IMG/VR virus record: IMGVR_UViG_3300042324_002009
Span: 1-64,000 of that record
Length of the DNA: 64,000 bases
Source of the DNA: a virus
Reading direction: 5' to 3' (one strand)
Position numbers and translations under genes: made by a program. Below, piece after piece: positions 1 through 64,000 of the stretch. A model generated the notes under the pieces. The model was not told where the DNA came from. It saw only the letters and a list, made by a program, of their open reading frames with translations, and ran no database searches. Position 1 is the stretch's first letter. Each line of letters begins with the position of its first letter.

Positions 1-1
1 T

Positions 2-97
2 AAAGCTGGAGATTTTGATATTATTGCAGTAAATGACAAAACTAAACCAGAAGAGTCATTAATTTATTCAGGAACAGTAGAAACAACTAAATCCTAA
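2..97 (+). CDS. 3' end of an unidentified gene (partial)
   Basis: The window opens inside a plus-strand reading frame that gives about 31 C-terminal residues and ends in TAA at 95-97. The visible tail is polar and acidic (for example AVNDKTKPEES) and ends in TTKS. No family can be named from so little. It is followed at once by a rho-independent terminator that meets the minus-strand block head-on. This supports a real gene end rather than a chance frame. Confidence 0.55.
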   Translation, partial: KAGDFDIIAVNDKTKPEESLIYSGTVETTKS

Positions 98-120
98 GTT
101 TTAAAAGTATATTAAATTAG

Positions 121-145
121 AAAGGGGATTTATTGCCCCTTTTTT
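121..145 (+). terminator. Rho-independent terminator between convergent genes
   Basis: A 7-bp stem AAAGGGG/CCCCTTT (121-127 with 136-142) has an 8-nt loop and a run of T at 140-145. The T run suits plus-strand transcripts. The stop codon of the convergent minus-strand gene (130-132) lies inside the loop, so the two transcription units share this element. Confidence 0.8.
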
Positions 146-531
146 ATTGTGTCTACTCCAGCAAGGTCCCCAATCTCTAATTCTGAATCAATTAGATGTG
201 GAACAAAGTCGATTGTTGTGTATGCAGTATTTAAGAACTTAACTGTATTGTTAATGTTACTTGCACTTAGTCCAGCATTAACATAAATTATTCGATTATA
301 TTTTCGATTTCTTACGTTAATAGCCTTATCTATTAATTTCTTAATTTCGTAATTAATTAAGAATGACTGTATTTTGTTAGGAACTAGAATGTCCTGATCA
401 AATTTTTCTTTAATGATTTTATTTACGTTTAGTAAGTAATCACATTTTTGTTTTTTAATAAAAATTTGAATGAATTGTTTTTGATCCTTTACGAAAATTA
501 TTTCGAGAGTACGATCTACTGAATCTATCAT
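130..531 (-). CDS. Hypothetical protein, 133 aa
   Basis: Not recognised. The protein is Lys/Ile/Asn-rich, with a basic central part and a more acidic C-terminus (around SELEIGDLAGVD). A hydrophobic stretch near residues 82-90 (RIIYVNAGLSAS) could be a beta strand and turn. There is no signal peptide or clear membrane helix. Its ATG overlaps the TGA of the upstream dCMP deaminase gene by 4 nt (ATGA), so it is probably translationally coupled and is the last gene of the nucleotide operon. Its stop codon sits in the loop of the shared terminator. Any role in nucleotide metabolism rests on position only. Confidence 0.7.
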   Translation of the reverse strand: MIDSVDRTLEIIFVKDQKQFIQIFIKKQKCDYLLNVNKIIKEKFDQDILVPNKIQSFLINYEIKKLIDKAINVRNRKYNRIIYVNAGLSASNINNTVKFLNTAYTTIDFVPHLIDSELEIGDLAGVDTIKKGQ

Positions 532-983
532 ATTGAATCATGGTCGATTTTTTTAACCTCAATTCCAGCACGACGTAAAAAATCTAAGCCATTTATATCT
601 CGATATTCTTCAAGATATACAACTCGTTTAATACCTGATTGTAGAATTAATTTGCTACAGTCAGTACATGGGGAATAGGTAATATATAAGGTTGCACCAT
701 CACTACTTTGGGTAGATTTAGCGACTTTTGCTAATGCATTGGATTCGGCATGTAAAACATACCATTTAGTTTTATATTCTTTAAAAGAACCATCTTCATT
801 ATTAATAGCTTCTTCACATTCATTTTCAAAACCAGAAGGAGTTCCATTAAACCCATCTGATATGATTGTATTATTTTTTACAATTAATGCACCAACTTTT
901 TTTCTAGTTGCATGAGATAGCTCTGCCCAAACTTGGGCCATTTTAATGTAGGCTATATCTATTTTATGTTGCTTTTGATACAT
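528..983 (-). CDS. cd: dCMP deaminase (T4 cd-like)
   Basis: Zinc-dependent deoxycytidylate deaminase of 151 aa. The family converts dCMP to dUMP, which feeds dTMP synthesis. The cytidine deaminase signature is intact: H78-A-E80 (zinc ligand and catalytic Glu) and P105-C106-T-D-C109 (the other two zinc ligands). The N-terminal part with KVGALIVKNNTIISDGFNGTP is typical of phage dCMP deaminases. The gene lies 2 nt downstream of the thymidylate synthase/hydroxymethylase gene and overlaps the next gene by 4 nt, so it is in an operon. Length is close to other deaminases of this class (T4 cd is somewhat longer). Confidence 0.92.
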   Translation of the reverse strand: MYQKQHKIDIAYIKMAQVWAELSHATRKKVGALIVKNNTIISDGFNGTPSGFENECEEAINNEDGSFKEYKTKWYVLHAESNALAKVAKSTQSSDGATLYITYSPCTDCSKLILQSGIKRVVYLEEYRDINGLDFLRRAGIEVKKIDHDSI

Positions 984-985
984 TC

Positions 986-1870
986 TTATTTAGATTGAAA
1001 AGTTTTATCATATATCCATTTAAAAATATCTTCTCCATCTTGGAATAGGATAATATCATTGGACTCTGAGGTGATTGCATTAAATAAGGTTTTAAAATCA
1101 GAGGTTTGACTGCCATCTATTTCAATTAAGTCTGATACGATTGGCGGTAGTGTTATTGAGGTAAATGGTTCAGCTAGCATTCTTGAAGCAAGGTCATAGT
1201 GTCTATCATAGACGTGATATGAATTTGCAACATGAGTATAGGTCCCTAATTCAAGATCTGGATAAAAATGCTTTAGATGAGATAAGATTTGCATTTGTAA
1301 TGAACAAAAGAAGGCTACGTCGGTTGCAGTACCCCAGATTGCATCATTACTTCTCATAAATACACTCATATAAAGTTTATTTTGTCTGATATGTAAATTT
1401 GCATACATTGTACAAACAAAATCTTTATTTGAAGAATATTGGTGTTTTGGTTTATTAAAGTGTAGTACGGCCTGTCTGGTATTCTGATCAGTTGCTAAGC
1501 TTTGAATTGCCCATTGGTATTGACTAATTGCGTGCTCATTTTTTTCAGTAAATATTAGGTTTCCATATGCTGAATTGACAGTTCCATCGATATTTTGAAT
1601 TTCTTCCCAGAACTTTGCCCATTTTGAAATAAATGCTGAATCATTACGGCCTGCATAATACCATAAAAACTCAGCCGCAATATATTTCTGCTGAGAACCT
1701 CTAACTGAATTTTCGTAAAGACACTGAGTTGGGTCTTCAATAACTAGAGCAACATCTAGTAATTCTTTACTAGTCGTGCCTCGTGCATTATTAACAAGTC
1801 CATAAGTTAATAAAAACTTAATAGAATCACGATATGCATCAGCAAATGTTAAACCTTTAAATATTATCAT
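986..1870 (-). CDS. Thymidylate synthase / dCMP hydroxymethylase family protein
   Basis: Folate-dependent pyrimidine C5-methyl or hydroxymethyl transferase of 294 aa. Visible features are the phosphate-binding R132 (TRQAV), catalytic C153 in DFVCTMYANLHIR, the RSND motif at 173-176 and H219/Y221 in YHVYDRH. The catalytic segment resembles T4 gp42 (dCMP hydroxymethylase) more than T4 Td, which has PPCHMFYQF. At the position where thymidylate synthases carry the Asn that reads uracil, this protein has D184 (GTATDVAFF). T4 gp42 also has Asp there, and it selects cytosine. The neighbouring dCMP deaminase and the dUTPase in the window would supply dUMP, which argues for a normal synthase. The exact substrate is unresolved. 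Confidence 0.85.
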   Translation of the reverse strand: MIIFKGLTFADAYRDSIKFLLTYGLVNNARGTTSKELLDVALVIEDPTQCLYENSVRGSQQKYIAAEFLWYYAGRNDSAFISKWAKFWEEIQNIDGTVNSAYGNLIFTEKNEHAISQYQWAIQSLATDQNTRQAVLHFNKPKHQYSSNKDFVCTMYANLHIRQNKLYMSVFMRSNDAIWGTATDVAFFCSLQMQILSHLKHFYPDLELGTYTHVANSYHVYDRHYDLASRMLAEPFTSITLPPIVSDLIEIDGSQTSDFKTLFNAITSESNDIILFQDGEDIFKWIYDKTFQSK

Positions 1871-1930
1871 ATTGTTTGTTAATTTTAATCAAACTCACCG
1901 TTAGATCTTATTAATATACTATGAAAATGA

Positions 1931-1958
1931 AAAAGGGTTAACTTAGTTAAGCCCTTTT
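1931..1958 (-). terminator. Terminator at end of the gp46/gp47 operon
   Basis: A long hairpin pairs AAAAGGGTTAAC (1931-1942) with GTTAA-G-CCCTTTT (1946-1958), with one bulged G and a 3-nt loop. On the minus strand it is followed by a T-rich tract (TTTTTCATTTT). The loop is the stop codon of the small membrane protein gene (1943-1945). Minus-strand transcription of the deaminase and synthase genes probably restarts downstream of it. Confidence 0.75.
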
Positions 1959-2047
1959 GCCATTAGCAGTATGAGTCCAGCAAACCATATGAGTATTATT
2001 GTAATAACTGCAATGTCTTTGAATTTAGATTTTTTAGATTTTTTCAT
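1943..2047 (-). CDS. Small predicted single-span membrane protein, 34 aa
   Basis: A short ATG-started frame lies 11 nt after the gp46 stop. It has about ten basic/polar residues (MKKSKKSKFK), one hydrophobic helix of about 20 residues (IAVITIILIWFAGLILLMA) and KGLN at the end. The charge pattern predicts the N-terminus in the cytoplasm. It is last in the operon and its stop codon forms the loop of the terminator hairpin. Real-gene evidence is the tight spacing, a coherent membrane topology and the terminator fit. Function is unknown; small membrane proteins of phages often act on host membrane functions, but nothing specific can be claimed. Confidence 0.6.
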   Translation of the reverse strand: MKKSKKSKFKDIAVITIILIWFAGLILLMAKGLN

Positions 2048-2058
2048 GGGTTTATGTA

Positions 2059-3720
2059 TTAAATGATGGTTAGGTCTGAGAAATGATCAGTATTTTCAAC
2101 TTGGATTTTAGTATCAAAGTATTCTTCTGGCAATGGGTCATGTGAAATTACAAATACTGTCATATTATATTTCTTTGAAAACGTTTTAAGTAGATCAACT
2201 ACTCTAAATATTGAGTCAACGTCTAATGACGAAAATACTTCGTCTAAGAAAAGAAGATTTACTTTATTATGCTTTAGTTTAATTAGTTCAAGAATACATA
2301 AAAGTACAATTAAATTCATTTTCTTTTGTTCTCCAGAAGATAATGAGTCTGGCGAAACTTGCATACCTAAATGAGTAATGATTGGATTAAATTCTAAATC
2401 AAACTCAAATGCAAATTTGAATTCAAGCACCTTTGCTGTTTTTAAGATCTTTTTATTTAATAATGGAATAATTTGACTCATTAGCATACGCTTCATACCA
2501 TTATCAGATAGGATCATTTCCATTTCTTGCGAAACTTTTAATTTTTCAGTTTGAATAGCTAGACTATTACCAGCTGTACCGATTTCAGTTTCAATATTTT
2601 TTATTACTTCAACTAGATGTTTATCTGACGTCTGTTTACCTTGTTGAGATAATTGTTGGATTTCTCTTTTTACTGTAGAGACTTGAGCGTCAATTTTATA
2701 AAATCTATCCTTTGCTTTATTTTGGTTTGACTCTATTGACGATAAGTCAAATTCATTACTCTTAATTGTTTGAGAAATATCAGGAATAGAGGACTCTTGC
2801 GATTCTTTTAATTTTAATAATTTGTCCTTGATTTGACTATGAATTTCATCAGTTAAATCAGATAAACAATGAGGACATTTATTTTTATTGTAAAGATCAA
2901 GCTTCTTTTGTATTTCTGAAATATTTGCTCTAATTGTAGTTAATTCATCACGTGATGTTCTAACCATTGTTTGTATTTTTGAAAGCTCTGTTGTAAAACT
3001 ACCTGCTTCAATTCTAGCAGACTCTTTTAAATCAACTAATTTTTTTAATTCAATATTAAGCTCTTCAATTCTAGCAGTATTAGTTGCTTGAATTTCATTT
3101 TTTAAATTTTCAAGTTGATTAACTGATGATTCTAATAATCTTTGGTTACTTGCAATTGACGATTCAAGTGGAGTAATTTCGCCTTTAACGCGTTTAGTAT
3201 CTTCTTTAGATATTTTAGACATGTCATTAACAATATCTAGTCCAAAAATCTTATCAATAATTTGACGTTTATCTGCTGGGCTTAATTTAACAAAACTTTT
3301 AAAGTCATTTACTGATAAGCTGATTGTGTTTGAGAATACATTAAATGGTAATTTAGTTAATTCCTCTTCAATAAAATCGTCTACTCTTCGTTTATCTGGC
3401 AAATTATATTCAGCTCCATCAATTGAAAGCTTTGAGAAATTGGGTTCAAGACCACGCTCTATATCAATAAGTCTACCATTCCCTGTTGTAAATTTAATTT
3501 GGGTATAAGCATTCTTATTAATTCGGTTTGGGATTTCTTTAGTTTTACGAATTGCTGATTTTCCATAAATTGCAACAGTCAATGCATCAGAAATTGATGA
3601 TTTACCACTGCCGTTTTTACCCTGAACCAAAATTAATCTAGGCTCATCAGTAAATTTAAAAGTCTGTAATTTATTGCCGTATGAGCAAATATTTCTAAAG
3701 GAAAATTCGTGTATCTTCAT
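2059..3720 (-). CDS. 46: gp46-like recombination nuclease subunit (SbcC/Rad50-like ATPase)
   Basis: ATPase subunit of the phage Mre11/Rad50-type complex. With gp47 it resects DNA ends for recombination-dependent replication. The 553 aa show Walker A at about 34-42 (GKNGSGKSS), a coiled coil interrupted by a zinc hook C282-P-H-C285, the ABC signature LSSGEQ at 460-465, Walker B LLFLDE at 489-494 and a D-loop SSLD at 497-500. Length matches T4 gp46 (about 560). Its ATG overlaps the TAA of the upstream SET-like gene by one base (TAATG), giving translational coupling in a gp47-SET-gp46 operon. Confidence 0.95.
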   Translation of the reverse strand: MKIHEFSFRNICSYGNKLQTFKFTDEPRLILVQGKNGSGKSSISDALTVAIYGKSAIRKTKEIPNRINKNAYTQIKFTTGNGRLIDIERGLEPNFSKLSIDGAEYNLPDKRRVDDFIEEELTKLPFNVFSNTISLSVNDFKSFVKLSPADKRQIIDKIFGLDIVNDMSKISKEDTKRVKGEITPLESSIASNQRLLESSVNQLENLKNEIQATNTARIEELNIELKKLVDLKESARIEAGSFTTELSKIQTMVRTSRDELTTIRANISEIQKKLDLYNKNKCPHCLSDLTDEIHSQIKDKLLKLKESQESSIPDISQTIKSNEFDLSSIESNQNKAKDRFYKIDAQVSTVKREIQQLSQQGKQTSDKHLVEVIKNIETEIGTAGNSLAIQTEKLKVSQEMEMILSDNGMKRMLMSQIIPLLNKKILKTAKVLEFKFAFEFDLEFNPIITHLGMQVSPDSLSSGEQKKMNLIVLLCILELIKLKHNKVNLLFLDEVFSSLDVDSIFRVVDLLKTFSKKYNMTVFVISHDPLPEEYFDTKIQVENTDHFSDLTII

Positions 3721-4214
3721 TAATTTAAAAAATAGGTAAGTTCTTGATCTGGGTCAATATCTTGTACTGTATAGAATTTATATAGTTTTTTCTCAGAATC
3801 ATAATCCCAATTGATATTAGGAGACGTGGATTTTCTGTAAATTGAGCCAAAGCCTAATAGGATTGCATGAGAATCGATATGCAACATTTTATTTGGATTG
3901 ATTACATCATATACAATTGCTTTAAATTGCTCTGCTGAAATAAGACCGCGATCTAGCCTCTCCTGTAAATTAAGATCTGCCAGTTTTTCAGCAATCTCGC
4001 GCTCTTTATTAAGACCGTCTGGATTAACAAACAGCCGGTTATCTAATACTTGATCGTGGTTTTTAAGTAAAAGTTGAGTTTTTTGGCTTATTGGAATCCA
4101 TGCACAAAACTCAATGGTTGAATTTCTATAAATTTGAGCACTACTAAATACGCCAAATTCTTTAGAATTTATAGGCTTTACATATAAACTAGATAGGATG
4201 CTTGGGTTACTCAT
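3720..4214 (-). CDS. SET-domain-like protein, 164 aa
   Basis: Pattern resembles a compact SET (protein-lysine methyltransferase) domain. There is an N-terminal GVFSSAQIYRNSTIEFC (21-37), as in the GVFA...GexIE start of SET domains, then a helical insert. The C-terminal core is GFGSIYRKSTSPN (121-133), which corresponds to G-x-LxNHsxxPN, and DQELTYFLN (156-164), which corresponds to GEELTxxYG. The NHS-type motif reads RKS, and the final Tyr/Gly is altered, so activity is uncertain. The gene overlaps gp47 by 8 nt upstream and gp46 by 1 nt downstream. It therefore sits in the middle of the nuclease operon. A degenerate, non-catalytic SET fold is also possible. Confidence 0.6.
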   Translation of the reverse strand: MSNPSILSSLYVKPINSKEFGVFSSAQIYRNSTIEFCAWIPISQKTQLLLKNHDQVLDNRLFVNPDGLNKEREIAEKLADLNLQERLDRGLISAEQFKAIVYDVINPNKMLHIDSHAILLGFGSIYRKSTSPNINWDYDSEKKLYKFYTVQDIDPDQELTYFLN

Positions 4215-5319
4215 CGGCTGATTGTTGTTTTACTAAATTATGAATTTCTATAAATTTTTGAGCTAATTCAGTTTTAAAAGTTTGTGAATAGTCTTTTGTC
4301 TTTATGTAGCTTTTAAATATATCAATAACATTAAATTGATCTTCTGGATTAAAGTCAGTTGAGGTAGACTCATCTGTTACCTGATCGACATATGTAAAAA
4401 ATTCAACTTTTCTATGAGTTGATTTTGAAATAAGTTCCAAAAATCTAGTTACTGAGAATTTATTAACAAAATTTACACTAATCATAATATCAACAAATGA
4501 ATTATTTAATTTTTCAATTACGTCATTTGCTGGCATTTCCAATAGTTCAAATATATCAAATTTCTTATAGACTGGAGATTGAGTATTTTCAATAAATTTC
4601 TCAGTTAATTTTTGAGAAGACACATCTAATTGATAAAAACCTTTAGTATTATCACGATCTCCTCTATCCATTTGGTATGGTGTTCCAGTATAGAGAACAT
4701 TTTTAAATTCTTGACGATGATGAATATGGCCAGCATAAACACGTTTATAAGAAGATAACATATCTACTTCAATTCCATGTTCAACCTTTGTCCATTTATT
4801 AAAGCTAAGACCCTTAATGTCTGCATGACAAATAATATATTCACATAAATCTTTGTGGTCAGTTATTATTTGGTTTAAACGATTAGTGTCTTCAACCCAA
4901 GGTAACATTAAAAAGTTATGGGAACCGTTAATTGTAATAATTTCAGGATTTTCAAATACATGAATATTATCAGCAATATGTGAAATTGCTTTTAAAGAGT
5001 GAACAACGTTTCTATCTTTATAATAGACGTCATGGTTTCCAATAATGATATAGATACCTCTTTTAAATTTCTCAGAAAGCTTTTTAAAAATAGTTAAGGC
5101 TTCATCGTGTACTCGAACATTAATTGATTCACGCGAATGAAATACGTCGCCTTCTAAAAATAACACATCTCGGTCTTCATCAAAATCTTCATCTACTTTA
5201 TTAATTAAAAAGTCCAATAGAAAATCCTTTTGTATTTGAATCCATTCTATTGAATTATTTTTTATTCCTAAATGTAAATCACCAACTAGTGTTATTTTTC
5301 GAATATTTGTAAGCTTCAT
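4207..5319 (-). CDS. 47: gp47-like nuclease subunit (SbcD/Mre11-like)
   Basis: Metallophosphoesterase nuclease of 370 aa, partner of gp46. The family motifs are in order: GDLHLG with D14/H16, LEGDVFH with D58, IIGNHDVYY with N95/H96, CHADIKG in the middle and GHIHHRQEF with two metal-ligand His residues, followed by YTGTPYQMDRGD. Length is slightly above T4 gp47 (about 340). It lies 1 nt downstream of the 223-aa acidic protein gene and overlaps the SET-like gene by 8 nt. The C-terminal third (residues 230-370) lacks obvious motifs and is probably the gp46-binding part. Confidence 0.95.
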   Translation of the reverse strand: MKLTNIRKITLVGDLHLGIKNNSIEWIQIQKDFLLDFLINKVDEDFDEDRDVLFLEGDVFHSRESINVRVHDEALTIFKKLSEKFKRGIYIIIGNHDVYYKDRNVVHSLKAISHIADNIHVFENPEIITINGSHNFLMLPWVEDTNRLNQIITDHKDLCEYIICHADIKGLSFNKWTKVEHGIEVDMLSSYKRVYAGHIHHRQEFKNVLYTGTPYQMDRGDRDNTKGFYQLDVSSQKLTEKFIENTQSPVYKKFDIFELLEMPANDVIEKLNNSFVDIMISVNFVNKFSVTRFLELISKSTHRKVEFFTYVDQVTDESTSTDFNPEDQFNVIDIFKSYIKTKDYSQTFKTELAQKFIEIHNLVKQQSADE

Positions 5320-5320
5320 T

Positions 5321-5992
5321 TTAAAATATTTTATAGTTCTTACCCATGCTATCTAAAAATCCGTATTTACTATTTAATTCAACTAACAAAAGTTCCTTAT
5401 TTTCATAAGTTAACATATCGAATATTTTTTTATATTCCATATTAAGAGTTGAAGAAATTGATTCAAGTACTTGGATTGGGCTAATGAATACGGTTGTATT
5501 TGTTCCAGTACTCAACCCATTTAAAATTATACCAAATATTTGGTTAATTTGTACTTTTGTAAATTTCTGCTTTTCAGGCTCATCGCCTAGGATCTCCTGC
5601 AGTTCAGAGCAACCTTTGATAAAGTTATATATGTCTCTTTGTACAATAGTATAGTCTACGTGATCAGAATATCGGTCTGGGTCAGACATTGAATGCGCAG
5701 CTGAACCACTTTCTAACTTAATAGCTGAACCTGAAGTTGGCGAATTATTATCGTCTTCATCATTATGTTCGTATCCTAAATTATAAGTATTTCCAAAAAT
5801 CTTATCATTTCTTTTTAGGTCAGAATAGGCAAGTTTACGGCGTTCTAATTCGTCTTCGTCATAGTCTCCTTCAATTAATCCATCCTCTTCAATAATGTCG
5901 TCTTCGTTGTCAAATTCTAAGGTATCGTCTTGTTCAACGGTTAAATCATTATCTAGATCTGAAAAATCGTCTGGGTGTTTTCTTGGTGCCAT
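5321..5992 (-). CDS. Hypothetical protein with acidic N-terminus, 223 aa
   Basis: Not recognised. Residues 10-60 are extremely acidic (runs such as EDDIIEEDGLIEGDYDEDE). A low-complexity linker follows (residues 75-105), then a more ordered C-terminal half (about 110-223) with predicted helices around FTKVQINQIFGIILNGL. Acidic tails in phage replication proteins often mimic DNA or dock on partner proteins, but this is only an analogy. It sits between the helicase gene (16-nt gap) and gp47 (1-nt gap), so co-expression with replication and recombination genes is likely. Confidence 0.75.
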   Translation of the reverse strand: MAPRKHPDDFSDLDNDLTVEQDDTLEFDNEDDIIEEDGLIEGDYDEDELERRKLAYSDLKRNDKIFGNTYNLGYEHNDEDDNNSPTSGSAIKLESGSAAHSMSDPDRYSDHVDYTIVQRDIYNFIKGCSELQEILGDEPEKQKFTKVQINQIFGIILNGLSTGTNTTVFISPIQVLESISSTLNMEYKKIFDMLTYENKELLLVELNSKYGFLDSMGKNYKIF

Positions 5993-6008
5993 TTGTGTAT
6001 TTGTATTT

Positions 6009-7544
6009 TTATATCGAATTTAGCAGATCATCATAATCCGCAGAAGTTCGATGGGCTTGGACTGGTACTGGCATGGCTAGTGCAACATCCATTGGTATTA
6101 AATTTTGAGGTAAAGTTGTAGTATTCGTATGAGCAGTTTGATATTGAGTTCTCATTTGATTTTCAAGAGACTGAGTATCATCGTCATCTGAATAAAATTC
6201 GCTAGCTGGATCGTATTCTTCAGTTAGTTTAGCAAACTCATAACTCATTCTATACATTTTAAAACTTTCAGTATAGCCACCATCTCTATTTGCAATTAAC
6301 TTAATTTTCATACGCTTTTCCATAGGTCCACGAATTAATCCAAATAGAGAATCTACTGTGTGTACTAGACCAAATGATTCAGCAATATCTGACATACTTA
6401 AGTCCTGATCATCAACTGCATCTCGTTTAATTTGCGTTGCTGTAATAATACACCATTCATTTCGGATTGCAACTGCTCTAAGTTCTTCAGAAATAACCTT
6501 GATCTTTTCATAAGTATTGCCTTGCTCACGAAGAGGTCTCATTAAGTTAATATAGTCAACTACAATTACGGTAAATTTAATTCCAGAATTTTGTTGAACT
6601 TTTAAAAAGTAATTTTCTACATCAATTGCTGAGGCAGTTCCAGTAGGAAATTCCTTAACGATTAATTGGCCAAGCTGAGGCATATCTAACTTAAGCTTTT
6701 GTATTTTACTAGTAACTTCAGACACTTGATTATTATCTAGCATTGAATCATAGTCCTTAAACGGAATGCTTAATATGCTTGAACCAAGCCTCTTCATGTA
6801 TTTACGATCAGACAATTCAAGCGTTCCAATTCCTACATGACAACCTGCCATAAATGCTCTGGCTGCAATATTTGAAAGAACCATTGATTTACCTACTTTA
6901 GGCCTTCCTTGAAAAACTACTAACGTTTTTGGATTCCAACCGCCGCCTAAGGTTTTATCAAAGAATGGGAAGCCTGTTGGATTTCCAATTTTTGAAAGTT
7001 GAACGTGATCAATTGAGGTAAAAAAGTTTAGGCCGGATTCAGCGCTAGTAAATGAAACGTTTAATTTGCTATTAAATTTTTCTCTAACATCATTTGTAAT
7101 TAATTCAACATTCTCCGGATTAATATCGGTTGTCTTTAAATACGACAATACATCAATTACTGATGCATTTAAGTTTTTATAGAAAATAAAAGCTTTTGTG
7201 TATTTAAAAAGAAACTCATAATTATAACTAGATAAGTCTACTTCAAATAGTGAATTAAATTTTTGTTCTGAAATATCTAGATTTGAAAGATTTGCAATTT
7301 GGCGTAATTCATTTCGAGTTGGAATTTTAGAATATTCAATGAACCATTTTTTAGCTTCACGATATAGTCTTTGTAGGGTATCATCGTTAAAGTAATGAGC
7401 TTTAATTAATGGAATAACTTCTCGCTTGTCTAATGAGTCAAAGTTCTTAGGTTTAATGATTACATCATTATCGTCTTCGGTTAGAACAAAGTTAAAAATT
7501 ATTTTTTCGAGAAGCTCAATGTTCTCTTTGAAATCTATCATCAT
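6009..7544 (-). CDS. 41: Replicative DNA helicase (DnaB/T4 gp41-like)
   Basis: Hexameric RecA-fold helicase that unwinds DNA at the fork. The 511 aa contain Walker A GRPKVGKS (213-220), a TLELSD segment (241-246) corresponding to the catalytic-Glu region of DnaB, Walker B VIVVD (326-330) followed by YINLMRP, and a TQIKRDA stretch resembling the TQxxR H3 motif. The N-terminal 170 residues are helical and would form the primase-interacting domain. The protein starts with two Met codons, so the start could be one codon later. A 6-nt gap separates it from the upstream 112-aa gene. T4 gp41 is 475 aa. Confidence 0.92.
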   Translation of the reverse strand: MMIDFKENIELLEKIIFNFVLTEDDNDVIIKPKNFDSLDKREVIPLIKAHYFNDDTLQRLYREAKKWFIEYSKIPTRNELRQIANLSNLDISEQKFNSLFEVDLSSYNYEFLFKYTKAFIFYKNLNASVIDVLSYLKTTDINPENVELITNDVREKFNSKLNVSFTSAESGLNFFTSIDHVQLSKIGNPTGFPFFDKTLGGGWNPKTLVVFQGRPKVGKSMVLSNIAARAFMAGCHVGIGTLELSDRKYMKRLGSSILSIPFKDYDSMLDNNQVSEVTSKIQKLKLDMPQLGQLIVKEFPTGTASAIDVENYFLKVQQNSGIKFTVIVVDYINLMRPLREQGNTYEKIKVISEELRAVAIRNEWCIITATQIKRDAVDDQDLSMSDIAESFGLVHTVDSLFGLIRGPMEKRMKIKLIANRDGGYTESFKMYRMSYEFAKLTEEYDPASEFYSDDDDTQSLENQMRTQYQTAHTNTTTLPQNLIPMDVALAMPVPVQAHRTSADYDDLLNSI

Positions 7545-7550
7545 ATTTTT

Positions 7551-7889
7551 TTAATTCGAAATTATATAAAATTTTAAAAATTCAGATTGGTCAATTATTA
7601 TAAATTCACCTTTCTTAATTAGGATATTGTCTTCTATTAAGTCTTTCATTAATAGTTTTAGTTTTTCTAAAAATTCAGCAGTTAGTTTATCTCCAAATAC
7701 ATATTTTAGAGTCTTTGTTGAAAACTTAATATCTTCTAGGTCAAATTCTTTAGATTTGACTTGAGTAACTTTGACAATGTATGACAGGATATCGAATACA
7801 AAGTCTTGCCTAGTTGGATAGCTAGGCAAGGCTGTATGCGACTCTAGTAAGTATTTAAGAGGAATATTTGGCTGTAATTTAAAGGTCAT
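7551..7889 (-). CDS. Hypothetical protein between uvsX and helicase genes, 112 aa
   Basis: Not recognised. It is a small mixed alpha/beta protein. The C-terminal half, helices around LTAEFLEKLKLLMKDLIEDNILIKK followed by short strands (EFIIIDQ), has the feel of a winged-helix fold. Its start overlaps the end of uvsX by 11 nt and it ends 6 nt before the helicase gene, so it is tightly embedded in the replication operon. A helicase-loader or mediator role (T4 gp59 or UvsY equivalents) would suit the position, but no sequence motif supports it. Confidence 0.7.
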   Translation of the reverse strand: MTFKLQPNIPLKYLLESHTALPSYPTRQDFVFDILSYIVKVTQVKSKEFDLEDIKFSTKTLKYVFGDKLTAEFLEKLKLLMKDLIEDNILIKKGEFIIIDQSEFLKFYIISN

Positions 7890-9069
7890 TATCAGAATCA
7901 GTTAAATCTTCTAATTCGTCTATTTCCATTTCGTCTATTCCATCTTGTGTTTCAGGGAATTTAAACGTAGGCTTAATTGTAGTTTCGTCTAACTGCGTTA
8001 ATACTTCATGAGTAAATAACCTAGCTGAGAAAAATTCTTTAACTGGAACAGCATCACCATTATGCTTAATGATATAGGTTTTTCCAAGTTTTTTTGGTAG
8101 AAAATAGAAAGTCTCTCCAGCTACTTCAAATTTTGAACATAATTCAGATTCGTCTGGTTTTAGTTTAGAGAATTCCTTTTCAGTTAACTTATTACCTCTA
8201 CCTACTCCACATGATTCCCAATTAACATATTGTTCAAGGCCTACAAATTGATTCATACCTTTATGGAATGAAATATGGAATTCAATATCAATAGGTCGAG
8301 CTAAACGATTCTTTTTAGTTTTAGAACGAACAATAATTCCAGTAGTGGTTTTAGCTTCATCACGAAGAGTTCCTTTACTCAACATTAAGATAATTGATGC
8401 AGAGAATTCTGGACCTCCACCGCCTGACATACCCTTTGGCGTATATTGATCCATTGAGGCATATGTGTGGTTTGTAAAAATAAATGGAACTTTATAATTT
8501 GAAAGATCCAAAGTTAATGATTTGAATAGTGACCTCATTTCTTTTGCACGAAGTCCCATATCTGCAGCGTTTTTACCTGCATCCATATCACGTTGACTTT
8601 TATCAGTATCAAGCATGCCTACTGAATCTACAAATAGTGCAATCTTAAGTCCTGGATTCTCCTTAATTGTTTCAATTAAGTCATGCACATAAAATTTAAC
8701 TTCGCTAATAAGACCCATACGTAAATATTTTAATTTACTTAAGTCTACTCCAAATTTAACATAGTCACTTGAATCAATTGCACCTTCAGTGTCAATATAA
8801 ATTACCATGTAATCCATTTTTTGTAATTCACGAACTGCATTTAAACATAGGAATGTTTTACCTGAACCTGAATCTCCAGCAATTCCAATACTTCGAGTAT
8901 TAGGATAACCTCCAAATAAGGATCCTGACATTTGTGCATTTAATAAGTAATTTCCAGTTGGAATGTACTCTTCAATATCAGAGAAGCCTCTGATTTCAAT
9001 TTTTGATTTGACTTTTTTCTCGAGCAAGTCGTTAAACTTGGCGAATGCGTCCATTGTTGATTTTGCCAT
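7879..9069 (-). CDS. uvsX: UvsX-like recombinase (RecA family)
   Basis: Strand-exchange ATPase of 396 aa, almost the length of T4 UvsX (391). Walker A is GDSGSGKT (65-72), a conserved DTEG follows about 20 residues later, and Walker B is ALFVDSVGML. A Gly-rich mobile DNA-binding loop is seen in MSGGGGPEF. The C-terminus is acidic (EMEIDELEDLTDSDNDL), as in UvsX, where it modulates filament formation. Its location upstream of the helicase gene fits recombination-dependent replication. A terminator hairpin lies just before its start, so it probably has its own promoter. Confidence 0.95.
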   Translation of the reverse strand: MAKSTMDAFAKFNDLLEKKVKSKIEIRGFSDIEEYIPTGNYLLNAQMSGSLFGGYPNTRSIGIAGDSGSGKTFLCLNAVRELQKMDYMVIYIDTEGAIDSSDYVKFGVDLSKLKYLRMGLISEVKFYVHDLIETIKENPGLKIALFVDSVGMLDTDKSQRDMDAGKNAADMGLRAKEMRSLFKSLTLDLSNYKVPFIFTNHTYASMDQYTPKGMSGGGGPEFSASIILMLSKGTLRDEAKTTTGIIVRSKTKKNRLARPIDIEFHISFHKGMNQFVGLEQYVNWESCGVGRGNKLTEKEFSKLKPDESELCSKFEVAGETFYFLPKKLGKTYIIKHNGDAVPVKEFFSARLFTHEVLTQLDETTIKPTFKFPETQDGIDEMEIDELEDLTDSDNDL

Positions 9070-9085
9070 GTGTATAAAATTAATA

Positions 9086-9115
9086 TTTTAGTATCTTTTA
9101 CAAAGGATACTAAAA
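9086..9115 (-). terminator. Perfect 10-bp hairpin between Nudix-like and uvsX genes
   Basis: TTTTAGTATC (9086-9095) pairs without mismatch with GATACTAAAA (9106-9115) around a 10-nt loop. It lies immediately after the stop codon of the Nudix-like gene (9121) and before uvsX. On the minus strand it is followed by an AT-rich tract without a long T run, so it may be a weak terminator or attenuator or protect a 3' end. Confidence 0.65.
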
Positions 9116-9120
9116 TGGGT

Positions 9121-9684
9121 TTAGTTAAAATATGAAACTAACAAAAATGCTCCAGATAAGACGGTTGCGTCTGAATAATCTCCATTTACAATTTGGTGAA
9201 AACCTACCTTTGTAATAGTAGAGTTTTCTTTTGTAAAATGATCCTTTGAGAGGTTTCGAGTAAACAAAATATTTGGAAGGTTAGTTAGGTCAATTCCATA
9301 ACAGTGCATACTTAAAGTCATTGGAACATTCATTGAAATATCTCCAAGATAAAATATACTATTTTCGGTGAGACCTGTATCGTCAAGGTTAAGTCCAGCC
9401 TCTTCAAGTAGTGCTCTACATACTGAATCGTATGGAGTCTTATCTAAATCTGGATTAACTACATCAATTATAAGAGTGCTAGCATTCTGTTTATTCATTA
9501 GATTAGGCGAGTCTAAAAGAAAAATAGACTTGAGCCCATCATTTGAATTACGTTCAAATGGTATTAAACAAATATAGTCTAGCTCGCACGATAGGTAATG
9601 AGTTGAGTGTTGATCTTTGGTTAAAGCCAATATGTTAAAGTTTCCTATTTTGCTAGGAGTTTCATTAGATATTTGATTATGCAT
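9121..9684 (-). CDS. Nudix-like hydrolase, 187 aa
   Basis: The segment PYDSVCRALLEEAGLNL (about residues 84-100) fits the second half of a Nudix box (RExxEExGU). However, the Glu after Arg is Ala, and the upstream G-x5-E is not evident. The surrounding alternating strands (YICLIPFER, SIFLLDSP, FYLGDISM) match a Nudix alpha/beta/alpha sandwich. Nudix enzymes cleave nucleoside diphosphate-X compounds; T4 NudE is a phage example. With the box incomplete, catalysis is uncertain. The gene overlaps the upstream 210-aa gene by 8 nt. Confidence 0.6.
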   Translation of the reverse strand: MHNQISNETPSKIGNFNILALTKDQHSTHYLSCELDYICLIPFERNSNDGLKSIFLLDSPNLMNKQNASTLIIDVVNPDLDKTPYDSVCRALLEEAGLNLDDTGLTENSIFYLGDISMNVPMTLSMHCYGIDLTNLPNILFTRNLSKDHFTKENSTITKVGFHQIVNGDYSDATVLSGAFLLVSYFN

Positions 9685-10309
9685 TAGCTGTAGATTTTTT
9701 AGTAGGTGTTGTACTCAACATTTTCTTCATAGTCTTTTTAATTGAGTCCGCCGTTACATTGTTATTTATATAGTCAGACAATTTTGTCAAAAACTCTTCT
9801 TTATTCTTAGAGTTTGAATACATCATCTTTAATAAATTTTTACTAGGTAATTTAATTTTAACTGAAAGAGCTAAATCGGTGTCTTCTAGTGAAAACATAC
9901 CAAATAAGTCACCTGGATCAGTAGAGACCTTAAGTTGAGCCGGTTGAGATGGAGGTGGAGCTATTGGTTTTGGTGCAATAATTTCAGCCCTAAATTCGGC
10001 TGGAATTTCTTCAGTTACTTTAAAATCTTCATTTAATGAAGGAATGTAATTGATTGACTGAATTTCAGCCATTGACATTGGCTGTTGATCTTCAGTGATC
10101 ATCATTAGGTCAGAAGAAACTCGGTCAGTATCAAGTTGAGTACCGTCTGATAGTATTGCCATGAATCTGCCATTTCTAGCCGGCAAAACATCTCTAACTT
10201 GGACTACTTTTCCTAGTTTAGTTTTATCATTGGTTTTTATCCATTGAAAGTCGTTTGATTGGAAGCTGCTTTTTATTGCAACTAAGGTATCAATATCGTA
10301 GTTATTCAT
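9677..10309 (-). CDS. Hypothetical protein after the polymerase fragment, 210 aa
   Basis: Not recognised. The start is taken as the ATG at 10309, 19 nt after the polymerase stop. A longer GTG-started version (from 10345) would overlap the polymerase and adds a Lys-rich leader, so it is less likely. A possible beta-rich N-terminal domain (residues 1-75, around GKVVQVRDVLPARNGRFMAILSDG) resembles a small SH3/KOW-like barrel. A Pro-rich linker (PKPIAPPPSQPAQ) follows, then a helical basic C-terminus. It shows no polymerase motif B or C, so it is not the missing polymerase half. Confidence 0.7.
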   Translation of the reverse strand: MNNYDIDTLVAIKSSFQSNDFQWIKTNDKTKLGKVVQVRDVLPARNGRFMAILSDGTQLDTDRVSSDLMMITEDQQPMSMAEIQSINYIPSLNEDFKVTEEIPAEFRAEIIAPKPIAPPPSQPAQLKVSTDPGDLFGMFSLEDTDLALSVKIKLPSKNLLKMMYSNSKNKEEFLTKLSDYINNNVTADSIKKTMKKMLSTTPTKKSTANA

Positions 10310-10328
10310 AATTAGGTTTTTTATTTTT

Positions 10329-11711
10329 TTAAGCCACTTTTTCACTTGACAATTGTTCTTCTAATTTTTTCATTTGATTCTTTGTGTCTACTCGACCATT
10401 ATACAGTTTAGTAAGAATTGTTCGAGCAGCTGAATCCATTTTATTTGTGAAGACTGTATCGTTTTTTGTTAATATTTGGTCAGGTTGTAGTTCAACACCA
10501 GGTTTAATTTTTCCCAAATACGCATCTGGCGAAATATTAAATTGAATTTGAATGTTTGGATACATTGAGGCAAAGTCAAAACACGAAACATATTTGTAAT
10601 ATCCAGGCTCAGGCTTTGCAACATACGCTCCATCATACGTTGCATCTTCTTCTAAGTCTCTTCGATCATTTGCCATATAACGGCCTCTATCTAAAAACTC
10701 ACGACACATTAATGATTCAGTAATGAATACTGCTGAGAATACTTTTGAAACATCGACCTTTGCAAATTTTGAAATTGCAAATGCAACATCAAGTAGTCCA
10801 AGCTTATCTTCAATTAGTTTAATAAGAATTGTATCAATAATATTATACTTGATAAAGTTTTCAATATCTTGTTGAGCTTCCATCATGGTTGCATATTCAC
10901 TATGGAGTTTAGTTGTTCCTAATACTAGGTTAGCAATATAATCTAATTTATAATTCTCAACAACTTTATAGGGTTTAGTATTCATAAATACTTCCATGTA
11001 ATCTAAAAGACCTAAATGAATTGGCATTTTTGATTTACCAATTAAGGTTTTAGACGGCATAGTTTGCATTGGATCAATATCCAATTTTTTACAACGATTA
11101 ATTAGATAAATCCAGTCAAATCCAATAACATTCCAACCAGTTAAGAATGGAATTTTTGGAAGAACTTTATGGAAAAACGTTTTCATTAACTCTTCTTCAG
11201 TTTCAAAGAAAAGATATTTAAGGGTAAATGTTTGACCGTGTGCTTTAAAGTAGTCATTCACTTCATCTTGCATTTGTAAAATTGGAGACTCTTCCAATTT
11301 CTTCATGGTTGACATTACAAAACAAACATTGTCCTCATTAACAAAAGTAATTAAATTAACTGGCATTGCGGCTTTTGCCGGATCAGGAAACTCTTGTGAA
11401 GTTAACTGAATCTCAATATCTAAATAATATTTTTTTGGACTGTCATCTGAATAGATTGAAGCAAGTTCAGTTTCATCTAACCTAGTTTGGGTTAATTCCT
11501 CAAGCCTAAATTTACTTAACCATTTACCTTGAACTTTTTTTAGGAACTTTCCATCCCAGTTTCTGTGTTCAGTTGGGGTTGGGGTTAAGTTCCAATTATA
11601 AAGATCGTGTGGAAGTATAGGCTTTTTCATAAAGCCGATTGTACCATCTGGTTTATAATAAGAAATGACTAGAGTCGAGTCTTCTGTGTGAAATTCTGTG
11701 CTTACAATCAT
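10329..11711 (-). CDS. 43: Family B DNA polymerase, N-terminal half (exonuclease plus motif A)
   Basis: Replicative polymerase fragment of 460 aa. The 3'-5' exonuclease motifs are present: Exo I LDIEI (D98/E100), Exo II GWNVIGFD (N193-D199) and Exo III YNIID (Y289/D293). Polymerase motif A is DFASMYP (379-385) with the catalytic Asp. The frame stops at KVA about 75 residues later, before motif B (Kx3NSxYG) and motif C (DTDS), which are not found downstream in any frame of the following gene. T4 gp43 is about 900 aa. The C-terminal half must be encoded elsewhere (a split polymerase) or the gene is broken. Confidence 0.9.
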   Translation of the reverse strand: MIVSTEFHTEDSTLVISYYKPDGTIGFMKKPILPHDLYNWNLTPTPTEHRNWDGKFLKKVQGKWLSKFRLEELTQTRLDETELASIYSDDSPKKYYLDIEIQLTSQEFPDPAKAAMPVNLITFVNEDNVCFVMSTMKKLEESPILQMQDEVNDYFKAHGQTFTLKYLFFETEEELMKTFFHKVLPKIPFLTGWNVIGFDWIYLINRCKKLDIDPMQTMPSKTLIGKSKMPIHLGLLDYMEVFMNTKPYKVVENYKLDYIANLVLGTTKLHSEYATMMEAQQDIENFIKYNIIDTILIKLIEDKLGLLDVAFAISKFAKVDVSKVFSAVFITESLMCREFLDRGRYMANDRRDLEEDATYDGAYVAKPEPGYYKYVSCFDFASMYPNIQIQFNISPDAYLGKIKPGVELQPDQILTKNDTVFTNKMDSAARTILTKLYNGRVDTKNQMKKLEEQLSSEKVA

Positions 11712-11731
11712 ATTAATTAATATACCAAAGA

Positions 11732-12169
11732 TTAATGAGTTCCAGTTGAACCAAATCCGCCTTCTCCACGTTCAGTTGTCTCAGAATAAAGCTGGTCAAA
11801 TAAAACTTCCTCAATTATATCATAAAATACCGGAACAAGTACAAACTGGATCAATTTTTGACCTGGAGTTATGAGTTGGTCAGTAGTTCCAACATTAATC
11901 ACATGGATATGAATTTCTCCTTGATAATCTTCATCGCAGACTTCAGCACCTTTAATTAATAACTGCTTAGTTGCAACTCCTGACTTGTTAAAGGCAGTTA
12001 ACATATACCCAGTAGGAATATCTGCTTTAATACCAGTTGGAATTAGTGCAGAGTTTCCAGGAAGTAATATTAATTCTGGATAATCATTTGGAACAAAAAA
12101 ATCTATACCTGCAGATTTAGGGGTTCCTCTGGTTGGGATCTTAACGTCCCGAATTCTTGAAATTTTCAT
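11732..12169 (-). CDS. dut: dUTPase (deoxyuridine triphosphatase, trimeric type)
   Basis: Converts dUTP to dUMP and pyrophosphate, keeping uracil out of DNA and supplying dUMP. All five family motifs are visible in 145 aa: I AGIDF (20-24), II NKSGVATK (61-68, replacing the usual RSG), III from G74 to N92 with the key D81-Y82-x-G84, IV PGQKLIQ (102-108) and V RGEGGFGSTG (134-143). Full length. It is the first gene of the minus-strand block and lies opposite the sheath gene across a 174-nt divergent region. It ends 20 nt before the polymerase start. Confidence 0.95.
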   Translation of the reverse strand: MKISRIRDVKIPTRGTPKSAGIDFFVPNDYPELILLPGNSALIPTGIKADIPTGYMLTAFNKSGVATKQLLIKGAEVCDEDYQGEIHIHVINVGTTDQLITPGQKLIQFVLVPVFYDIIEEVLFDQLYSETTERGEGGFGSTGTH

Positions 12170-12209
12170 TAAATGTATGTTTTATATAGTATTACTTGTT
12201 CTTTTACCC

Positions 12210-12235
12210 CCAAAGTGAAAAAAGTTTAACTTTGG
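12210..12235. promoter_or_regulatory. Inverted repeat in the dUTPase/sheath divergent region
   Basis: CCAAAGT (12210-12216) and ACTTTGG (12229-12235) form a 7-bp inverted repeat around a 12-nt A/T-rich spacer. It lies between the divergent early and late units, upstream of both. On the minus strand a TATATAAAAC stretch before the dUTPase start could serve as a -10 element. An operator or a hairpin are both possible, and the sequence does not decide. Confidence 0.35.
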
Positions 12236-12248
12236 ATACAATATTGCT

Positions 12249-12258
12249 GATAAATAAC
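12249..12258 (+). promoter_or_regulatory. Late-promoter-like motif GATAAATAAC (distal, sheath)
   Basis: Exact copy of the motif repeated before late genes in this window. It lies 86 nt before the sheath start, upstream of a second, closer copy. T4 late promoters have TATAAATA at the -10 position, read by gp55. Confidence 0.6.
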
Positions 12259-12307
12259 TTTATCAACTCGTAGACCGTTTTTAAATTTATGAATTTGGGA
12301 CGAATGC

Positions 12308-12321
12308 GATAAATAAATAAC
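12308..12321 (+). promoter_or_regulatory. Late-promoter-like motif GATAAATAAATAAC (proximal, sheath)
   Basis: An extended copy of the repeated late motif lies 23 nt before the sheath ATG, in the spacing range seen for the other late genes (16-30 nt). With the copy at 12249 it makes a tandem arrangement, fitting a highly expressed structural gene. Confidence 0.7.
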
Positions 12322-12343
12322 TTCAAAATAATACGCAAAAGCG

Positions 12344-15300
12344 ATGGCAGAAAAATTAAATCTGAACAGATACAAGTCAAGCGGTGTCTACACAGTAGAA
12401 ATTGATGAGAGCACTAACCTTTCATTACCTCTTTCAACTGGAAGATTGGTAATTGGCTCAAGTAAAAAAGGACCGATCAATTCAGTAGTACTAGTTAATG
12501 ACTTACGTACTTTATCGGCAGTCTATGGCGATATTGACTCTAAATTAGAAAAAAATGGTAATTATTTCCACAGAACTATTCAGGTAGCACTAAGAAATGG
12601 CCCAGTTTATGCACTAAATTTATTGCCAATTGCTGATTCAGATGTTGCATATTTTACAACATTTAATACAGAAGCAGCTTCAAATAACTCAACATGGTCT
12701 GCTAGTTCGTATCAAAGCAGCATAGCTGATTTCTATAATACTCAAAAATTATGGTTTGCTGATGTTGACGCTGTTAACAAATATAAAAACTTAGCACTAG
12801 GCGATTCTTTTCCAGCAACTGGAACAGTTGATAGAGATGCTAACAAATTATTAAGTTTAGTTAACTTATCTAAGAAGCCAGTTACCTCATGGGCTAGAAT
12901 AGCTGATACTACTGGTTATGACATTAAAGTTAAAGAATATTATAAATTACTTGGTGATAAGGTTGAAGTTCCTGATTTCTTACACCCTGATGATTATGTT
13001 GCTGACTATTTTGTAGAACTTTCAGTAGTTGAAGGAGACTGGTCAGATTCTATTAGATTGTCAAAAGACCCAATTTATCAACAGTATTTTAATGAAAGCG
13101 GTATCATTTTAGCAAAAATGAACGATTTTTTATCGTTAAAAGAAGTTACAGTAGTTAACCGTACAATTGGAGCAATTATTCCAGAATTTACAGACCTAGC
13201 CGGATCGCCAGCATCATTAGACTATTTGTTTAATAATAAATTTTCTCAATCTGGAGTTTATTGTGCTCTTGACTATAAGAAAATTGATATGATTGATTTA
13301 GCAAACAATCCAGTATTTGATAGCGGTAGCGCATCCGAAAGTATTGAATCACAACGATTGGATTTAGTAGGTTACGGCTTTGACGAAATGGATTCAGCTG
13401 TTTATTCAGTAGATAGCGGTAATCCTGATTTATCTATTGCACCAGTTAAATTAATTGATGTATTAAGTTACAGAAAAACTGCTGGTTACGAATATTATTT
13501 TAATATTTCAACAACCGCGCCTGATAACTTTGAGATTTTACCGGGTGCGGCACTTAGCCTTGGTGAAATGTACACAGTTAACCCAGTTGGTTCTAACAAT
13601 AATTATATTATTGCAACAATCAATAGCCCACTATATAATGCATGGGCAAATGGATTTATTAAAACTGGAGATACTTTACTTACAGGATCTACTGCATACT
13701 TATCAACTGATGGAGTAGTTAAAACGGTTATGAATGGCTTAGCTAAAATTAGTTATATTGAGTTTTATGCATATAGCGATTTAACTTATACTAATCAAGT
13801 TGATGCAGCAACAATCACTAGCGGATCTAATCAATATTTGCATATTAAGTCAGCTGAAGTTACTGAATTTAACTTTGACTTTGACTTAACTGATACTGAC
13901 TATTTTAGATCAGGTTTTAGTTATTTTGCTCCTAACCGATTAGTATTTACACTAACTCCAACTCTTTATGGAAATCCAGCAAAGAAAGAAATAGCAAATG
14001 GAAATGCAGTATATGATGCAGTTAAGAGAAGTAAAATTGAAAACTTTATTAAAACTGGTCAATATATTAAAGCTGGAATACTTACAGACGGTGACGGTGA
14101 CCCAGTTATTCGTGAACGTTTATTAAGGATTAAAACTGTTTATGCAAAAAAAGTAAGTGTTACTTATATAGGAGCTCCTACTAATACGTTAGAGTATACA
14201 ATCACAGTAGATTCTCCACTAGATGCAAATATAACTGGTATTGATCTTACTGGTTCAATATTAAAAACGTATAAAGGAATTAAAAATTATGTAACGGACC
14301 TTAGAGGTTTTTATGTACCTGCAATATCACTTGATGAAGTTGGTTTATATCCTAATGGAACCTCTGCTCGTCAAGATAAGATCCTTGATTATATGTTTGA
14401 GAATACTAATATTGCATCAACTATTGCAGATAATGAGACCTTAAATTTCCGATATATTATCGATTCATTTGAAGGTCAAATTGCACCTGCTTCTAAACAG
14501 CAACTTGCACAACTTGCAGCAAATCACGGAAAAGCACTAGCTATCTGTAATGCTCCATCTTTTGCTCAATATGAAAAATCAATCGACCCAAGCTTTATTG
14601 ATTTTAATACTAACTTAGTATCAACTGAGTATATTTCAACCGGTGGTAATCTATCTTCAAATCCTCAATTTACATTTGGATTTGCAAGTGGAGATAAGAA
14701 TGGTATTGCAATTGCATCTTACGCTGCATACTTTATGCCTAACTTAGTAATATTTGACAACGGTCGAAGTAAATCAATTCCACCTGCTGCATATATTGCA
14801 AATACATATATGAAAAAATATACAGGCGGAAATACTTTCTCAATTGTTGCAGGTAAGCGCGGTATTATTACTGAGCCAGAAGTAACTGGACTAGAATATG
14901 ATTTAACTAATGACGATAGAGATTATTTAGAACCAGTAGGTTTTAATATGATCGTTAGACGTAGAGGTTTCGGAGTAATGATTTTCTCAAATAACACAGG
15001 TTATCAAAGAGTAAAATCTGCACTTAATAACATCCACGTTAGAGAGGCATTGGTAACAATTGAAAAAGATATTGAAAGAATCTTATTGAATTACCTATTT
15101 GAATTTAACGATCCAACTACTAGACTAAGAGTTAAAACATTAGTTAAAAACTACTTAGAAGCAGTTCAAGACGCTAGAGGTATTGCAACATTTGATGTAA
15201 TATTTGATGATTCAAATAATGGTTCTGAGGTTCTTGAAAATAACGCTGGTGTAATTGATATTATTGTTGATTTCCCAAGAGGTATTCAAAAGTTCATCAA

Positions 15301-15370
15301 CCGTATTACAATCACAAGAGCTGGAGGCCAATTAGCTTCTGCTTCTACTGGATTTACGCCTTCATTCTAA
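12344..15370 (+). CDS. 18: Tail sheath protein (T4 gp18-like), 1008 aa
   Basis: Subunit of the contractile tail sheath. The N-terminus (SSGVYTVEIDES... then RLVIGSSKKGPINS) and the C-terminal third carry the family pattern: PPAAYIANTY near residue 807, EPVGFNMIVRRRGFGVMIF around 862-880, a helix with TIEKDIERILLNYLFE around 902, and a final strand segment DIIVDFPRGIQKFINRITI. The conserved C-terminal domain forms the inner contractile shell. At 1008 aa it is much larger than T4 gp18 (659). The extra length lies in the middle (about residues 130-700) and probably forms surface domains. Two late-type promoter motifs precede it. Confidence 0.93.
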   Translation: MAEKLNLNRYKSSGVYTVEIDESTNLSLPLSTGRLVIGSSKKGPINSVVLVNDLRTLSAVYGDIDSKLEKNGNYFHRTIQVALRNGPVYALNLLPIADSDVAYFTTFNTEAASNNSTWSASSYQSSIADFYNTQKLWFADVDAVNKYKNLALGDSFPATGTVDRDANKLLSLVNLSKKPVTSWARIADTTGYDIKVKEYYKLLGDKVEVPDFLHPDDYVADYFVELSVVEGDWSDSIRLSKDPIYQQYFNESGIILAKMNDFLSLKEVTVVNRTIGAIIPEFTDLAGSPASLDYLFNNKFSQSGVYCALDYKKIDMIDLANNPVFDSGSASESIESQRLDLVGYGFDEMDSAVYSVDSGNPDLSIAPVKLIDVLSYRKTAGYEYYFNISTTAPDNFEILPGAALSLGEMYTVNPVGSNNNYIIATINSPLYNAWANGFIKTGDTLLTGSTAYLSTDGVVKTVMNGLAKISYIEFYAYSDLTYTNQVDAATITSGSNQYLHIKSAEVTEFNFDFDLTDTDYFRSGFSYFAPNRLVFTLTPTLYGNPAKKEIANGNAVYDAVKRSKIENFIKTGQYIKAGILTDGDGDPVIRERLLRIKTVYAKKVSVTYIGAPTNTLEYTITVDSPLDANITGIDLTGSILKTYKGIKNYVTDLRGFYVPAISLDEVGLYPNGTSARQDKILDYMFENTNIASTIADNETLNFRYIIDSFEGQIAPASKQQLAQLAANHGKALAICNAPSFAQYEKSIDPSFIDFNTNLVSTEYISTGGNLSSNPQFTFGFASGDKNGIAIASYAAYFMPNLVIFDNGRSKSIPPAAYIANTYMKKYTGGNTFSIVAGKRGIITEPEVTGLEYDLTNDDRDYLEPVGFNMIVRRRGFGVMIFSNNTGYQRVKSALNNIHVREALVTIEKDIERILLNYLFEFNDPTTRLRVKTLVKNYLEAVQDARGIATFDVIFDDSNNGSEVLENNAGVIDIIVDFPRGIQKFINRITITRAGGQLASASTGFTPSF

Positions 15371-15389
15371 TTAACAAAATACAAAAACT

Positions 15390-15677
15390 ATGAAAAGATA
15401 CATATCTCTATTTGAAAATTTTAATGACGATGTTCAATATATGGTAAAACCAGTAGGTGATTCCTTTAGAATATTTGCTAAAACACCTAAGATGAAAGCA
15501 GACGGTAGTGAATATGAAGATTGTGAATCTTTATTCGGTAAAGGTACAATGTGGAAAGATTATGATAGTCACAGTAGCGCTAAAACCGCTATTGACAGTA
15601 TGTCAAATATGAGTCACAGTATGAGTAAACCAAGTGGTGGTAAACCTCACGGACCTAGTGACTATTTTGCTGATTAA
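15390..15677 (+). CDS. Small late protein with capsid-targeting-like N-terminus, 95 aa
   Basis: No family recognised. It begins MKRYISLFENF, where SLFE fits the (L/I)-x-E cleavage pattern used by the T4 prohead protease on head proteins. The rest is polar, with an acidic/glycine part and a Ser/Met/His-rich tail (SMSNMSHSMSKPSGGK). It follows the sheath gene by 19 nt with no promoter between and is closed by a strong terminator, so it shares the late sheath transcript. In T4 the gene after the sheath is the tube protein gp19 (about 163 aa), but this protein is too short and shows no resemblance. Confidence 0.65.
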   Translation: MKRYISLFENFNDDVQYMVKPVGDSFRIFAKTPKMKADGSEYEDCESLFGKGTMWKDYDSHSSAKTAIDSMSNMSHSMSKPSGGKPHGPSDYFAD

Positions 15678-15696
15678 TTAAAAAGTTTAATACAAA

Positions 15697-15725
15697 TAAA
15701 AAGGACCTCAATTGAGGTCCTTTTT
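15697..15725. terminator. Strong bidirectional terminator between convergent units
   Basis: A perfect palindromic hairpin, AAGGACCTCA/ATTGAGGTCC extended by A and T runs, is flanked by A5 on the left and T6 on the right. The symmetry lets it stop the plus-strand sheath transcript and the minus-strand HAD/GroES/RNase H transcript alike. Confidence 0.9.
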
Positions 15726-15734
15726 TGTTTAGGG

Positions 15735-15777
15735 CCGACAGGATATGTCAGATTCCACCACTTGGTTTAAGTCCAAG
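15735..15777 (-). other. Structured GC-richer element with two hairpins (tRNA-arm-like)
   Basis: In the 50 nt between the terminator and the HAD gene stop, two hairpins can be drawn. One is CTTGG/CCAAG around a 7-nt loop at 15761-15777. The other is CTGACA/TGTCGG around 5 nt (15735-15751), fully paired only on the minus strand, where a G-U pair replaces a C-A mismatch. The first resembles a tRNA anticodon or T arm in size, and GTGGTGGAAT beside it recalls tRNA-Leu 5' parts, but no full cloverleaf can be folded. It would lie in the 3' untranslated region of the HAD transcript. Confidence 0.35.
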
Positions 15778-15780
15778 AAC

Positions 15781-16353
15781 TTAGTCTTCAGGTTCCATAA
15801 TACCTTCAAGAACTCTAATTGAGTCGGTTGAGTCATTATGTAAAATACCAGTTCCGCCAGCGTCAGTCCATTTATTTAGCTTAGTATCAAAATCATCAAT
15901 TAAAATGTCAAATTTATCTCTGGCATATTTCCATTTGTCTTGATCTAAAATTATTCTGGTTTTACTTGTAAAATCTTCAGGTTTAGTAACAGGTTCTTCA
16001 TCAATATGCAGATGTAGTTTAATCCATTTTGCTTTACCTGCTAAACATTCAGCACTTCTACTCGGAGCAGATAGGATAATTGGATCATATTGTTTTAAAT
16101 AGTCCCATAATTCTCTACCGTCTTGCGTCCAAGGTAAATCTGCCCAAAAATCTTCTCCTAATTTATCTAGGATTGGCCAAATTGAATTTTTACCGTGGAG
16201 CTCTTCATATGCATGTGGTGAAAGTTTTTCAGGATTTTCTGAAATTTCAGTAAAGCCTCGGTTAAAGTCTACTAGGACACCGTCTAAATCACAGAAAATT
16301 GTGTATTTTCCGCCTCTTTTTTCAAAGATAAATTGTTTAAATTTTTTAAGCAT
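15781..16353 (-). CDS. HAD-family phosphatase with capsid-targeting-like N-terminus, 190 aa
   Basis: Phosphatase of the haloacid dehalogenase fold. Motif I is CDLDGVLVDF (D22/D24), motif II LSAPS, and the late DILIDDFD motif IV carries two Asp for Mg2+. The layout is like 5'(3')-deoxyribonucleotidases or small phage HAD proteins; the substrate is unknown. The start chosen is the ATG at 16353. The alternative at 16368 is TTG and would overlap GroES by 23 nt. From this ATG the protein starts MLKKFKQFIFE, resembling the T4 internal-protein targeting peptide with an I-F-E cleavage site just before the enzyme domain. It overlaps the GroES gene by 8 nt. Confidence 0.85.
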   Translation of the reverse strand: MLKKFKQFIFEKRGGKYTIFCDLDGVLVDFNRGFTEISENPEKLSPHAYEELHGKNSIWPILDKLGEDFWADLPWTQDGRELWDYLKQYDPIILSAPSRSAECLAGKAKWIKLHLHIDEEPVTKPEDFTSKTRIILDQDKWKYARDKFDILIDDFDTKLNKWTDAGGTGILHNDSTDSIRVLEGIMEPED

Positions 16354-16678
16354 TTTCTTTAAGTTCAAATTGTGTATCTTGATCTTTATTTATTATGGCT
16401 AAAAGATCGTTAGCTATTACCAAATGATATCCGATACCATCCCAAGTTACATCAAGCCCTGAATATCTTTGATATAAAACTTTATCTCCAGCTTTAACTG
16501 GACATTTTGAATTATCTGGAACAGAGTGGCCAACTGCAATTACTGTTCCTGTATTTGGGCGCTTGCGTGCATCAACTGATAAAATAATACCAGTTTCAGT
16601 TTTTTTCTCTACTGTATCTGGTAAAATTAGAAGTCTTTCAAATAGTGGCATAAAGCCTTTTGTTATATCAATGCTCAT
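16346..16678 (-). CDS. groES: GroES-like co-chaperonin
   Basis: The 110-residue Cpn10 fold is clear: FMPLFERLLILPD at the start (the PLxDRV motif), the mobile-loop segment KKTETGIILS that binds GroEL, TGTVIAVG, VKAGDKVLYQRYSG, and a final DLLAII strand. It is nearer to bacterial GroES than to T4 gp31. The phage also encodes its own GroEL about 13 kb away in another operon. The gene starts one base inside the RNase H stop (TAATG), so expression is coupled to replication genes. It probably supports folding of phage virion proteins in the host cytoplasm. Confidence 0.93.
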   Translation of the reverse strand: MSIDITKGFMPLFERLLILPDTVEKKTETGIILSVDARKRPNTGTVIAVGHSVPDNSKCPVKAGDKVLYQRYSGLDVTWDGIGYHLVIANDLLAIINKDQDTQFELKENA

Positions 16679-17790
16679 TAGTATTTATAATTTTTTTTAA
16701 ATTTGTAATAATTGAATTTACGGCGCACGGTTAAGTCCACGCTTGCTTTTATTGCATCCAATACATCAGTTGGAAAAAGCTTTGTACTTAATCTTACTAA
16801 TGTCTTATTACGATGGATGTTATTCTCGATCGTCTGCCATTCACCAGGTTCCTTTATCTTTAGAGTATCACATGTTATTTCACGCATTACATCAAGGAAC
16901 CCAGAATCACCTGAATCGATTAGGTCTTTAACATCAGACCACTCATATGATTCTCTAACGTACTCTATTATTTTAGATACTTTAGAAGCAGTCATTTTTG
17001 GATGAACTCTTGGAATATTATCTGAACTATCACCAGCTAAACACTTTGTTAAAATATCTAGGGTTGGATCAATAGTTAAGTGCTGGTAGTCTTTTTGAGT
17101 TAAGTCATTTATTATATTAATAACAGCTGAGTTGTCAATTGCCTCAATATCAAAATCAAATAGATTAACTTCTGCTGGAGTTTCGTCTTTACCAAAATCA
17201 GCAGTAGTATAGATCTTTTTATACTTGGTCATTTGCTTTGGCATAATTAAGATAACTTTACGCTTATTACTTTCAAGTAATTGAGTTAGGTCTTTATCTA
17301 CCGACCATATACAAATGTCCTCATTTAGATTTTCGCAAATGTAAGCAATTAAGTCATCGCCTTCTGCTCCAGGTACTCGATTGACTACAACTCCATATTC
17401 ATCTGAGATTATATTGAGTATTTCATTTTGAAAGTATTCAAAAAATAGATAAATTTTGTCATCATATTTTCTTTGACCTTTATAATTAAAGTCTCCTTCT
17501 CCATGTGTTTCAAAATGCTCCTTAATATATTTTTTTCTCCAACTCTTAGAGTCAAATACAAAAAATACAGATTGGATATTTTCTTTAAATGGAGCAAGAA
17601 TACTTCCAAAATAATTTGTTGAAAATGATTTAAACGAATCTTTACTACCCTGTTTAAGAATAAATTTATCATCGTTTAATAAATCAGCAACGTAATACTT
17701 TTCACCAATTCTCTTATCGTTTGCAAGAATGTTTTTAACAATACTTACTGCCACGTTTAAAAAAGCATTTCCGTCTATGATTAGATTCAT
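16678..17790 (-). CDS. rnh: RNase H / 5'-3' exonuclease (T4 Rnh, FEN-1 family)
   Basis: Flap/5' nuclease that removes RNA primers during lagging-strand synthesis. The 370 aa carry the metal-binding acidic residues in order: D6 (LIIDGNAF), D80 (FDSKSWRKKY), E143/D145/D146 (GAEGDDLIAY), D165/D167 (SVDKDLTQLL) and the helix-hairpin region with GDSSDNIP (D254/D257). T4 Rnh is 305 aa; the extra residues are in the middle (around 175-240). The order gp32, small gene, rnh on the minus strand echoes the T4 rnh-33-59-32 cluster. It ends one base into the GroES start. Confidence 0.93.
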   Translation of the reverse strand: MNLIIDGNAFLNVAVSIVKNILANDKRIGEKYYVADLLNDDKFILKQGSKDSFKSFSTNYFGSILAPFKENIQSVFFVFDSKSWRKKYIKEHFETHGEGDFNYKGQRKYDDKIYLFFEYFQNEILNIISDEYGVVVNRVPGAEGDDLIAYICENLNEDICIWSVDKDLTQLLESNKRKVILIMPKQMTKYKKIYTTADFGKDETPAEVNLFDFDIEAIDNSAVINIINDLTQKDYQHLTIDPTLDILTKCLAGDSSDNIPRVHPKMTASKVSKIIEYVRESYEWSDVKDLIDSGDSGFLDVMREITCDTLKIKEPGEWQTIENNIHRNKTLVRLSTKLFPTDVLDAIKASVDLTVRRKFNYYKFKKNYKY

Positions 17791-17796
17791 TTTATT

Positions 17797-18075
17797 TTAA
17801 TTAGTGGGTTGTTTAGGAACTTGTAGTTTCTTTATTGCTTTTACAATAAGCTCAGATTCTTCTAGTGTAAATATTCCTTTAGCTTGGCAATGATTAGCTG
17901 AGGCTATTAGAATAAGTACTGCATGTTCTGGAGTTAAATTTACCAAAAAGTTTTCATAATCTTCAAGATTACTATAACTAATTGAAGAAAGTAGAGTAGC
18001 TATTGGAGCAGCCTCAGGTTGATTTGCGTCAACCTGAGGAGCTTCAACTACTGGTGGTGTTTTTGATTTTGCCAT
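17797..18075 (-). CDS. Hypothetical protein between gp32 and rnh, 92 aa
   Basis: Not recognised by sequence. The first 28 residues are Pro/Ala-rich and disordered (KSKTPPVVEAPQVDANQPEA). The remainder is a helical domain (LTPEHAVLILIASANHCQA, then EESELIVKAIKKL). In T4 the genes between 32 and rnh encode gp59, gp33 and DsbA, so position suggests a replication or late-transcription accessory protein. The T4 gp33 C-terminal clamp-binding motif is absent. It starts 19 nt after the gp32 stop and ends 6 nt before rnh. Confidence 0.7.
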   Translation of the reverse strand: MAKSKTPPVVEAPQVDANQPEAAPIATLLSSISYSNLEDYENFLVNLTPEHAVLILIASANHCQAKGIFTLEESELIVKAIKKLQVPKQPTN

Positions 18076-18094
18076 TTTGTAGTTTAATTATTTT

Positions 18095-19147
18095 TTATAA
18101 AGATGCAAATAAATCGTCTAAATCATCTGCTTTTGGGGCAGCTGCTTTAGCGGTAGGTTTAACTTCAGGTGCTGGAGCAGAGATTTCAAAGTCATCATCT
18201 AAATTAATTGATGAACTTACATTTTTTACTGCTGGAGCTGGAGTGAATTCAATATCTTCTCCAAGTGGTGCTTGTGTTCTAGCCACTGGCGCAGATAATT
18301 TAAAATGTTTTTTCATTCTTTCATCTTTAGTATTTGCAACTAAATTGTCAATGATTTGTTTGTAAGGAATAATTGCTTTAATATAGTCAGCAACTTTTTC
18401 GTATTCAACATCAGTCCATTCCTTTAAGAAATATTGACTCATATCTGGTGAATTCTTTTTAAAGTATTCACTTACAAACTGCATAACCTTAGGTTCAGTA
18501 GAAACTGGAATTTCTTTACCTTGAGTTGAGATAATTAATGGGCTAACTTCATTCATGAATTTACTAGCACTAAAATCTCTCCATGCTTTAGTCTTACGCT
18601 TAATAACCAAAACAAAATCTTTACCAGTAGTAAGTGAGAATGGATTGATTTTTTGAGTAGTAACTAATTCCTGCTCAGGATTAATTTCTTGTTGGATTAG
18701 GTTATCAATTGTATATCCATACGAATATATTTTGATTTTACCTTCCATTGTAGGAAATTGTGGATCCTTCTTGATATAAACGCAAGAATAGTAATTGTAG
18801 TAACGATTAAAATACTTTTGAATCTCTTCAACAATAGTAGGCTCTTCATTTTTTAATCGCTTTAATTCAAGATCAAGCGTCCAAAGAATTGATGATGCTC
18901 CTGTCGTTGATGGACAATCTACATACAACTTTTCGTTGGTTAAAGGGTTTATTAATTTAGCTGCATATTTTTTATAGCGGCTCTTAGTTGGATCGGTTAC
19001 CCAAGGGATAAAACGAATAACTGATTTGTAAATACCGTTTTGACCTTGGTCTGGACCGGGATTGTACATGTTGTCGTCGACTTTGCGACCAGCGGATGAT
19101 GATTTACCTGAGAAATCATCGAGATTAAGATTGAATAGATCTTCCAT
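18095..19147 (-). CDS. 32: Single-stranded DNA-binding protein (T4 gp32-like)
   Basis: ssDNA-binding protein of 350 aa (T4 gp32 is 301). The core includes IRFIPWVTDPTKS, CPSTTGASSILW and CVYIKKDPQFPTMEGKIKIY, the last resembling the KDPxxPENEGKV strand of gp32. A Pro/Ala-rich linker leads to an acidic tail DDLDDLFASL that in T4 recruits replication partners. Only two Cys residues lie near the T4 zinc-site region, so the zinc finger of T4 gp32 is probably lost. The short acidic N-terminus MEDLFNLNLDDF could be the cooperativity element. It follows a terminator and so probably has its own promoter in 19148-19206. Confidence 0.88.
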   Translation of the reverse strand: MEDLFNLNLDDFSGKSSSAGRKVDDNMYNPGPDQGQNGIYKSVIRFIPWVTDPTKSRYKKYAAKLINPLTNEKLYVDCPSTTGASSILWTLDLELKRLKNEEPTIVEEIQKYFNRYYNYYSCVYIKKDPQFPTMEGKIKIYSYGYTIDNLIQQEINPEQELVTTQKINPFSLTTGKDFVLVIKRKTKAWRDFSASKFMNEVSPLIISTQGKEIPVSTEPKVMQFVSEYFKKNSPDMSQYFLKEWTDVEYEKVADYIKAIIPYKQIIDNLVANTKDERMKKHFKLSAPVARTQAPLGEDIEFTPAPAVKNVSSSINLDDDFEISAPAPEVKPTAKAAAPKADDLDDLFASL

Positions 19148-19206
19148 ATTGTTTATAATGTTTAATAATTTAATAGAATTGTACTAAAGAAATGTGAAGA
19201 GTTTTG

Positions 19207-19239
19207 AAAAAAAAAGGACGAGTTGTAAAACCCGTCCTT
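19207..19239 (-). terminator. Terminator after the Hc1-like gene
   Basis: AAGGACG (19214-19220) pairs with CGTCCTT (19233-19239), with a further GTT/AAC inner helix after one mismatch. On the minus strand the stem is followed by nine T residues. It ends the Hc1-like transcript and isolates the gp32 unit. Confidence 0.88.
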
Positions 19240-19266
19240 AAATGTGAACTTTTTGTCTAATAAAAA

Positions 19267-19458
19267 TTAGGCTTTAGTATCAACTTTAGATTCTTGAACG
19301 TGAGTTCGGCCTTCTTGACAAAGAGCTTTAATGTCTTGAAGAACTTTACGAGTTCTAGTTCCAGCTGATTTATTTCCTTTTTCGTAGAATTTTCCAGCTT
19401 CTGCTTCTAATTGAGAAACTTGTTCCTTTAGCGATGTTAACCATGTAGGTGTTGTCAT
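19267..19458 (-). CDS. Hc1/histone H1-like DNA-binding protein, 63 aa
   Basis: Short basic helical protein. Its central part (KGNKSAGTRTRKVLQDIKAL) matches the signature of the Hc1/histone H1-like family found in Chlamydia, Bacteroidota and some phages (GNKAAGTRARKxLxxLK). An N-terminal helix (SLKEQVSQLEAEAGKFYE) precedes it. Such proteins bind DNA and may help compact it or affect the nucleoid; the role in a phage is not settled. It is a single-gene unit with its own terminator. Presence of this family is one of the hints for a Bacteroidota host. Confidence 0.8.
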   Translation of the reverse strand: MTTPTWLTSLKEQVSQLEAEAGKFYEKGNKSAGTRTRKVLQDIKALCQEGRTHVQESKVDTKA

Positions 19459-19512
19459 AATTTCAAATATTTTTTGTATCTTATATTTGAGAAATCCACC
19501 CGGTTTTAAATA

Positions 19513-20238
19513 TTAGTGATATTTGTTTGAAAATTTAGCTACTGGGTATACTTTTTTAGCAAAATCTATCCAAGTTTTCATAACCTTGTCAGCTTCAGAT
19601 TGAGAAATTACATTAGTCTCAATGAATGGCTGTAAATATTCTGTAAATTCCTGGTCAAGAGGTATTCGCTTCTTTTTAGCTGATGCATACATACCGGCAA
19701 CCATTGCTGGAATTTCGTCAGATAATAAAAAGTAGTTATAATTATTTTGAGCACGGGTTCTGACTGCTTTTGGGGTATTAACAATATGTCCAGTCTTTTT
19801 ATTTATGCCTTTTTGTAAAAGGTGCTCAAGTTCATGTCGTATATTGTCAATTAACTTATAATTTAATTCCGGATAACATTGAGGCTCTGCCTCTGGGCTA
19901 ATATAGAGAATTATTTCAATTTCAGGTGATTCAGGCTCGTTTTCCTTTGGGATAAATGAATTTGCATCTATTGCAAAACCTTTATTTTCAAAATTAATTA
20001 CCTCCCAAGGAAGTCTACTAAAATATTTAGATTTAGCTGGCTCAAATTCTTTAACTCTAGCTAGTTTAATTGATAGAGTAAATTCAAGTGGATTATCATA
20101 TTCAAATTCTTTAGATATTTCTTTACCAAGCTTGGAACCAGCAGTTTTCTTAATTACACCAAATAAGTCTTTAGCAAAAACTGAGGCAAGTGAATCATAT
20201 TTTGATTCAAATATAAATTGCGAAAACCTTTTTATCAT
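19513..20238 (-). CDS. Predicted zinc metallopeptidase-like late protein, 241 aa
   Basis: Contains IRHELEHLLQKG with an HExxH motif (H135, E136, H139) and a later LLSDEIPAMVAG in which E175 could be the third zinc ligand, the gluzincin pattern. No signal peptide. The N-terminus MIKRFSQFIFE closely resembles the T4 capsid-targeting peptide and carries an I-F-E cleavage site. It overlaps the upstream Pro-rich gene by 4 nt (ATGA) and both lie behind a late-type promoter motif. The inference is a head-packaged peptidase-fold protein, perhaps delivered with the DNA or acting in head maturation. The HExxH could also be structural. Confidence 0.7.
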   Translation of the reverse strand: MIKRFSQFIFESKYDSLASVFAKDLFGVIKKTAGSKLGKEISKEFEYDNPLEFTLSIKLARVKEFEPAKSKYFSRLPWEVINFENKGFAIDANSFIPKENEPESPEIEIILYISPEAEPQCYPELNYKLIDNIRHELEHLLQKGINKKTGHIVNTPKAVRTRAQNNYNYFLLSDEIPAMVAGMYASAKKKRIPLDQEFTEYLQPFIETNVISQSEADKVMKTWIDFAKKVYPVAKFSNKYH

Positions 20239-20819
20239 TTTTTAGATTTAATAAAATTTACGTCTAATTTATTGGTTGAAGGTGATAATTTAGAATCAAA
20301 CTCTATATCAATATCACCTTTGTCAATACCTAGTTTTTTAGCAGCCATTGCAGATTTTAGTTTATCATAAACTTCTTTATCTAAAAATCCTTTACCCCTA
20401 AGGGCATCAACTATATCAGTTTTCTTTGAATCTAATTGGCTATCGGTGATCCATTTATCTAAATCAGCTTGCTTAAGTTGATATTCTTTATAACGTTTAA
20501 CTCCTCCGCCTCCAGTATAGTTAGAATGCCATTTTTTATCATCATCTACCAATACAATATTAATATCGCCAGTTTGACCAGCGGTTGGAGCTGGTGCATT
20601 TGGGTCTGGTGGTAATTCAGCAGTTGCAAATGGATCAGTTGAAGGTGGCGTCATTGATGTTGTTGGATCCGGTGAACTTACTGGAGCTGGTGCATTTTCA
20701 TCAGGCAATGGAGCAGCCTCAGTCTCAGTAGACGAAGGTGGCTCAACTGGTGGTGGAATAGGAGTAGGTTCATCTGCTTCTAATAATAGCTTAAATTGGT
20801 TAAAGTTTAGGATTTCCAT
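20235..20819 (-). CDS. Pro-rich late protein with capsid-targeting-like N-terminus, 194 aa
   Basis: Not recognised. It starts MEILNFNQFKLLLEADE; LLE fits the (L/I)-x-E prohead protease site. Residues 17-85 form a long Pro/Thr/Ala-rich disordered segment (PPPVEPPSSTETEAAPLP and similar). The C-terminal 110 residues are a compact basic/acidic helical domain (LKQADLDKWITDSQLDSKKTD). The gene is first in a two-gene late unit, 22 nt downstream of a TATAAATAAC motif, and is translationally coupled to the HExxH gene. An internal head protein is the most economical guess. Confidence 0.7.
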   Translation of the reverse strand: MEILNFNQFKLLLEADEPTPIPPPVEPPSSTETEAAPLPDENAPAPVSSPDPTTSMTPPSTDPFATAELPPDPNAPAPTAGQTGDINIVLVDDDKKWHSNYTGGGGVKRYKEYQLKQADLDKWITDSQLDSKKTDIVDALRGKGFLDKEVYDKLKSAMAAKKLGIDKGDIDIEFDSKLSPSTNKLDVNFIKSKK

Positions 20820-20839
20820 AAATATAGTAATTGTTATGG

Positions 20840-20850
20840 TTATTTATACA
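20840..20850 (-). promoter_or_regulatory. Late-promoter-like motif GTATAAATAAC (minus strand)
   Basis: The only late motif in this window placed on the minus strand before a gene start. It contains the exact T4 late consensus TATAAATA. It sits directly after the ribonucleotide reductase terminator and 22 nt before the ATG of the Pro-rich protein. Confidence 0.7.
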
Positions 20851-20879
20851 AAAAAAGGGAGACAACTGCCTCCCTTTTC
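20851..20879 (-). terminator. Terminator after the ribonucleotide reductase gene
   Basis: AAAAGGGAG (20854-20862) pairs with CTCCCTTTT (20871-20879) around an 8-nt loop. On the minus strand it is followed by seven T residues. It separates the reductase transcript from the late unit that starts next to it. Confidence 0.9.
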
Positions 20880-20900
20880 ATATTCAGTAGTTACTGTAGA

Positions 20901-23474
20901 TTAACCGCACTTAGAATCACCGCAGTTCTTACAAGATAGGCAACCTTCTGTATAAACAAGTGCATCTGATCCACAAGATTTACAGGTTTTGCCAGAAACA
21001 GTAGTGCCGTCTTTTACAAACTTTTTAAGCATTCGTTTAACTCCAGCTTTCCAGGTAGTAATTAGGTCACCGTCTAGGTTTAAAGAATCCAATAATTCAA
21101 TAACATATGGTAATGGCATGCCATGTCGTAATACAGCAGAGATAGTTTTTGCCATATCATGATACTTTTCGTCAAATGCATGATTTAAGTTAGGGATTTT
21201 AATTGTTTCTCCAAGTTTATCAACATAGACTACGTCATATGAAGATTTTCCTTCTTTTTTAGTTCTAACAATTTTAACGGTTTCAACATAAGTTGGAATT
21301 GGAAAATTTTCATGTTGACCAGTAAATACCTCATATGGTTTCCCGTTTAGAAGTCCAATAAGTCCAACCCAACGTTCTCCGCTATTCATAAAGGTAGTAA
21401 CTGAACCTTCTAATGATAGTGGTCTTTTTGGAGCCTGTGAATCGCTAAATAATTCCTGTTTTTTCTTATCGTCCTTTGAAACTAATACACCGGATCTAGA
21501 ACCGTCTCGATAAATGGTACAGCCTTTACAGCCTTCTTCCCAAGCAGTCATATAAACTTGATTAACCAATTCTTCAGTAACGTGTTCTGGAAGATTCACG
21601 GTAACCGAAATTGAATGGTCAACCCATTGTTGAATCTTTCCTTGCATTCTAACTTTTTCTACCCAGTCAACATCATTTGCCATTGCTTTATGGTATGGAG
21701 ACTTTTCAGTTAGTAACTGTATGGTGTCATCTGAGAGCTTTTCGATAATGTCTGATTCACCATTTGGAATGTATTTGTATCCTTCAATCTCAATCCATTT
21801 TTTAAAGCCGTGATGAAATACGTGATATTCTTCCCAATGATCCCCAACTGAATCAATAAAGTCAGATTTGGAATTTTTATCATTTGGATTAATTTTCTTT
21901 CGGCGTTTATAAGATACCATAAAGGCAGGCTCAATACCTGAAGTAGTTTGAGACATTAACGAAACTGTACCAGTTGGTGCAATTGTCAATAGCGCAATAT
22001 TACGTCTGCCGTATTTCATAAGATCTGAATATAGTTCAGCATCGTATTCTTTAATTCTTTCTAGGAATGGATGGCCTTCTTCTCTAGCTGCGTCCCATAT
22101 TTTAAATGCTCCACGCTCTTTTGCTAGGGTATTAGATGAACGAAAAACTTCAAGTGCATAAGTTCTAGCAACTTCAACTGCAAAGTCAGTTGCTTTTTTA
22201 GTTCCATAACGTAAACCTAATGCTGCAAGCATATCGCCTTCAGCAGTAATACCGACACCAGTACGGCGGCCTTCCATACATTTGGTTCGAATACGAAGCC
22301 ATAGTTCAAGTTCAGTACGTTTAACGTCAGTAGATTCAGGATCACTGTCAATTTTAGAAATAATTGTATCAATTTTTTCAATTTCAAGATCAATAATATC
22401 ATCCATCATACGTAGTGCAATTTGAGCGTGTTCTTTAAATAAGTCAAAATCAAATTTTGCATTTTTAGTAAATGGATTAACTACATATGAATATAGGTTA
22501 ATTGCTAATAATCTACATGAATCGTCTGGACATAATGGAATTTCTCCACATGGATTAGTTGAAACTGTTTTATATCCTAAATCAGCATAACGGTCAGCAA
22601 ATGATTCTCTAATTATTTGATCCCAATAAAGAATTCCTGGCTCTGCTGATTTCCAAGCATTATGAATAACTTTATTCCACAGAAGTTTTGGATCAATTAC
22701 TTTGGTTACTTTTGGAGAGTCAGAAAAAATTGGATATTGCTGAGTATACGGTTTACCTGCTTTAACCGCTTTCATAAAATCATCGTGCATTTTAAGAGAG
22801 ATATTTGCACCAGTAACTTTAGTACTATCAAGTTTAGCATCAACAAATGCTTCTGCTTCTGGGTGTCTAACTGAGCATGATAACATTAATGCTCCACGAC
22901 GGCCACCTTGAGCAACTTCACGCGTTGAGTTTGAATATCTTTCCATAAATGGAATAATACCAGTAGAAGTTAGGGCTGAATTCTTAACTGGCAAACCTGC
23001 AGGTCGAATATCAGATAAATCATGACCTACACCTCCACGGCGTTTCATTAATTGAACTTGCTCTTGATCTACTTTTAAGATTGCACCATATGAGTCAGAT
23101 GATCCATTAACGCCAATAACAAAACAGTTAGACAATGATACTGTTTGATTATTATTTCCAATACCGCTCATTGGTGAACCTTGTGGAATAATATATTTAA
23201 ACTTGTCTAATAGTGAAAAGATATATTCTTCGCTTAATGGATTTTTATATTTCTTTTCAACTCTTGCTAATTCTGATGCAATTCGACGATGCATCATTTC
23301 TGGATTCTTTTCGTAAAGATTACCGTCTGAATCTTTTAATGCGTATTTGTTAATCCATACACTGGCTGCTAAATCATCTCCATTAAAATACTCTAATGAT
23401 GACGCATTTGCTTCTTCTCGGGTATACGTCATTTTAACCTCGGTTTCTGTTTCTAATACTGAATTGTCTATCAT
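20901..23474 (-). CDS. nrdJ: Class II (adenosylcobalamin-dependent) ribonucleotide reductase
   Basis: Makes deoxyribonucleotides from ribonucleotides. The 857 aa include SNCFVIG (C117), the class II-type active site NPCGEIPL (307-314), and LTIAPTGTVSLMSQTTSGIEPAF. The C-terminus is a Cys-rich zinc-ribbon-like tail (CKSCGS, then CLSCKNCGDSKCG) that would carry the reducing cysteines. There is no ATP-cone at the N-terminus and no small subunit gene nearby, as expected for a B12-dependent enzyme. It stands alone between two terminators. An internal Met at residue 15 is a possible alternative start. Confidence 0.92.
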   Translation of the reverse strand: MIDNSVLETETEVKMTYTREEANASSLEYFNGDDLAASVWINKYALKDSDGNLYEKNPEMMHRRIASELARVEKKYKNPLSEEYIFSLLDKFKYIIPQGSPMSGIGNNNQTVSLSNCFVIGVNGSSDSYGAILKVDQEQVQLMKRRGGVGHDLSDIRPAGLPVKNSALTSTGIIPFMERYSNSTREVAQGGRRGALMLSCSVRHPEAEAFVDAKLDSTKVTGANISLKMHDDFMKAVKAGKPYTQQYPIFSDSPKVTKVIDPKLLWNKVIHNAWKSAEPGILYWDQIIRESFADRYADLGYKTVSTNPCGEIPLCPDDSCRLLAINLYSYVVNPFTKNAKFDFDLFKEHAQIALRMMDDIIDLEIEKIDTIISKIDSDPESTDVKRTELELWLRIRTKCMEGRRTGVGITAEGDMLAALGLRYGTKKATDFAVEVARTYALEVFRSSNTLAKERGAFKIWDAAREEGHPFLERIKEYDAELYSDLMKYGRRNIALLTIAPTGTVSLMSQTTSGIEPAFMVSYKRRKKINPNDKNSKSDFIDSVGDHWEEYHVFHHGFKKWIEIEGYKYIPNGESDIIEKLSDDTIQLLTEKSPYHKAMANDVDWVEKVRMQGKIQQWVDHSISVTVNLPEHVTEELVNQVYMTAWEEGCKGCTIYRDGSRSGVLVSKDDKKKQELFSDSQAPKRPLSLEGSVTTFMNSGERWVGLIGLLNGKPYEVFTGQHENFPIPTYVETVKIVRTKKEGKSSYDVVYVDKLGETIKIPNLNHAFDEKYHDMAKTISAVLRHGMPLPYVIELLDSLNLDGDLITTWKAGVKRMLKKFVKDGTTVSGKTCKSCGSDALVYTEGCLSCKNCGDSKCG

Positions 23475-23514
23475 TTTTATTGTTTATTTTTAAGTTAATC
23501 TATTGAAAAAAGAC

Positions 23515-23547
23515 AACTCTACCCCAGCGGTTTACTGAGGTAGGGTT
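23515..23547 (-). terminator. Terminator after the S1-domain protein gene
   Basis: A long stem pairs 23515-23527 with 23535-23547 (core CTACCCCAG/CTGAGGTAG, one mismatch) around a 7-nt loop, beginning just after the stop codon at 23550. On the minus strand a T6 run follows within ten bases. Confidence 0.78.
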
Positions 23548-23549
23548 AA

Positions 23550-24737
23550 CTATTGGATAAAATCGTATCTTAATTGTTTACGAATTGCATCAACTTTGTG
23601 AACTTTTATTTGACCTGAGTCTGAAATTTTAGTTCTACCTTTTAGGTGATTTACATCACTCTTAAAAGTATTTTCGCCGTCCGGCATTATGATGGTAATT
23701 GAGAAATCAGATTTGTCTAATGAATAGGTTAAAGTTTGGCCTTCAATTTTGTTTTTAAGATCTTGCCATTGAAGTTGTTCTTGACCAATTTTATCATATG
23801 AATCGGTTAGGATTATACGAGGTTCGCCTTTTTTAATTATAACGTCCTTAACATAAAATTCAATAGTATCTCCAGAACGATATTGTTTACTAACCTCTTC
23901 ATAATTTTCAAATTCAGTTTTATGAAGTAGTCCGGTAAAATAGTTTTGGAATTCAACAAACATTCCAAAGTCATATGGCTTATTGGTTAAAATACCTGTG
24001 TATTTTTCTCCAATATTAAGTTCATGTACTTTTTGAGGTAACGTCTGTTTAATATATTTCTTATATGAAACGATGAATAGATCATTAGTTGAATCGTAAT
24101 TCTCAATCATTACTGGAATTTCTTTATTCAAATATTCATTAAAGTCTCTAATTACGTTAGCGGCAGCATGCGAACCTGGTAAAAAGCATTTAACTGTTCC
24201 TTTATAGAGTGCAAGGTATCCGCCTTTAACAAGGTTAGTAACTTTGACATAGAACCATTTTTCTGTTTTTAAATAGTCTTCTAAATCTTCACGATGAGAA
24301 AGAGCAGCACAACGTTTTTCTGAACCTAAGAAATCGCCATTATCATTTTTGTAAATAATAACTTTAAAACTGTGATTAACTTCATTGTGTACTAATAATG
24401 AAGGTTCGGAGCTAAATTCTCTAAATGGAACAAAGATTGTAGATAAAGATGCATTATCTTGAACTTCAATCATTTTCTCATCAAAGTCAATTTTCTTAGC
24501 AGTAACCGTACAGACCTTACCGAGTTCAAAATCTTTATTTGATGGTACAAATGAGGTTTTTGAATTTGATGAAAAGTACATGTCATACAATTCTTGAGCA
24601 TAGGGCTCTTTACAGAAAATTTTAAGACCAGAACGTTGATCTTCTGGTGTCAATTTAATGGTTCGATTAAATTTAGAATTCCCTTGACTGAATAGTTGTT
24701 CAAAATCAATTAATTCTCGGGTGTTGTCTTTTTGCAT
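23550..24737 (-). CDS. S1 RNA-binding-domain protein (ribosomal protein S1-like), 395 aa
   Basis: At least two S1 (OB-fold) RNA-binding repeats are visible. One is around residues 165-235 (VKGGYLALYKGTVKCFLPGS). A second is around 245-310 (IGEKYTGILTNKPYDFGMFV, then GLLHKTEF). A related, weaker repeat may occupy 70-140. The N-terminal 60 residues and the C-terminal 80 are not recognised. S1 proteins help ribosomes load on mRNAs with weak Shine-Dalgarno sites; the genes here lack such sites, so a role in phage translation or RNA protection is a reasonable inference. It is the last gene before a terminator and follows the 1454-aa gene by 53 nt. Confidence 0.82.
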   Translation of the reverse strand: MQKDNTRELIDFEQLFSQGNSKFNRTIKLTPEDQRSGLKIFCKEPYAQELYDMYFSSNSKTSFVPSNKDFELGKVCTVTAKKIDFDEKMIEVQDNASLSTIFVPFREFSSEPSLLVHNEVNHSFKVIIYKNDNGDFLGSEKRCAALSHREDLEDYLKTEKWFYVKVTNLVKGGYLALYKGTVKCFLPGSHAAANVIRDFNEYLNKEIPVMIENYDSTNDLFIVSYKKYIKQTLPQKVHELNIGEKYTGILTNKPYDFGMFVEFQNYFTGLLHKTEFENYEEVSKQYRSGDTIEFYVKDVIIKKGEPRIILTDSYDKIGQEQLQWQDLKNKIEGQTLTYSLDKSDFSITIIMPDGENTFKSDVNHLKGRTKISDSGQIKVHKVDAIRKQLRYDFIQ

Positions 24738-24790
24738 ATGTTATTGTTTAAACGTTGCTATTTAATTATACATAAAAAAAGTCAGTAGTT

Positions 24791-27700
24791 TTATGAAGTA
24801 TGCATTCCTGGGTCAATAAAAATACTAGGTGACCATGCGGTCGGATAGAGTCCTGGCATTTTTGATTGGAACAGTAGAGTACCAGTTGAAGTTATACTTC
24901 CTCTCCATGCAAGTTCATCTAAGAATATTGCAAATAATGGATTTTTATGAGTTAGTCTTTCCCATGGTGGAAGGTCATCTTGATTAAAAAATGGGCTTGA
25001 CGCAATCCTAGCAACTTGAACTCCTGGCTTATTACCAAACGAACATGCAAGTATTGAAACTAAATATGCTAATTCTTTAACTACTGGCTCAGCAAAAGTA
25101 ATAACTGGAATATATGCAGCTTTTAATAAATTAATTGCATCTAAATTTGCTAATTTAAGTTTACTTGAATTTGGTATTTTTAACTGAATTGCCATTATTG
25201 CTAATTTAATTGGAAGAATATATGGATTGGCTGAATCAACTACGGTAAAACTTAAATCTTTTAAACTTTTAGTTAGTGATAAAATTGGGCCAACTATTGT
25301 TTTTAATGGTTCTAAAATTCCATCAATTGCAGTATTTAATAGGCCTTTAATTAATTCAACTAGGTCAGTTGAGGTAAGTAGTGCAAAATAACTAACAATA
25401 TCAAGCGGTAACATTGGAATTTTTGGAAGCTTTATATTAAATCCATTAGGCAATGTTATTGAAACATATTTTGAAGATGTAGTAGTAGAAACTTTTGCAA
25501 ATTCAGAATTTCCACATGGAATCTGTCTAAGAATCTCTTTTAGCGAACTTGAGTTTGGTCCTTGATTGGCAGTTAACATATCACCAGCATCAGATAACAT
25601 CCTAAGTATTAATTCAAGTAAGTATGCAATTGCTAATTTAAGTAACGGTTTAATTACAATATCTAATGGTATTACTATTTGAATTGGAAACGGTACACCT
25701 AACGGATTTGGAGATTGTGGAACAGTTAATGCAGTTAATACTGGTAATATTATTGCTTGTGAAATTGATACAATGTCTGGTTTTTCCGGTAAAATAATTG
25801 GTGGAAGTAATCCAAGCAATGAATTAAATAAGGTGGTCACAGCAGAAATTCCAATTTCTTCAAGAGACTCTCCTAATAAACTTTTTAATACATCAATAGT
25901 TAAGCCGGATAAAAGAGCATCAAGTAGTGCATTAAAAACTCCAAGAGCGGCAAGAACTTGTGGTGAAACTACCTCAAGTGGAGGTTGAGCCGCTGGGCAG
26001 CACGGAGCAGCTGGATCAAATAGTTTTAAATTAGGAGCAGCAACTGAAAGTGTAGTAAATGTCAAGGCTTTTTGAAGACGTTCTTTTCTTAATTTTGCAG
26101 CTTTTTTAATCTTACCTTTCTCAACATCACTTAAGTTTGGATCAATATCTTCATCTGCTGGATTTGCATTTCCTTGTAAATAATCTAATGCTTTATTTGA
26201 ATATTCTTTGATTGCTTTTTTAAATTCTCTAACGTCATCTGCTTTATTTAAGTTAAAAGATTTCTTACTCTTTAATTTAGTTGGATCAACTTGAGAGGCC
26301 ATTCTTTTTATTTTTGCAATAAAATTAGTGGCGTCAATATCTGCACCTAATAAACCCTTTGCGGCTTTTTCAATAGTTGGTTGTAATCCACTAATCGCAG
26401 ATGGTAATTTTGGGTTAAGTTTAGTTGGGCTATCAGGAAAGGAAATTGTTCCTAATTTGATTTTATCAATATATTTATCAAAATCATCCAATACTCCTGA
26501 GATTTTAGAAGATAAGGTAATTGGGTCTAATGACCTTGCCGCTTTTTTAGATTCACGCTTCTTTTTTAAGTCTGATTCACCCTCGGCACCCATTACTTGG
26601 GACTCACGGTCCTTTCTGGTTTTATCCTTTAGTTTAGTAACTGCAGTTAGTTGAATTTCTCCTAATTTATTAAATTGAAGATTCATACTTCTTTTAAAAT
26701 CTGCAATTTGTTTATCAAAATCATTTGACAAATCTAAATCTAGAAAGTTCATCATTTTTTCTAACTCGCCAGCGTATGATGCTATATAAGTAATTGGATC
26801 AACTTCACCAATTGGGGTTCCGTCCCTTGTTGTAATATTAGGATTTTTGCCAAGTGCTAAAGTTGCAGCAAGTGCAGTAAGCCTAACCGCTTTTGATGCA
26901 TTTCCAGAAATAGCTAATGGATTAACTAATGAACCTTTAATTAATTGCCCCTTAAATGGATTAGCTGGGTCAAGGCCTAGTGGATTTTCAGAGGCAGCAG
27001 TTTGATCAATTTCAAATCCATATTTTATCGAAGTAGGCGTCATGTATACTAATGGAATATTGGGAGCAAGTAACATATACTTATTACCGTCTGGTGCAAA
27101 ATATAGGATATAAATGCTAGGTAATGGTATTCCAACTATTGCAATTGGCATTGTTAGGAAAGTAACAAGTGTGCCAACTGGGGTAGATAGTGTAAATAAG
27201 GTTCTCCATTTTTGAGGTATTGGTATTAATGCAATACCTAATGGGGTTGGAATAATATTGTTAATTGGATAATATCTAAATAATGGAGCAGTTAAGTCAG
27301 GAATAGGTAAAAGGCTTACTTTATTTAATGATTTTGTAAATTCTCTCCAATAACAACTATTTGTCATATCTGGTAAACTTGCATCATTTCCGCCTAGCGT
27401 TCTAATGAATAGTGGATCTTGTCCAAGTTTTTTCAGTGTTTCGGCTTCACAGTCTTTAGTTGGAATCGTGATTGCTGATGGCCCCTTAAAACATGCAACA
27501 TCCGCAATTCTTTTTGCTAGAACATCTGGATCCATTGAATTTTCCTTTATCTTTACCTCTAATAATCCAATTTCAGTATTACACTCTTTTATTTTTTCAA
27601 GTATTTCAGAATAGGCTTTAGTATAATAGGCTAATTTTTCTGGTAAAACTGAATCAACTGGACTGTATTTAAAATTTCCATTTGAATAAATGCTGGAAGT

Positions 27701-29155
27701 TTGAGCTCTATACGAAGTAGGCCTAGCTAATTTAAGCTGAACATCAGTAGTTCTTCTAAAAAAATCCGCAACTTCTCTTTTTGCAATAACTTTTAATTGA
27801 TCAACTGTTGGTTTTATTTGATTTGGGAAAACCTTTTCAATTTCTGTCTTCTTTTTTATTTCAAGGGTTGAGTTTAGTTTTTCATAAAATTTTTCATAGG
27901 CCGCTTGGCTTTTAATATAAAATTGAGTATCTCCTTCCTTTATTGAAACAGGTGCATTTTCAATTCCTTTAAAAATTGGGTCAATTTTATTTGGATCAAC
28001 TGAAAGACCCCTTTCTGCTAATGTATAAAAATATTGAATTGGATTTGCAAATTTACGATATAGTCCAGGATAACCGTTTGATACTTTATTATATAGTGCT
28101 CCAGGAATATAGTCATAATTTGAAAATGGATTGGAATTTACAGAATCAATTGGGATACTTGAACAAAATGTTGCAAGAGTATTGTTAAATGGTTTATTAG
28201 TTAAATGCGTATTTTCTTTAACTGGAATATATCGATCAATTGATTCAGAACTGCCATCTTGTTTTATTTGCGGTACATTTATCGTAGTTATATCTAAATC
28301 AATTAATCTAACTCCAAAGGCTGCTGTAAATGCAGGAATATTAATACTAGCAGTAATTTGATCATTATCAAAATATGGAATAAATTGGCCGCTTATTTTT
28401 TTACATAAAGAACTGAGGGTTTGAGAAGTAGTCGATGCAGATCCAAGTGGAGGTAGTGAGCTAATTTTTTCGGATAGAGCATTGGTTGCTCCTTGTTTAG
28501 CAACACTTTGATTTTCTTCTGCAACAATTCTATTTTTACGAGCTTCATAATATAGTTTATAAGCTGAACCACTTATTAGAATATTATAGGCGTCTTCTGA
28601 AATAAGATATGTTAATATCTTATTCGAATCATATGTTGTAAATGTTTTAAAGGTTGAGTCACTTAAATTACGAATTATACTAAATGCATAATAATAATTA
28701 CCATAATTGTTATAGTTATTAATATACTCATTCCAAATTTGATTTTCAATAGCTAGTGTTCGGGTATATTCATCAGTCCAATATAAGAATTGGGAAGTTA
28801 ATGGTTCAACGTTAGATATTGTAGAATTAAAAAAGTCTAGTCGTTCTTTGTAATACTCTGAAATAACTGTATAATGGTCAAGTGCTTCTTGTACTCGACC
28901 TTTAACTACGGCAATTTCAATAGTAGTTGCCTGCTTTGCCATTTGATTAATTAAAATAGCCTTCACGTCTTCAACTCCTTGGTTAATACAATTGCCATTA
29001 TCTGCTGGCATTGGAATTTTAACCTCTTTTGCAACTGGGGCAACTGGTTCAGGTAAACAGGCTTTTACATTAGCTAGGTCAGCATCAGTAAAAACAGGCG
29101 ATGCAAGCTTTCCGCACTTAATATCATTAATTAGGCTTTTAAATGTGACGTTCAA
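24791..29155 (-). CDS. Very large protein of unknown function, 1454 aa (possible virion protein)
   Basis: Not recognised. The start appears to be TTG at 29155; no in-frame ATG lies between it and the upstream stop. It is a mosaic: an N-terminal helical region, a central part with Pro-rich hydrophobic strands (residues 620-720), a Lys/Glu-rich helical region (about 790-1030), a CCPAAQPP element near 1048, then long hydrophobic stretches (about 1060-1330) that could cross or enter membranes, and a Trp/Pro-rich end. Size and hydrophobicity recall tape-measure or DNA-delivery proteins, but no motif confirms it. A GATAAAATAAAG stretch 12 nt before the start is a near match to the late motif. Confidence 0.7.
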   Translation of the reverse strand: MNVTFKSLINDIKCGKLASPVFTDADLANVKACLPEPVAPVAKEVKIPMPADNGNCINQGVEDVKAILINQMAKQATTIEIAVVKGRVQEALDHYTVISEYYKERLDFFNSTISNVEPLTSQFLYWTDEYTRTLAIENQIWNEYINNYNNYGNYYYAFSIIRNLSDSTFKTFTTYDSNKILTYLISEDAYNILISGSAYKLYYEARKNRIVAEENQSVAKQGATNALSEKISSLPPLGSASTTSQTLSSLCKKISGQFIPYFDNDQITASINIPAFTAAFGVRLIDLDITTINVPQIKQDGSSESIDRYIPVKENTHLTNKPFNNTLATFCSSIPIDSVNSNPFSNYDYIPGALYNKVSNGYPGLYRKFANPIQYFYTLAERGLSVDPNKIDPIFKGIENAPVSIKEGDTQFYIKSQAAYEKFYEKLNSTLEIKKKTEIEKVFPNQIKPTVDQLKVIAKREVADFFRRTTDVQLKLARPTSYRAQTSSIYSNGNFKYSPVDSVLPEKLAYYTKAYSEILEKIKECNTEIGLLEVKIKENSMDPDVLAKRIADVACFKGPSAITIPTKDCEAETLKKLGQDPLFIRTLGGNDASLPDMTNSCYWREFTKSLNKVSLLPIPDLTAPLFRYYPINNIIPTPLGIALIPIPQKWRTLFTLSTPVGTLVTFLTMPIAIVGIPLPSIYILYFAPDGNKYMLLAPNIPLVYMTPTSIKYGFEIDQTAASENPLGLDPANPFKGQLIKGSLVNPLAISGNASKAVRLTALAATLALGKNPNITTRDGTPIGEVDPITYIASYAGELEKMMNFLDLDLSNDFDKQIADFKRSMNLQFNKLGEIQLTAVTKLKDKTRKDRESQVMGAEGESDLKKKRESKKAARSLDPITLSSKISGVLDDFDKYIDKIKLGTISFPDSPTKLNPKLPSAISGLQPTIEKAAKGLLGADIDATNFIAKIKRMASQVDPTKLKSKKSFNLNKADDVREFKKAIKEYSNKALDYLQGNANPADEDIDPNLSDVEKGKIKKAAKLRKERLQKALTFTTLSVAAPNLKLFDPAAPCCPAAQPPLEVVSPQVLAALGVFNALLDALLSGLTIDVLKSLLGESLEEIGISAVTTLFNSLLGLLPPIILPEKPDIVSISQAIILPVLTALTVPQSPNPLGVPFPIQIVIPLDIVIKPLLKLAIAYLLELILRMLSDAGDMLTANQGPNSSSLKEILRQIPCGNSEFAKVSTTTSSKYVSITLPNGFNIKLPKIPMLPLDIVSYFALLTSTDLVELIKGLLNTAIDGILEPLKTIVGPILSLTKSLKDLSFTVVDSANPYILPIKLAIMAIQLKIPNSSKLKLANLDAINLLKAAYIPVITFAEPVVKELAYLVSILACSFGNKPGVQVARIASSPFFNQDDLPPWERLTHKNPLFAIFLDELAWRGSITSTGTLLFQSKMPGLYPTAWSPSIFIDPGMHTS

Positions 29156-29201
29156 TGAATTAGGTTCTTTATTTTATCTATCATTCTCTCTAAATAGAAC
29201 A

Positions 29202-29229
29202 GCGCTTGTGAGGGTTACTCAACAAGCGC
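29202..29229 (-). terminator. Hairpin after groEL
   Basis: GCGCTTGT (29202-29209) pairs with ACAAGCGC (29222-29229), extended by GAG/CTC with one bulged A, around a 5-nt loop. It lies 26 nt after the GroEL stop. The T-tract after it is weak (TGTTCTATTT), so it may be a leaky terminator or 3'-end stabiliser. Confidence 0.6.
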
Positions 29230-29255
29230 CGATCTGTAATTGTAATTTAAAATTA

Positions 29256-30836
29256 TTAGATAGGTAGTTTGTCTTGTGGAATTTGTACCATTAGGCAATC
29301 AGTTGTGATTAATAAGCCGGCAATTGAAACTGCATTTTCTAGAGCAGTACGAGTAACTTTAACTGGGTCAATAATTCCAGCCTCAAACATATCTACATAC
29401 TCTTCAGTTTTTGCATTGTAACCAGGAGCTCCATTTTTAATTTTGTCCCAAACAATATCCGGATTAACTCCAGCATTTTCAAGGATTGTTTTAAATGGTT
29501 GAGCACAGGCTTTTTTAATTATTTCAATTCCCAATTCAATATCGCGGTTAGGCGAATGAATTGTAATTTGATCAATTGCTTTAAGTAGGGCAAGACCTCC
29601 ACCTACAACAATACCTTCTGCGATTGCAGAACGAGTTGCTCCAAGCGCATCATCAATACGGTCAGATTTTTCGCGAGCTTCAATTTCAGAAGTAGCTCCA
29701 ATTTTAATAATTGCAACACCGCCTTCAAATTTAGAAAGACGTTCTTTTAGTAAAATCTTTGGCGATTCACTTTCGCAAGCTTCAATTTGCTGTTTTAAAT
29801 CAGTAGTTAATATTGCAATTGCTGCTGCGTCTCCATGACCTCCAATAATTGTGGTTGTATCAGACGTAATTGTTACTTTATCGCAACTTCCAACGTAATT
29901 GGCAGCAATACTTTCTTTAAGAGTAACTCCATCCATTTCAGAAACAAGAGTTCCACCAGTTAAGGTTGCAATATCCTGTAATTTAGCACGGCGATTTTCT
30001 CCAAAACCTGGAGCTCTAACTGCAGCTACTCGTAGGGTACCCTGTAATTTATTAACCAACATTGTATTTAGGGCTTCTCCATCAACGCTATCACTAATAA
30101 TAAGTAGTGGACGGCGCTGTTTATTTGAGAATTCCAAATATTGAATTAAGTCTGCAAGATTTGAAATTTTACCATCGTACAATAAGATAATGGGTTTTTC
30201 AAATTCAACTGTATTCTTCTCTTGGTTATTTATGAAATATGGAGATAAGTAGCCATTTCCAAATAACATACCTTCAACGATTTCAACAAAGGTTTCGCCA
30301 GTTTTACTTTCGCCTGCTGTAATAATCCCGTCAAATCCAACTACTTTCATTGCATCTGCAATAATTTCGCCAATTTCCTCGTCATTATTTGCTGAAATAG
30401 TTGCTACCTGTTTGATTTTTTCAAAATCTTCAACTGGTATACTTTGAGATTTTAGGTTCTCAATAATTGCTTTCATACCGATTTCAATACCTTTCTTAAG
30501 GTCCATTGGATGAGCGCCGATTTCTACAAGTCGATTACCTTCAGTAAAGATTGCATGGGCCAGGACAGTTGCAGTAGTTGTACCATCACCTGCTTCTAGC
30601 GCAACTTTGTTTGCAACTTGCTTTACCATTTGGGCTCCAACATCTTCCATATAATTTTCGAGTTGAACTTCACGAGCAACGGTTACTCCGTCTTTTGTTA
30701 TTGCAACGCCATTGTCACGAGCAATAACTACATTACGGCCGCGTGGCCCTAACGTAACTTTTACAGCATCTGCTAATGCATTAATACCGGCTGCTAAATG
30801 CTGTCTAGCTTCTGCTTTAAATTTAGTTTGTTTCAC
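29256..30836 (-). CDS. groEL: GroEL-like chaperonin, 526 aa
   Basis: Group I chaperonin that would form the folding ring with the phage GroES. The ATP-site motifs are intact: [10 protein letters not shown] (28-37), KDGVTVARE (48-56) and GDGTTTAT (83-90, with the catalytic-site Asp D84). The apical and intermediate domains read through with no gap ([34 protein letters not shown]). The C-terminal Gly-Gly-Met tail of bacterial GroEL is missing; the protein ends QDKLPI. The start is GTG at 30836, and no ATG lies nearby. It follows the exonuclease gene by 16 nt, on a separate operon from groES. Confidence 0.95.
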
Positions 30837-30852
30837 TTGTTATTTGATTATT

Positions 30853-31596
30853 TTACTTTATTATTATATCCGATTTTTCAATTTGGTTTAGGTTAGAAAG
30901 CTTTAATGCCACTTGAATTAGCGTAATAACGTCTTTTTGGCAGTATTCTTTAATTCCTTCAACATTTCCGGCCCAATAATTCTCATGCACTTGATCGCCT
31001 TTCATTGCATCTTTGGGGGAATCTATTCCAAGAACAGTCGCTAACAGATCAAGAGATGTGAAACCTTCTTGCCATGCACCAAATGACCAAAGTTCTGAAG
31101 TATCAATAATTGAAGTTTCCCAAGGTTTTTTATCCCATACTTGAAGAGGGGTCGCTGGCTCGATATTGAGAATAAATGCACGTTTACATAGGAATGGAAC
31201 ATCAAATCTTTTAACATTATGACCAGCAATCTTTACGCCGGTTTTTGAAAGAGCTGACATTAGTTTAAATGACTGACGTAAGATTTCAGCTTCGTCATCT
31301 CCGGAATAGGAAACAATTTGAGCAGTTGGCGCGCCATCTACAAATTTCATTTTGCCGAATGAAACACAAACAACTCTACCAAATTCAGCATGTAGAGCTG
31401 ATTTCATTTGAAAAAGTTCTTCATCTGACTTGTCTTTATTATCTGGGTATTTAGCCCCTAACTGATTTTTAAGGATTTCTGCTTTAGCTGACCATAATTC
31501 TTGCATTTTAGGTGAAAGAGAATCAGCATGATTGACAGTACCGGCTGTTTCTATATCAAAAAACAGCATTTTTTCTAATTGATGTGGATCGAACAT
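30853..31596 (-). CDS. DEDDy-type 3'-5' exonuclease (DnaQ/PolB-exo-like)
   Basis: Stand-alone proofreading-type exonuclease of 247 aa. Exo I is FFDIETAG (D14/E16), Exo II is [14 protein letters not shown] (His/Asn then catalytic Asp) and Exo III is [10 protein letters not shown] (Tyr-x3-Asp, the DEDDy arrangement). The layout matches the predicted 3'-5' exonuclease related to the PolB exonuclease domain, common in Bacteroidota. The phage polymerase fragment already has its own exonuclease, so this enzyme may serve recombination, repair or RNA processing. It is the first gene of the groEL unit, at the divergent control region. Confidence 0.85.
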
Positions 31597-31835
31597 GACT
31601 TTAGTGTTATAAGTTAGGGTAATTATACTAATAAAGATAAAAAGTAGCCTTTAATTAGAAGCTAAGGGCTAAAGTTTACTTAATTCTTTATATTAATAAA
31701 ATAAGTAGACTAAGTATCAGAGTATCTGTTGCTACACCCACCCAACACCCTTATTCTACAGTACATTTTACAAAGGTTTTAAAGAAAACTAAAAAATAGT
31801 TCTTAGTAGAATATTTAAAATGATTAATATGAACC
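31597..31835. promoter_or_regulatory. Divergent non-coding control region
   Basis: These 239 nt separate the leftward exonuclease-groEL unit from the rightward resolvase-sigma unit, and no credible gene was found in them. Visible elements: a hairpin AGCCTTTA/TAAGGGCT (31646-31653 with 31663-31670), a direct repeat AGTATCAG/AGTATCTG (31713-31728), and a C-rich tract with three CCC runs (about 31736-31752), unusual for this AT-rich DNA. A TATAATT stretch on the minus strand could be the -10 of the leftward promoter. It probably holds both divergent promoters and may hold more. Confidence 0.5.
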
Positions 31836-32501
31836 TTGGTAGTAATAGGTATAGACTTTTCAATACAGTTTCCAGCTGTCTGCATTTGCAAAGACTTTAA
31901 AAGTCTGCACTGGATTGCGTGCGTTAATACTAATACTACTAAAGCCCATCGAAAATTACTTGAAGATACTCAACTTCAATTTCCTGGTCTGGAATTTATA
32001 TTTTTACCCCCAAAGAACTTTAAATACGATACTTACTCTGGTGTAGAACGTGCTAAATTAGCAAACTATTCACTATTAGTTGATACCCTAATAAATCGAG
32101 TAAAAGAAGTTATTAAACCTGAACCAGATCGAATCATTTCAATCGAAGGTATTGCGTATGGAGCTCAAGGTAATGCCCTATTAGATATAGCTCAGTCAAC
32201 TGGTATGCTTAGAAAAAAGGTACTAGATGACTTATTAAATAATAAGCAAGAAAGTCTTTTCATATTTTCACCAGGCGAACTTAAAAATGCAATTGGCGCA
32301 AAGGGTAATGCTGGTAAAATTGATGTTTACAAACAGTTTATGGAAACCCCACTTCTTGCAAAAGACAGTAGTTTACACAAAGTTTTAATTCAATATAATG
32401 ATCAAATTATTAAAAAAGACGTAGTAGGTTCGCCATTTATGGACATGATTGATTCATATTTAGCCGTTCTTAAGATCTACACATCACTAAAAGAATCCTA
32501 A
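31836..32501 (+). CDS. RuvC-like Holliday junction resolvase, 221 aa
   Basis: RNase H-fold nuclease. VIGIDFS gives D7, SIEGIAYG gives E104, and the C-terminal MDMIDSY gives D203/D206, matching the four acidic residues of RuvC. FSPGELKNAIGAKGNAGK resembles the RuvC PxxVKxAVtGxGxAxK segment that precedes the last motif. The start is TTG at 31836, the only start in frame after a stop 4 nt upstream. It replaces the unrelated endonuclease VII (gp49) that T4 uses to resolve branches before packaging. It is followed after 4 nt by the gp55-like gene. Confidence 0.88.
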   Translation: MVVIGIDFSIQFPAVCICKDFKSLHWIACVNTNTTKAHRKLLEDTQLQFPGLEFIFLPPKNFKYDTYSGVERAKLANYSLLVDTLINRVKEVIKPEPDRIISIEGIAYGAQGNALLDIAQSTGMLRKKVLDDLLNNKQESLFIFSPGELKNAIGAKGNAGKIDVYKQFMETPLLAKDSSLHKVLIQYNDQIIKKDVVGSPFMDMIDSYLAVLKIYTSLKES

Positions 32502-32505
32502 TCAA

Positions 32506-32925
32506 ATGGCAAAGGCTAAAGAAAGTAAGTATTACATTAACAACCGAGATTTCACTAATGAAATTATCCGGTGCAAGCATGGAATGCTTAATGAAGTGAC
32601 CGGGTATCAGCACACAGCTGGAGAATTATCCCCTATTGCAATTAACTATTTTATAATTCTAGCAAATAGAGCAATTTTAAAATTAAGGTTTAGTAATCCG
32701 CTAGACAAAGAAGACTGTATCCAGTCAGCTCTATTAGATCTACTTAGGTACTGGAGAAACTTTAATGAAGAAAAATCAAACAATGCATTTGCCTATTTTA
32801 CACAAATTGCAAAGAATGGATATGCAAAAGAATACAAGAAGATTTATAAACATATAGGCAAAGGCGAAAAAGTTGAATTTGTATCATTAAGCCATTCTGG
32901 CGAAAGTGAGATCTATACAATATAA
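32506..32925 (+). CDS. 55: Late-transcription sigma factor (T4 gp55-like), 139 aa
   Basis: Resembles T4 gp55, the minimal sigma that directs host RNA polymerase to late promoters. The N-terminal YYINNRDFTNEII corresponds to YNYVNNKELLQAII of gp55. The core DCIQSALLDLLRYWRNFNE followed by SNNAFAYFTQIAKNGYAKEYKK parallels the gp55 region with HNFDETKYKNPHAYITQ, a sigma region 2-type helix pair. It is shorter than T4 gp55 (185), lacking the C-terminal sliding-clamp-binding tail. The late-type motifs lie downstream of it and elsewhere in the window. Confidence 0.85.
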   Translation: MAKAKESKYYINNRDFTNEIIRCKHGMLNEVTGYQHTAGELSPIAINYFIILANRAILKLRFSNPLDKEDCIQSALLDLLRYWRNFNEEKSNNAFAYFTQIAKNGYAKEYKKIYKHIGKGEKVEFVSLSHSGESEIYTI

Positions 32926-32972
32926 ACCAATATGTTACCAGCAATTTATAAATCCACTAGTACTAATACCCT

Positions 32973-32984
32973 TAATAAATAAAG
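32973..32984 (+). promoter_or_regulatory. Late-promoter-like motif TAATAAATAAAG
   Basis: Variant of the repeated late motif, 23 nt before the first large baseplate gene at 33007. A TATAAATC stretch about 30 nt further upstream could be an additional weak element. Confidence 0.5.
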
Positions 32985-33006
32985 GTAAAGAGCTAGGTAA
33001 TAACTC

Positions 33007-36000
33007 ATGGACATTAATAATTTAGTATTTTTTGATAAAAACGGTGAATCTTATAACTTTTCACAAAACGCCGATACTGGTGCTTGGGAAGGCTCTGACT
33101 ATTTTTTACCAATATCAACTGCACTATATGATGTTTCAAACCTGTTTATTCTTGAAAAAGTTGGAGATACTTATAAATTTCCAGTTTTAGAACCAGGTTC
33201 CAAATTAACAGTTACTTGGCAAACTGCTGAATCCTCAGATAATTTTTTCTTATTTACAATTGCAAAAGAGGATCCACACACAGACTCACCAACCTACATA
33301 GAAAGACAAACTCGACTTGATATAACATATGATGATCTTTCGCCAGACGGATTTGTTGATCTGGATCTAGCGTATCCTTTACAGTTAAATGTAGGATTTT
33401 GTCCATCTGAGGAGGTTAGTTATAATCGAATCTTAAATATTCACTATGAAATTGGTTCAAGTAAGACATTAATTGCCTCTATTTACTTTTATGGTGAAGG
33501 CGAAGATGAAGATGAACGTTTTAGAATTTGGTTAGCCAATTTCGGAATCAAATTTAATAGAGAAGATGCTCTTTTACTAAAAGATTATGACCTAAAAGAA
33601 GGTTTACCTGATTGGACCCAAATCAACCAAGCCAGAAAGCAACTATTAGTAAACCGTGATCAAATTTATCCATACGTTGGTACGTATAAAGGACTTATTA
33701 ATATTATTAATATTTTAGGCTACCGTGATGTACTTAGAGTAAAGGAATATTGGCAAGATCAAGATACAAAGTCTGGCTATTATGGAAAATATGCAATGGT
33801 TGATGTTACTGACCTACTTACAGTTGGTTCAATTGACTCGTTAGACCTAGTTGACTTAAATGGCCAAATTAAAAAAGGTGGCAAGTTTAAAAAGACTGAA
33901 TTTCTTGCACTAGTTTACGAATTTTCAGTTGCTAGTGATGTTTATGATGATGATGGAGTTCCAGAAGTTGAATTTACCACTGATTTTACAGTAGATGAAA
34001 TATTTTATAAATTAAATCGACTTTCAACTAAATTAAAAACTGAAATTCTACCAATAAATGTTGTAATTAAGGACGTTATTGGAGAATTCATATATTTTAG
34101 TAAATTTAATATTAGAAGTTGGTCAGATTCTGCATCAATTACTGAATTACAAATAAATGATGACTATAATACTGTAATTAATCATCCATCCTCTAAATCT
34201 CAATTACTATTAATTAGAGATATTAAACCACTGTATCCTAAACTTAACGGAACCTCAGAATTTCCTGAAATTACATTTAATCAGACTGCAATTGTGCCAT
34301 ACGAAAATAGGCAAAAATACACAATCTCAGAAATGCCAGATTTTATTACGGCAATTGCTGATTATTATGATGATATAAACCGATATGATTTTGAATTACA
34401 CGGACAAACTAATCCAACCGTAACTGGCGATGATATTGATGGAAAAGTAGGTTGCCCAATTACACTTGAAGCATATATTCCAGATTTTATGTTATCTGAT
34501 CTAGATGGCTCTAAATTTGGCGATTTTACAGATGGTCATTTTACAATAGGCAATATCAGATACCGTAACGGTTATGAACTTGAATGGAATATTACTGGTC
34601 CTCAAGGCTATGTATTTAATTGGAGAAGTGCACTTGCAAATATAGTTAAAATTCCTCATATTTTACCGTATATTGGAGACTACTTAATTCAATCAACTGT
34701 TTATGATTTACAAGGAGGTCAAAATGTTAGTTATTTGCATGCAACGGTACTTAAGGAAGAGCCAATAATTGAAGTATTTATGAAGGTTCAAGATAAACCA
34801 AAATACCAAATTAAGGACTTATATAATATAACAATTGGCGACCTTGGAGATAGTCCACTCTATTTACCATTTGCAAATGTAGTTCAAGGAAATACGTTTA
34901 ATTCAGGATTATCTCAACACTATTTAGATTGGAATACCTATTCAAATAATTTTGGAGTAGGTAATCCACAAACTGAGTCTGAGATATTTACACCTGGCAT
35001 TGGATTTGAATTAGTTACAAATTCTGCAAATTCGGCTAAATTACAATATGGAACCGGCTCAAGTCAAGAAGGCCAACCCACTCTTGGAGATTATCAAAAT
35101 GCAACGCTTCAAGACCTAATTCTAAATAGACTATCTGATTTTTCATATACAGCTGACCGATTAAACGGATTTATAATTAAATTAAACACTGAATATCCAA
35201 GCCATACGTTAACTCATATCAATTTCTATTCAGATGATACGCTAGGAGCATATGCACTGGGTTCATATACTGATGCTGATGATTTAGCTGATCAGTTAAA
35301 CACAGAGGCAGACGACTTAAATATTCAAGAATATAGATATGTTGCGGTAAACGAAAATATTCATGCTCATGCAAAGAGACAAGATAGGACTCTACACCGA
35401 GTTTTGGCCTTAACTTATCAAGGATCTCCTAGATTTACTGAACATGTATATACATTTAGTTATCCTAGATTAGTATATTCACCTACTTTAGTTAGTACCT
35501 TAAATTCACAACTTTCTCAAATTGCCAAAGAAATAGATGAGGATTTATTATTTTTAAGTGTACCGTTTGACGATTGTTTGAGAAAGACTGGCGAAACATC
35601 TTATTCAACTCGATCCTTTACTATCCCAAGCTCATTTCCTACGTCTGCAACATTTCCGCTAACTCGTCCTCAGGAATTTATAGTCGGTAAAAAAGTCAGA
35701 GCCTCAAGTATTTCAAGGCCTGCGGATTGGGCTGAAGGTATTGTTACTCAACCTTCTGATATAAATTCAATTTTTATAACCTTTTCTAATAGTTCATTAA
35801 CTGGAACTCCTGTATCTGACTGGAAATTTGAGTATGTTGAAAGTATTGCTAATTTAACCCCAACCGAAGCAGTTGCTGGTACACCAGCCTATTGGATCAA
35901 TAATCAATTTGGAAACTATATTAGTTTTTCGTCAACAACTGATCCAACTGCAACTGTTATTGGGTTCTTACCGTCTAACCTAGACCAAAATACATTTAGT

Positions 36001-36345
36001 CTTTCCAACTTAAAAACTGGACCAGATGGGCTGGTTGTTCCATTACACCAACCAGTATTTGCAGCAGTTGCAAATATTGAATCTAAAAAGGAGTGCATTT
36101 GGACACTAAGCCTATTTGGAAAAGAAGTCGTACAAATTAAAAATACTTCAACCTTTATTTGGAGATTTTCAGATCCTGGAGAATATTCACTAAATGTAAA
36201 AGTAACTGATATTAATAACAACGAGTATACGCTAGTCACTAATTTTAATGCAATTCACGCAAATGGAATAAAGGACTATACTAAATACCTTGAAGGCACG
36301 CTTAATCGTCGCAACCTATTACACGGTTCCCGTCGATTTGCTTAA
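33007..36345 (+). CDS. Large baseplate/tail structural protein, 1112 aa
   Basis: First gene of the long late block. Residues about 176-260 (FGIKFNREDALLLKDYDL, then IYPYVGTYKGLINIINILGYRD) resemble the helical part of baseplate wedge proteins of the P2 gpI type, where a GTxxGL-type loop joins tail subunits. Around 495-600 and near the C-terminus (FIWRFSDPGEYSLNVKVTD) are Ig/PKD-like beta domains that could face the outside. No signal peptide. Assignment rests on these patterns and on position right after the late sigma gene; the precise T4 equivalent is unclear. Confidence 0.7.
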   Translation: MDINNLVFFDKNGESYNFSQNADTGAWEGSDYFLPISTALYDVSNLFILEKVGDTYKFPVLEPGSKLTVTWQTAESSDNFFLFTIAKEDPHTDSPTYIERQTRLDITYDDLSPDGFVDLDLAYPLQLNVGFCPSEEVSYNRILNIHYEIGSSKTLIASIYFYGEGEDEDERFRIWLANFGIKFNREDALLLKDYDLKEGLPDWTQINQARKQLLVNRDQIYPYVGTYKGLINIINILGYRDVLRVKEYWQDQDTKSGYYGKYAMVDVTDLLTVGSIDSLDLVDLNGQIKKGGKFKKTEFLALVYEFSVASDVYDDDGVPEVEFTTDFTVDEIFYKLNRLSTKLKTEILPINVVIKDVIGEFIYFSKFNIRSWSDSASITELQINDDYNTVINHPSSKSQLLLIRDIKPLYPKLNGTSEFPEITFNQTAIVPYENRQKYTISEMPDFITAIADYYDDINRYDFELHGQTNPTVTGDDIDGKVGCPITLEAYIPDFMLSDLDGSKFGDFTDGHFTIGNIRYRNGYELEWNITGPQGYVFNWRSALANIVKIPHILPYIGDYLIQSTVYDLQGGQNVSYLHATVLKEEPIIEVFMKVQDKPKYQIKDLYNITIGDLGDSPLYLPFANVVQGNTFNSGLSQHYLDWNTYSNNFGVGNPQTESEIFTPGIGFELVTNSANSAKLQYGTGSSQEGQPTLGDYQNATLQDLILNRLSDFSYTADRLNGFIIKLNTEYPSHTLTHINFYSDDTLGAYALGSYTDADDLADQLNTEADDLNIQEYRYVAVNENIHAHAKRQDRTLHRVLALTYQGSPRFTEHVYTFSYPRLVYSPTLVSTLNSQLSQIAKEIDEDLLFLSVPFDDCLRKTGETSYSTRSFTIPSSFPTSATFPLTRPQEFIVGKKVRASSISRPADWAEGIVTQPSDINSIFITFSNSSLTGTPVSDWKFEYVESIANLTPTEAVAGTPAYWINNQFGNYISFSSTTDPTATVIGFLPSNLDQNTFSLSNLKTGPDGLVVPLHQPVFAAVANIESKKECIWTLSLFGKEVVQIKNTSTFIWRFSDPGEYSLNVKVTDINNNEYTLVTNFNAIHANGIKDYTKYLEGTLNRRNLLHGSRRFA

Positions 36346-36352
36346 TAAATAA
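36343..36352 (+). promoter_or_regulatory. Late-promoter-like motif TAATAAATAA overlapping a stop codon
   Basis: Variant of the repeated late motif, 25 nt before the next start (36377). Its first three bases are the TAA stop of the previous gene. It would allow the 353-aa gene and those after it to be transcribed separately from the 1112-aa gene. Confidence 0.5.
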
Positions 36353-36376
36353 AAAAGACAAAAAATTACTTAAAAA

Positions 36377-37438
36377 ATGGCATTTACTAACCTAAATCTA
36401 AACACAACACCTTTATTAGAAACAACCTTTATTTCTGATATGCGACTAATCGTTAACGCTAACGTTGCTGTCGTTAAAGGTAAAGTTGAAGACTTAATCA
36501 ATACTTTTGAATTTGATTTAACAAACAAATACATTGGGGTTGATAATTACTTTAACCAAGTTAAAACAAATAATGTAATCTTAGGAAATAGTATTTCCTT
36601 TATGGATTCAACCAATGTAATTGGAAGTTTAACTAAATCTACTGGAAAATCAATACTTTCAATTGATAGACTAGTTATTCAAGCTGGCGGATCAATTGAT
36701 ATGACTGGTACCGGCAATGCAATGGCCGTAAAGAAATTAGGAGTAGGTATGTCATTAGTTAATTTACAAAATGTTGCTCTATTTGCAGATGACGGCTTCT
36801 ATGTAGGTTCTCCAGGTACTGCAACTCCTGCAAAAACTCAACTTTATGGAGAGACTTTATTGTTGGGCCAAGCAGTTACTCAAAGTACTGATACAGAAGC
36901 GGTTCCAAATGTAATTACATTAACTGCTGAATCTACCTACTATCATAAGACTCTAGTTTTAAGTAAGTCAAGTAATCAATTCATTTATCTTACTCTTAGA
37001 GCTGGAGATGCAAGTCCTAGTGGAAAACCAGTTTACTTATTCCTAATGGAAGATGCAGCAAACCGCCCAAATCCAGGACAAAGTTTTACTATCATAATTA
37101 AAGATTATAAAGATTCAGGCGGAGTAACTGCAGTACCAATGGCAAACTGGGGAGATATTCGTATTGCTCCAGGTTATATTGACGGAACAAATACTCAAGC
37201 TTTAATAAATGGTGGAACTCATTCAACTGCTGCAACCTCTGCAAATGCGGTAACCTTTGCACTAGCTAATCAATATATTGAAATGTATAATACCTCAATA
37301 CAGCCAGATCTTGGTGGATTTTTAAGCTTTGGTGCATCAGTTACATTAACTAAATTCCAAAATTTACCAGCAATTGGAACAGTTACCGATGCAAGATTTG
37401 TTATTACCGGATCACACAATATTACACTAGTAAACTAA
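36377..37438 (+). CDS. Virion structural protein, 353 aa
   Basis: Not recognised. The N-terminus (residues 1-75) is helical. From about 75 on it is a beta-rich, Gly/Thr-rich protein with repeated short strands (VIQAGGSIDMTGTGNAM, LGVGMSLVNLQNVALFADDGFYVG), which suggests a fibre-like or beta-solenoid shape. The end region (FVITGSHNITLVN) is also strand-forming. It sits between large tail genes, 15 nt before the next start, and is preceded by a late-type motif. Its N-terminal pattern is loosely like that of the Thr-rich protein at 55987. Confidence 0.65.
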   Translation: MAFTNLNLNTTPLLETTFISDMRLIVNANVAVVKGKVEDLINTFEFDLTNKYIGVDNYFNQVKTNNVILGNSISFMDSTNVIGSLTKSTGKSILSIDRLVIQAGGSIDMTGTGNAMAVKKLGVGMSLVNLQNVALFADDGFYVGSPGTATPAKTQLYGETLLLGQAVTQSTDTEAVPNVITLTAESTYYHKTLVLSKSSNQFIYLTLRAGDASPSGKPVYLFLMEDAANRPNPGQSFTIIIKDYKDSGGVTAVPMANWGDIRIAPGYIDGTNTQALINGGTHSTAATSANAVTFALANQYIEMYNTSIQPDLGGFLSFGASVTLTKFQNLPAIGTVTDARFVITGSHNITLVN

Positions 37439-37453
37439 TTTAACTAAATACCT

Positions 37454-39631
37454 ATGGCAGTTGCACCACTAATAAAACCAATACAAACTCAAAAAGGAAT
37501 GTTTTATACATTCCAGAGTTCTATTGAAGATTTAAGTTTAACCTTTAATAATAATACAAATAAGTTTAAATTTTCTAAATTTGCTCTATTGCGTATTCCA
37601 GAAATTGGAATCCCAACCTCTATGACAACTGATAATAAAAGTCAGTTTTTTGCACAAGGTGAAACTCCAATATTTTCAAATCTATCAAATAATGAAAATT
37701 TAAACCTAGCAAATAGTTTTCAAAACTATGCGCTTAATCTTGAAAGTCTATTAATTTCCCAAACTTCTTATAAAAGAGAAAAGAAATTAAATGTATCTGA
37801 GAGAGTATTTTGGAAATGGTTAAAAGAAACCGGTGCAATTCGTTGGAGAGATTCAAATACTACTGAAGTTATTCAAACTTTACCAGTCGGTGACAGCCGT
37901 TGGAGTGAAGACTGGTATGATCCAACCTTAACTACGTATGACCGAGTTGTTAAATATATTGGCGAAATTGATGTAGTAAACTCAGTTCGTAGTAAAGATA
38001 ATTCTTATAGTGAATTGTATATCCATGTACCAACAAACGTAGGTGCAACTCCAACTGTGCTATTTCAGTCAAAACCTGATGAGAATTACGGACCTGATAT
38101 GATTATTGTAAATACTCCAGGCGATCCACTTGATCTTGAATATCTTAATGGCAGACACTATAATGATACTCATCCATTTACTGGAATGAGCTTACAAGCT
38201 TTTTACGATTTAGATGCAAATATAGTTGACAATTATATTTCAGATACACTAACAGTACAGCCAATTTCTACTGGATTTTGGTGGGGACCTCGCTCTGTTC
38301 AAAATGCATATTATACAGATAGAGCAGAATATTTTGGAACACCATATGGTGGAGTACTAACGTCTGCGCCTAAACGTCAAAGAATTTTTAAAGACTACCC
38401 AGCCTCATCTAGATCAGTTGAATATATCAGATCTACTCATGATGGTATGACTATTGACTTTAATTTATCAAATTACTTATTAGCTCAACAAAATACAAAT
38501 ATTAAATCATTTGCTCAATTAAATGATAGTTATACAAACAGCGATTTTGAGTTTAACGCAATTCTTGTTTATTATGATGTATACGATCCATCACCAACCG
38601 CTGTTGCTGGTACTGAACCGGTTACTGTAACTAATTTGTATGGAGTTTACTTCTTAAATAAAGTAGTTCAAAGCGGTAGTGAACATATCATACCAATGAT
38701 AACTAAGAATAAGCCAGACACCATTAATAAAACAAATGGAAATGCTTTTGCTTTTAAGATAAACTTAAAATTTGATACATCAATTGAAGACGTAGCTGTT
38801 GAAAAATCAGTTAATGACTATAGCACAGTTGCTCTAGAATTATTTTATGATGTATTAACGGAAATGCGATCATTACAAACCAAATTTAATGATAAACTAC
38901 TTGAACTTGAATCTTTAAAAACCGATGTTGATTTAGCAAAAGATGCGCTACTAAATACTACTTCGTTAACTAGTATTTCTACTAGACTTAGTAATCTTGA
39001 AACAACCGTTGCTGCCTCAACTTCTGCTTTTGCTGAAGCTACTTCAATAATGATGTTAATTGACAGTGTAAATAGTAGAATTGATGAACTATTAAGCGGT
39101 ACGGTTTCATTACAGATAAAATATAACACCGATTCATTTAAACCTGGATATGGTATGGTTTTAGATAAAACTATCCCAGGCCAAATTGTATTTGCCTCAG
39201 GCGTTCAAACCTATTCAGTAATTAATGAAGTTGATTTTAGCGTTAATGTACAAGGAGAAAAATATGTAAACTTAGGAATTGGTGGAACCCAAATCCGTCA
39301 TCTTAAATTAAACGGCTCAGGTAATCCAATACCATTTACTCTTACTAGAAATTTAACTCTATTCATTGATGATTCTGTAAATTCATGGAAATTAGGTCAA
39401 ACCTTAAGAATTGTTTGTGATTCGCAAATCATTCCGAGTACTTACACAATTACCGTAAAAACAGATTCACAAAATATAACAAATTCACTTTCGTCTTATA
39501 ATACAATAATTGCACAATTAAATGCGGCAGATTTTCCTACAACATATGGAAGAACTGGTACAACTATTATTGATATTATATGTACAAATGCTAAAACTTT
39601 AACGTTTAGCGTAGATAAAATAATAAGATAA
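37454..39631 (+). CDS. Virion structural protein with coiled coil, 725 aa
   Basis: Not recognised. The N-terminal two thirds are beta-rich with many aromatic residues. Residues about 464-550 form a clear coiled coil (LFYDVLTEMRSLQTKFNDK, then LSNLETTVAAS and INSRIDELL-like heptads), indicating an oligomer, probably a trimer. The last 170 residues are beta-rich again (RNLTLFIDDSVNSWKLGQTL). This head-coil-tip layout is typical of tail fibre or baseplate appendage proteins. It ends 4 nt before the next gene, so translation is probably coupled. Confidence 0.65.
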   Translation: MAVAPLIKPIQTQKGMFYTFQSSIEDLSLTFNNNTNKFKFSKFALLRIPEIGIPTSMTTDNKSQFFAQGETPIFSNLSNNENLNLANSFQNYALNLESLLISQTSYKREKKLNVSERVFWKWLKETGAIRWRDSNTTEVIQTLPVGDSRWSEDWYDPTLTTYDRVVKYIGEIDVVNSVRSKDNSYSELYIHVPTNVGATPTVLFQSKPDENYGPDMIIVNTPGDPLDLEYLNGRHYNDTHPFTGMSLQAFYDLDANIVDNYISDTLTVQPISTGFWWGPRSVQNAYYTDRAEYFGTPYGGVLTSAPKRQRIFKDYPASSRSVEYIRSTHDGMTIDFNLSNYLLAQQNTNIKSFAQLNDSYTNSDFEFNAILVYYDVYDPSPTAVAGTEPVTVTNLYGVYFLNKVVQSGSEHIIPMITKNKPDTINKTNGNAFAFKINLKFDTSIEDVAVEKSVNDYSTVALELFYDVLTEMRSLQTKFNDKLLELESLKTDVDLAKDALLNTTSLTSISTRLSNLETTVAASTSAFAEATSIMMLIDSVNSRIDELLSGTVSLQIKYNTDSFKPGYGMVLDKTIPGQIVFASGVQTYSVINEVDFSVNVQGEKYVNLGIGGTQIRHLKLNGSGNPIPFTLTRNLTLFIDDSVNSWKLGQTLRIVCDSQIIPSTYTITVKTDSQNITNSLSSYNTIIAQLNAADFPTTYGRTGTTIIDIICTNAKTLTFSVDKIIR

Positions 39632-39635
39632 CTAA

Positions 39636-42600
39636 ATGGCAGCAGACAAATCATCATTAAGCGATTACTTAGCTGAGCTCGGTGTCGATATTAATAATCT
39701 TCAAGAATTTTTACTTAAACTTTCTTTAATATTATCAACCAAGTCAGACTCGGTTACAATTAACCAAACTTTACAAGATGGGACAACCGCAAAGTATCTA
39801 GTACCATCATTTGGTTACTTAAGCGGCCGTGTTAATAGCATAGAGCAAAAATTCAATGATTTATTAACAGGCAATGCTAATCAATTTGGCGTTAAAGATG
39901 CGGAAGGTAATTTAAAAACCTTTGAATTAAAAGACATATCCGCAGTTATTTCTGATTTAGAAAATGTTAGTAATTCTGGAGTTACGTTACCTGCAAACTT
40001 TAATTATAAAACAAACTGGTTTTTTGAATCATTTTTAAATCCATTACTCTATATTAATGTAGATACTTCTACAATTACAGCTGACTCAGATATTAATAAA
40101 TTTGAGGTTAAACGACTAATTATTACAAGTAAAACTCAAGCTAATTTAGATTATTTTGATGCAACATATAAAGGCAAAAATGATTTAGTGTATGCAGATG
40201 TAATTAAAGATTTAGGTACTCGAATAATTGACTATTTTGAAGATGAATCTGAGGTTGAATTACCTCCATCTAAAAATACAGTTAGAGGAACCTTTGATAT
40301 ATTACAGGTTTTAGAAGATTCTTCAACTGAACTAATTGGTGGTCAAACCCTAAGTAATGCAATTCGTAGATATAAATTAAATACTCTAAGATACTCAACA
40401 ATTTCAGGATCAACTACGGTTGACAAATTGTTGGCTGAAGGAGACATATTGCTTGCATCAGATAATTCAGAATTTAAAGTTAAAACAATTGATGCCAATT
40501 CAAAAACCGTAATTTTATCGTTAATTTTTGGAACAGCAGGTTTAAAAAAAGGAGCTGCCGAGCTAAGAATAAAACCTCAATTAACTAAAGAATCAATTAT
40601 TCAAGTAAATTTAGGATATAATGAAAGAAACCTGATTTTCTTACGCCCAATTAGTAATAGGCTTTCAATAACAACTGATCAATACTCTAAAGGGTTTGGA
40701 ATATTTACTAATGAATTGAATATTACTATGAATAATGGTAATCAATTATCACTAACTGATTTTTATACAACATATGTTTCAGATTTTGGAATGCTTTTCC
40801 TAAGTTATGCAAAAGAAAAAAAGCTTCCATCTTCGCTTGGCCAAATTCCAAATAGGGTAGCAATTTCAGCAGATAATTTTAAAGTTATTCAAACTGACCA
40901 ACATATTCAAGATGCCGATAATACATTAGCCATCAAACAAAAGATTTCAGCAAAGGAACAAGCGGTTGCTCAAATTAGAGAAATCGATACTCAAATTTCG
41001 GCAGCTAGAGCTAACTTAAACACAAATGCGTCTTTAAATGAATCACAAAGGTTAAAGTTACAAAAAGATTTATCAACATTTTCTGATACAAGAGCAACGC
41101 TAACTAATACTCAACAGAGTTTAATTTCAGATATTACAACTTCGATTAAATCAACTCCAAGTTTTATAACTAATCCAAGCTATAGAGTTAGAGGTTTTTG
41201 GGCAATCCCAGAGCCGCTTAGTAGTGCTTATGGAGTTCAACAAGTTGCTCAATTTAAAATAGCATATCGTACACTAAGTAAAACTGGTAATTCAAAAACA
41301 GCTGATCAATTAGAATTTGTTGATGCGGCTGGTAATAGAGTAACTGGAGCATTTTCTCCATGGACTGAATATTTATCAAAAGCTAGAACTAAGACATTAA
41401 ATCCATTAACTGGATTCTATGAATGGGCCGATGAAAATATTTCGGATCCAAATCAAGTTAATGCAAACCAATTAGATATTCCAATTAAAAAAGGCGAAGT
41501 TATTGAAATCAGAATAAAAAGTTTGTCTGAAGCTGGTTGGCCTGATTCTCCAGTTGAATCTGACTGGTCTGATACTATTTTAATAGAATTTCCAGCTGGT
41601 ATTGAAACTGCTGAAGACGCAACTATTGTTTCTCAACAAGCCTTTGCCGACGAAACCAGAATAAATTTCCAATCTGAGTTAAATGCAAAAGGTTTAGATA
41701 TTCACTTAAGTTCTGCATTCACTACTCGTGATAAATATTTTGCTCATAAATCTGAAGATATTGCAAGCGGCTTTTTTGCTAGTGATGGAAGCGTAGTTGA
41801 TCTTTATACAAAGGTCAAAAGTATTTCAGATTCAATTAGTGCTGTACAAACATCTTTATCAACTGGAGCAGGCGCTCTATCTGTAAGTATTGTAGACCAA
41901 TCTGGAAATCAACAAACTATTACTAATGGCCAATCATTGGAATTATTTGCTGGATATTATAAAGATTTAATTAAAGATACTAGCGTTGTCCCAGTAGTAT
42001 ATAATCACGGTAGAGTATTAGCAACTCAATACCTAATTCAATTACAAAACACTTCGCAAACTCCACTACAATTAATTTCTACACTAAATGGAGGACTTGC
42101 TGAAATTGCACCATCTACTAATGCCTATACTAATCCAGCGGTTAATTACCATGCCAATTTAAGATATGATAGGGCTCCATTAGTTATCAATAACTCAGTT
42201 AGCTCAAGTATTGGTGGATTTGTACAGAAAGACGGGTATCAATCGTCTCAAGTTAGGAGTCAATATATTTACGCAAGATACAAAAGTGTAACTTTAGCAA
42301 ATTTCCTATATTCTGGAGATAAACAAGGCGGTAGTGCTGGTACACCAAGTACTTATGGAGATGGAGATTTTGCAGGCGTTGTATATTCAGCATCAACTTC
42401 CAACTATACGTATGCTGGTATAACTATCGGTTCTACTAAAGTTCCATATTCGTCTGGTCATTATTTACCATTTAATCCAACCACTGCAACTCCGCTATAT
42501 ACTGGAGCGGCTGTTACTAATACAAATATTTGGAATGGTGTAGTTACATCAAATGTCCCAGAAGGTGGAGGCCAAGTTAGTGAATTTTGTATTCATAAAA

Positions 42601-43271
42601 GCCATCCAAGCATTATTGCTGGTGGATCAGCAAATATTACTTGGAATAACTCAACCTATAATGTGTCTAGACCAACATATTCAGTTGCCGAGACAATTCA
42701 AAAATATTTACCATTTAGTCATGCAATTCATTTTGAAACAACTGAGGCTGAATCTCAAAATGTTTTTGGAGCAAATTATTATGAGCAAGCAGTTTATGTA
42801 AAACCAGCTTCCGTAATCTTAGGCACGACTGCAGTTAATATGAGAGAAAATCAATATCCTATTAAAATGGGATTTGTAAATAGCGATGAATGGTTAGTTG
42901 GAAAATATACATGTGGAGCATATTTGTATATTGCACCACAGTCGCATACTACTATTTCAGTAGACGGCCTTAGCCCAGCCGGCTCTCAAAAAATGTTAGA
43001 CTTTGGCGCTGAATCCGCTATTAAAATTCCGCTAATTTTTCAATTTAGAGCATCTGATAAATTAGGATATGTCGGCGGATGGAGATCAGCCGTTCCTGCT
43101 GGATTAAAAAACGTAAGATACGCTAAGAAATTAGGTATTGATATTTACTCATTAAATTCAGTATTCTCATTTGATGTTTTAGTTAGAACTCAATACGAAA
43201 AAGAAACTGCAGTTGTTACTCCAGTTAGCGCTCTAGCAGTTTCATCAACTGGTATTGGTGCTTCTGCTTAA
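39636..43271 (+). CDS. Large virion structural protein, 1211 aa
   Basis: Not recognised as a named family. An N-terminal helical part (LAELGVDINNLQEFLLKLSLIL) precedes mixed domains. A long coiled coil lies at about 431-501 (KEQAVAQIREIDTQISAARA and following). A fibronectin III-like region follows at about 505-650 (EIRIKSLSEAGWPDSPVESD). The C-terminal half is beta-rich with a YNHGRVLATQYLIQLQN segment and many Ser/Thr/Gly. This is the usual build of phage baseplate-to-fibre connectors. It is in a tight late operon (4 and 15 nt gaps). Confidence 0.68.
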   Translation: MAADKSSLSDYLAELGVDINNLQEFLLKLSLILSTKSDSVTINQTLQDGTTAKYLVPSFGYLSGRVNSIEQKFNDLLTGNANQFGVKDAEGNLKTFELKDISAVISDLENVSNSGVTLPANFNYKTNWFFESFLNPLLYINVDTSTITADSDINKFEVKRLIITSKTQANLDYFDATYKGKNDLVYADVIKDLGTRIIDYFEDESEVELPPSKNTVRGTFDILQVLEDSSTELIGGQTLSNAIRRYKLNTLRYSTISGSTTVDKLLAEGDILLASDNSEFKVKTIDANSKTVILSLIFGTAGLKKGAAELRIKPQLTKESIIQVNLGYNERNLIFLRPISNRLSITTDQYSKGFGIFTNELNITMNNGNQLSLTDFYTTYVSDFGMLFLSYAKEKKLPSSLGQIPNRVAISADNFKVIQTDQHIQDADNTLAIKQKISAKEQAVAQIREIDTQISAARANLNTNASLNESQRLKLQKDLSTFSDTRATLTNTQQSLISDITTSIKSTPSFITNPSYRVRGFWAIPEPLSSAYGVQQVAQFKIAYRTLSKTGNSKTADQLEFVDAAGNRVTGAFSPWTEYLSKARTKTLNPLTGFYEWADENISDPNQVNANQLDIPIKKGEVIEIRIKSLSEAGWPDSPVESDWSDTILIEFPAGIETAEDATIVSQQAFADETRINFQSELNAKGLDIHLSSAFTTRDKYFAHKSEDIASGFFASDGSVVDLYTKVKSISDSISAVQTSLSTGAGALSVSIVDQSGNQQTITNGQSLELFAGYYKDLIKDTSVVPVVYNHGRVLATQYLIQLQNTSQTPLQLISTLNGGLAEIAPSTNAYTNPAVNYHANLRYDRAPLVINNSVSSSIGGFVQKDGYQSSQVRSQYIYARYKSVTLANFLYSGDKQGGSAGTPSTYGDGDFAGVVYSASTSNYTYAGITIGSTKVPYSSGHYLPFNPTTATPLYTGAAVTNTNIWNGVVTSNVPEGGGQVSEFCIHKSHPSIIAGGSANITWNNSTYNVSRPTYSVAETIQKYLPFSHAIHFETTEAESQNVFGANYYEQAVYVKPASVILGTTAVNMRENQYPIKMGFVNSDEWLVGKYTCGAYLYIAPQSHTTISVDGLSPAGSQKMLDFGAESAIKIPLIFQFRASDKLGYVGGWRSAVPAGLKNVRYAKKLGIDIYSLNSVFSFDVLVRTQYEKETAVVTPVSALAVSSTGIGASA

Positions 43272-43286
43272 AATAAAAACTAAATA

Positions 43287-46200
43287 GTGATAGATCAAAA
43301 TTTAACATATACCCGAATTGCTGAAAGAAATGTTAGTTTTCAATTACTTAGAACTAACCCAAAATTAACAACTAATATAAAATTAACAGTTGATTCAGGT
43401 GGTGATTTATGGCTTAACTCAATTAATGCAAATTCTCAATTATCTAGCCAAAAATATAAGAGATTTGCAATTTCTGAAACTTCTAATCATGAAGTTAACT
43501 TATACCGATTTTATGATAATGGAAAAACCCCAACCTCAATTTCATATCAGTTAGGCTCAACTATTGGATTAAATGCAATTGCGAAAGATTTAAAAGATCA
43601 ATATGATTTTGATCTATATACAAGTGGAGCTAAATATTTAACGGATAAGCAATATTCTGAGAAATTTACATATTTTGCACCAATTTATTTAGATAAAGTA
43701 CTACCTGAAAAATTTGTAATTTTTAAAATACCTGGAGCTTCCAATTATACAGCTGGCGCAGGAAGAGAACTTTACAATAATGGAACTGGTTCAACTCAAA
43801 AATTTGCAACTGACTTATTTACAAATGCCGAAGTTATAAAGGTATTTGACCTAAGTGAATCTTCTAAACTTGGAAAATACATACACAATATTTCAAAAAA
43901 TCCAATGTTTACCCAAAATCCACTTTATGTTAATTATAAAGATGGTGGATATTCAATTTATAGAGGAGCTTCAATTTCTTCAGGTACCTATGTTGAATTA
44001 CCTGAATTAATTAGTAGTGTACTAAGCCGATCATTACCTTTATTAAAAGTTGAACAATTTGTAACATTAGGTTTTGAAAGAAATAATATAGTTCATCCAA
44101 AAATTTTAAATTTAGAATTTTTATTTGACGACATTACTGCAAACCCATATGAGTTTAACCGATATTTTGGAGTTTATTGCAACGATATTGATCTTGAAAC
44201 TTTTGAATTTGATTTAGCTAAAATGTATGAATTAAGCTTATCTGAAAATACTGCAGATAATGATCAAACATTTTCAACTAATTTTACACAATCTGATGAT
44301 ATTTCATTTACTTTAACTAACTCAACTGGTGTTAAATTACGCGGCTATGGATTATCAAAAAATTTATCAGATATTTATTATAATCGCACAAGTACAAATA
44401 CTTTATTTTTTCCATATTTAAAAACTAAAAATAATCAAATACATTTAATTAAACCACTATCTTGGAATCAAACAGATACCTTAGTTGATTTTCAATTAGA
44501 TGATAACCAATTTGATTTAGGCTTAGCATTTGGGCCAACTGACCTAATTACTCAAGAAACTGCTGAATTATCAAAATTAGATACTAAAGCTACAATTCTT
44601 ATTCAAGTCTTTAATACTCCGCAACACCTAGATAAGCTACGAATATATCATCCAAGCGGATCAATGTTTAGTATAACTGATAGTGGCGGCAAATATGATG
44701 AACTTGTTTTTGTATCTGGCTATTTTGTAGATAACGAAAGTTATTCATTATCATATTTATCAAGTGGTGAATCTGTAATATACGTTAATGCAGATAAAGA
44801 TTTAGAACAAATTGCTCAAGCAATTGTTGATATTGCAAGTGACTTTAAAGATTCCTCAATTACTGGGATACGAATGAATAATCATGCATTTATTCAAACT
44901 CAAAGTTATGGAAATACTTTTGGTTCATTAAAAGTTAGATCGTTAGAAGCTGTCTCAATTCTTCCTAAGTTTAAAATAAACGATAAAGTTACCGGTGATT
45001 TAGTTTTTGCAGATGGCGGATTTTTAAATAGGCCTCATCCAATTATTGCATTAGGTAATGCAACTAAATTAGCTAATCAATTAGATAATATTGTAGTGAA
45101 AACAAATCAAAATTGGTCAAAAATTAGCCGAATTTGTAATTTAGCAGACCCGATTAAAACCGGCCTTTCATTAACTGACCAACTCACCGCAATTACTGAT
45201 TTTAAAACAAAAGCCTCAATTCAATTAGTCGATAATGAGACAATTAGATTTGATCATGGTAAAATTGAAATAAGAAAAAATTTCAAACCTTCAATTGGAG
45301 TATTATCTATATTTGAAACAATGGATTTTAATTTCTCAACATATACTAGTGACTATTCTAGAAATTTATTATTGGACATTTATAAAGATTTTTTTATTCC
45401 AGAAAATACACTATTGTTAGATTTTACTAAGTATACATATCAATTAGTTGGTGATGGTACTGTTAATATAAACGGAATAGACTATTCAGATTCAGCTACT
45501 TTAATTTGGCAAAATACTTCAACTATATCCAAATATAATGTTAGGTCAAATGGGCCTAGTGGAAAACCTATTTTGATATATGGTTTAAAATTACCAGCCT
45601 CGTCTTCTACCAGCAGTAATAGATTAGATATTCCATATTTTGATGAATCGCAAGATGCTTTAAATTATATTGGCCCATTTTCAATAAAGGCAGATCATGT
45701 TGCAATTGACCCAACTTTACCAACCTACTCATATCGAGACAAGTTTTTACAAAGTAACTTATCTAGTGAGTATCATGCATATTTAGAAAATTATACAACT
45801 GATTTTGCAATAGACGGTCGCGTAATTCCGTATATTACCAAATGGGGAATTACTGACTCAACTGATGTTAGAGATAACTCATATCGACTAAATTCAGATA
45901 TTCTTTTTGGAAAGGATAATTTTGGGCCATCTCATAGAGAGACCTCGGCTACTCCTGAAAAGCTAACGCATGAATGGTTTTATATTGAATCTGATTTTGG
46001 TTATACCAAAGATATTTCACTAGCTAGAAATAATTTTTACTATTTTGATCAACCTTTAATAATTAATGAATTAATTAATTCGGATACATATTTTAATAAT
46101 TACTTTACATATCTTCCAACAATTGATGGACAGTATAATTCTATCAATAACTTAGAATACTCATCAACTGATAATATTCAAGTAGGACGACCTCAATATC

Positions 46201-49121
46201 GATATTCATTATTATCTAAAAACGAATTTAGTAAACAATATGAAACTGTTTTTAAAGGTTCGCTATTTAGATTTTATGAATTATCTACTAGCCAAACACC
46301 AGTTTTAAATTCAACCCGATTTGAAGATTACAAATTCACAGTATTACTAAAACCAATTAAAGAAGAACCAAATTTAGTTAAACAGCCAGTTAAATATAGA
46401 GTAATTGAAAACACCAATTCCAAATCAATAACCGTATTAATTGAATTAGCGCTAGGATATAAGTCACAACTTAATAATTCAATATTTTTAGAAGGTTGGA
46501 TTAACGGAAGTGAAAGTGCAATTAGTCAATCTACTTTATTTAGCGGTTCGCTTAAATCAGAACCACTTACTTATAATATTGACGTAGATAGCACGGCAAT
46601 TTCTTTAGCCACTTACCAAAATCAAATCTCTGGGCTTTCACTAGTTCCAGGATTAGAATTAGGTCAAACTATTCATATTACATATATTGAACCTGTAACT
46701 AATCGTACCCTATCAACCATTATTGCAACGCCTGGGTCAGATGTATATAATGCAATTCAATTAGAAAAAATTGCGTCTGGAGATAAATTGGGACCTAGAG
46801 TATATGCAAAAGTTCAAAAAAATGCGTCAATGATTTTATCAACAGGTTCATATAGTTGCTCTACTATTACTGCCTATTTTGAAGATATTTGGGAAAATGG
46901 AAATCCTGATTTACCAATAAGTTCTGGTCAAATTTATGAACAAACAAATTATGCACCAGTTATTCCAGGACCTCCTTCTGCCGCTGAGTTTAATTCAAGC
47001 ACAACTAATTTAATAATTAGCAATACCTCAATGACCGATCCAAGTAATCAGTACTTTAGTGATTCGATTGGATCTGATCAATCTTCAAAGCTTGATAAAT
47101 TATTTAGCACAGCAGCCCTTCCAAGATTTAGTTTAGCTACCAGAACCGGTGGGTATTATGAAATATTCTTTAATATAGTTTCACAAAATACTCCAGCTGA
47201 CGCTAATACTTATGATATTAATGTAGTACATTCATCTGGTATCCTTAGCTCAGCTCCAGGTTCGCCTGCGTATGAGGAGCCTTTAATATTTAAAGCGGAC
47301 TGGTTTATTCCAGAATATACTGATTCAAATTCTCTTGCCGCTGCTAATTTTACCGTTGAAAATTCGGTAGCATATTATGATTCAATGCTTGGTGATTATC
47401 GAATAGAATTTAATGAAAACTCTGTGTCAAACCTAACTCACTCATTTTTATATTATGCAAAGAGTAAAAAATATAATAATAAAATAGATGCATATTCTAC
47501 AATTAAATTATCTAGAGGAGTTAATTTATCAAGTAGCGGAATTTATGTAAATTTATCACTGATACCTGAATATGCTGAAACCTTACCGCTAATTGGACTT
47601 GAATCTTATGATACTTCAGCTGATTCTGAAATTAATCAAATTAGTACAGGTTTTGCACCATTGTATATTATTAAACCTGGAGAAAAAAGTATATTAGTAC
47701 AAAGAGCTATTGGCGCGCCATTAACAGTAGATGCCTTATCATCAAGCTCTTACAATGATGGAATTTCTGGAGCATTTCAAAATGTTATTAATTTTATTGG
47801 ATTCGGCCCAGCCTTATCATTAGTTAATCCGTTACCTAATGCATTAGGCGATATTCCAAGTTTTACATATACTGAACAAAGTTTACCAAGCGGAATTACC
47901 TTAGATTGGATTGATAATGCAAATCAATTTCAAATATTTGGAGGTATTAATTATTTTCAAAAAGTATTTGAAAATTTATCATTTGCAAAATTCTTTCAAT
48001 TACTTGATAAAAACCAGGATGCAATAAGTTGGGAATCATATACTAATGGCATTCTAACTAATTATAAAACACTATCTATTGAAATACTTGATGCCGATAC
48101 CATTAGTAAATCAACAGTTATTAGTATTACACCAGATCAAGTAACAGAAGGCCGTATTAATACAACCGCTGGTTATTCATTAACTGAACGACCTTCTAAA
48201 CCGTATGAAGTTAACCGATATTCTGCAGAATATGAAATAATTACAAAACCAGTTGCCGGTTTTAAATATAATTTTTCAATAAATTCAAATAGCTTACCTG
48301 GAGCAAATATTTGTTTTAACCCAGAAGTTGATAATTTCTTTATTATTCCAGATTTTGAATATGTTAAATACTCAACACAAAATATTCTATCCCTTGAAAA
48401 TAGTCAAAATTATTCAGCCGTTTATCCATTAATTAATGAGACCCCAATTTCTCGTACAAACTTTAATAGTTTAGCATCAAGTTGGGATTATAATTATCAT
48501 TTTGAATCATTAAATAAGAGTGAATCGACTGGTGTTGCTGGCAGTAAAAGAGTTGTTGAAGACTATTCGTTTATTTCAAAATTAATAAATCTGCCAAATG
48601 AATTTTTAATTGAAGATTTTACATCAATTGAACTTACTCAAAGCCTCTTCAATATCTCACAAGCTGCTGAAGCTGATATTGTATACGCTAATTATCCAGA
48701 ACAAGTTAAATTTAAAATTAACACAGCCTCTTTAATTACTAAACACTTATCAAATAACGGATTACGTTCAGAATTCCAAAAGTTTTTTAAATATGAGGAC
48801 GGTTCTCAAATTAGCCTAGACTCTGACTTTTTAGGAGAATTAACCTTTGAAGAGTTTCTTTCTCAATACTGCCTACTTAATTTAATTAAATTATATAGAG
48901 TAGACAATTTTGAATTCTATGAATTGGATGATAGAACGATTCAGGGTAACTTAGTTGAATTTAATCAGGTCAGTTACAATTCACTTAATAACTTAGGTTA
49001 TGACTTAATCAAGAATATTAGAATAAATAATACCAAATCAAGAGTAGTAGAGGGTTCTATCCTATTAAAACCTAATACTGGAGTTAAATTGGTTCCAAAA
49101 ATAAAAATTAAATTCATTTAA
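43287..49121 (+). CDS. Giant virion structural protein, 1944 aa
   Basis: The largest gene of the window; not recognised. The start is GTG at 43287. The sequence is Asn/Ser/Tyr-rich and beta-rich throughout, with few Cys and no long coiled coil or membrane helix. Local segments look like repeated globular beta domains (for example FAPIYLDKVLPEKFVIFKIPG near 130 and IDYSDSATLIWQNTS near 735). Its stop overlaps the ATG of the next gene by one base (TAATG). Size and location argue for a baseplate or long tail appendage protein. Confidence 0.68.
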   Translation: MIDQNLTYTRIAERNVSFQLLRTNPKLTTNIKLTVDSGGDLWLNSINANSQLSSQKYKRFAISETSNHEVNLYRFYDNGKTPTSISYQLGSTIGLNAIAKDLKDQYDFDLYTSGAKYLTDKQYSEKFTYFAPIYLDKVLPEKFVIFKIPGASNYTAGAGRELYNNGTGSTQKFATDLFTNAEVIKVFDLSESSKLGKYIHNISKNPMFTQNPLYVNYKDGGYSIYRGASISSGTYVELPELISSVLSRSLPLLKVEQFVTLGFERNNIVHPKILNLEFLFDDITANPYEFNRYFGVYCNDIDLETFEFDLAKMYELSLSENTADNDQTFSTNFTQSDDISFTLTNSTGVKLRGYGLSKNLSDIYYNRTSTNTLFFPYLKTKNNQIHLIKPLSWNQTDTLVDFQLDDNQFDLGLAFGPTDLITQETAELSKLDTKATILIQVFNTPQHLDKLRIYHPSGSMFSITDSGGKYDELVFVSGYFVDNESYSLSYLSSGESVIYVNADKDLEQIAQAIVDIASDFKDSSITGIRMNNHAFIQTQSYGNTFGSLKVRSLEAVSILPKFKINDKVTGDLVFADGGFLNRPHPIIALGNATKLANQLDNIVVKTNQNWSKISRICNLADPIKTGLSLTDQLTAITDFKTKASIQLVDNETIRFDHGKIEIRKNFKPSIGVLSIFETMDFNFSTYTSDYSRNLLLDIYKDFFIPENTLLLDFTKYTYQLVGDGTVNINGIDYSDSATLIWQNTSTISKYNVRSNGPSGKPILIYGLKLPASSSTSSNRLDIPYFDESQDALNYIGPFSIKADHVAIDPTLPTYSYRDKFLQSNLSSEYHAYLENYTTDFAIDGRVIPYITKWGITDSTDVRDNSYRLNSDILFGKDNFGPSHRETSATPEKLTHEWFYIESDFGYTKDISLARNNFYYFDQPLIINELINSDTYFNNYFTYLPTIDGQYNSINNLEYSSTDNIQVGRPQYRYSLLSKNEFSKQYETVFKGSLFRFYELSTSQTPVLNSTRFEDYKFTVLLKPIKEEPNLVKQPVKYRVIENTNSKSITVLIELALGYKSQLNNSIFLEGWINGSESAISQSTLFSGSLKSEPLTYNIDVDSTAISLATYQNQISGLSLVPGLELGQTIHITYIEPVTNRTLSTIIATPGSDVYNAIQLEKIASGDKLGPRVYAKVQKNASMILSTGSYSCSTITAYFEDIWENGNPDLPISSGQIYEQTNYAPVIPGPPSAAEFNSSTTNLIISNTSMTDPSNQYFSDSIGSDQSSKLDKLFSTAALPRFSLATRTGGYYEIFFNIVSQNTPADANTYDINVVHSSGILSSAPGSPAYEEPLIFKADWFIPEYTDSNSLAAANFTVENSVAYYDSMLGDYRIEFNENSVSNLTHSFLYYAKSKKYNNKIDAYSTIKLSRGVNLSSSGIYVNLSLIPEYAETLPLIGLESYDTSADSEINQISTGFAPLYIIKPGEKSILVQRAIGAPLTVDALSSSSYNDGISGAFQNVINFIGFGPALSLVNPLPNALGDIPSFTYTEQSLPSGITLDWIDNANQFQIFGGINYFQKVFENLSFAKFFQLLDKNQDAISWESYTNGILTNYKTLSIEILDADTISKSTVISITPDQVTEGRINTTAGYSLTERPSKPYEVNRYSAEYEIITKPVAGFKYNFSINSNSLPGANICFNPEVDNFFIIPDFEYVKYSTQNILSLENSQNYSAVYPLINETPISRTNFNSLASSWDYNYHFESLNKSESTGVAGSKRVVEDYSFISKLINLPNEFLIEDFTSIELTQSLFNISQAAEADIVYANYPEQVKFKINTASLITKHLSNNGLRSEFQKFFKYEDGSQISLDSDFLGELTFEEFLSQYCLLNLIKLYRVDNFEFYELDDRTIQGNLVEFNQVSYNSLNNLGYDLIKNIRINNTKSRVVEGSILLKPNTGVKLVPKIKIKFI

Positions 49122-51649
49122 TGTCAGTAGTCATAAACCTTAAGGAAATATTCTCAACAGACAGTCAAATTGACGTCTCTAGTAAAGTAAATTTTAACTT
49201 TAATCAACTAATTGCACTTGGTTTTGGTCAAATCGGGCTAACTGGTAACCCCGGTATACAAGGCCCAGCTGGCCCAATTGGTCCAGACGGAATTCAAGGT
49301 CCAATCGGCACTGTTATTTTTGGAGATACTCCAAGCTCAACCACTGCGCCAGCAAGTCCTCCAAGTGGAATGGTTACTGGCGATCTATTAATTACGTCAG
49401 ACTCAATTATCCGAAAAATAGTTTCAGGCACGGGCTGGGAAAAACTAACTGATTTTAATTCTCTAGTGGTAAGCGCCTTAGGTTCAAATGCTTCGCCATT
49501 TGTTAAATTAACCGGAACCTCTAGAATAATTAAACCTAGAATTACATCAGGGTTGGATTTAACTAATGCTAGTAGCCCTGCCCCAAATTACCAAACTCCT
49601 GGATTGGGCACAAATAACCAAACAGTTCTCTATAATTTTAATGAACTTAATACAAGTTCAGTAATTATAAATGGGTCAGGTAATATTGTAATTAGCTCAA
49701 ATGGTTCAAGTACAGTTTCATTTGATGCAACAAGTGGCGGTATTAATCTTACTACTAATTTAATTACCGGATTAAGTGTATCTGGCCACGGATTAGTTAA
49801 TAAACAGTATATTACATATTCAGCCGGAACTGGAACAGTAGTTGGCGGATTAACTAATTATTCAGGATACTATGTGCTATACGTTGATGACTACACTTTT
49901 AAATTATGCGATACTGAATTAGACGTTGATAATAATAACCCAAAAGACCTTACTAGTTATGGTACTGGAACTCAAACTATATTAACATATCCTTCAACTG
50001 CTGAAAAAATATTTCCAGCAACTGCAAACTTATCACTGTATTCGGTATTTGGAAGCGCTGCTACTCAAGCAAAAGAATTTGCAAGTACAGCCAAAGGATA
50101 CAGACATCAACTTGAATTAGGATCAGTTGATGCATTACCTACTGCATATAGCGGAATTGCCGGTACAACTTATGTAATTAGTCCAAGTTTCGAAAATTTA
50201 AAGGTCAAAAAATACCGAGTAGGTAGTTATAGCGGAAGTGAAGATTATCCTGGAACATATTATCTAAGAGCTGAATACGATCTATCCTCAGCTGGTGGAA
50301 CTACAGCTGAATCATTTTCTCCAAGAAGAAATAGTGAGCAAATTTGGAAAATCAATAAGATTGCAACCACTCAAGCCTCAGGTCAAACCTTTGAGCTTAA
50401 ATTAACCAATTCAAATTTATTAGCAGTTAACGAAAGCGGTAGCGGAGTTAGCGTTGACGGTTTATTATTAAAGCGTGGAGTATTAGATGGAGGTGGAGGT
50501 TCTGGGTATATTGGATTTGGATTTGACCCAAGCGATGCAACTAAAGCTAAACTCGATGCGTCCAGCGGAATTACTAAATTTTCATTTGATGGAGTCAAGC
50601 TTGAATTAAAAAACGGAACAGATTTTGCAACATTTGAAATAGATACAGCAATCTTTGATGGAGATCCGTGTTTATTAATTACTTCACCGTTTAATAAAGT
50701 TGAATCGGTTACTGGAGCATCATATGAAACAATTAGCAGTGTTAAAGTAGAAACAATCAGTGGTAGTAAAACTGAAACCATTGGCGGTAGTAAAACTGAA
50801 ACTATTACTGGTAATAAAAGTGTTACTTCTGCTGCTTCAACTCATACTGTTTCAACTGGTAATAACTATACAATCACAACAGTTAATGGAAATATCCAAT
50901 TAACTTCAACTGATTCTAGTAAATTTATTGCACTAAATAACGCAATTAAAGTACAAGCAAATCGTCTTGCACAAGGTCTACCTTTTCCAACCACTCAAGT
51001 TCCATCAGCTGATGCGAATACTCTTGATGATTATGAAGAAGGAACTTGGGGAGGAGCTGGTAATTCAAGTTTATTATATGTTAGCCGAACTTGGAACGTC
51101 GTATCAGGTATCCTTGGTTACCAAGACAGTGGCTGGCTTGATGTAACTAGCGAATATGTGTCAGGAACATCAAGTGCAATTGCTGAAAAATCTAATCAAT
51201 ATACTAAAATTGGAAATCTAGTAACATTTACTGTAAACTATCTTGTCAATATTGAGTACATTTACTTAGCCACTGGCGCTGCGCCATTACCAATTGATAT
51301 TGGCGGTGGAGGCGGTGGTGCCACTAGCACGTATGCTGGAGATTCCTTTGAAGCTCCATTAGGTATTAGATTGCCATTCCCTCCCAAAGCAAATTCCCCA
51401 ATCAATGCGCGAGGGATTGTCTTAGGGGATTCTGCCGCCATTGGAAGTATTGAAGTAGCCCAAATTGGCGACGCTGATCCAGCCGGTTATCATATTGCTG
51501 CATTATCGTGGCTTGACGCTGATGGCCTTTCATCAGCGTTGAGTCCATATACTCCAGGGGCTGCAGTTTCAATAGGTCTAGGTGGGTCTCCAAGTCCAAC
51601 TATTCAACTTCAAATGGCAATCACCATTAGCTATTTTGCAGCCGATTAA
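49121..51649 (+). CDS. Tail fibre/spike-like protein with collagen-like and beta-helix segments, 842 aa
   Basis: After a 38-residue N-terminus there is a short collagen-like run (GNPGIQGPAGPIGPDG and on, about residues 42-63), which indicates a trimer. The middle is Gly/Ser-rich beta structure. Around residues 528-590 a repeated pattern (VETISGSKTETIGGSKTE and on) resembles the octad beta-helix of T4 gp5 and VgrG spikes. The C-terminus carries a GGGGGATS linker and a small beta domain. The gene overlaps its upstream neighbour by one base and meets the antiparallel 263-aa gene tail to tail with a 4-nt overlap. Confidence 0.75.
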   Translation: MSVVINLKEIFSTDSQIDVSSKVNFNFNQLIALGFGQIGLTGNPGIQGPAGPIGPDGIQGPIGTVIFGDTPSSTTAPASPPSGMVTGDLLITSDSIIRKIVSGTGWEKLTDFNSLVVSALGSNASPFVKLTGTSRIIKPRITSGLDLTNASSPAPNYQTPGLGTNNQTVLYNFNELNTSSVIINGSGNIVISSNGSSTVSFDATSGGINLTTNLITGLSVSGHGLVNKQYITYSAGTGTVVGGLTNYSGYYVLYVDDYTFKLCDTELDVDNNNPKDLTSYGTGTQTILTYPSTAEKIFPATANLSLYSVFGSAATQAKEFASTAKGYRHQLELGSVDALPTAYSGIAGTTYVISPSFENLKVKKYRVGSYSGSEDYPGTYYLRAEYDLSSAGGTTAESFSPRRNSEQIWKINKIATTQASGQTFELKLTNSNLLAVNESGSGVSVDGLLLKRGVLDGGGGSGYIGFGFDPSDATKAKLDASSGITKFSFDGVKLELKNGTDFATFEIDTAIFDGDPCLLITSPFNKVESVTGASYETISSVKVETISGSKTETIGGSKTETITGNKSVTSAASTHTVSTGNNYTITTVNGNIQLTSTDSSKFIALNNAIKVQANRLAQGLPFPTTQVPSADANTLDDYEEGTWGGAGNSSLLYVSRTWNVVSGILGYQDSGWLDVTSEYVSGTSSAIAEKSNQYTKIGNLVTFTVNYLVNIEYIYLATGAAPLPIDIGGGGGGATSTYAGDSFEAPLGIRLPFPPKANSPINARGIVLGDSAAIGSIEVAQIGDADPAGYHIAALSWLDADGLSSALSPYTPGAAVSIGLGGSPSPTIQLQMAITISYFAAD

Positions 51650-52437
51650 ACTTTAAGTTTAAATGGAATCGGTTTCTTTTTTTCAAGTAGTCGATTACAG
51701 TCTAGTAAGACATTTGCATCAAAGCCGTGGCTTGGATTCATTATTTTATTTAGTAGAATAATATCTTTAGTTAAGGATATTCCATCAGATAAAACAACAT
51801 GATCCGTGCCGGAAACTACAATAACATTTTTCTCAGGTTGAAAATCATTAAGCCCAGGTTTTTCAGTAAGCAATCTATCTCTAAATTCGCTATTCTTAAG
51901 CCCAGGTAAAGTCAACACAGCCTTTCGGCTAATTGAATAGCCTAAACTGCGATTACTTTTTGTATTTAAGGTATAAATTTCATAACGATCTAATTTAGTA
52001 GACTTACAAACAATATAGATCTTTTCCTGTTTATGGATATTTGTATTATTAAAATGAAAGTGCAAATTTTCAAGAACTGGAATCTGTTTTTCTAAATACT
52101 TTTGCATTACCTCAGATAGGATTTTAGATCCCATTTTCATGATTGCCTTACCATTAGAGTCATCCGATTGGGCAAGTTGAGTTACCACATCCATTAAATG
52201 AGAGTGAGCCCTAACCACATTCAAATGTGAATCGTAGACTTTTTTATCTGCGATTATTGTATTAATATTTAGATAATGAAAAACAATTTCGTAAAAGTTT
52301 AGAAAGTCATCCTGTAAATTAGTGAGATACTTTTTTTGTGCGTCTAGTAAGACGTACGTATAGTATTCAAGATCAACAAAGTTAGCCTGACATAGCCACA
52401 TTGGGTCTAGTACAAGCTTCGGGTTTAGAGGTTTCAT
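51646..52437 (-). CDS. Hypothetical protein on the opposite strand within the late block, 263 aa
   Basis: Not recognised. It is a soluble protein with a helical N-terminal half (LDAQKKYLTNLQDDFLNFY) and a mixed C-terminal half with strands around KIYIVCKSTKLDRYEIYTLN and NVIVVSGTDHVVLSDG. It is the only minus-strand gene between 31.8 and 64 kb. Its stop overlaps that of the fibre gene. Its start faces the late promoter of the 687-aa gene; an AAATAAATAAT stretch on its own strand could act as a late-type motif. Expression time is therefore uncertain. Confidence 0.7.
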   Translation of the reverse strand: MKPLNPKLVLDPMWLCQANFVDLEYYTYVLLDAQKKYLTNLQDDFLNFYEIVFHYLNINTIIADKKVYDSHLNVVRAHSHLMDVVTQLAQSDDSNGKAIMKMGSKILSEVMQKYLEKQIPVLENLHFHFNNTNIHKQEKIYIVCKSTKLDRYEIYTLNTKSNRSLGYSISRKAVLTLPGLKNSEFRDRLLTEKPGLNDFQPEKNVIVVSGTDHVVLSDGISLTKDIILLNKIMNPSHGFDANVLLDCNRLLEKKKPIPFKLKV

Positions 52438-52489
52438 TGATACCCCGATTTTATTATTATTTATTTTGGGTAAAGACGTAATACTCTGC

Positions 52490-52499
52490 GATAAATAAC
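52490..52499 (+). promoter_or_regulatory. Late-promoter-like motif GATAAATAAC
   Basis: Exact copy of the repeated late motif, 16 nt before the ATG at 52515. It is needed here because the antiparallel gene interrupts the late operon. Confidence 0.7.
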
Positions 52500-52514
52500 A
52501 AAAAGATCAAATTA

Positions 52515-54578
52515 ATGCAAGTAATCGCTTACAAGATCATTCCGGAGCCAGATAAGAACTCGGTCACCTACAGTAAAAATTATAGAATTTTTTCTGCAGC
52601 TGAACCTATCCCTGGGGCTGTGAAAATTGTAGGTTTTAGTGAATCCGTTGACCTGGGTTCGGCTTTGCCCCAATATTTGATTCGTAAGTTTAGATATTCA
52701 TTTGATATGGGCAATTGGTCACTATGGTATGAACTAGATCCAGCTGATTTAACTAATATTGAAGACTTGTTATTTAATGAAGCTGATGTATTTTTTGAAG
52801 TCAAATATGAATATGACGATACTACCTATAATTCATTAGCTACTGCATTAACTGTTAATTTTGTAAAATTTAATATTCAAAGTACCAGTGTCTCTGAATC
52901 TTTATATACTCCAACTGTGTATTGCTCATCTGAACGTTGCCCAGCAATTGTTGCTGAGCGCGAAGCCTCATTTAAACCATATGAAGTTGGAACTGCAATT
53001 GGAATTGCCAAAGAATTAAGTTATCAAACTACTAAAATCTTTGGGCATGAAGTTGTCTATTTTAAAACTGAACCAGACCGTACTGGCGGAGATTTTATAT
53101 TTAAGGAATGGACACTATTTGAAACAGTTGACCGTAAATGCGTAAAAGTTGTTGTACCCAATAATACTTTTCCAGATAATAAGCCCCAATTTACTGAATT
53201 TGGAATTGATTTTGAAGTTCCGTTTGAAATTCATATTGACCATGTATACTTTCAGTCAATATTTGGACCAGGTACCCAACCTCGTAAAAGAGACTATATG
53301 TACTTTCCATTAACTAATCGAATGTATGAAATTCAAGGTTCATATCTGTATCGTGGATTTATGATGGAGCCATTATATTGGAAAATACAGTTAACTAAAT
53401 TTCATCCAAACATTGATATGTTAATGAAAGCTGGTGATCGTGTATTCCTAGACAATATTATTATTTCTAGTGATCAGCTTTTTGGTAAACAGGCAGAGGT
53501 TCAGAAAAAAGATGCTCTTGATAAACAGCAATATAAAACAATTTCCAATAGGTTTGATGAAACACGTAGATCGTTACATCCTGACTTAACTAACCGAATA
53601 TTAGATCACACATTTAATTATTCTCCATTAATTGAGTATTACTATGATATGAGCGGCGTAAAACAGGTGATTGCAAATTATACAATTGCATCAAACGGAA
53701 ATTCGGAAGATCAATACTTAACCCCTGATGCTCCATATTCAGTTTATGCATATGAAGGTAGTAATATATTTAGTGCATGGCAACGTCGCCAGCTAAATAC
53801 TGGAGATACTAATATTGGGACGTCAAGCCAAGCTACTGTTAAAATGGACGGGCCTAAGGATTCATACACTGCTCTTGGTAAATATGTAGTAGTTGAAGGT
53901 TATAAAAATTTGGCACTAAACCCAACCAAGCGCCAATCAATTACAGTTAATGCAGGTGGAGCTCTTCAATTTAAACAGTCAGAGCATGCGGTTGTATATA
54001 AAGCAGTTGCCTCAACTGATAATACTCCAAATATGACATTTAGTGCCTTAATTAAATTTAATAGGGGCACCCAGGATATCCGAATATTGGATGGATATGA
54101 TAACTTATTAAGTAAAGGATTAAGAGTAACCTGTTCACTCGTAGATAATAGTGGAATACCATATTCAACCTTCTACGTACAAATTAATGGTAGCTCTTAT
54201 ACTTTTATTGTTGGTGATTTAGCCTATGATAAATGGTATTCATTAATTGTGCCAGTATCATCGCAATATGGACAATTACAACTTAACCTATATTCGTTTG
54301 GTCAAGATCCAGCAAATATCAAGAATTTTAATAGTTTAGTTAGTGTATATACAGGATCAGCTAATCCTGGAAACTTTACATTTGTGACTGACCAAAATTG
54401 GGCACTACCATCCGCAAATTATTCAATTGCAAATATCCGATTGTTTAATACAATGGTTCAGCCAGAAGATCATGAATTTATAGTAAGTCAATTATTCATA
54501 CGAGACGAGTCTCTACTTGAACTAATTGATAATGCTCGACCTAGATTAAATGTACCATTTATTGCAATAAACAGTTAA
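52515..54578 (+). CDS. Virion/tail structural protein, 687 aa
   Basis: Not recognised as a named family. The first part (residues 1-130) is beta-rich. The middle contains a conserved-looking block (RDYMYFPLTNRMYEIQGSYL and WKIQLTKFHPNIDML, about 255-300), which resembles neck or tail-completion proteins of T4-like phages. A helical linker follows (KKDALDKQQYKTISNRFDE). The C-terminal 220 residues (from about VVEGYKNLALNPTK) are a LamG/jelly-roll-like beta domain of the type used for glycan binding. It is first in the unit that also holds the amidoligase-like gene. Confidence 0.65.
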   Translation: MQVIAYKIIPEPDKNSVTYSKNYRIFSAAEPIPGAVKIVGFSESVDLGSALPQYLIRKFRYSFDMGNWSLWYELDPADLTNIEDLLFNEADVFFEVKYEYDDTTYNSLATALTVNFVKFNIQSTSVSESLYTPTVYCSSERCPAIVAEREASFKPYEVGTAIGIAKELSYQTTKIFGHEVVYFKTEPDRTGGDFIFKEWTLFETVDRKCVKVVVPNNTFPDNKPQFTEFGIDFEVPFEIHIDHVYFQSIFGPGTQPRKRDYMYFPLTNRMYEIQGSYLYRGFMMEPLYWKIQLTKFHPNIDMLMKAGDRVFLDNIIISSDQLFGKQAEVQKKDALDKQQYKTISNRFDETRRSLHPDLTNRILDHTFNYSPLIEYYYDMSGVKQVIANYTIASNGNSEDQYLTPDAPYSVYAYEGSNIFSAWQRRQLNTGDTNIGTSSQATVKMDGPKDSYTALGKYVVVEGYKNLALNPTKRQSITVNAGGALQFKQSEHAVVYKAVASTDNTPNMTFSALIKFNRGTQDIRILDGYDNLLSKGLRVTCSLVDNSGIPYSTFYVQINGSSYTFIVGDLAYDKWYSLIVPVSSQYGQLQLNLYSFGQDPANIKNFNSLVSVYTGSANPGNFTFVTDQNWALPSANYSIANIRLFNTMVQPEDHEFIVSQLFIRDESLLELIDNARPRLNVPFIAINS

Positions 54579-54586
54579 CAACACAT

Positions 54587-55939
54587 ATGTATAAAGATTT
54601 AACAAAAAGCCAGCTATTCGATAATGTAAAATTAGGATTTGAATTTGAATTCTTTTCTCCAATTTTACGTGCGGAATTAGCTGAGAAATTAACAACCATT
54701 TTAGGTAAAAAGGTAATTAGCACCAATGAGTATGGTTCAGATATTCCAGTAAGCTATGATACTTTTAAAATTGAACCTGATTTTTCAGGTGGATTTAAAA
54801 TGAATGAGCTAATTACTGGCGTAATGCCGTATAATGAAGCAATTCACGTATTATATAAAGTCTTAAATTTCATTGATGAAAACGGCTTTACTACTGAAAG
54901 AACTGGATTACACATAAACCTGTCATTAAATGAATTTGATCTTGGGCTAAATGAGCGTCTGCAAAATCTAAATGTATTTAAGTATATTCTAGGTCTTAAC
55001 GAAGAGAAAATATTTGAATTATGGCCATCTGCTAAATCAAGAATTCAAAAAATTTATAAAAATTCAGTTAGCAATATTTACCCTAAAACTAAATTCTTGG
55101 CTGAGACCTCAATCGATTATGCCCGACCAAACAGTCCACTTGATTTTTTATATCCTCAATCAAAGTATTTTGGTTTAAATTTTGAAAAGTTAAATGAAGG
55201 CTATTTAGAAATTAGATATGCTGGTGGAATTGACTATCAATTAAAAAGAGCAAGCGCAACTGAATTAATTAATTATATTGCTGAATCTCTGTACAATACG
55301 CTTCAAGTAAATCACTCATATTCAATTGATGAACAAAAGAAAGTTTACGAAGTGATGAAAAAGCAGAGAGAAAATACTTTAGCTATTAAAACTTATGAAA
55401 ATTTCAAAAAGAATTTTCCAGAAATAGAATTATTCATTGACTTAAGAGATGATCCGCGAATTATTGAATCTAATTATCTAAATCTTCGTGAAAAGCTATT
55501 TGACTTAATCACTTTTGGCAAAATCAAAAAGGGCCAAGTAAATTATGATACTCAAAATAAAAGGGTTCAATTAAAAGAGTCTAAATTAGAAGAAGGCTTT
55601 GGAATTCATGACATTGATATTATAAATTGCAAAATTGAAGCCGAAATTTCTAACTGTACTCTATATGGGTGCAAAGTTAGATCATCACATATCACTGAAT
55701 GTAGAATCTTAACCAGCAATGATATTAGATATTGTCATTTAGATGATTGTTTATTTGAGAGAGGGTGTCATAACCGAATTGACTTAAGCTATATTAAGAG
55801 TTCGCCTGAAGCAATTATATATGCAGACTTAAATGAGTGTATTGTTAGATCAGGAATTATTGCACTTGATTCAAAAGTTGATAATAAAACCGAAATTCTG
55901 TCCGGTAGTGCAAAAGGCAGTAAAAATCAAATAAAATAA
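54587..55939 (+). CDS. Amidoligase-like enzyme with C-terminal pentapeptide/beta-helix-like tail, 450 aa
   Basis: The N-terminal 220 residues show the pattern of the glutamine-synthetase-fold amidoligases: GFEFEFF (17-23), EPDFSGGFKMNELIT (63-77), TGLHINLS (106-113) and LEIRYAGG (207-214). Such enzymes join carboxyl and amino groups using ATP. Residues about 335-430 form short repeats with a Cys/Ile/Leu every five or so residues (IINCKIEAEISNCTLYGCKV), resembling a right-handed beta-helix. It lies 8 nt after the 687-aa structural gene and before the Thr-rich gene. It may modify a virion or host cell-wall peptide; the substrate is unknown. Confidence 0.7.
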   Translation: MYKDLTKSQLFDNVKLGFEFEFFSPILRAELAEKLTTILGKKVISTNEYGSDIPVSYDTFKIEPDFSGGFKMNELITGVMPYNEAIHVLYKVLNFIDENGFTTERTGLHINLSLNEFDLGLNERLQNLNVFKYILGLNEEKIFELWPSAKSRIQKIYKNSVSNIYPKTKFLAETSIDYARPNSPLDFLYPQSKYFGLNFEKLNEGYLEIRYAGGIDYQLKRASATELINYIAESLYNTLQVNHSYSIDEQKKVYEVMKKQRENTLAIKTYENFKKNFPEIELFIDLRDDPRIIESNYLNLREKLFDLITFGKIKKGQVNYDTQNKRVQLKESKLEEGFGIHDIDIINCKIEAEISNCTLYGCKVRSSHITECRILTSNDIRYCHLDDCLFERGCHNRIDLSYIKSSPEAIIYADLNECIVRSGIIALDSKVDNKTEILSGSAKGSKNQIK

Positions 55940-55957
55940 TGAATGGATCTGAAAGTT

Positions 55958-55967
55958 AATAAATAAC
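55958..55967 (+). promoter_or_regulatory. Late-promoter-like motif AATAAATAAC
   Basis: Near-exact copy of the late motif, 20 nt before the start of the Thr-rich protein gene. Confidence 0.68.
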
Positions 55968-55986
55968 TGAAATCCTTTAACCGAAA

Positions 55987-58900
55987 ATGGCAGTACAACT
56001 AAAAATCTCAAGTATTAAATCAATCAATGGTTCAAGTTTAAATACCATCATTGATTTGTCTAATTTCAACTTTAGCACAATTAAATCAGCAATTGATGAA
56101 TTCTTAACCTCAATTAATTATTCTCAAGTAGATGGTGAGATTGCAGTTGATATTCAAGGAATCTCAACCAATTCAATTATTATCAGAAATGGTTTAACTG
56201 TATATGGTACTCAACAACAAAATGGCAGCTATCCTGAAGTAATTAAAATGTATCCAACTGGTGCAATCACTGCAAAGAACGTTGTAGTTGAAGATGTACT
56301 TGAAGGAAAACGTCTTAGACTTAAGGTGTATGGAGTACTTCCACCAACTGCTGTTCCTGGTGAAATTGTTTATATTACTGCGCAGAATGGAAGAGTTGAA
56401 GGTTTTTATGGATATTTACAGTCGACTGGTTGGTGTTTACTTAGCTGCGGCGGAACTGGCGAAGGTATTTGTACAGCATCGGTTACTAGGTCAGTTACTC
56501 CAAATGTAATATCTGGAGATGGAGAATTATTATCACCTGGTCTATTACCAATACCTGCACCAATTGCAACAACCATGTACTTATTATTTGTTAATGGTCA
56601 TCAAATAACTATTGGAGATGGAGATATTAGCGCCAGTGCCTATTTTAGTAAAGATGGTGGAGTTACTGCAACTATATACGCTCAAGTCGATGTGACTGAC
56701 GAACTTTATTGGAACACAACCTCTGCTGGTTATGGATTAGATAGCGGAGACTTTGTTACCTTAATGTATTCAACAGTTGATGCAAATTGTGCTGGAGCAA
56801 ATGGTACTATTTGTATAACTAATATTTTAACTGCAGGTAATACTGAGTCAGTATTTGCTCAAGTTGGAGTTGATGTTATTATGGAGGATCCAGCTTCAGC
56901 TAATTGCCCAATTACTGTGTGCACTTTACCAATTCCAACAATTGAGCCAGAGGGAATTGATTTACCATATGGATATTTTTTAACTAATTCAGTTTTGGCT
57001 TTTGATATTTCTACTAGCTGCGCAGGTTGTGCACTTATTGGATTTGGATTACCTCAAACAATGACTGAAACTGAATTTGATTCAGTTAGAATTTTTGAAG
57101 AAATTAGCGGAGTTTATACAGACGTTACTATTTTAACTGGACCGTATGCTCCAAATTATTCTACTCGTACAATTTATGCAGAGATTTGCGATTTTGGAGC
57201 ATTTTATTTGATACCAGTAGACTCAGCGATACCAACTACAACTACGACAACTGCTGCGCCTACTACCACTACTACTGCTGCTCCAACTACCACTACTACA
57301 ACTGCGGCGGCAACCACTACTACAACGGCTGCACCTACTACTAGTACAACAACCGCTGCACCTACTACTAGTACAACAACCGCTGCTCCGACTACTAGTA
57401 CAACAACGGTTGAGCCTACGACTACAACAACGGTTGAGCCTACGACTACAACAACTATTGAGCCTACGACTACAACTACCACAACTAGAGTTGACCCTAC
57501 TACTACAACAACTGAGGCTCCGACTACTAGTACAACAACTGTTGCTGAAACTACTAGTACAACAACAGTAGGTGAAAGAACTACCACTACTACAACTAGG
57601 TCAGGCGAAATAACTACAACTACCACAATTAGTTGTGATGGATTTATTGCAACTATTAATGGACCTGGTCCATTTGATATAATACTAGATGGCTTTGATG
57701 GAATTGGATATACAATTACACAAGATGGCTCAGATATTACATCCGGTACTCTACCGGATTCTTTACCTGGAATCGGATTAGCAATTGAAAAGCTTTTAAC
57801 AATTACGTTAGCGAATGGATGCGTATTTACCTATGCATTTGACGAAGGTTTAGGGACTTGGGAGTTATTTACTGGATCAACTACTACAACGACAACTGAG
57901 GCTGCAACTACTAGTACCACAACTGCCGCTCCTGAGCCAGCTACAACCACAACAACGGTAGCTCCTACTACAACAACAACAACTGAGGCTTCAACTACGA
58001 GTACCACAACTAAGGCTGAACCTACTACAACTACAACAACACTGACGGAAATATTTAGAAGTATAAATTGCGAAACTTCAACTGTTATAAATATTGACTT
58101 TACTACAATATTAGCAATAACTCCAGAAATTGGACAAGTTTATTACTTAACATTTGACGACAGTAGCGAGGGTTGTTATACAATATTGTCAAGTGCTACT
58201 GGAACTGCTAATCGTATTGCAAATACAGCAAGCGATCCTATTGCTGACTGTATGAGCTGTCTACCAACTACAACTACAACAACAATAGCCCCTACTACAA
58301 CTACCACAACTGAACCAATATCCGAACCTACGACTACTACAACACTAGAGCCTGGGCTTACCACTACTACAACCGCTGAACCTAGGCCTACAACTAGTAC
58401 AACAACGGTTGAACCTACAACTAGTACAACAACGGTTGAACCTACAACTAGTACAACAACGGTTGAACCTACAACTAGTACAACAACGGTTGAGCCTACT
58501 ACAACTACCACAACAACGGTTGAGCCTACTACAACTACCACAACTGAACCAATATCCGAACCTACGACTACTACAACAACGGTTGAACCTACAACTACTA
58601 CAACAACTAGAGTTGACCCTACTACAACTACCACAACTGAACCAATATCCGAACCTACGACTACTACAACAACGGTTGAGCCTACTACAACTACCACAAC
58701 TGAACCAATATCCGAACCTACGACTACTACAACAACGGTTGAGCCTACAACTAGTACAACAACTAGAGTTGACCCTACTACAACTACAACAACGGTTGAG
58801 CCTACAACTAGTACAACAACGGTTGAGCCTACAACTAGTACAACAACAATAGCCCCTACTACAACTAGTACAACAACGGTTGAACCTACAACTAGTACAA

Positions 58901-59280
58901 CAACAATAGCCCCTACTACAACTAGTACAACAACCGTTGAGCCTGAATTTGAAACTACTACAACCACAACAGCTGAGCCTACAACTACCACTACAACGGT
59001 ATTTGATGGAGAAGTTACAACTACGACTACCGCAAATCCTTGCAACTGTGTATCCGTTGAAAATACAATGGATGGACCAAACGACTTTGACTATACAGAC
59101 TGTGACGGTAATTTACAAATGACTCAAATTGCAGCATTTACTACAGTTAGTTTATGTGTACTTAGCTATCCGGATAATGCAATATTTAATGTTACCCCAA
59201 GCGGAAGTTGTGCATTTAATGGAGAAATTTGGAGTTGCGTAATTGGTGAAACTACTACAACTACAACAAGGCGACCATAA
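55987..59280 (+). CDS. Mucin-like Thr/Pro-rich virion protein, 1097 aa
   Basis: Residues 1-415 form a structured N-terminal region with Cys pairs (WCLLSCGG, STSCAGCA). Then come three low-complexity blocks made of Thr runs broken by P, A, E, V and S (about 415-548, 630-685 and 759-1015), separated by three Cys-containing globular domains of 70-80 residues, with a last short TTTTTT tail. The build (PTS linkers alternating with Cys domains) resembles mucins and other O-glycosylated surface proteins. A glycosyltransferase-like gene follows after 39 nt. The N-terminus resembles fibre base domains; it is preceded by a late motif. Probably a flexible surface fibre. Confidence 0.8.
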   Translation: MAVQLKISSIKSINGSSLNTIIDLSNFNFSTIKSAIDEFLTSINYSQVDGEIAVDIQGISTNSIIIRNGLTVYGTQQQNGSYPEVIKMYPTGAITAKNVVVEDVLEGKRLRLKVYGVLPPTAVPGEIVYITAQNGRVEGFYGYLQSTGWCLLSCGGTGEGICTASVTRSVTPNVISGDGELLSPGLLPIPAPIATTMYLLFVNGHQITIGDGDISASAYFSKDGGVTATIYAQVDVTDELYWNTTSAGYGLDSGDFVTLMYSTVDANCAGANGTICITNILTAGNTESVFAQVGVDVIMEDPASANCPITVCTLPIPTIEPEGIDLPYGYFLTNSVLAFDISTSCAGCALIGFGLPQTMTETEFDSVRIFEEISGVYTDVTILTGPYAPNYSTRTIYAEICDFGAFYLIPVDSAIPTTTTTTAAPTTTTTAAPTTTTTTAAATTTTTAAPTTSTTTAAPTTSTTTAAPTTSTTTVEPTTTTTVEPTTTTTIEPTTTTTTTRVDPTTTTTEAPTTSTTTVAETTSTTTVGERTTTTTTRSGEITTTTTISCDGFIATINGPGPFDIILDGFDGIGYTITQDGSDITSGTLPDSLPGIGLAIEKLLTITLANGCVFTYAFDEGLGTWELFTGSTTTTTTEAATTSTTTAAPEPATTTTTVAPTTTTTTEASTTSTTTKAEPTTTTTTLTEIFRSINCETSTVINIDFTTILAITPEIGQVYYLTFDDSSEGCYTILSSATGTANRIANTASDPIADCMSCLPTTTTTTIAPTTTTTTEPISEPTTTTTLEPGLTTTTTAEPRPTTSTTTVEPTTSTTTVEPTTSTTTVEPTTSTTTVEPTTTTTTTVEPTTTTTTEPISEPTTTTTTVEPTTTTTTRVDPTTTTTTEPISEPTTTTTTVEPTTTTTTEPISEPTTTTTTVEPTTSTTTRVDPTTTTTTVEPTTSTTTVEPTTSTTTIAPTTTSTTTVEPTTSTTTIAPTTTSTTTVEPEFETTTTTTAEPTTTTTTVFDGEVTTTTTANPCNCVSVENTMDGPNDFDYTDCDGNLQMTQIAAFTTVSLCVLSYPDNAIFNVTPSGSCAFNGEIWSCVIGETTTTTTRRP
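57232..59031 (+). repeat. Thr/Pro-rich repeat blocks in the mucin-like gene
   Basis: Three blocks (about 57232-57630, 57877-58043 and 58264-59031) consist of ACT/ACA-rich repeats. The clearest unit is 27 nt (9 residues, VEPTTSTTT-like), tandem at 58407-58500; a longer unit with TTTEPISEPTT recurs several times up to 58740. Near-identical copies suggest recent expansion and contraction. Confidence 0.88.
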
Positions 59281-59319
59281 CTTACCTAAACTCTATTAAG
59301 GTAGTTAGTATAATTTATT

Positions 59320-60273
59320 ATGTTAACAAAGAAGACTATTTTTATATCAGCACAGCCTGACCATCAATACTTCCATTGGCAAGTTGAGGTGGTAATCCAC
59401 AATTTTATGAAAAATGGAATTAATCCAAATTGGATAGAAATTCTATTTGCCTATAATGACGAGCCTAGCCAAGAAGGTCTTGCCCTAGCTAGAAAATATC
59501 CAATGGTTAGATTCTTTTTCTATAAAAAAAGAATAACTCAAAACTTTGGATACATTCCAATTCTTAGGCCTGATATTCTTGAACAGCATTGGATAAAATA
59601 TCCAGAATTACGTGGTGAAACCGTTTTTTATCATGATTCAGATATTATCTTTAGAGAACTTCCAGATTTCGACTCAATGCATGACAATTTATATTGGTAT
59701 GTAAGTGATACCGTTTCTTATATTGGCGCAAATTATATTAAAAGTAAATCAGAAGACCTATTCATTGACCTTTGTAGTTTAACAAAAATTTCTCCTGAAA
59801 TAGTAGAAAAAAATCAAGAAGGGTCAGGCGGTGCTCAATATTTAATGAAAGGCGTTACTTCTGACTTTTGGAAAGAGGTAATTTCAGATTCATTAACTAT
59901 GTATAAGTATATGGCAGATAGAGAAAGTCAAGAACGCAATACATTAACACCAGAAGAGTTAAAAATCTATAATCCTGTACAAAAATGGTGTGCGGATATG
60001 TGGGCAGTTCTTTGGGGTGGCTGGAAAATTGGTGCACAAACAATAATTACACCTGACTTAAATTTTAGTTGGGGAACTTCCTCAATTGAGGATTATGACC
60101 GTTGTACAATTATGCATAACGCTGGAGTAACAGATGATAGAAAACCTGATCTTTTTTATAAAGCAGATTATCGAGAATCAAGCCCGTTTAATGCGGATCT
60201 TTCAAATATTAAACCTAATACAGCTTCTGCTAAGTACGTAGATGCAATAATTTACGCAAAAGAAAATAGATAA
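59320..60273 (+). CDS. Glycosyltransferase-like protein (GT-A type), 317 aa
   Basis: Contains YHDSDIIF with a DxD motif (D106-S-D108) after a strand, a hallmark of GT-A glycosyltransferases that bind metal and nucleotide sugar. Also visible are a HWQVEVVIHNFMKNG start (about 19-33), GGAQYLMKG (about 169-177) and a late WGGWKIGAQ. No membrane helix or signal peptide, so it is cytoplasmic. The layout is loosely like peptidyl Ser/hydroxyproline glycosyltransferases, a weak comparison. It lies between the Thr/Pro-rich gene and the collagen-like fibre genes, which suggests it glycosylates those proteins. Sugar donor unknown. Confidence 0.7.
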   Translation: MLTKKTIFISAQPDHQYFHWQVEVVIHNFMKNGINPNWIEILFAYNDEPSQEGLALARKYPMVRFFFYKKRITQNFGYIPILRPDILEQHWIKYPELRGETVFYHDSDIIFRELPDFDSMHDNLYWYVSDTVSYIGANYIKSKSEDLFIDLCSLTKISPEIVEKNQEGSGGAQYLMKGVTSDFWKEVISDSLTMYKYMADRESQERNTLTPEELKIYNPVQKWCADMWAVLWGGWKIGAQTIITPDLNFSWGTSSIEDYDRCTIMHNAGVTDDRKPDLFYKADYRESSPFNADLSNIKPNTASAKYVDAIIYAKENR

Positions 60274-60304
60274 ACCGGATCTGCCTTATCGCATACAGTA
60301 TACT

Positions 60305-60314
60305 GATAAATAAC
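60305..60314 (+). promoter_or_regulatory. Late-promoter-like motif GATAAATAAC
   Basis: Exact copy of the repeated late motif, 30 nt before the first collagen-like fibre gene. The next gene, 6 nt after this one, has no motif of its own. Confidence 0.7.
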
Positions 60315-60343
60315 TGTAGGTAGAAAAATGCAAGTCCAGTATA

Positions 60344-62341
60344 ATGTCTAATAAACTCAAAATAAAACAGGTTGATCTTAGCAACCTAAGTCAAGATAAT
60401 TCATTAAATAAGTTTTTGGTAGTTGATGCTGCTGGTAACGCTTATTATAGTGATTCTCCTGGTGCCGGTTCTGGTGGTTCTGGCTCAAATGGTACGTCGG
60501 GTACTTCAGGTACAAGTGGCCAAGACGGTTCAACTGGTACATCAGGCTCAGATGGAACTTCTGGTACTTCAGGTACAAGTGGCCAAGATGGTTCAACTGG
60601 TACTTCTGGTTCAGATGGAACTTCTGGTACTTCAGGTACAAGCGGTCAAGATGGTTCAACTGGTACTTCTGGTTCAGATGGAACTTCTGGTACTTCAGGT
60701 ACAAGCGGTCAAGATGGTTCAACTGGTACTTCTGGTTCAGACGGTACGTCAGGTACTTCAGGTACAAGCGGTCAAGATGGTTCAACTGGTACTTCTGGTT
60801 CAGACGGTACGTCAGGTACGTCCGGTTCTTCTGGAACAAGTCCATTAGGTTTTTCTTCTGGTACTTCTGGTTCAGATGGAACATCTGGTTCAGACGGTAC
60901 TTCAGGTACAAGCGGAGAAGCAGGTTCTTCAGGTTCAGATGGAACTTCAGGTACAAGTGGCCAAGACGGTTCAACTGGTACTTCCGGCTCAGACGGAACA
61001 AGCGGTACTTCAGGTATAGATGGAACTAATGGTTCAGACGGAACTTCAGGTACTTCTGGAATTGATGGAACTAATGGTTCAGATGGAACTTCAGGTACTT
61101 CTGGAATTGATGGAACTACTGGTTCAGACGGAACTTCAGGTACAAGCGGACAAGACGGTTCAACTGGTACTTCTGGTTCAGACGGAACTTCTGGAACAAG
61201 TGGTGATACTTTTACTTATCCAACTGATTTAATTGTTTCATTAACTGGAGGTAGAACTTTTGGACGTTATGTAAGCGGTAGTACTATTCCAGCAACTGGA
61301 AAAACTGCAGCTGAGGTAATTAGTTTAGCAATTGCTGAGCCAATTACTCCAACTGTTGCTCTAACTTCTAGCACATCAATTGCGTTTAATCAAACAGCAA
61401 TTAGTAATGTTCTAAATTTTAGTCATACTATAAATAGTTTAGGAGCAACAATTAGTAGTGTTTCTCTTGAATGGCGAAGAGGCGGTGCAGGTTCATGGGT
61501 AGTTTTATCAACCTCAACTACTACGCCAAGTACATTTACACATTCACTCACCGATACTAATTATAATACCTCTGCTTTTAATTACAGATATATTGTAACT
61601 GATTCAATTGGTGCAACTGCGACTGCTACTTTAAATATTACGCCAATCGCATATTCAGCACCATCAATTTCCTTAACAGTTGCTGCAGTTTCAAGTACTT
61701 CACCTGAAACAAATACAAAAAGAGAAAAAGGAAATATTAATACTAATTTAAGCGGAACTATTACCAGAAATAGTGTAAACAGTGCCTTATCTAGTTATAC
61801 TTTACAATACTCATTAAATAATAGTTTATGGGTAGATATTGGATCAGAGGTATCAATTGGTCCAGGTACTTCAAGCATTACATTAACTAATCATAATGAT
61901 ATTACGTTATTTGCGTCAACTACCATCTATTATAGAGTAAAAGTAATTGATGCATATCAAACATCCTTATCAAGTTTTGCAACTGGTGGAAATACCACAG
62001 TTAGTTTTTTAAATCTAATATTTTACGGACCATCATCCGCAGTTCCAACAACTTCAAGTGATATTAGAGCACTAGGATCCCGAATATTTACGGATGGAAG
62101 TAATCCATTTAATTTATTAACGGGTACTACTCAAATCAATTTTACAGCAGCAATGCCAGCTACACTAAGTTTAAGCAGTGTAGTTGACTTAGATGCATTA
62201 AACGCAGATATTACTGGAAATTATGTTTTATCAACATTTAATGTAGTTGACTCCTACGGTACTAACGTATCGTATCGTAACTATACCATGACAAATGCGA
62301 CTCCTTATGGAACATCGCATCGACACCAAATAACTAGATAA
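60344..62341 (+). CDS. Collagen-like tail fibre protein, 665 aa
   Basis: Short N-terminal attachment part (residues 1-40), then about 248 residues of strict Gly-x-y triplets rich in GTS, GSD, GQD and GST, then a 375-residue C-terminal region. The Gly-x-y region would form a collagen-like triple helix without proline; Thr at x and y positions may be glycosylated and stabilise it. The C-terminal region has Ig/fibronectin-like pieces ([31 protein letters not shown] and a third copy) and may bind the host. It shares repeat units with the next gene. Late motif upstream. Confidence 0.85.
60521..60835 (+). repeat. 63-bp tandem repeats in the collagen-like gene (5 copies)
   Basis: The anchor CAAGAYGGTTCAACTGGTAC recurs at 60521, 60584, 60647, 60710 and 60773, exactly 63 nt apart, giving 21 residues or seven Gly-x-y triplets per unit. 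Copies differ mainly at silent positions. The wider Gly-x-y region spans about 60467-61205. Confidence 0.92.
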
Positions 62342-62347
62342 TAGAAT

Positions 62348-64000
62348 ATGTCATTAACTCCAGGATTACAATTACCGTATGGTATACAGCCGGTTAACCC
62401 AGTACCAGTAGATGCTTGGTCCGGACCTTATACCGGGGCAAACGAAACTGCTGCGATTGCTGCAGCAAATACAGCGATCCTTTCAGCCATCCGTTTTCAA
62501 TCAATGGAAGTCCGCCTTATCTTCGGCGGCAGCTCTCATAAATATTGGTACCGTGATGGAGTATTAGATACAGATTTAGTAGAATTTGCATCAGGTAGTG
62601 GAACTGCTGGCACAGCCGGTAGTGCAGGAACAAGCGGAACCTCTGGAGCCTCAGGCTCAGATGGAACTTCAGGTACTTCAGGTATAGATGGAACTAATGG
62701 TTCAGACGGAACTTCAGGTACTTCTGGAATTGATGGAACTAATGGTTCAGATGGAACTTCAGGTACTTCAGGTATAGATGGAACTAATGGTTCAGACGGA
62801 ACTTCAGGTACTTCTGGAATTGATGGAACTACTGGTTCAGACGGAACTTCAGGTACTTCTGGAATTGATGGAACTAATGGTTCAGATGGAACTTCTGGAA
62901 CATCAGGATCAGATGGAACAAGTGGTACTTCAGGTATTGACGGAGTCTCTGGAACAGATGGTAGCTCAGGTACTTCAGGAGAATCCGGCTCAAATGGAAC
63001 AAGTGGTACTTCAGGAGAATCCGGCTCAAATGGAACAAGTGGTACTTCAGGTTCAAATGGAACAAGCGGTACGTCAGGTATAGATGGAACAAATGGTTCA
63101 AATGGAACTTCCGGTACAAGCGGTATTGATGGAGTCTCTGGAACAGACGGTAGCTCAGGAACTTCTGGCGAATCAGGTTCAAACGGGTCAGATGGTACGT
63201 CCGGTACGTCAGGCTCAAATGGAACTAGTGGTACTTCAGGTTCAAACGGTACTTCTGGAACTTCTGGTTCCAATGGCTCAAACGGGTCAGACGGAACTTC
63301 GGGTACGTCAGGCATTGACGGAGTCTCTGGAACAGATGGTTCTAGTGGAACTTCAGGAGAATCAGGCTCAAATGGAACTTCTGGAACTTCCGGTTCAGAT
63401 GGTACAAGCGGAACTTCAGGTTCAAATGGAACTTCTGGTACGTCTGGAATAGACGGAACAAATGGTTCAGACGGAACTTCCGGTACTTCAGGTATCGATG
63501 GAGTCTCTGGAACTGACGGTAGCTCAGGTACTTCAGGAGAATCAGGTTCAAATGGTTCAGATGGAACAAGCGGAACTTCAGGATCAGATGGAACTTCAGG
63601 ATCAGATGGAACATCTGGTACGTCCGGTATAGATGGTACAAATGGAGAAGATGGTTCTTCTGGAACAAGTGGTAGTTCAGGCCTAAGCGGCGTAGACGGT
63701 TCAAGCGGAACTTCAGGCTCAACTGGTTCAGATGGTACTTCAGGTTCAAATGGAACAAGTGGAACTTCAGGATCAAATGGAACAAGTGGAACTTCCGGTA
63801 CTGCTGGAACTTCTGGAACAAGCGGAATAGACGGAACAAACGGTTCAGACGGTACTTCAGGAACAAGTGGAATAGACGGAGTCTCTGGAACAGATGGTAG
63901 CTCTGGAACTTCTGGCGAATCAGGTTCAAATGGAACAAGTGGAACTTCAGGTATAGATGGAACTAATGGGTCAGATGGAACAAGTGGAACTTCAGGTATA
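62348..64000 (+). CDS. Second collagen-like tail fibre protein (runs off the window)
   Basis: Starts with ATG at 62348, 6 nt after the first fibre gene, and stays open to the last base, so at least 551 residues are encoded. The first 80 residues are a different N-terminal domain (MSLTPGLQLPYGIQPVNP, then YWYRDGVLDTDLVEF). From about residue 81 all visible sequence is Gly-x-y, with the same GTS/GSD/GID vocabulary as its neighbour plus GVSGTDGSSGTSGESG units. The C-terminal tip domain is beyond the window. Several stretches are nearly identical at DNA level to the first fibre, so the pair are probably paralogues or exchange repeats. Confidence 0.88.
   Translation, partial: MSLTPGLQLPYGIQPVNPVPVDAWSGPYTGANETAAIAAANTAILSAIRFQSMEVRLIFGGSSHKYWYRDGVLDTDLVEFASGSGTAGTAGSAGTSGTSGASGSDGTSGTSGIDGTNGSDGTSGTSGIDGTNGSDGTSGTSGIDGTNGSDGTSGTSGIDGTTGSDGTSGTSGIDGTNGSDGTSGTSGSDGTSGTSGIDGVSGTDGSSGTSGESGSNGTSGTSGESGSNGTSGTSGSNGTSGTSGIDGTNGSNGTSGTSGIDGVSGTDGSSGTSGESGSNGSDGTSGTSGSNGTSGTSGSNGTSGTSGSNGSNGSDGTSGTSGIDGVSGTDGSSGTSGESGSNGTSGTSGSDGTSGTSGSNGTSGTSGIDGTNGSDGTSGTSGIDGVSGTDGSSGTSGESGSNGSDGTSGTSGSDGTSGSDGTSGTSGIDGTNGEDGSSGTSGSSGLSGVDGSSGTSGSTGSDGTSGSNGTSGTSGSNGTSGTSGTAGTSGTSGIDGTNGSDGTSGTSGIDGVSGTDGSSGTSGESGSNGTSGTSGIDGTNGSDGTSGTSGI
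62942..64000 (+). repeat. Long-period (189-bp) repeats in the second collagen-like gene
   Basis: GGAGTCTCTGG occurs at 62942, 63131, 63320, 63500 and 63878. The steps are 189, 189, 180 and 378 nt, all multiples of 9. The 189-nt step equals three of the 63-nt units seen in the first fibre gene. The array continues past the window end. Confidence 0.88.

What the first reader, a model, noticed from the sequence alone, without database searches (positions are those of the whole stretch)
10329..11711. DNA polymerase gene stops after motif A
Seen: exonuclease motifs and polymerase motif A are intact, then the frame ends at residue 460; motifs B and C are absent here and in the next gene. Known: some T4-like phages (Aeromonas phages 25 and 44RR) have gene 43 split into two cistrons in the fingers region. 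Inference: this is a split polymerase whose second half lies elsewhere in the genome, possibly moved apart by a mobile element now lost.
Basis: partly seen in the sequence, partly recalled or inferred. Interest (0 to 1): 0.62.

Follow-up and report, generated by a model that had tools for sequence, protein, structure and literature searches.

The report
Phage DNA polymerase in two genes
The copying enzyme of this large freshwater virus of bacteria is encoded as two half-proteins whose genes lie about 38-49 thousand letters apart; the missing half exists in the virus's relatives, and the same cut is an old, shared trait of a whole group of giant phages.

Summary
ORF 10329-11711(-) (460 aa) is the N-terminal half of a T4-like family B DNA polymerase: three exonuclease motifs, motif A and the first fingers helix, then a stop. 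It is not an assembly error or a relic: IMG/VR relatives (41-100% identity) all end at the same place. The second half (43B, ~540 aa, motif B 20 residues after its start, motif C DTDS) was found in 13 of 20 related contigs, 37.7-49 kb downstream of 43A on the same strand, with conserved virion and replication genes between. In this 81.7-kb contig it falls ~28 kb beyond the left end. The cut loses nothing: Pfam DNA_pol_B ends at profile position 144 in 43A and starts at 145 in 43B. Both halves are under purifying selection (dN/dS 0.05-0.09), and no complete PolB, PolA or Pol III alpha was found. No intein lies at the junction, so non-covalent assembly is most likely, as reported for Aeromonas phage 25. 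The split is shared by one deep clade of jumbo and huge phages (PAU, PTm1, Lak, 462-735-kb phages); other splits at the same fingertip arose separately in Aeromonas phages, cyanophage S-CREM2 and Atu_ph07. New variant of a known kind. 'Moved apart by a lost mobile element' is not supported for this lineage.

The parts
10329..11711 (-). 43A: N-terminal half of a split T4-like family B DNA polymerase (N-terminal and 3'-5' exonuclease domains, palm segment with motif A D379, first fingers helix)
   Evidence: ORF; Pfam and PHROG; motif positions; AlphaFold2 model pLDDT 83.5 with RB69 gp43 as best PDB matches, E 1e-22
10331..10430 (-). C-terminal part of 43A: fingers helix (model residues 427-458) ending ...KKLEEQLSSEKVA-stop; site of the cut at the fingers tip
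   Evidence: alignment; helix in model; same end point in relatives
11732..12169 (-). dUTPase gene directly upstream of 43A on the same strand; a dUTPase-like ORF also lies directly upstream of 43A in the 462-kb phage LR756500
   Evidence: phrog_135; LR756500 neighbour ORF in locus L103, (identified by sequence resemblance only)
9677..10345 (-). next gene, 222 aa, no family match; conserved beside 43A in relatives; not the missing half

Best explanation
The replicative PolB (gp43) of this jumbo phage is a two-chain enzyme. 43A (460 aa, here) carries the exonuclease, motif A and the first fingers helix. 43B (~540 aa, an unlinked gene about 38 kb downstream on the same strand, off the left end of this contig) carries the second fingers helix, motifs B and C, and the rest of palm and thumb. 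The gene is cut at the turn at the tip of the fingers. The two chains are made separately and most likely fold together without covalent joining: the catalytic aspartate of motif A comes from 43A and those of motif C from 43B, so neither half should polymerise alone. The split is ancient and shared by a clade of jumbo and huge phages. In this lineage the halves sit in two gene clusters on either side of a virion-gene block. Shown: the split, its conservation, the second half in relatives, its place, its integrity and selection on both halves. Inferred: non-covalent assembly, polymerase activity, and that this particular phage genome carries 43B.
For: 43A relatives in IMG/VR down to 41% identity all stop at the same point. 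43B with motif B and DTDS is found in 13 of 20 relatives, 37.7-49 kb downstream on the same strand; permuted copies of the ~270-kb genome give 43 kb across their ends. G016, 99% identical in 43A and collinear over the window's first 31 kb, has 43B at 150-1772(-); by that synteny it would lie at window position about -29480 to -27858. Pfam DNA_pol_B ends at 144 in 43A and begins at 145 in 43B. dN/dS 0.05-0.09 for both halves where dS was not saturated. Only 43A and 43B match PF00136, and PolA and Pol III alpha models find nothing, in relatives up to 270 kb. 43A folded alone has a poorly defined palm segment (350-386, pLDDT under 50, containing motif A), as expected if it needs 43B. Precedent: phage 25 gp43A and gp43B co-purify and have polymerase activity (PMC2988022). 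A group of 13 split jumbo and huge phages plus unsplit MaF61 has 100/99 support.
Against: 43B is not in the 81.7-kb contig itself; its presence is inferred from near-identical collinear strains. Assembly of the two chains was not modelled or tested. AlphaFold for 43B alone is poor (mean pLDDT 69), though its best PDB hits are RB69 gp43. Rejoining after transcription or translation by an unknown route cannot be excluded, although no intein or known intron was found.
Confidence: 0.9

Rival explanations
1. Assembly or frameshift error, or a dead polymerase relic.
Against: Independent contigs share the same end; dN/dS 0.05-0.09; catalytic residues invariant in the alignments; 43B intact elsewhere.
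Confidence: 0.01
2. The halves are rejoined covalently: protein trans-splicing by a split intein at the fingers junction, or RNA trans-splicing of a split intron.
For: Split inteins do interrupt PolB at a different site (motif C of 43B) in PTm1, LR756500 and Lak-A2, and trans-spliced PolB is known in Nanoarchaeum equitans (own knowledge).
Against: 43A ends and 43B starts directly in fingers helices with no room for intein parts; each half has its own stop and start; no Rfam intron match in the window (Rfam was not run on the 43B region of relatives).
Confidence: 0.03
3. 43A now acts alone as a proofreading or repair exonuclease, and polymerisation is done by another enzyme.
For: Exonuclease motifs are all intact in 43A.
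Against: Motif A and the fingers helix are kept; 43B is kept and constrained; a separate stand-alone exonuclease exists (30853-31596); no other polymerase was detected with PolA, Pol III alpha and PolB models.
Confidence: 0.03
4. The separation was caused by a homing endonuclease or transposon that split gene 43 and was later lost (a rival about origin, not about function).
For: In other clade members the halves are 2-10 kb apart with TnpB between them (MA9V-2) or inteins and a VSR-type endonuclease beside them (PTm1); phage 25 has a seg-type endonuclease there (PMC2988022).
Against: No such element recognised in the 38-49 kb between halves in this lineage; the present spacing can also be explained by ordinary genome rearrangement; endonucleases may have invaded an already split gene, as PMC2988022 notes for phage 25.
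Confidence: 0.3

Closest known systems
Split gene 43 (43A/43B) of Aeromonas phages 44RR and 25
   Same: T4-family PolB cut in the fingers, two cistrons; phage 25 halves co-purify and are active (PMC2988022)
   Different: Adjacent cistrons (140 bp between matches in 44RR); independent origin in the tree
Split PolB of Sphingomonas phage PAU (gp105/gp110), Tenacibaculum phages PTm1 and pT24, Chryseobacterium phage MA9V-2
   Same: Same clade; halves end and start around the same fingers tip
   Different: Halves 1.9-3.7 kb apart in PAU, PTm1 and MA9V-2; PTm1 43B is further split by an intein at motif C and is annotated as 'intein-containing split DNA polymerase precursor'
Huge phages LR756500-LR756504, LR745206 and Prevotella Lak phages
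   Same: Same clade, same cut
   Different: Halves 10 kb to over 200 kb apart, on opposite strands in all examined but LR756500
Split PolB of Methanothermobacter thermautotrophicus (Kelman 1999, cited in PMC7776575)
   Same: PolB made of two polypeptides
   Different: Archaeal; cut position not compared here
PHROG families 2062 (N half, 502 positions) and 1918 (C half, 382 positions)
   Same: 43A matches family 2062 along almost its whole length, and the first 364 residues of 43B match family 1918
   Different: Clusters named only 'DNA polymerase'; no description of the split found

Membership tests
T4-type family B DNA polymerase (gp43) | 3'-5' exonuclease motifs I-III | tested here: met
   D98/E100, N194/D199, Y289/D293 in 43A, invariant in alignment A3 (numbering one lower there)
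T4-type family B DNA polymerase (gp43) | Motif A, motif B (KxxxNSxYG) and motif C (DTDS) | tested here: met
   motif A D379 in 43A; K20, N24 and D98-TDS in 43B of the near-identical strain; B and C are not in the window itself
T4-type family B DNA polymerase (gp43) | Fold like RB69 gp43 | tested here: met
   43A: RB69 entries best, E 1e-22, TMq 0.67; 43B: RB69 best but weak model, E 2e-8; profile hits
Two-cistron split gp43 (as in Aeromonas phages) | Cut in the fingers between motifs A and B, both halves kept | tested here: met
   (second half in relatives)
Two-cistron split gp43 (as in Aeromonas phages) | Adjacent cistrons | tested here: not met
   37.7-49 kb apart in relatives
Two-cistron split gp43 (as in Aeromonas phages) | Halves associate and polymerise DNA | not testable with these tools
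   needs expression and assay
Intein-fractured polymerase gene (Dassa 2009 type) | N- and C-intein halves at the break | tested here: not met
   no intein sequence at 43A end or 43B start
Moraphages (PMC12619734) | Membership of that genome clade | not tested
   genome size 253-271 kb of the longest relatives, tail sheath, dUTPase and SSB resemble their core list, but their genomes were not compared

The most novel reading that the evidence does not exclude
A two-chain, genetically unlinked replicative PolB is the ancestral and stable state of a large clade of jumbo and huge phages (218-735 kb), kept while the two genes scattered to distances of over 200 kb and to opposite strands; the fingers tip is a preferred point where PolB can be cut, used at least four times independently in phages. 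The unsplit PolB of Flavobacterium phage MaF61, which falls within or beside this clade, may be a re-fusion.
Probability: 0.6. Interest if true: 0.62.

Novelty: new variant of a known kind. Interest (0 to 1): 0.5.

Why it matters
A replicative polymerase whose active site is shared between two proteins from distant genes is unusual. It raises testable questions: how the halves find each other, how their amounts are balanced, and whether the break is used for regulation. It shows that the fingers tip tolerates a chain break, which gives natural designs for split polymerases. It also warns that PolB trees and annotation pipelines applied to jumbo phages may use only one half: PAU gp105, for example, is unnamed in one of its two records.

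Tried and rejected
Searched the whole 81.7-kb record for the second half: only 43A and a stand-alone exonuclease appear. The remaining 17.7 kb holds repetitive collagen-like genes. Split intein at the junction: none. Rfam introns in the window: none. PolA and Pol III alpha as replacement: none. Single origin of the jumbo-clade split together with S-CREM2: rejected (AU p about 1e-54; that tree held only a fragment of Atu_ph07 and labelled it unsplit by mistake, corrected). Split group of 13 held as a clade without MaF61: not rejected (p 0.35). Shared upstream motif GTTATTTAT before both halves: it reads ATAAATAAC on the other strand and looks like a late promoter of divergent genes, so it is not evidence of co-regulation. 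Sliding clamp between 43A and 43B as an ancestral order: PHROGs gave no support. Literature: no paper in the held library describes this distant split; subscription papers, including Petrov et al. 2010 J Mol Biol 395:457, were not readable. Script stopped early on one row; its printed rows are used.

Full report
What is there. The ORF at 10329-11711 on the minus strand encodes 460 aa. It holds Exo I (D98/E100), Exo II (N194/D199), Exo III (Y289/D293) and polymerase motif A (D379). It then ends inside the first fingers helix (...TKLYNGRVDTKNQMKKLEEQLSSEKVA). Pfam finds the PolB exonuclease domain and only positions 16-144 of the 453-position DNA_pol_B profile. The next gene (9677-10345) has no polymerase match.

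Not an error. A scan of IMG/VR gave 46 loci with 66-100% identity, and a profile scan reached 41%. In 54 relatives read out, every ORF ends at the same point, 457-478 aa long. Both halves show dN/dS of 0.05-0.09 in the pairs where dS was not saturated, with invariant catalytic residues. This is a working gene.

The second half. Twenty longer related contigs were searched with the PolB profile phrog_262. Thirteen carry a second match that starts where 43A stops (profile 488-498 to about 840). The ORFs (485-542 aa) begin like MSKQLEQQIKSLDLKQNAIKILINSFYG, so motif B lies about 20 residues from the start; motif C is YTDTDS. Pfam DNA_pol_B begins at profile position 145 in 43B, where 43A ends at 144. 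From motif A Asp to motif B Asn there are 81 plus 24 residues, against 113-116 in three unsplit cyanophage and pelagiphage enzymes. Nothing substantial is lost at the cut. 43B carries a C-terminal extension in this lineage whose function is unknown.

Where it is. 43B lies 37.7-49 kb downstream of 43A on the same strand; two permuted copies of the ~270-kb genome show the same distance across their ends. The segment between is collinear in four genomes read out: replication genes on the 43A strand, then a block of virion and other genes mostly on the other strand, then 43B, which is followed by primase, head-closure and portal genes. Contig G016, collinear with the window's first 31 kb and 99% identical in 43A, places 43B at about window position -29480 to -27858. 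The window's contig starts at window base 1, so 43B is most simply off its end.

How it works. 43A alone models well (pLDDT 83.5), with RB69 gp43 as best structure match. Its palm segment 350-386, which includes motif A, is below 50 pLDDT; this fits a palm sheet that needs the strands of 43B. 43B alone models poorly (69.0) but still finds RB69 gp43. The metal-binding aspartates come from both chains (established PolB chemistry). No intein is present at the junction, and no known intron RNA was found in the window. No PolA, Pol III alpha or second PolB was detected in relatives up to 270 kb. The simplest mechanism is non-covalent assembly of two chains, as shown for Aeromonas phage 25, whose 43A and 43B co-purify and are active (PMC2988022). 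Assembly and activity here are inferences.

Who else has it. The same fingers-tip cut is in Sphingomonas phage PAU (gp105/gp110), Tenacibaculum PTm1 and pT24, Chryseobacterium MA9V-2, the Lak phages and the 462-735-kb phages LR7565xx/LR745206. In a tree of both halves the 13 split rows of this kind, together with the unsplit Flavobacterium phage MaF61, form one group with support 100/99. Distances grow from 2-4 kb (PAU, PTm1, MA9V-2) through 10 kb (LR756500) and 38-49 kb (this lineage) to more than 100-200 kb on opposite strands (Lak and the largest phages). Aeromonas 44RR/25, cyanophage S-CREM2 and Agrobacterium Atu_ph07 each sit next to unsplit relatives elsewhere in the tree, so the tree needs several separate splits at nearly the same place. 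MaF61 has a long branch and an AU test does not exclude that it lies outside the split group (p 0.35); re-fusion is possible but unproven.

Split polymerase with its second half elsewhere: right. Mobile element: endonucleases, a TnpB and split inteins do occur in or near the two halves in other clade members, but none was recognised between the halves in this lineage, and the Aeromonas split is an independent analogue.

Known or new. Split gp43 is known in Aeromonas phages; PTm1 and S-CREM2 records name split subunits; PHROGs holds half-families 2062 and 1918. I found no paper in the held library that describes the unlinked split as the shared state of jumbo and huge phages. The moraphage paper (PMC12619734), possibly about a near lineage, lists two DNA-directed DNA polymerase VOGs as core; the parts read do not remark on a split. 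I rate this a new variant of a known kind.

Noticed in passing
window 30853-31596(-): Stand-alone 3'-5' exonuclease of family DNA_pol_B_exo2 (PF10108, E 4e-15), a second PolB-exonuclease-like gene in addition to the exonuclease domain of 43A; a match of the same kind is present in relatives.
   Followed up: partly
window 12250, 12313, 20839(-), 52491, 55959, 60306: ATAAATAAC occurs 8 times against 2.4 expected, six of them 20-100 bases before ORF starts, resembling the T4 late promoter TATAAATA; a like motif lies before the gene divergent from 43B in relatives.
   Followed up: partly
L318 (PTm1) 9522-12328; L124/L119 (LR756500); L125/L123 (Lak-A2); L322 (PA5oct) 3998-9224: A second PolB break at motif C (DTDS), with an intein half on each side in the first three (PA5oct judged from its annotation and the paper on its relative MIJ3) and an endonuclease or other ORF between in PTm1, LR756500 and PA5oct; makes a three-piece polymerase in PTm1, LR756500 and Lak-A2.
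   Followed up: partly
L316 7962-10946: Flavobacterium phage MaF61 has an unsplit 994-aa PolB that falls within or beside the split clade: possible re-fusion.
   Followed up: partly
L088 7660-8826: A TnpB-family gene lies between 43A and 43B of Chryseobacterium phage MA9V-2.
   Followed up: no
L319 1878-4847: Agrobacterium phage Atu_ph07 PolB is cut at the fingers into two adjacent genes, while its relative Phosso is unsplit.
   Followed up: partly
L131 150-1772(-), residues about 380-540: Lineage-specific C-terminal extension of 43B beyond the thumb, no family match.
   Followed up: no
L002 1-18708 (window 63001 onward): Very long collagen-like Gly-Thr-Ser/Gly-Ser-Asn repeat proteins (over 2200 and over 3900 aa), probably tail-fibre proteins.
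   Followed up: no
window 3720-4214(-): SET-domain protein (PF00856, E 3e-6) between the SbcC/SMC-like and SbcD-like recombination genes of a phage.
   Followed up: no
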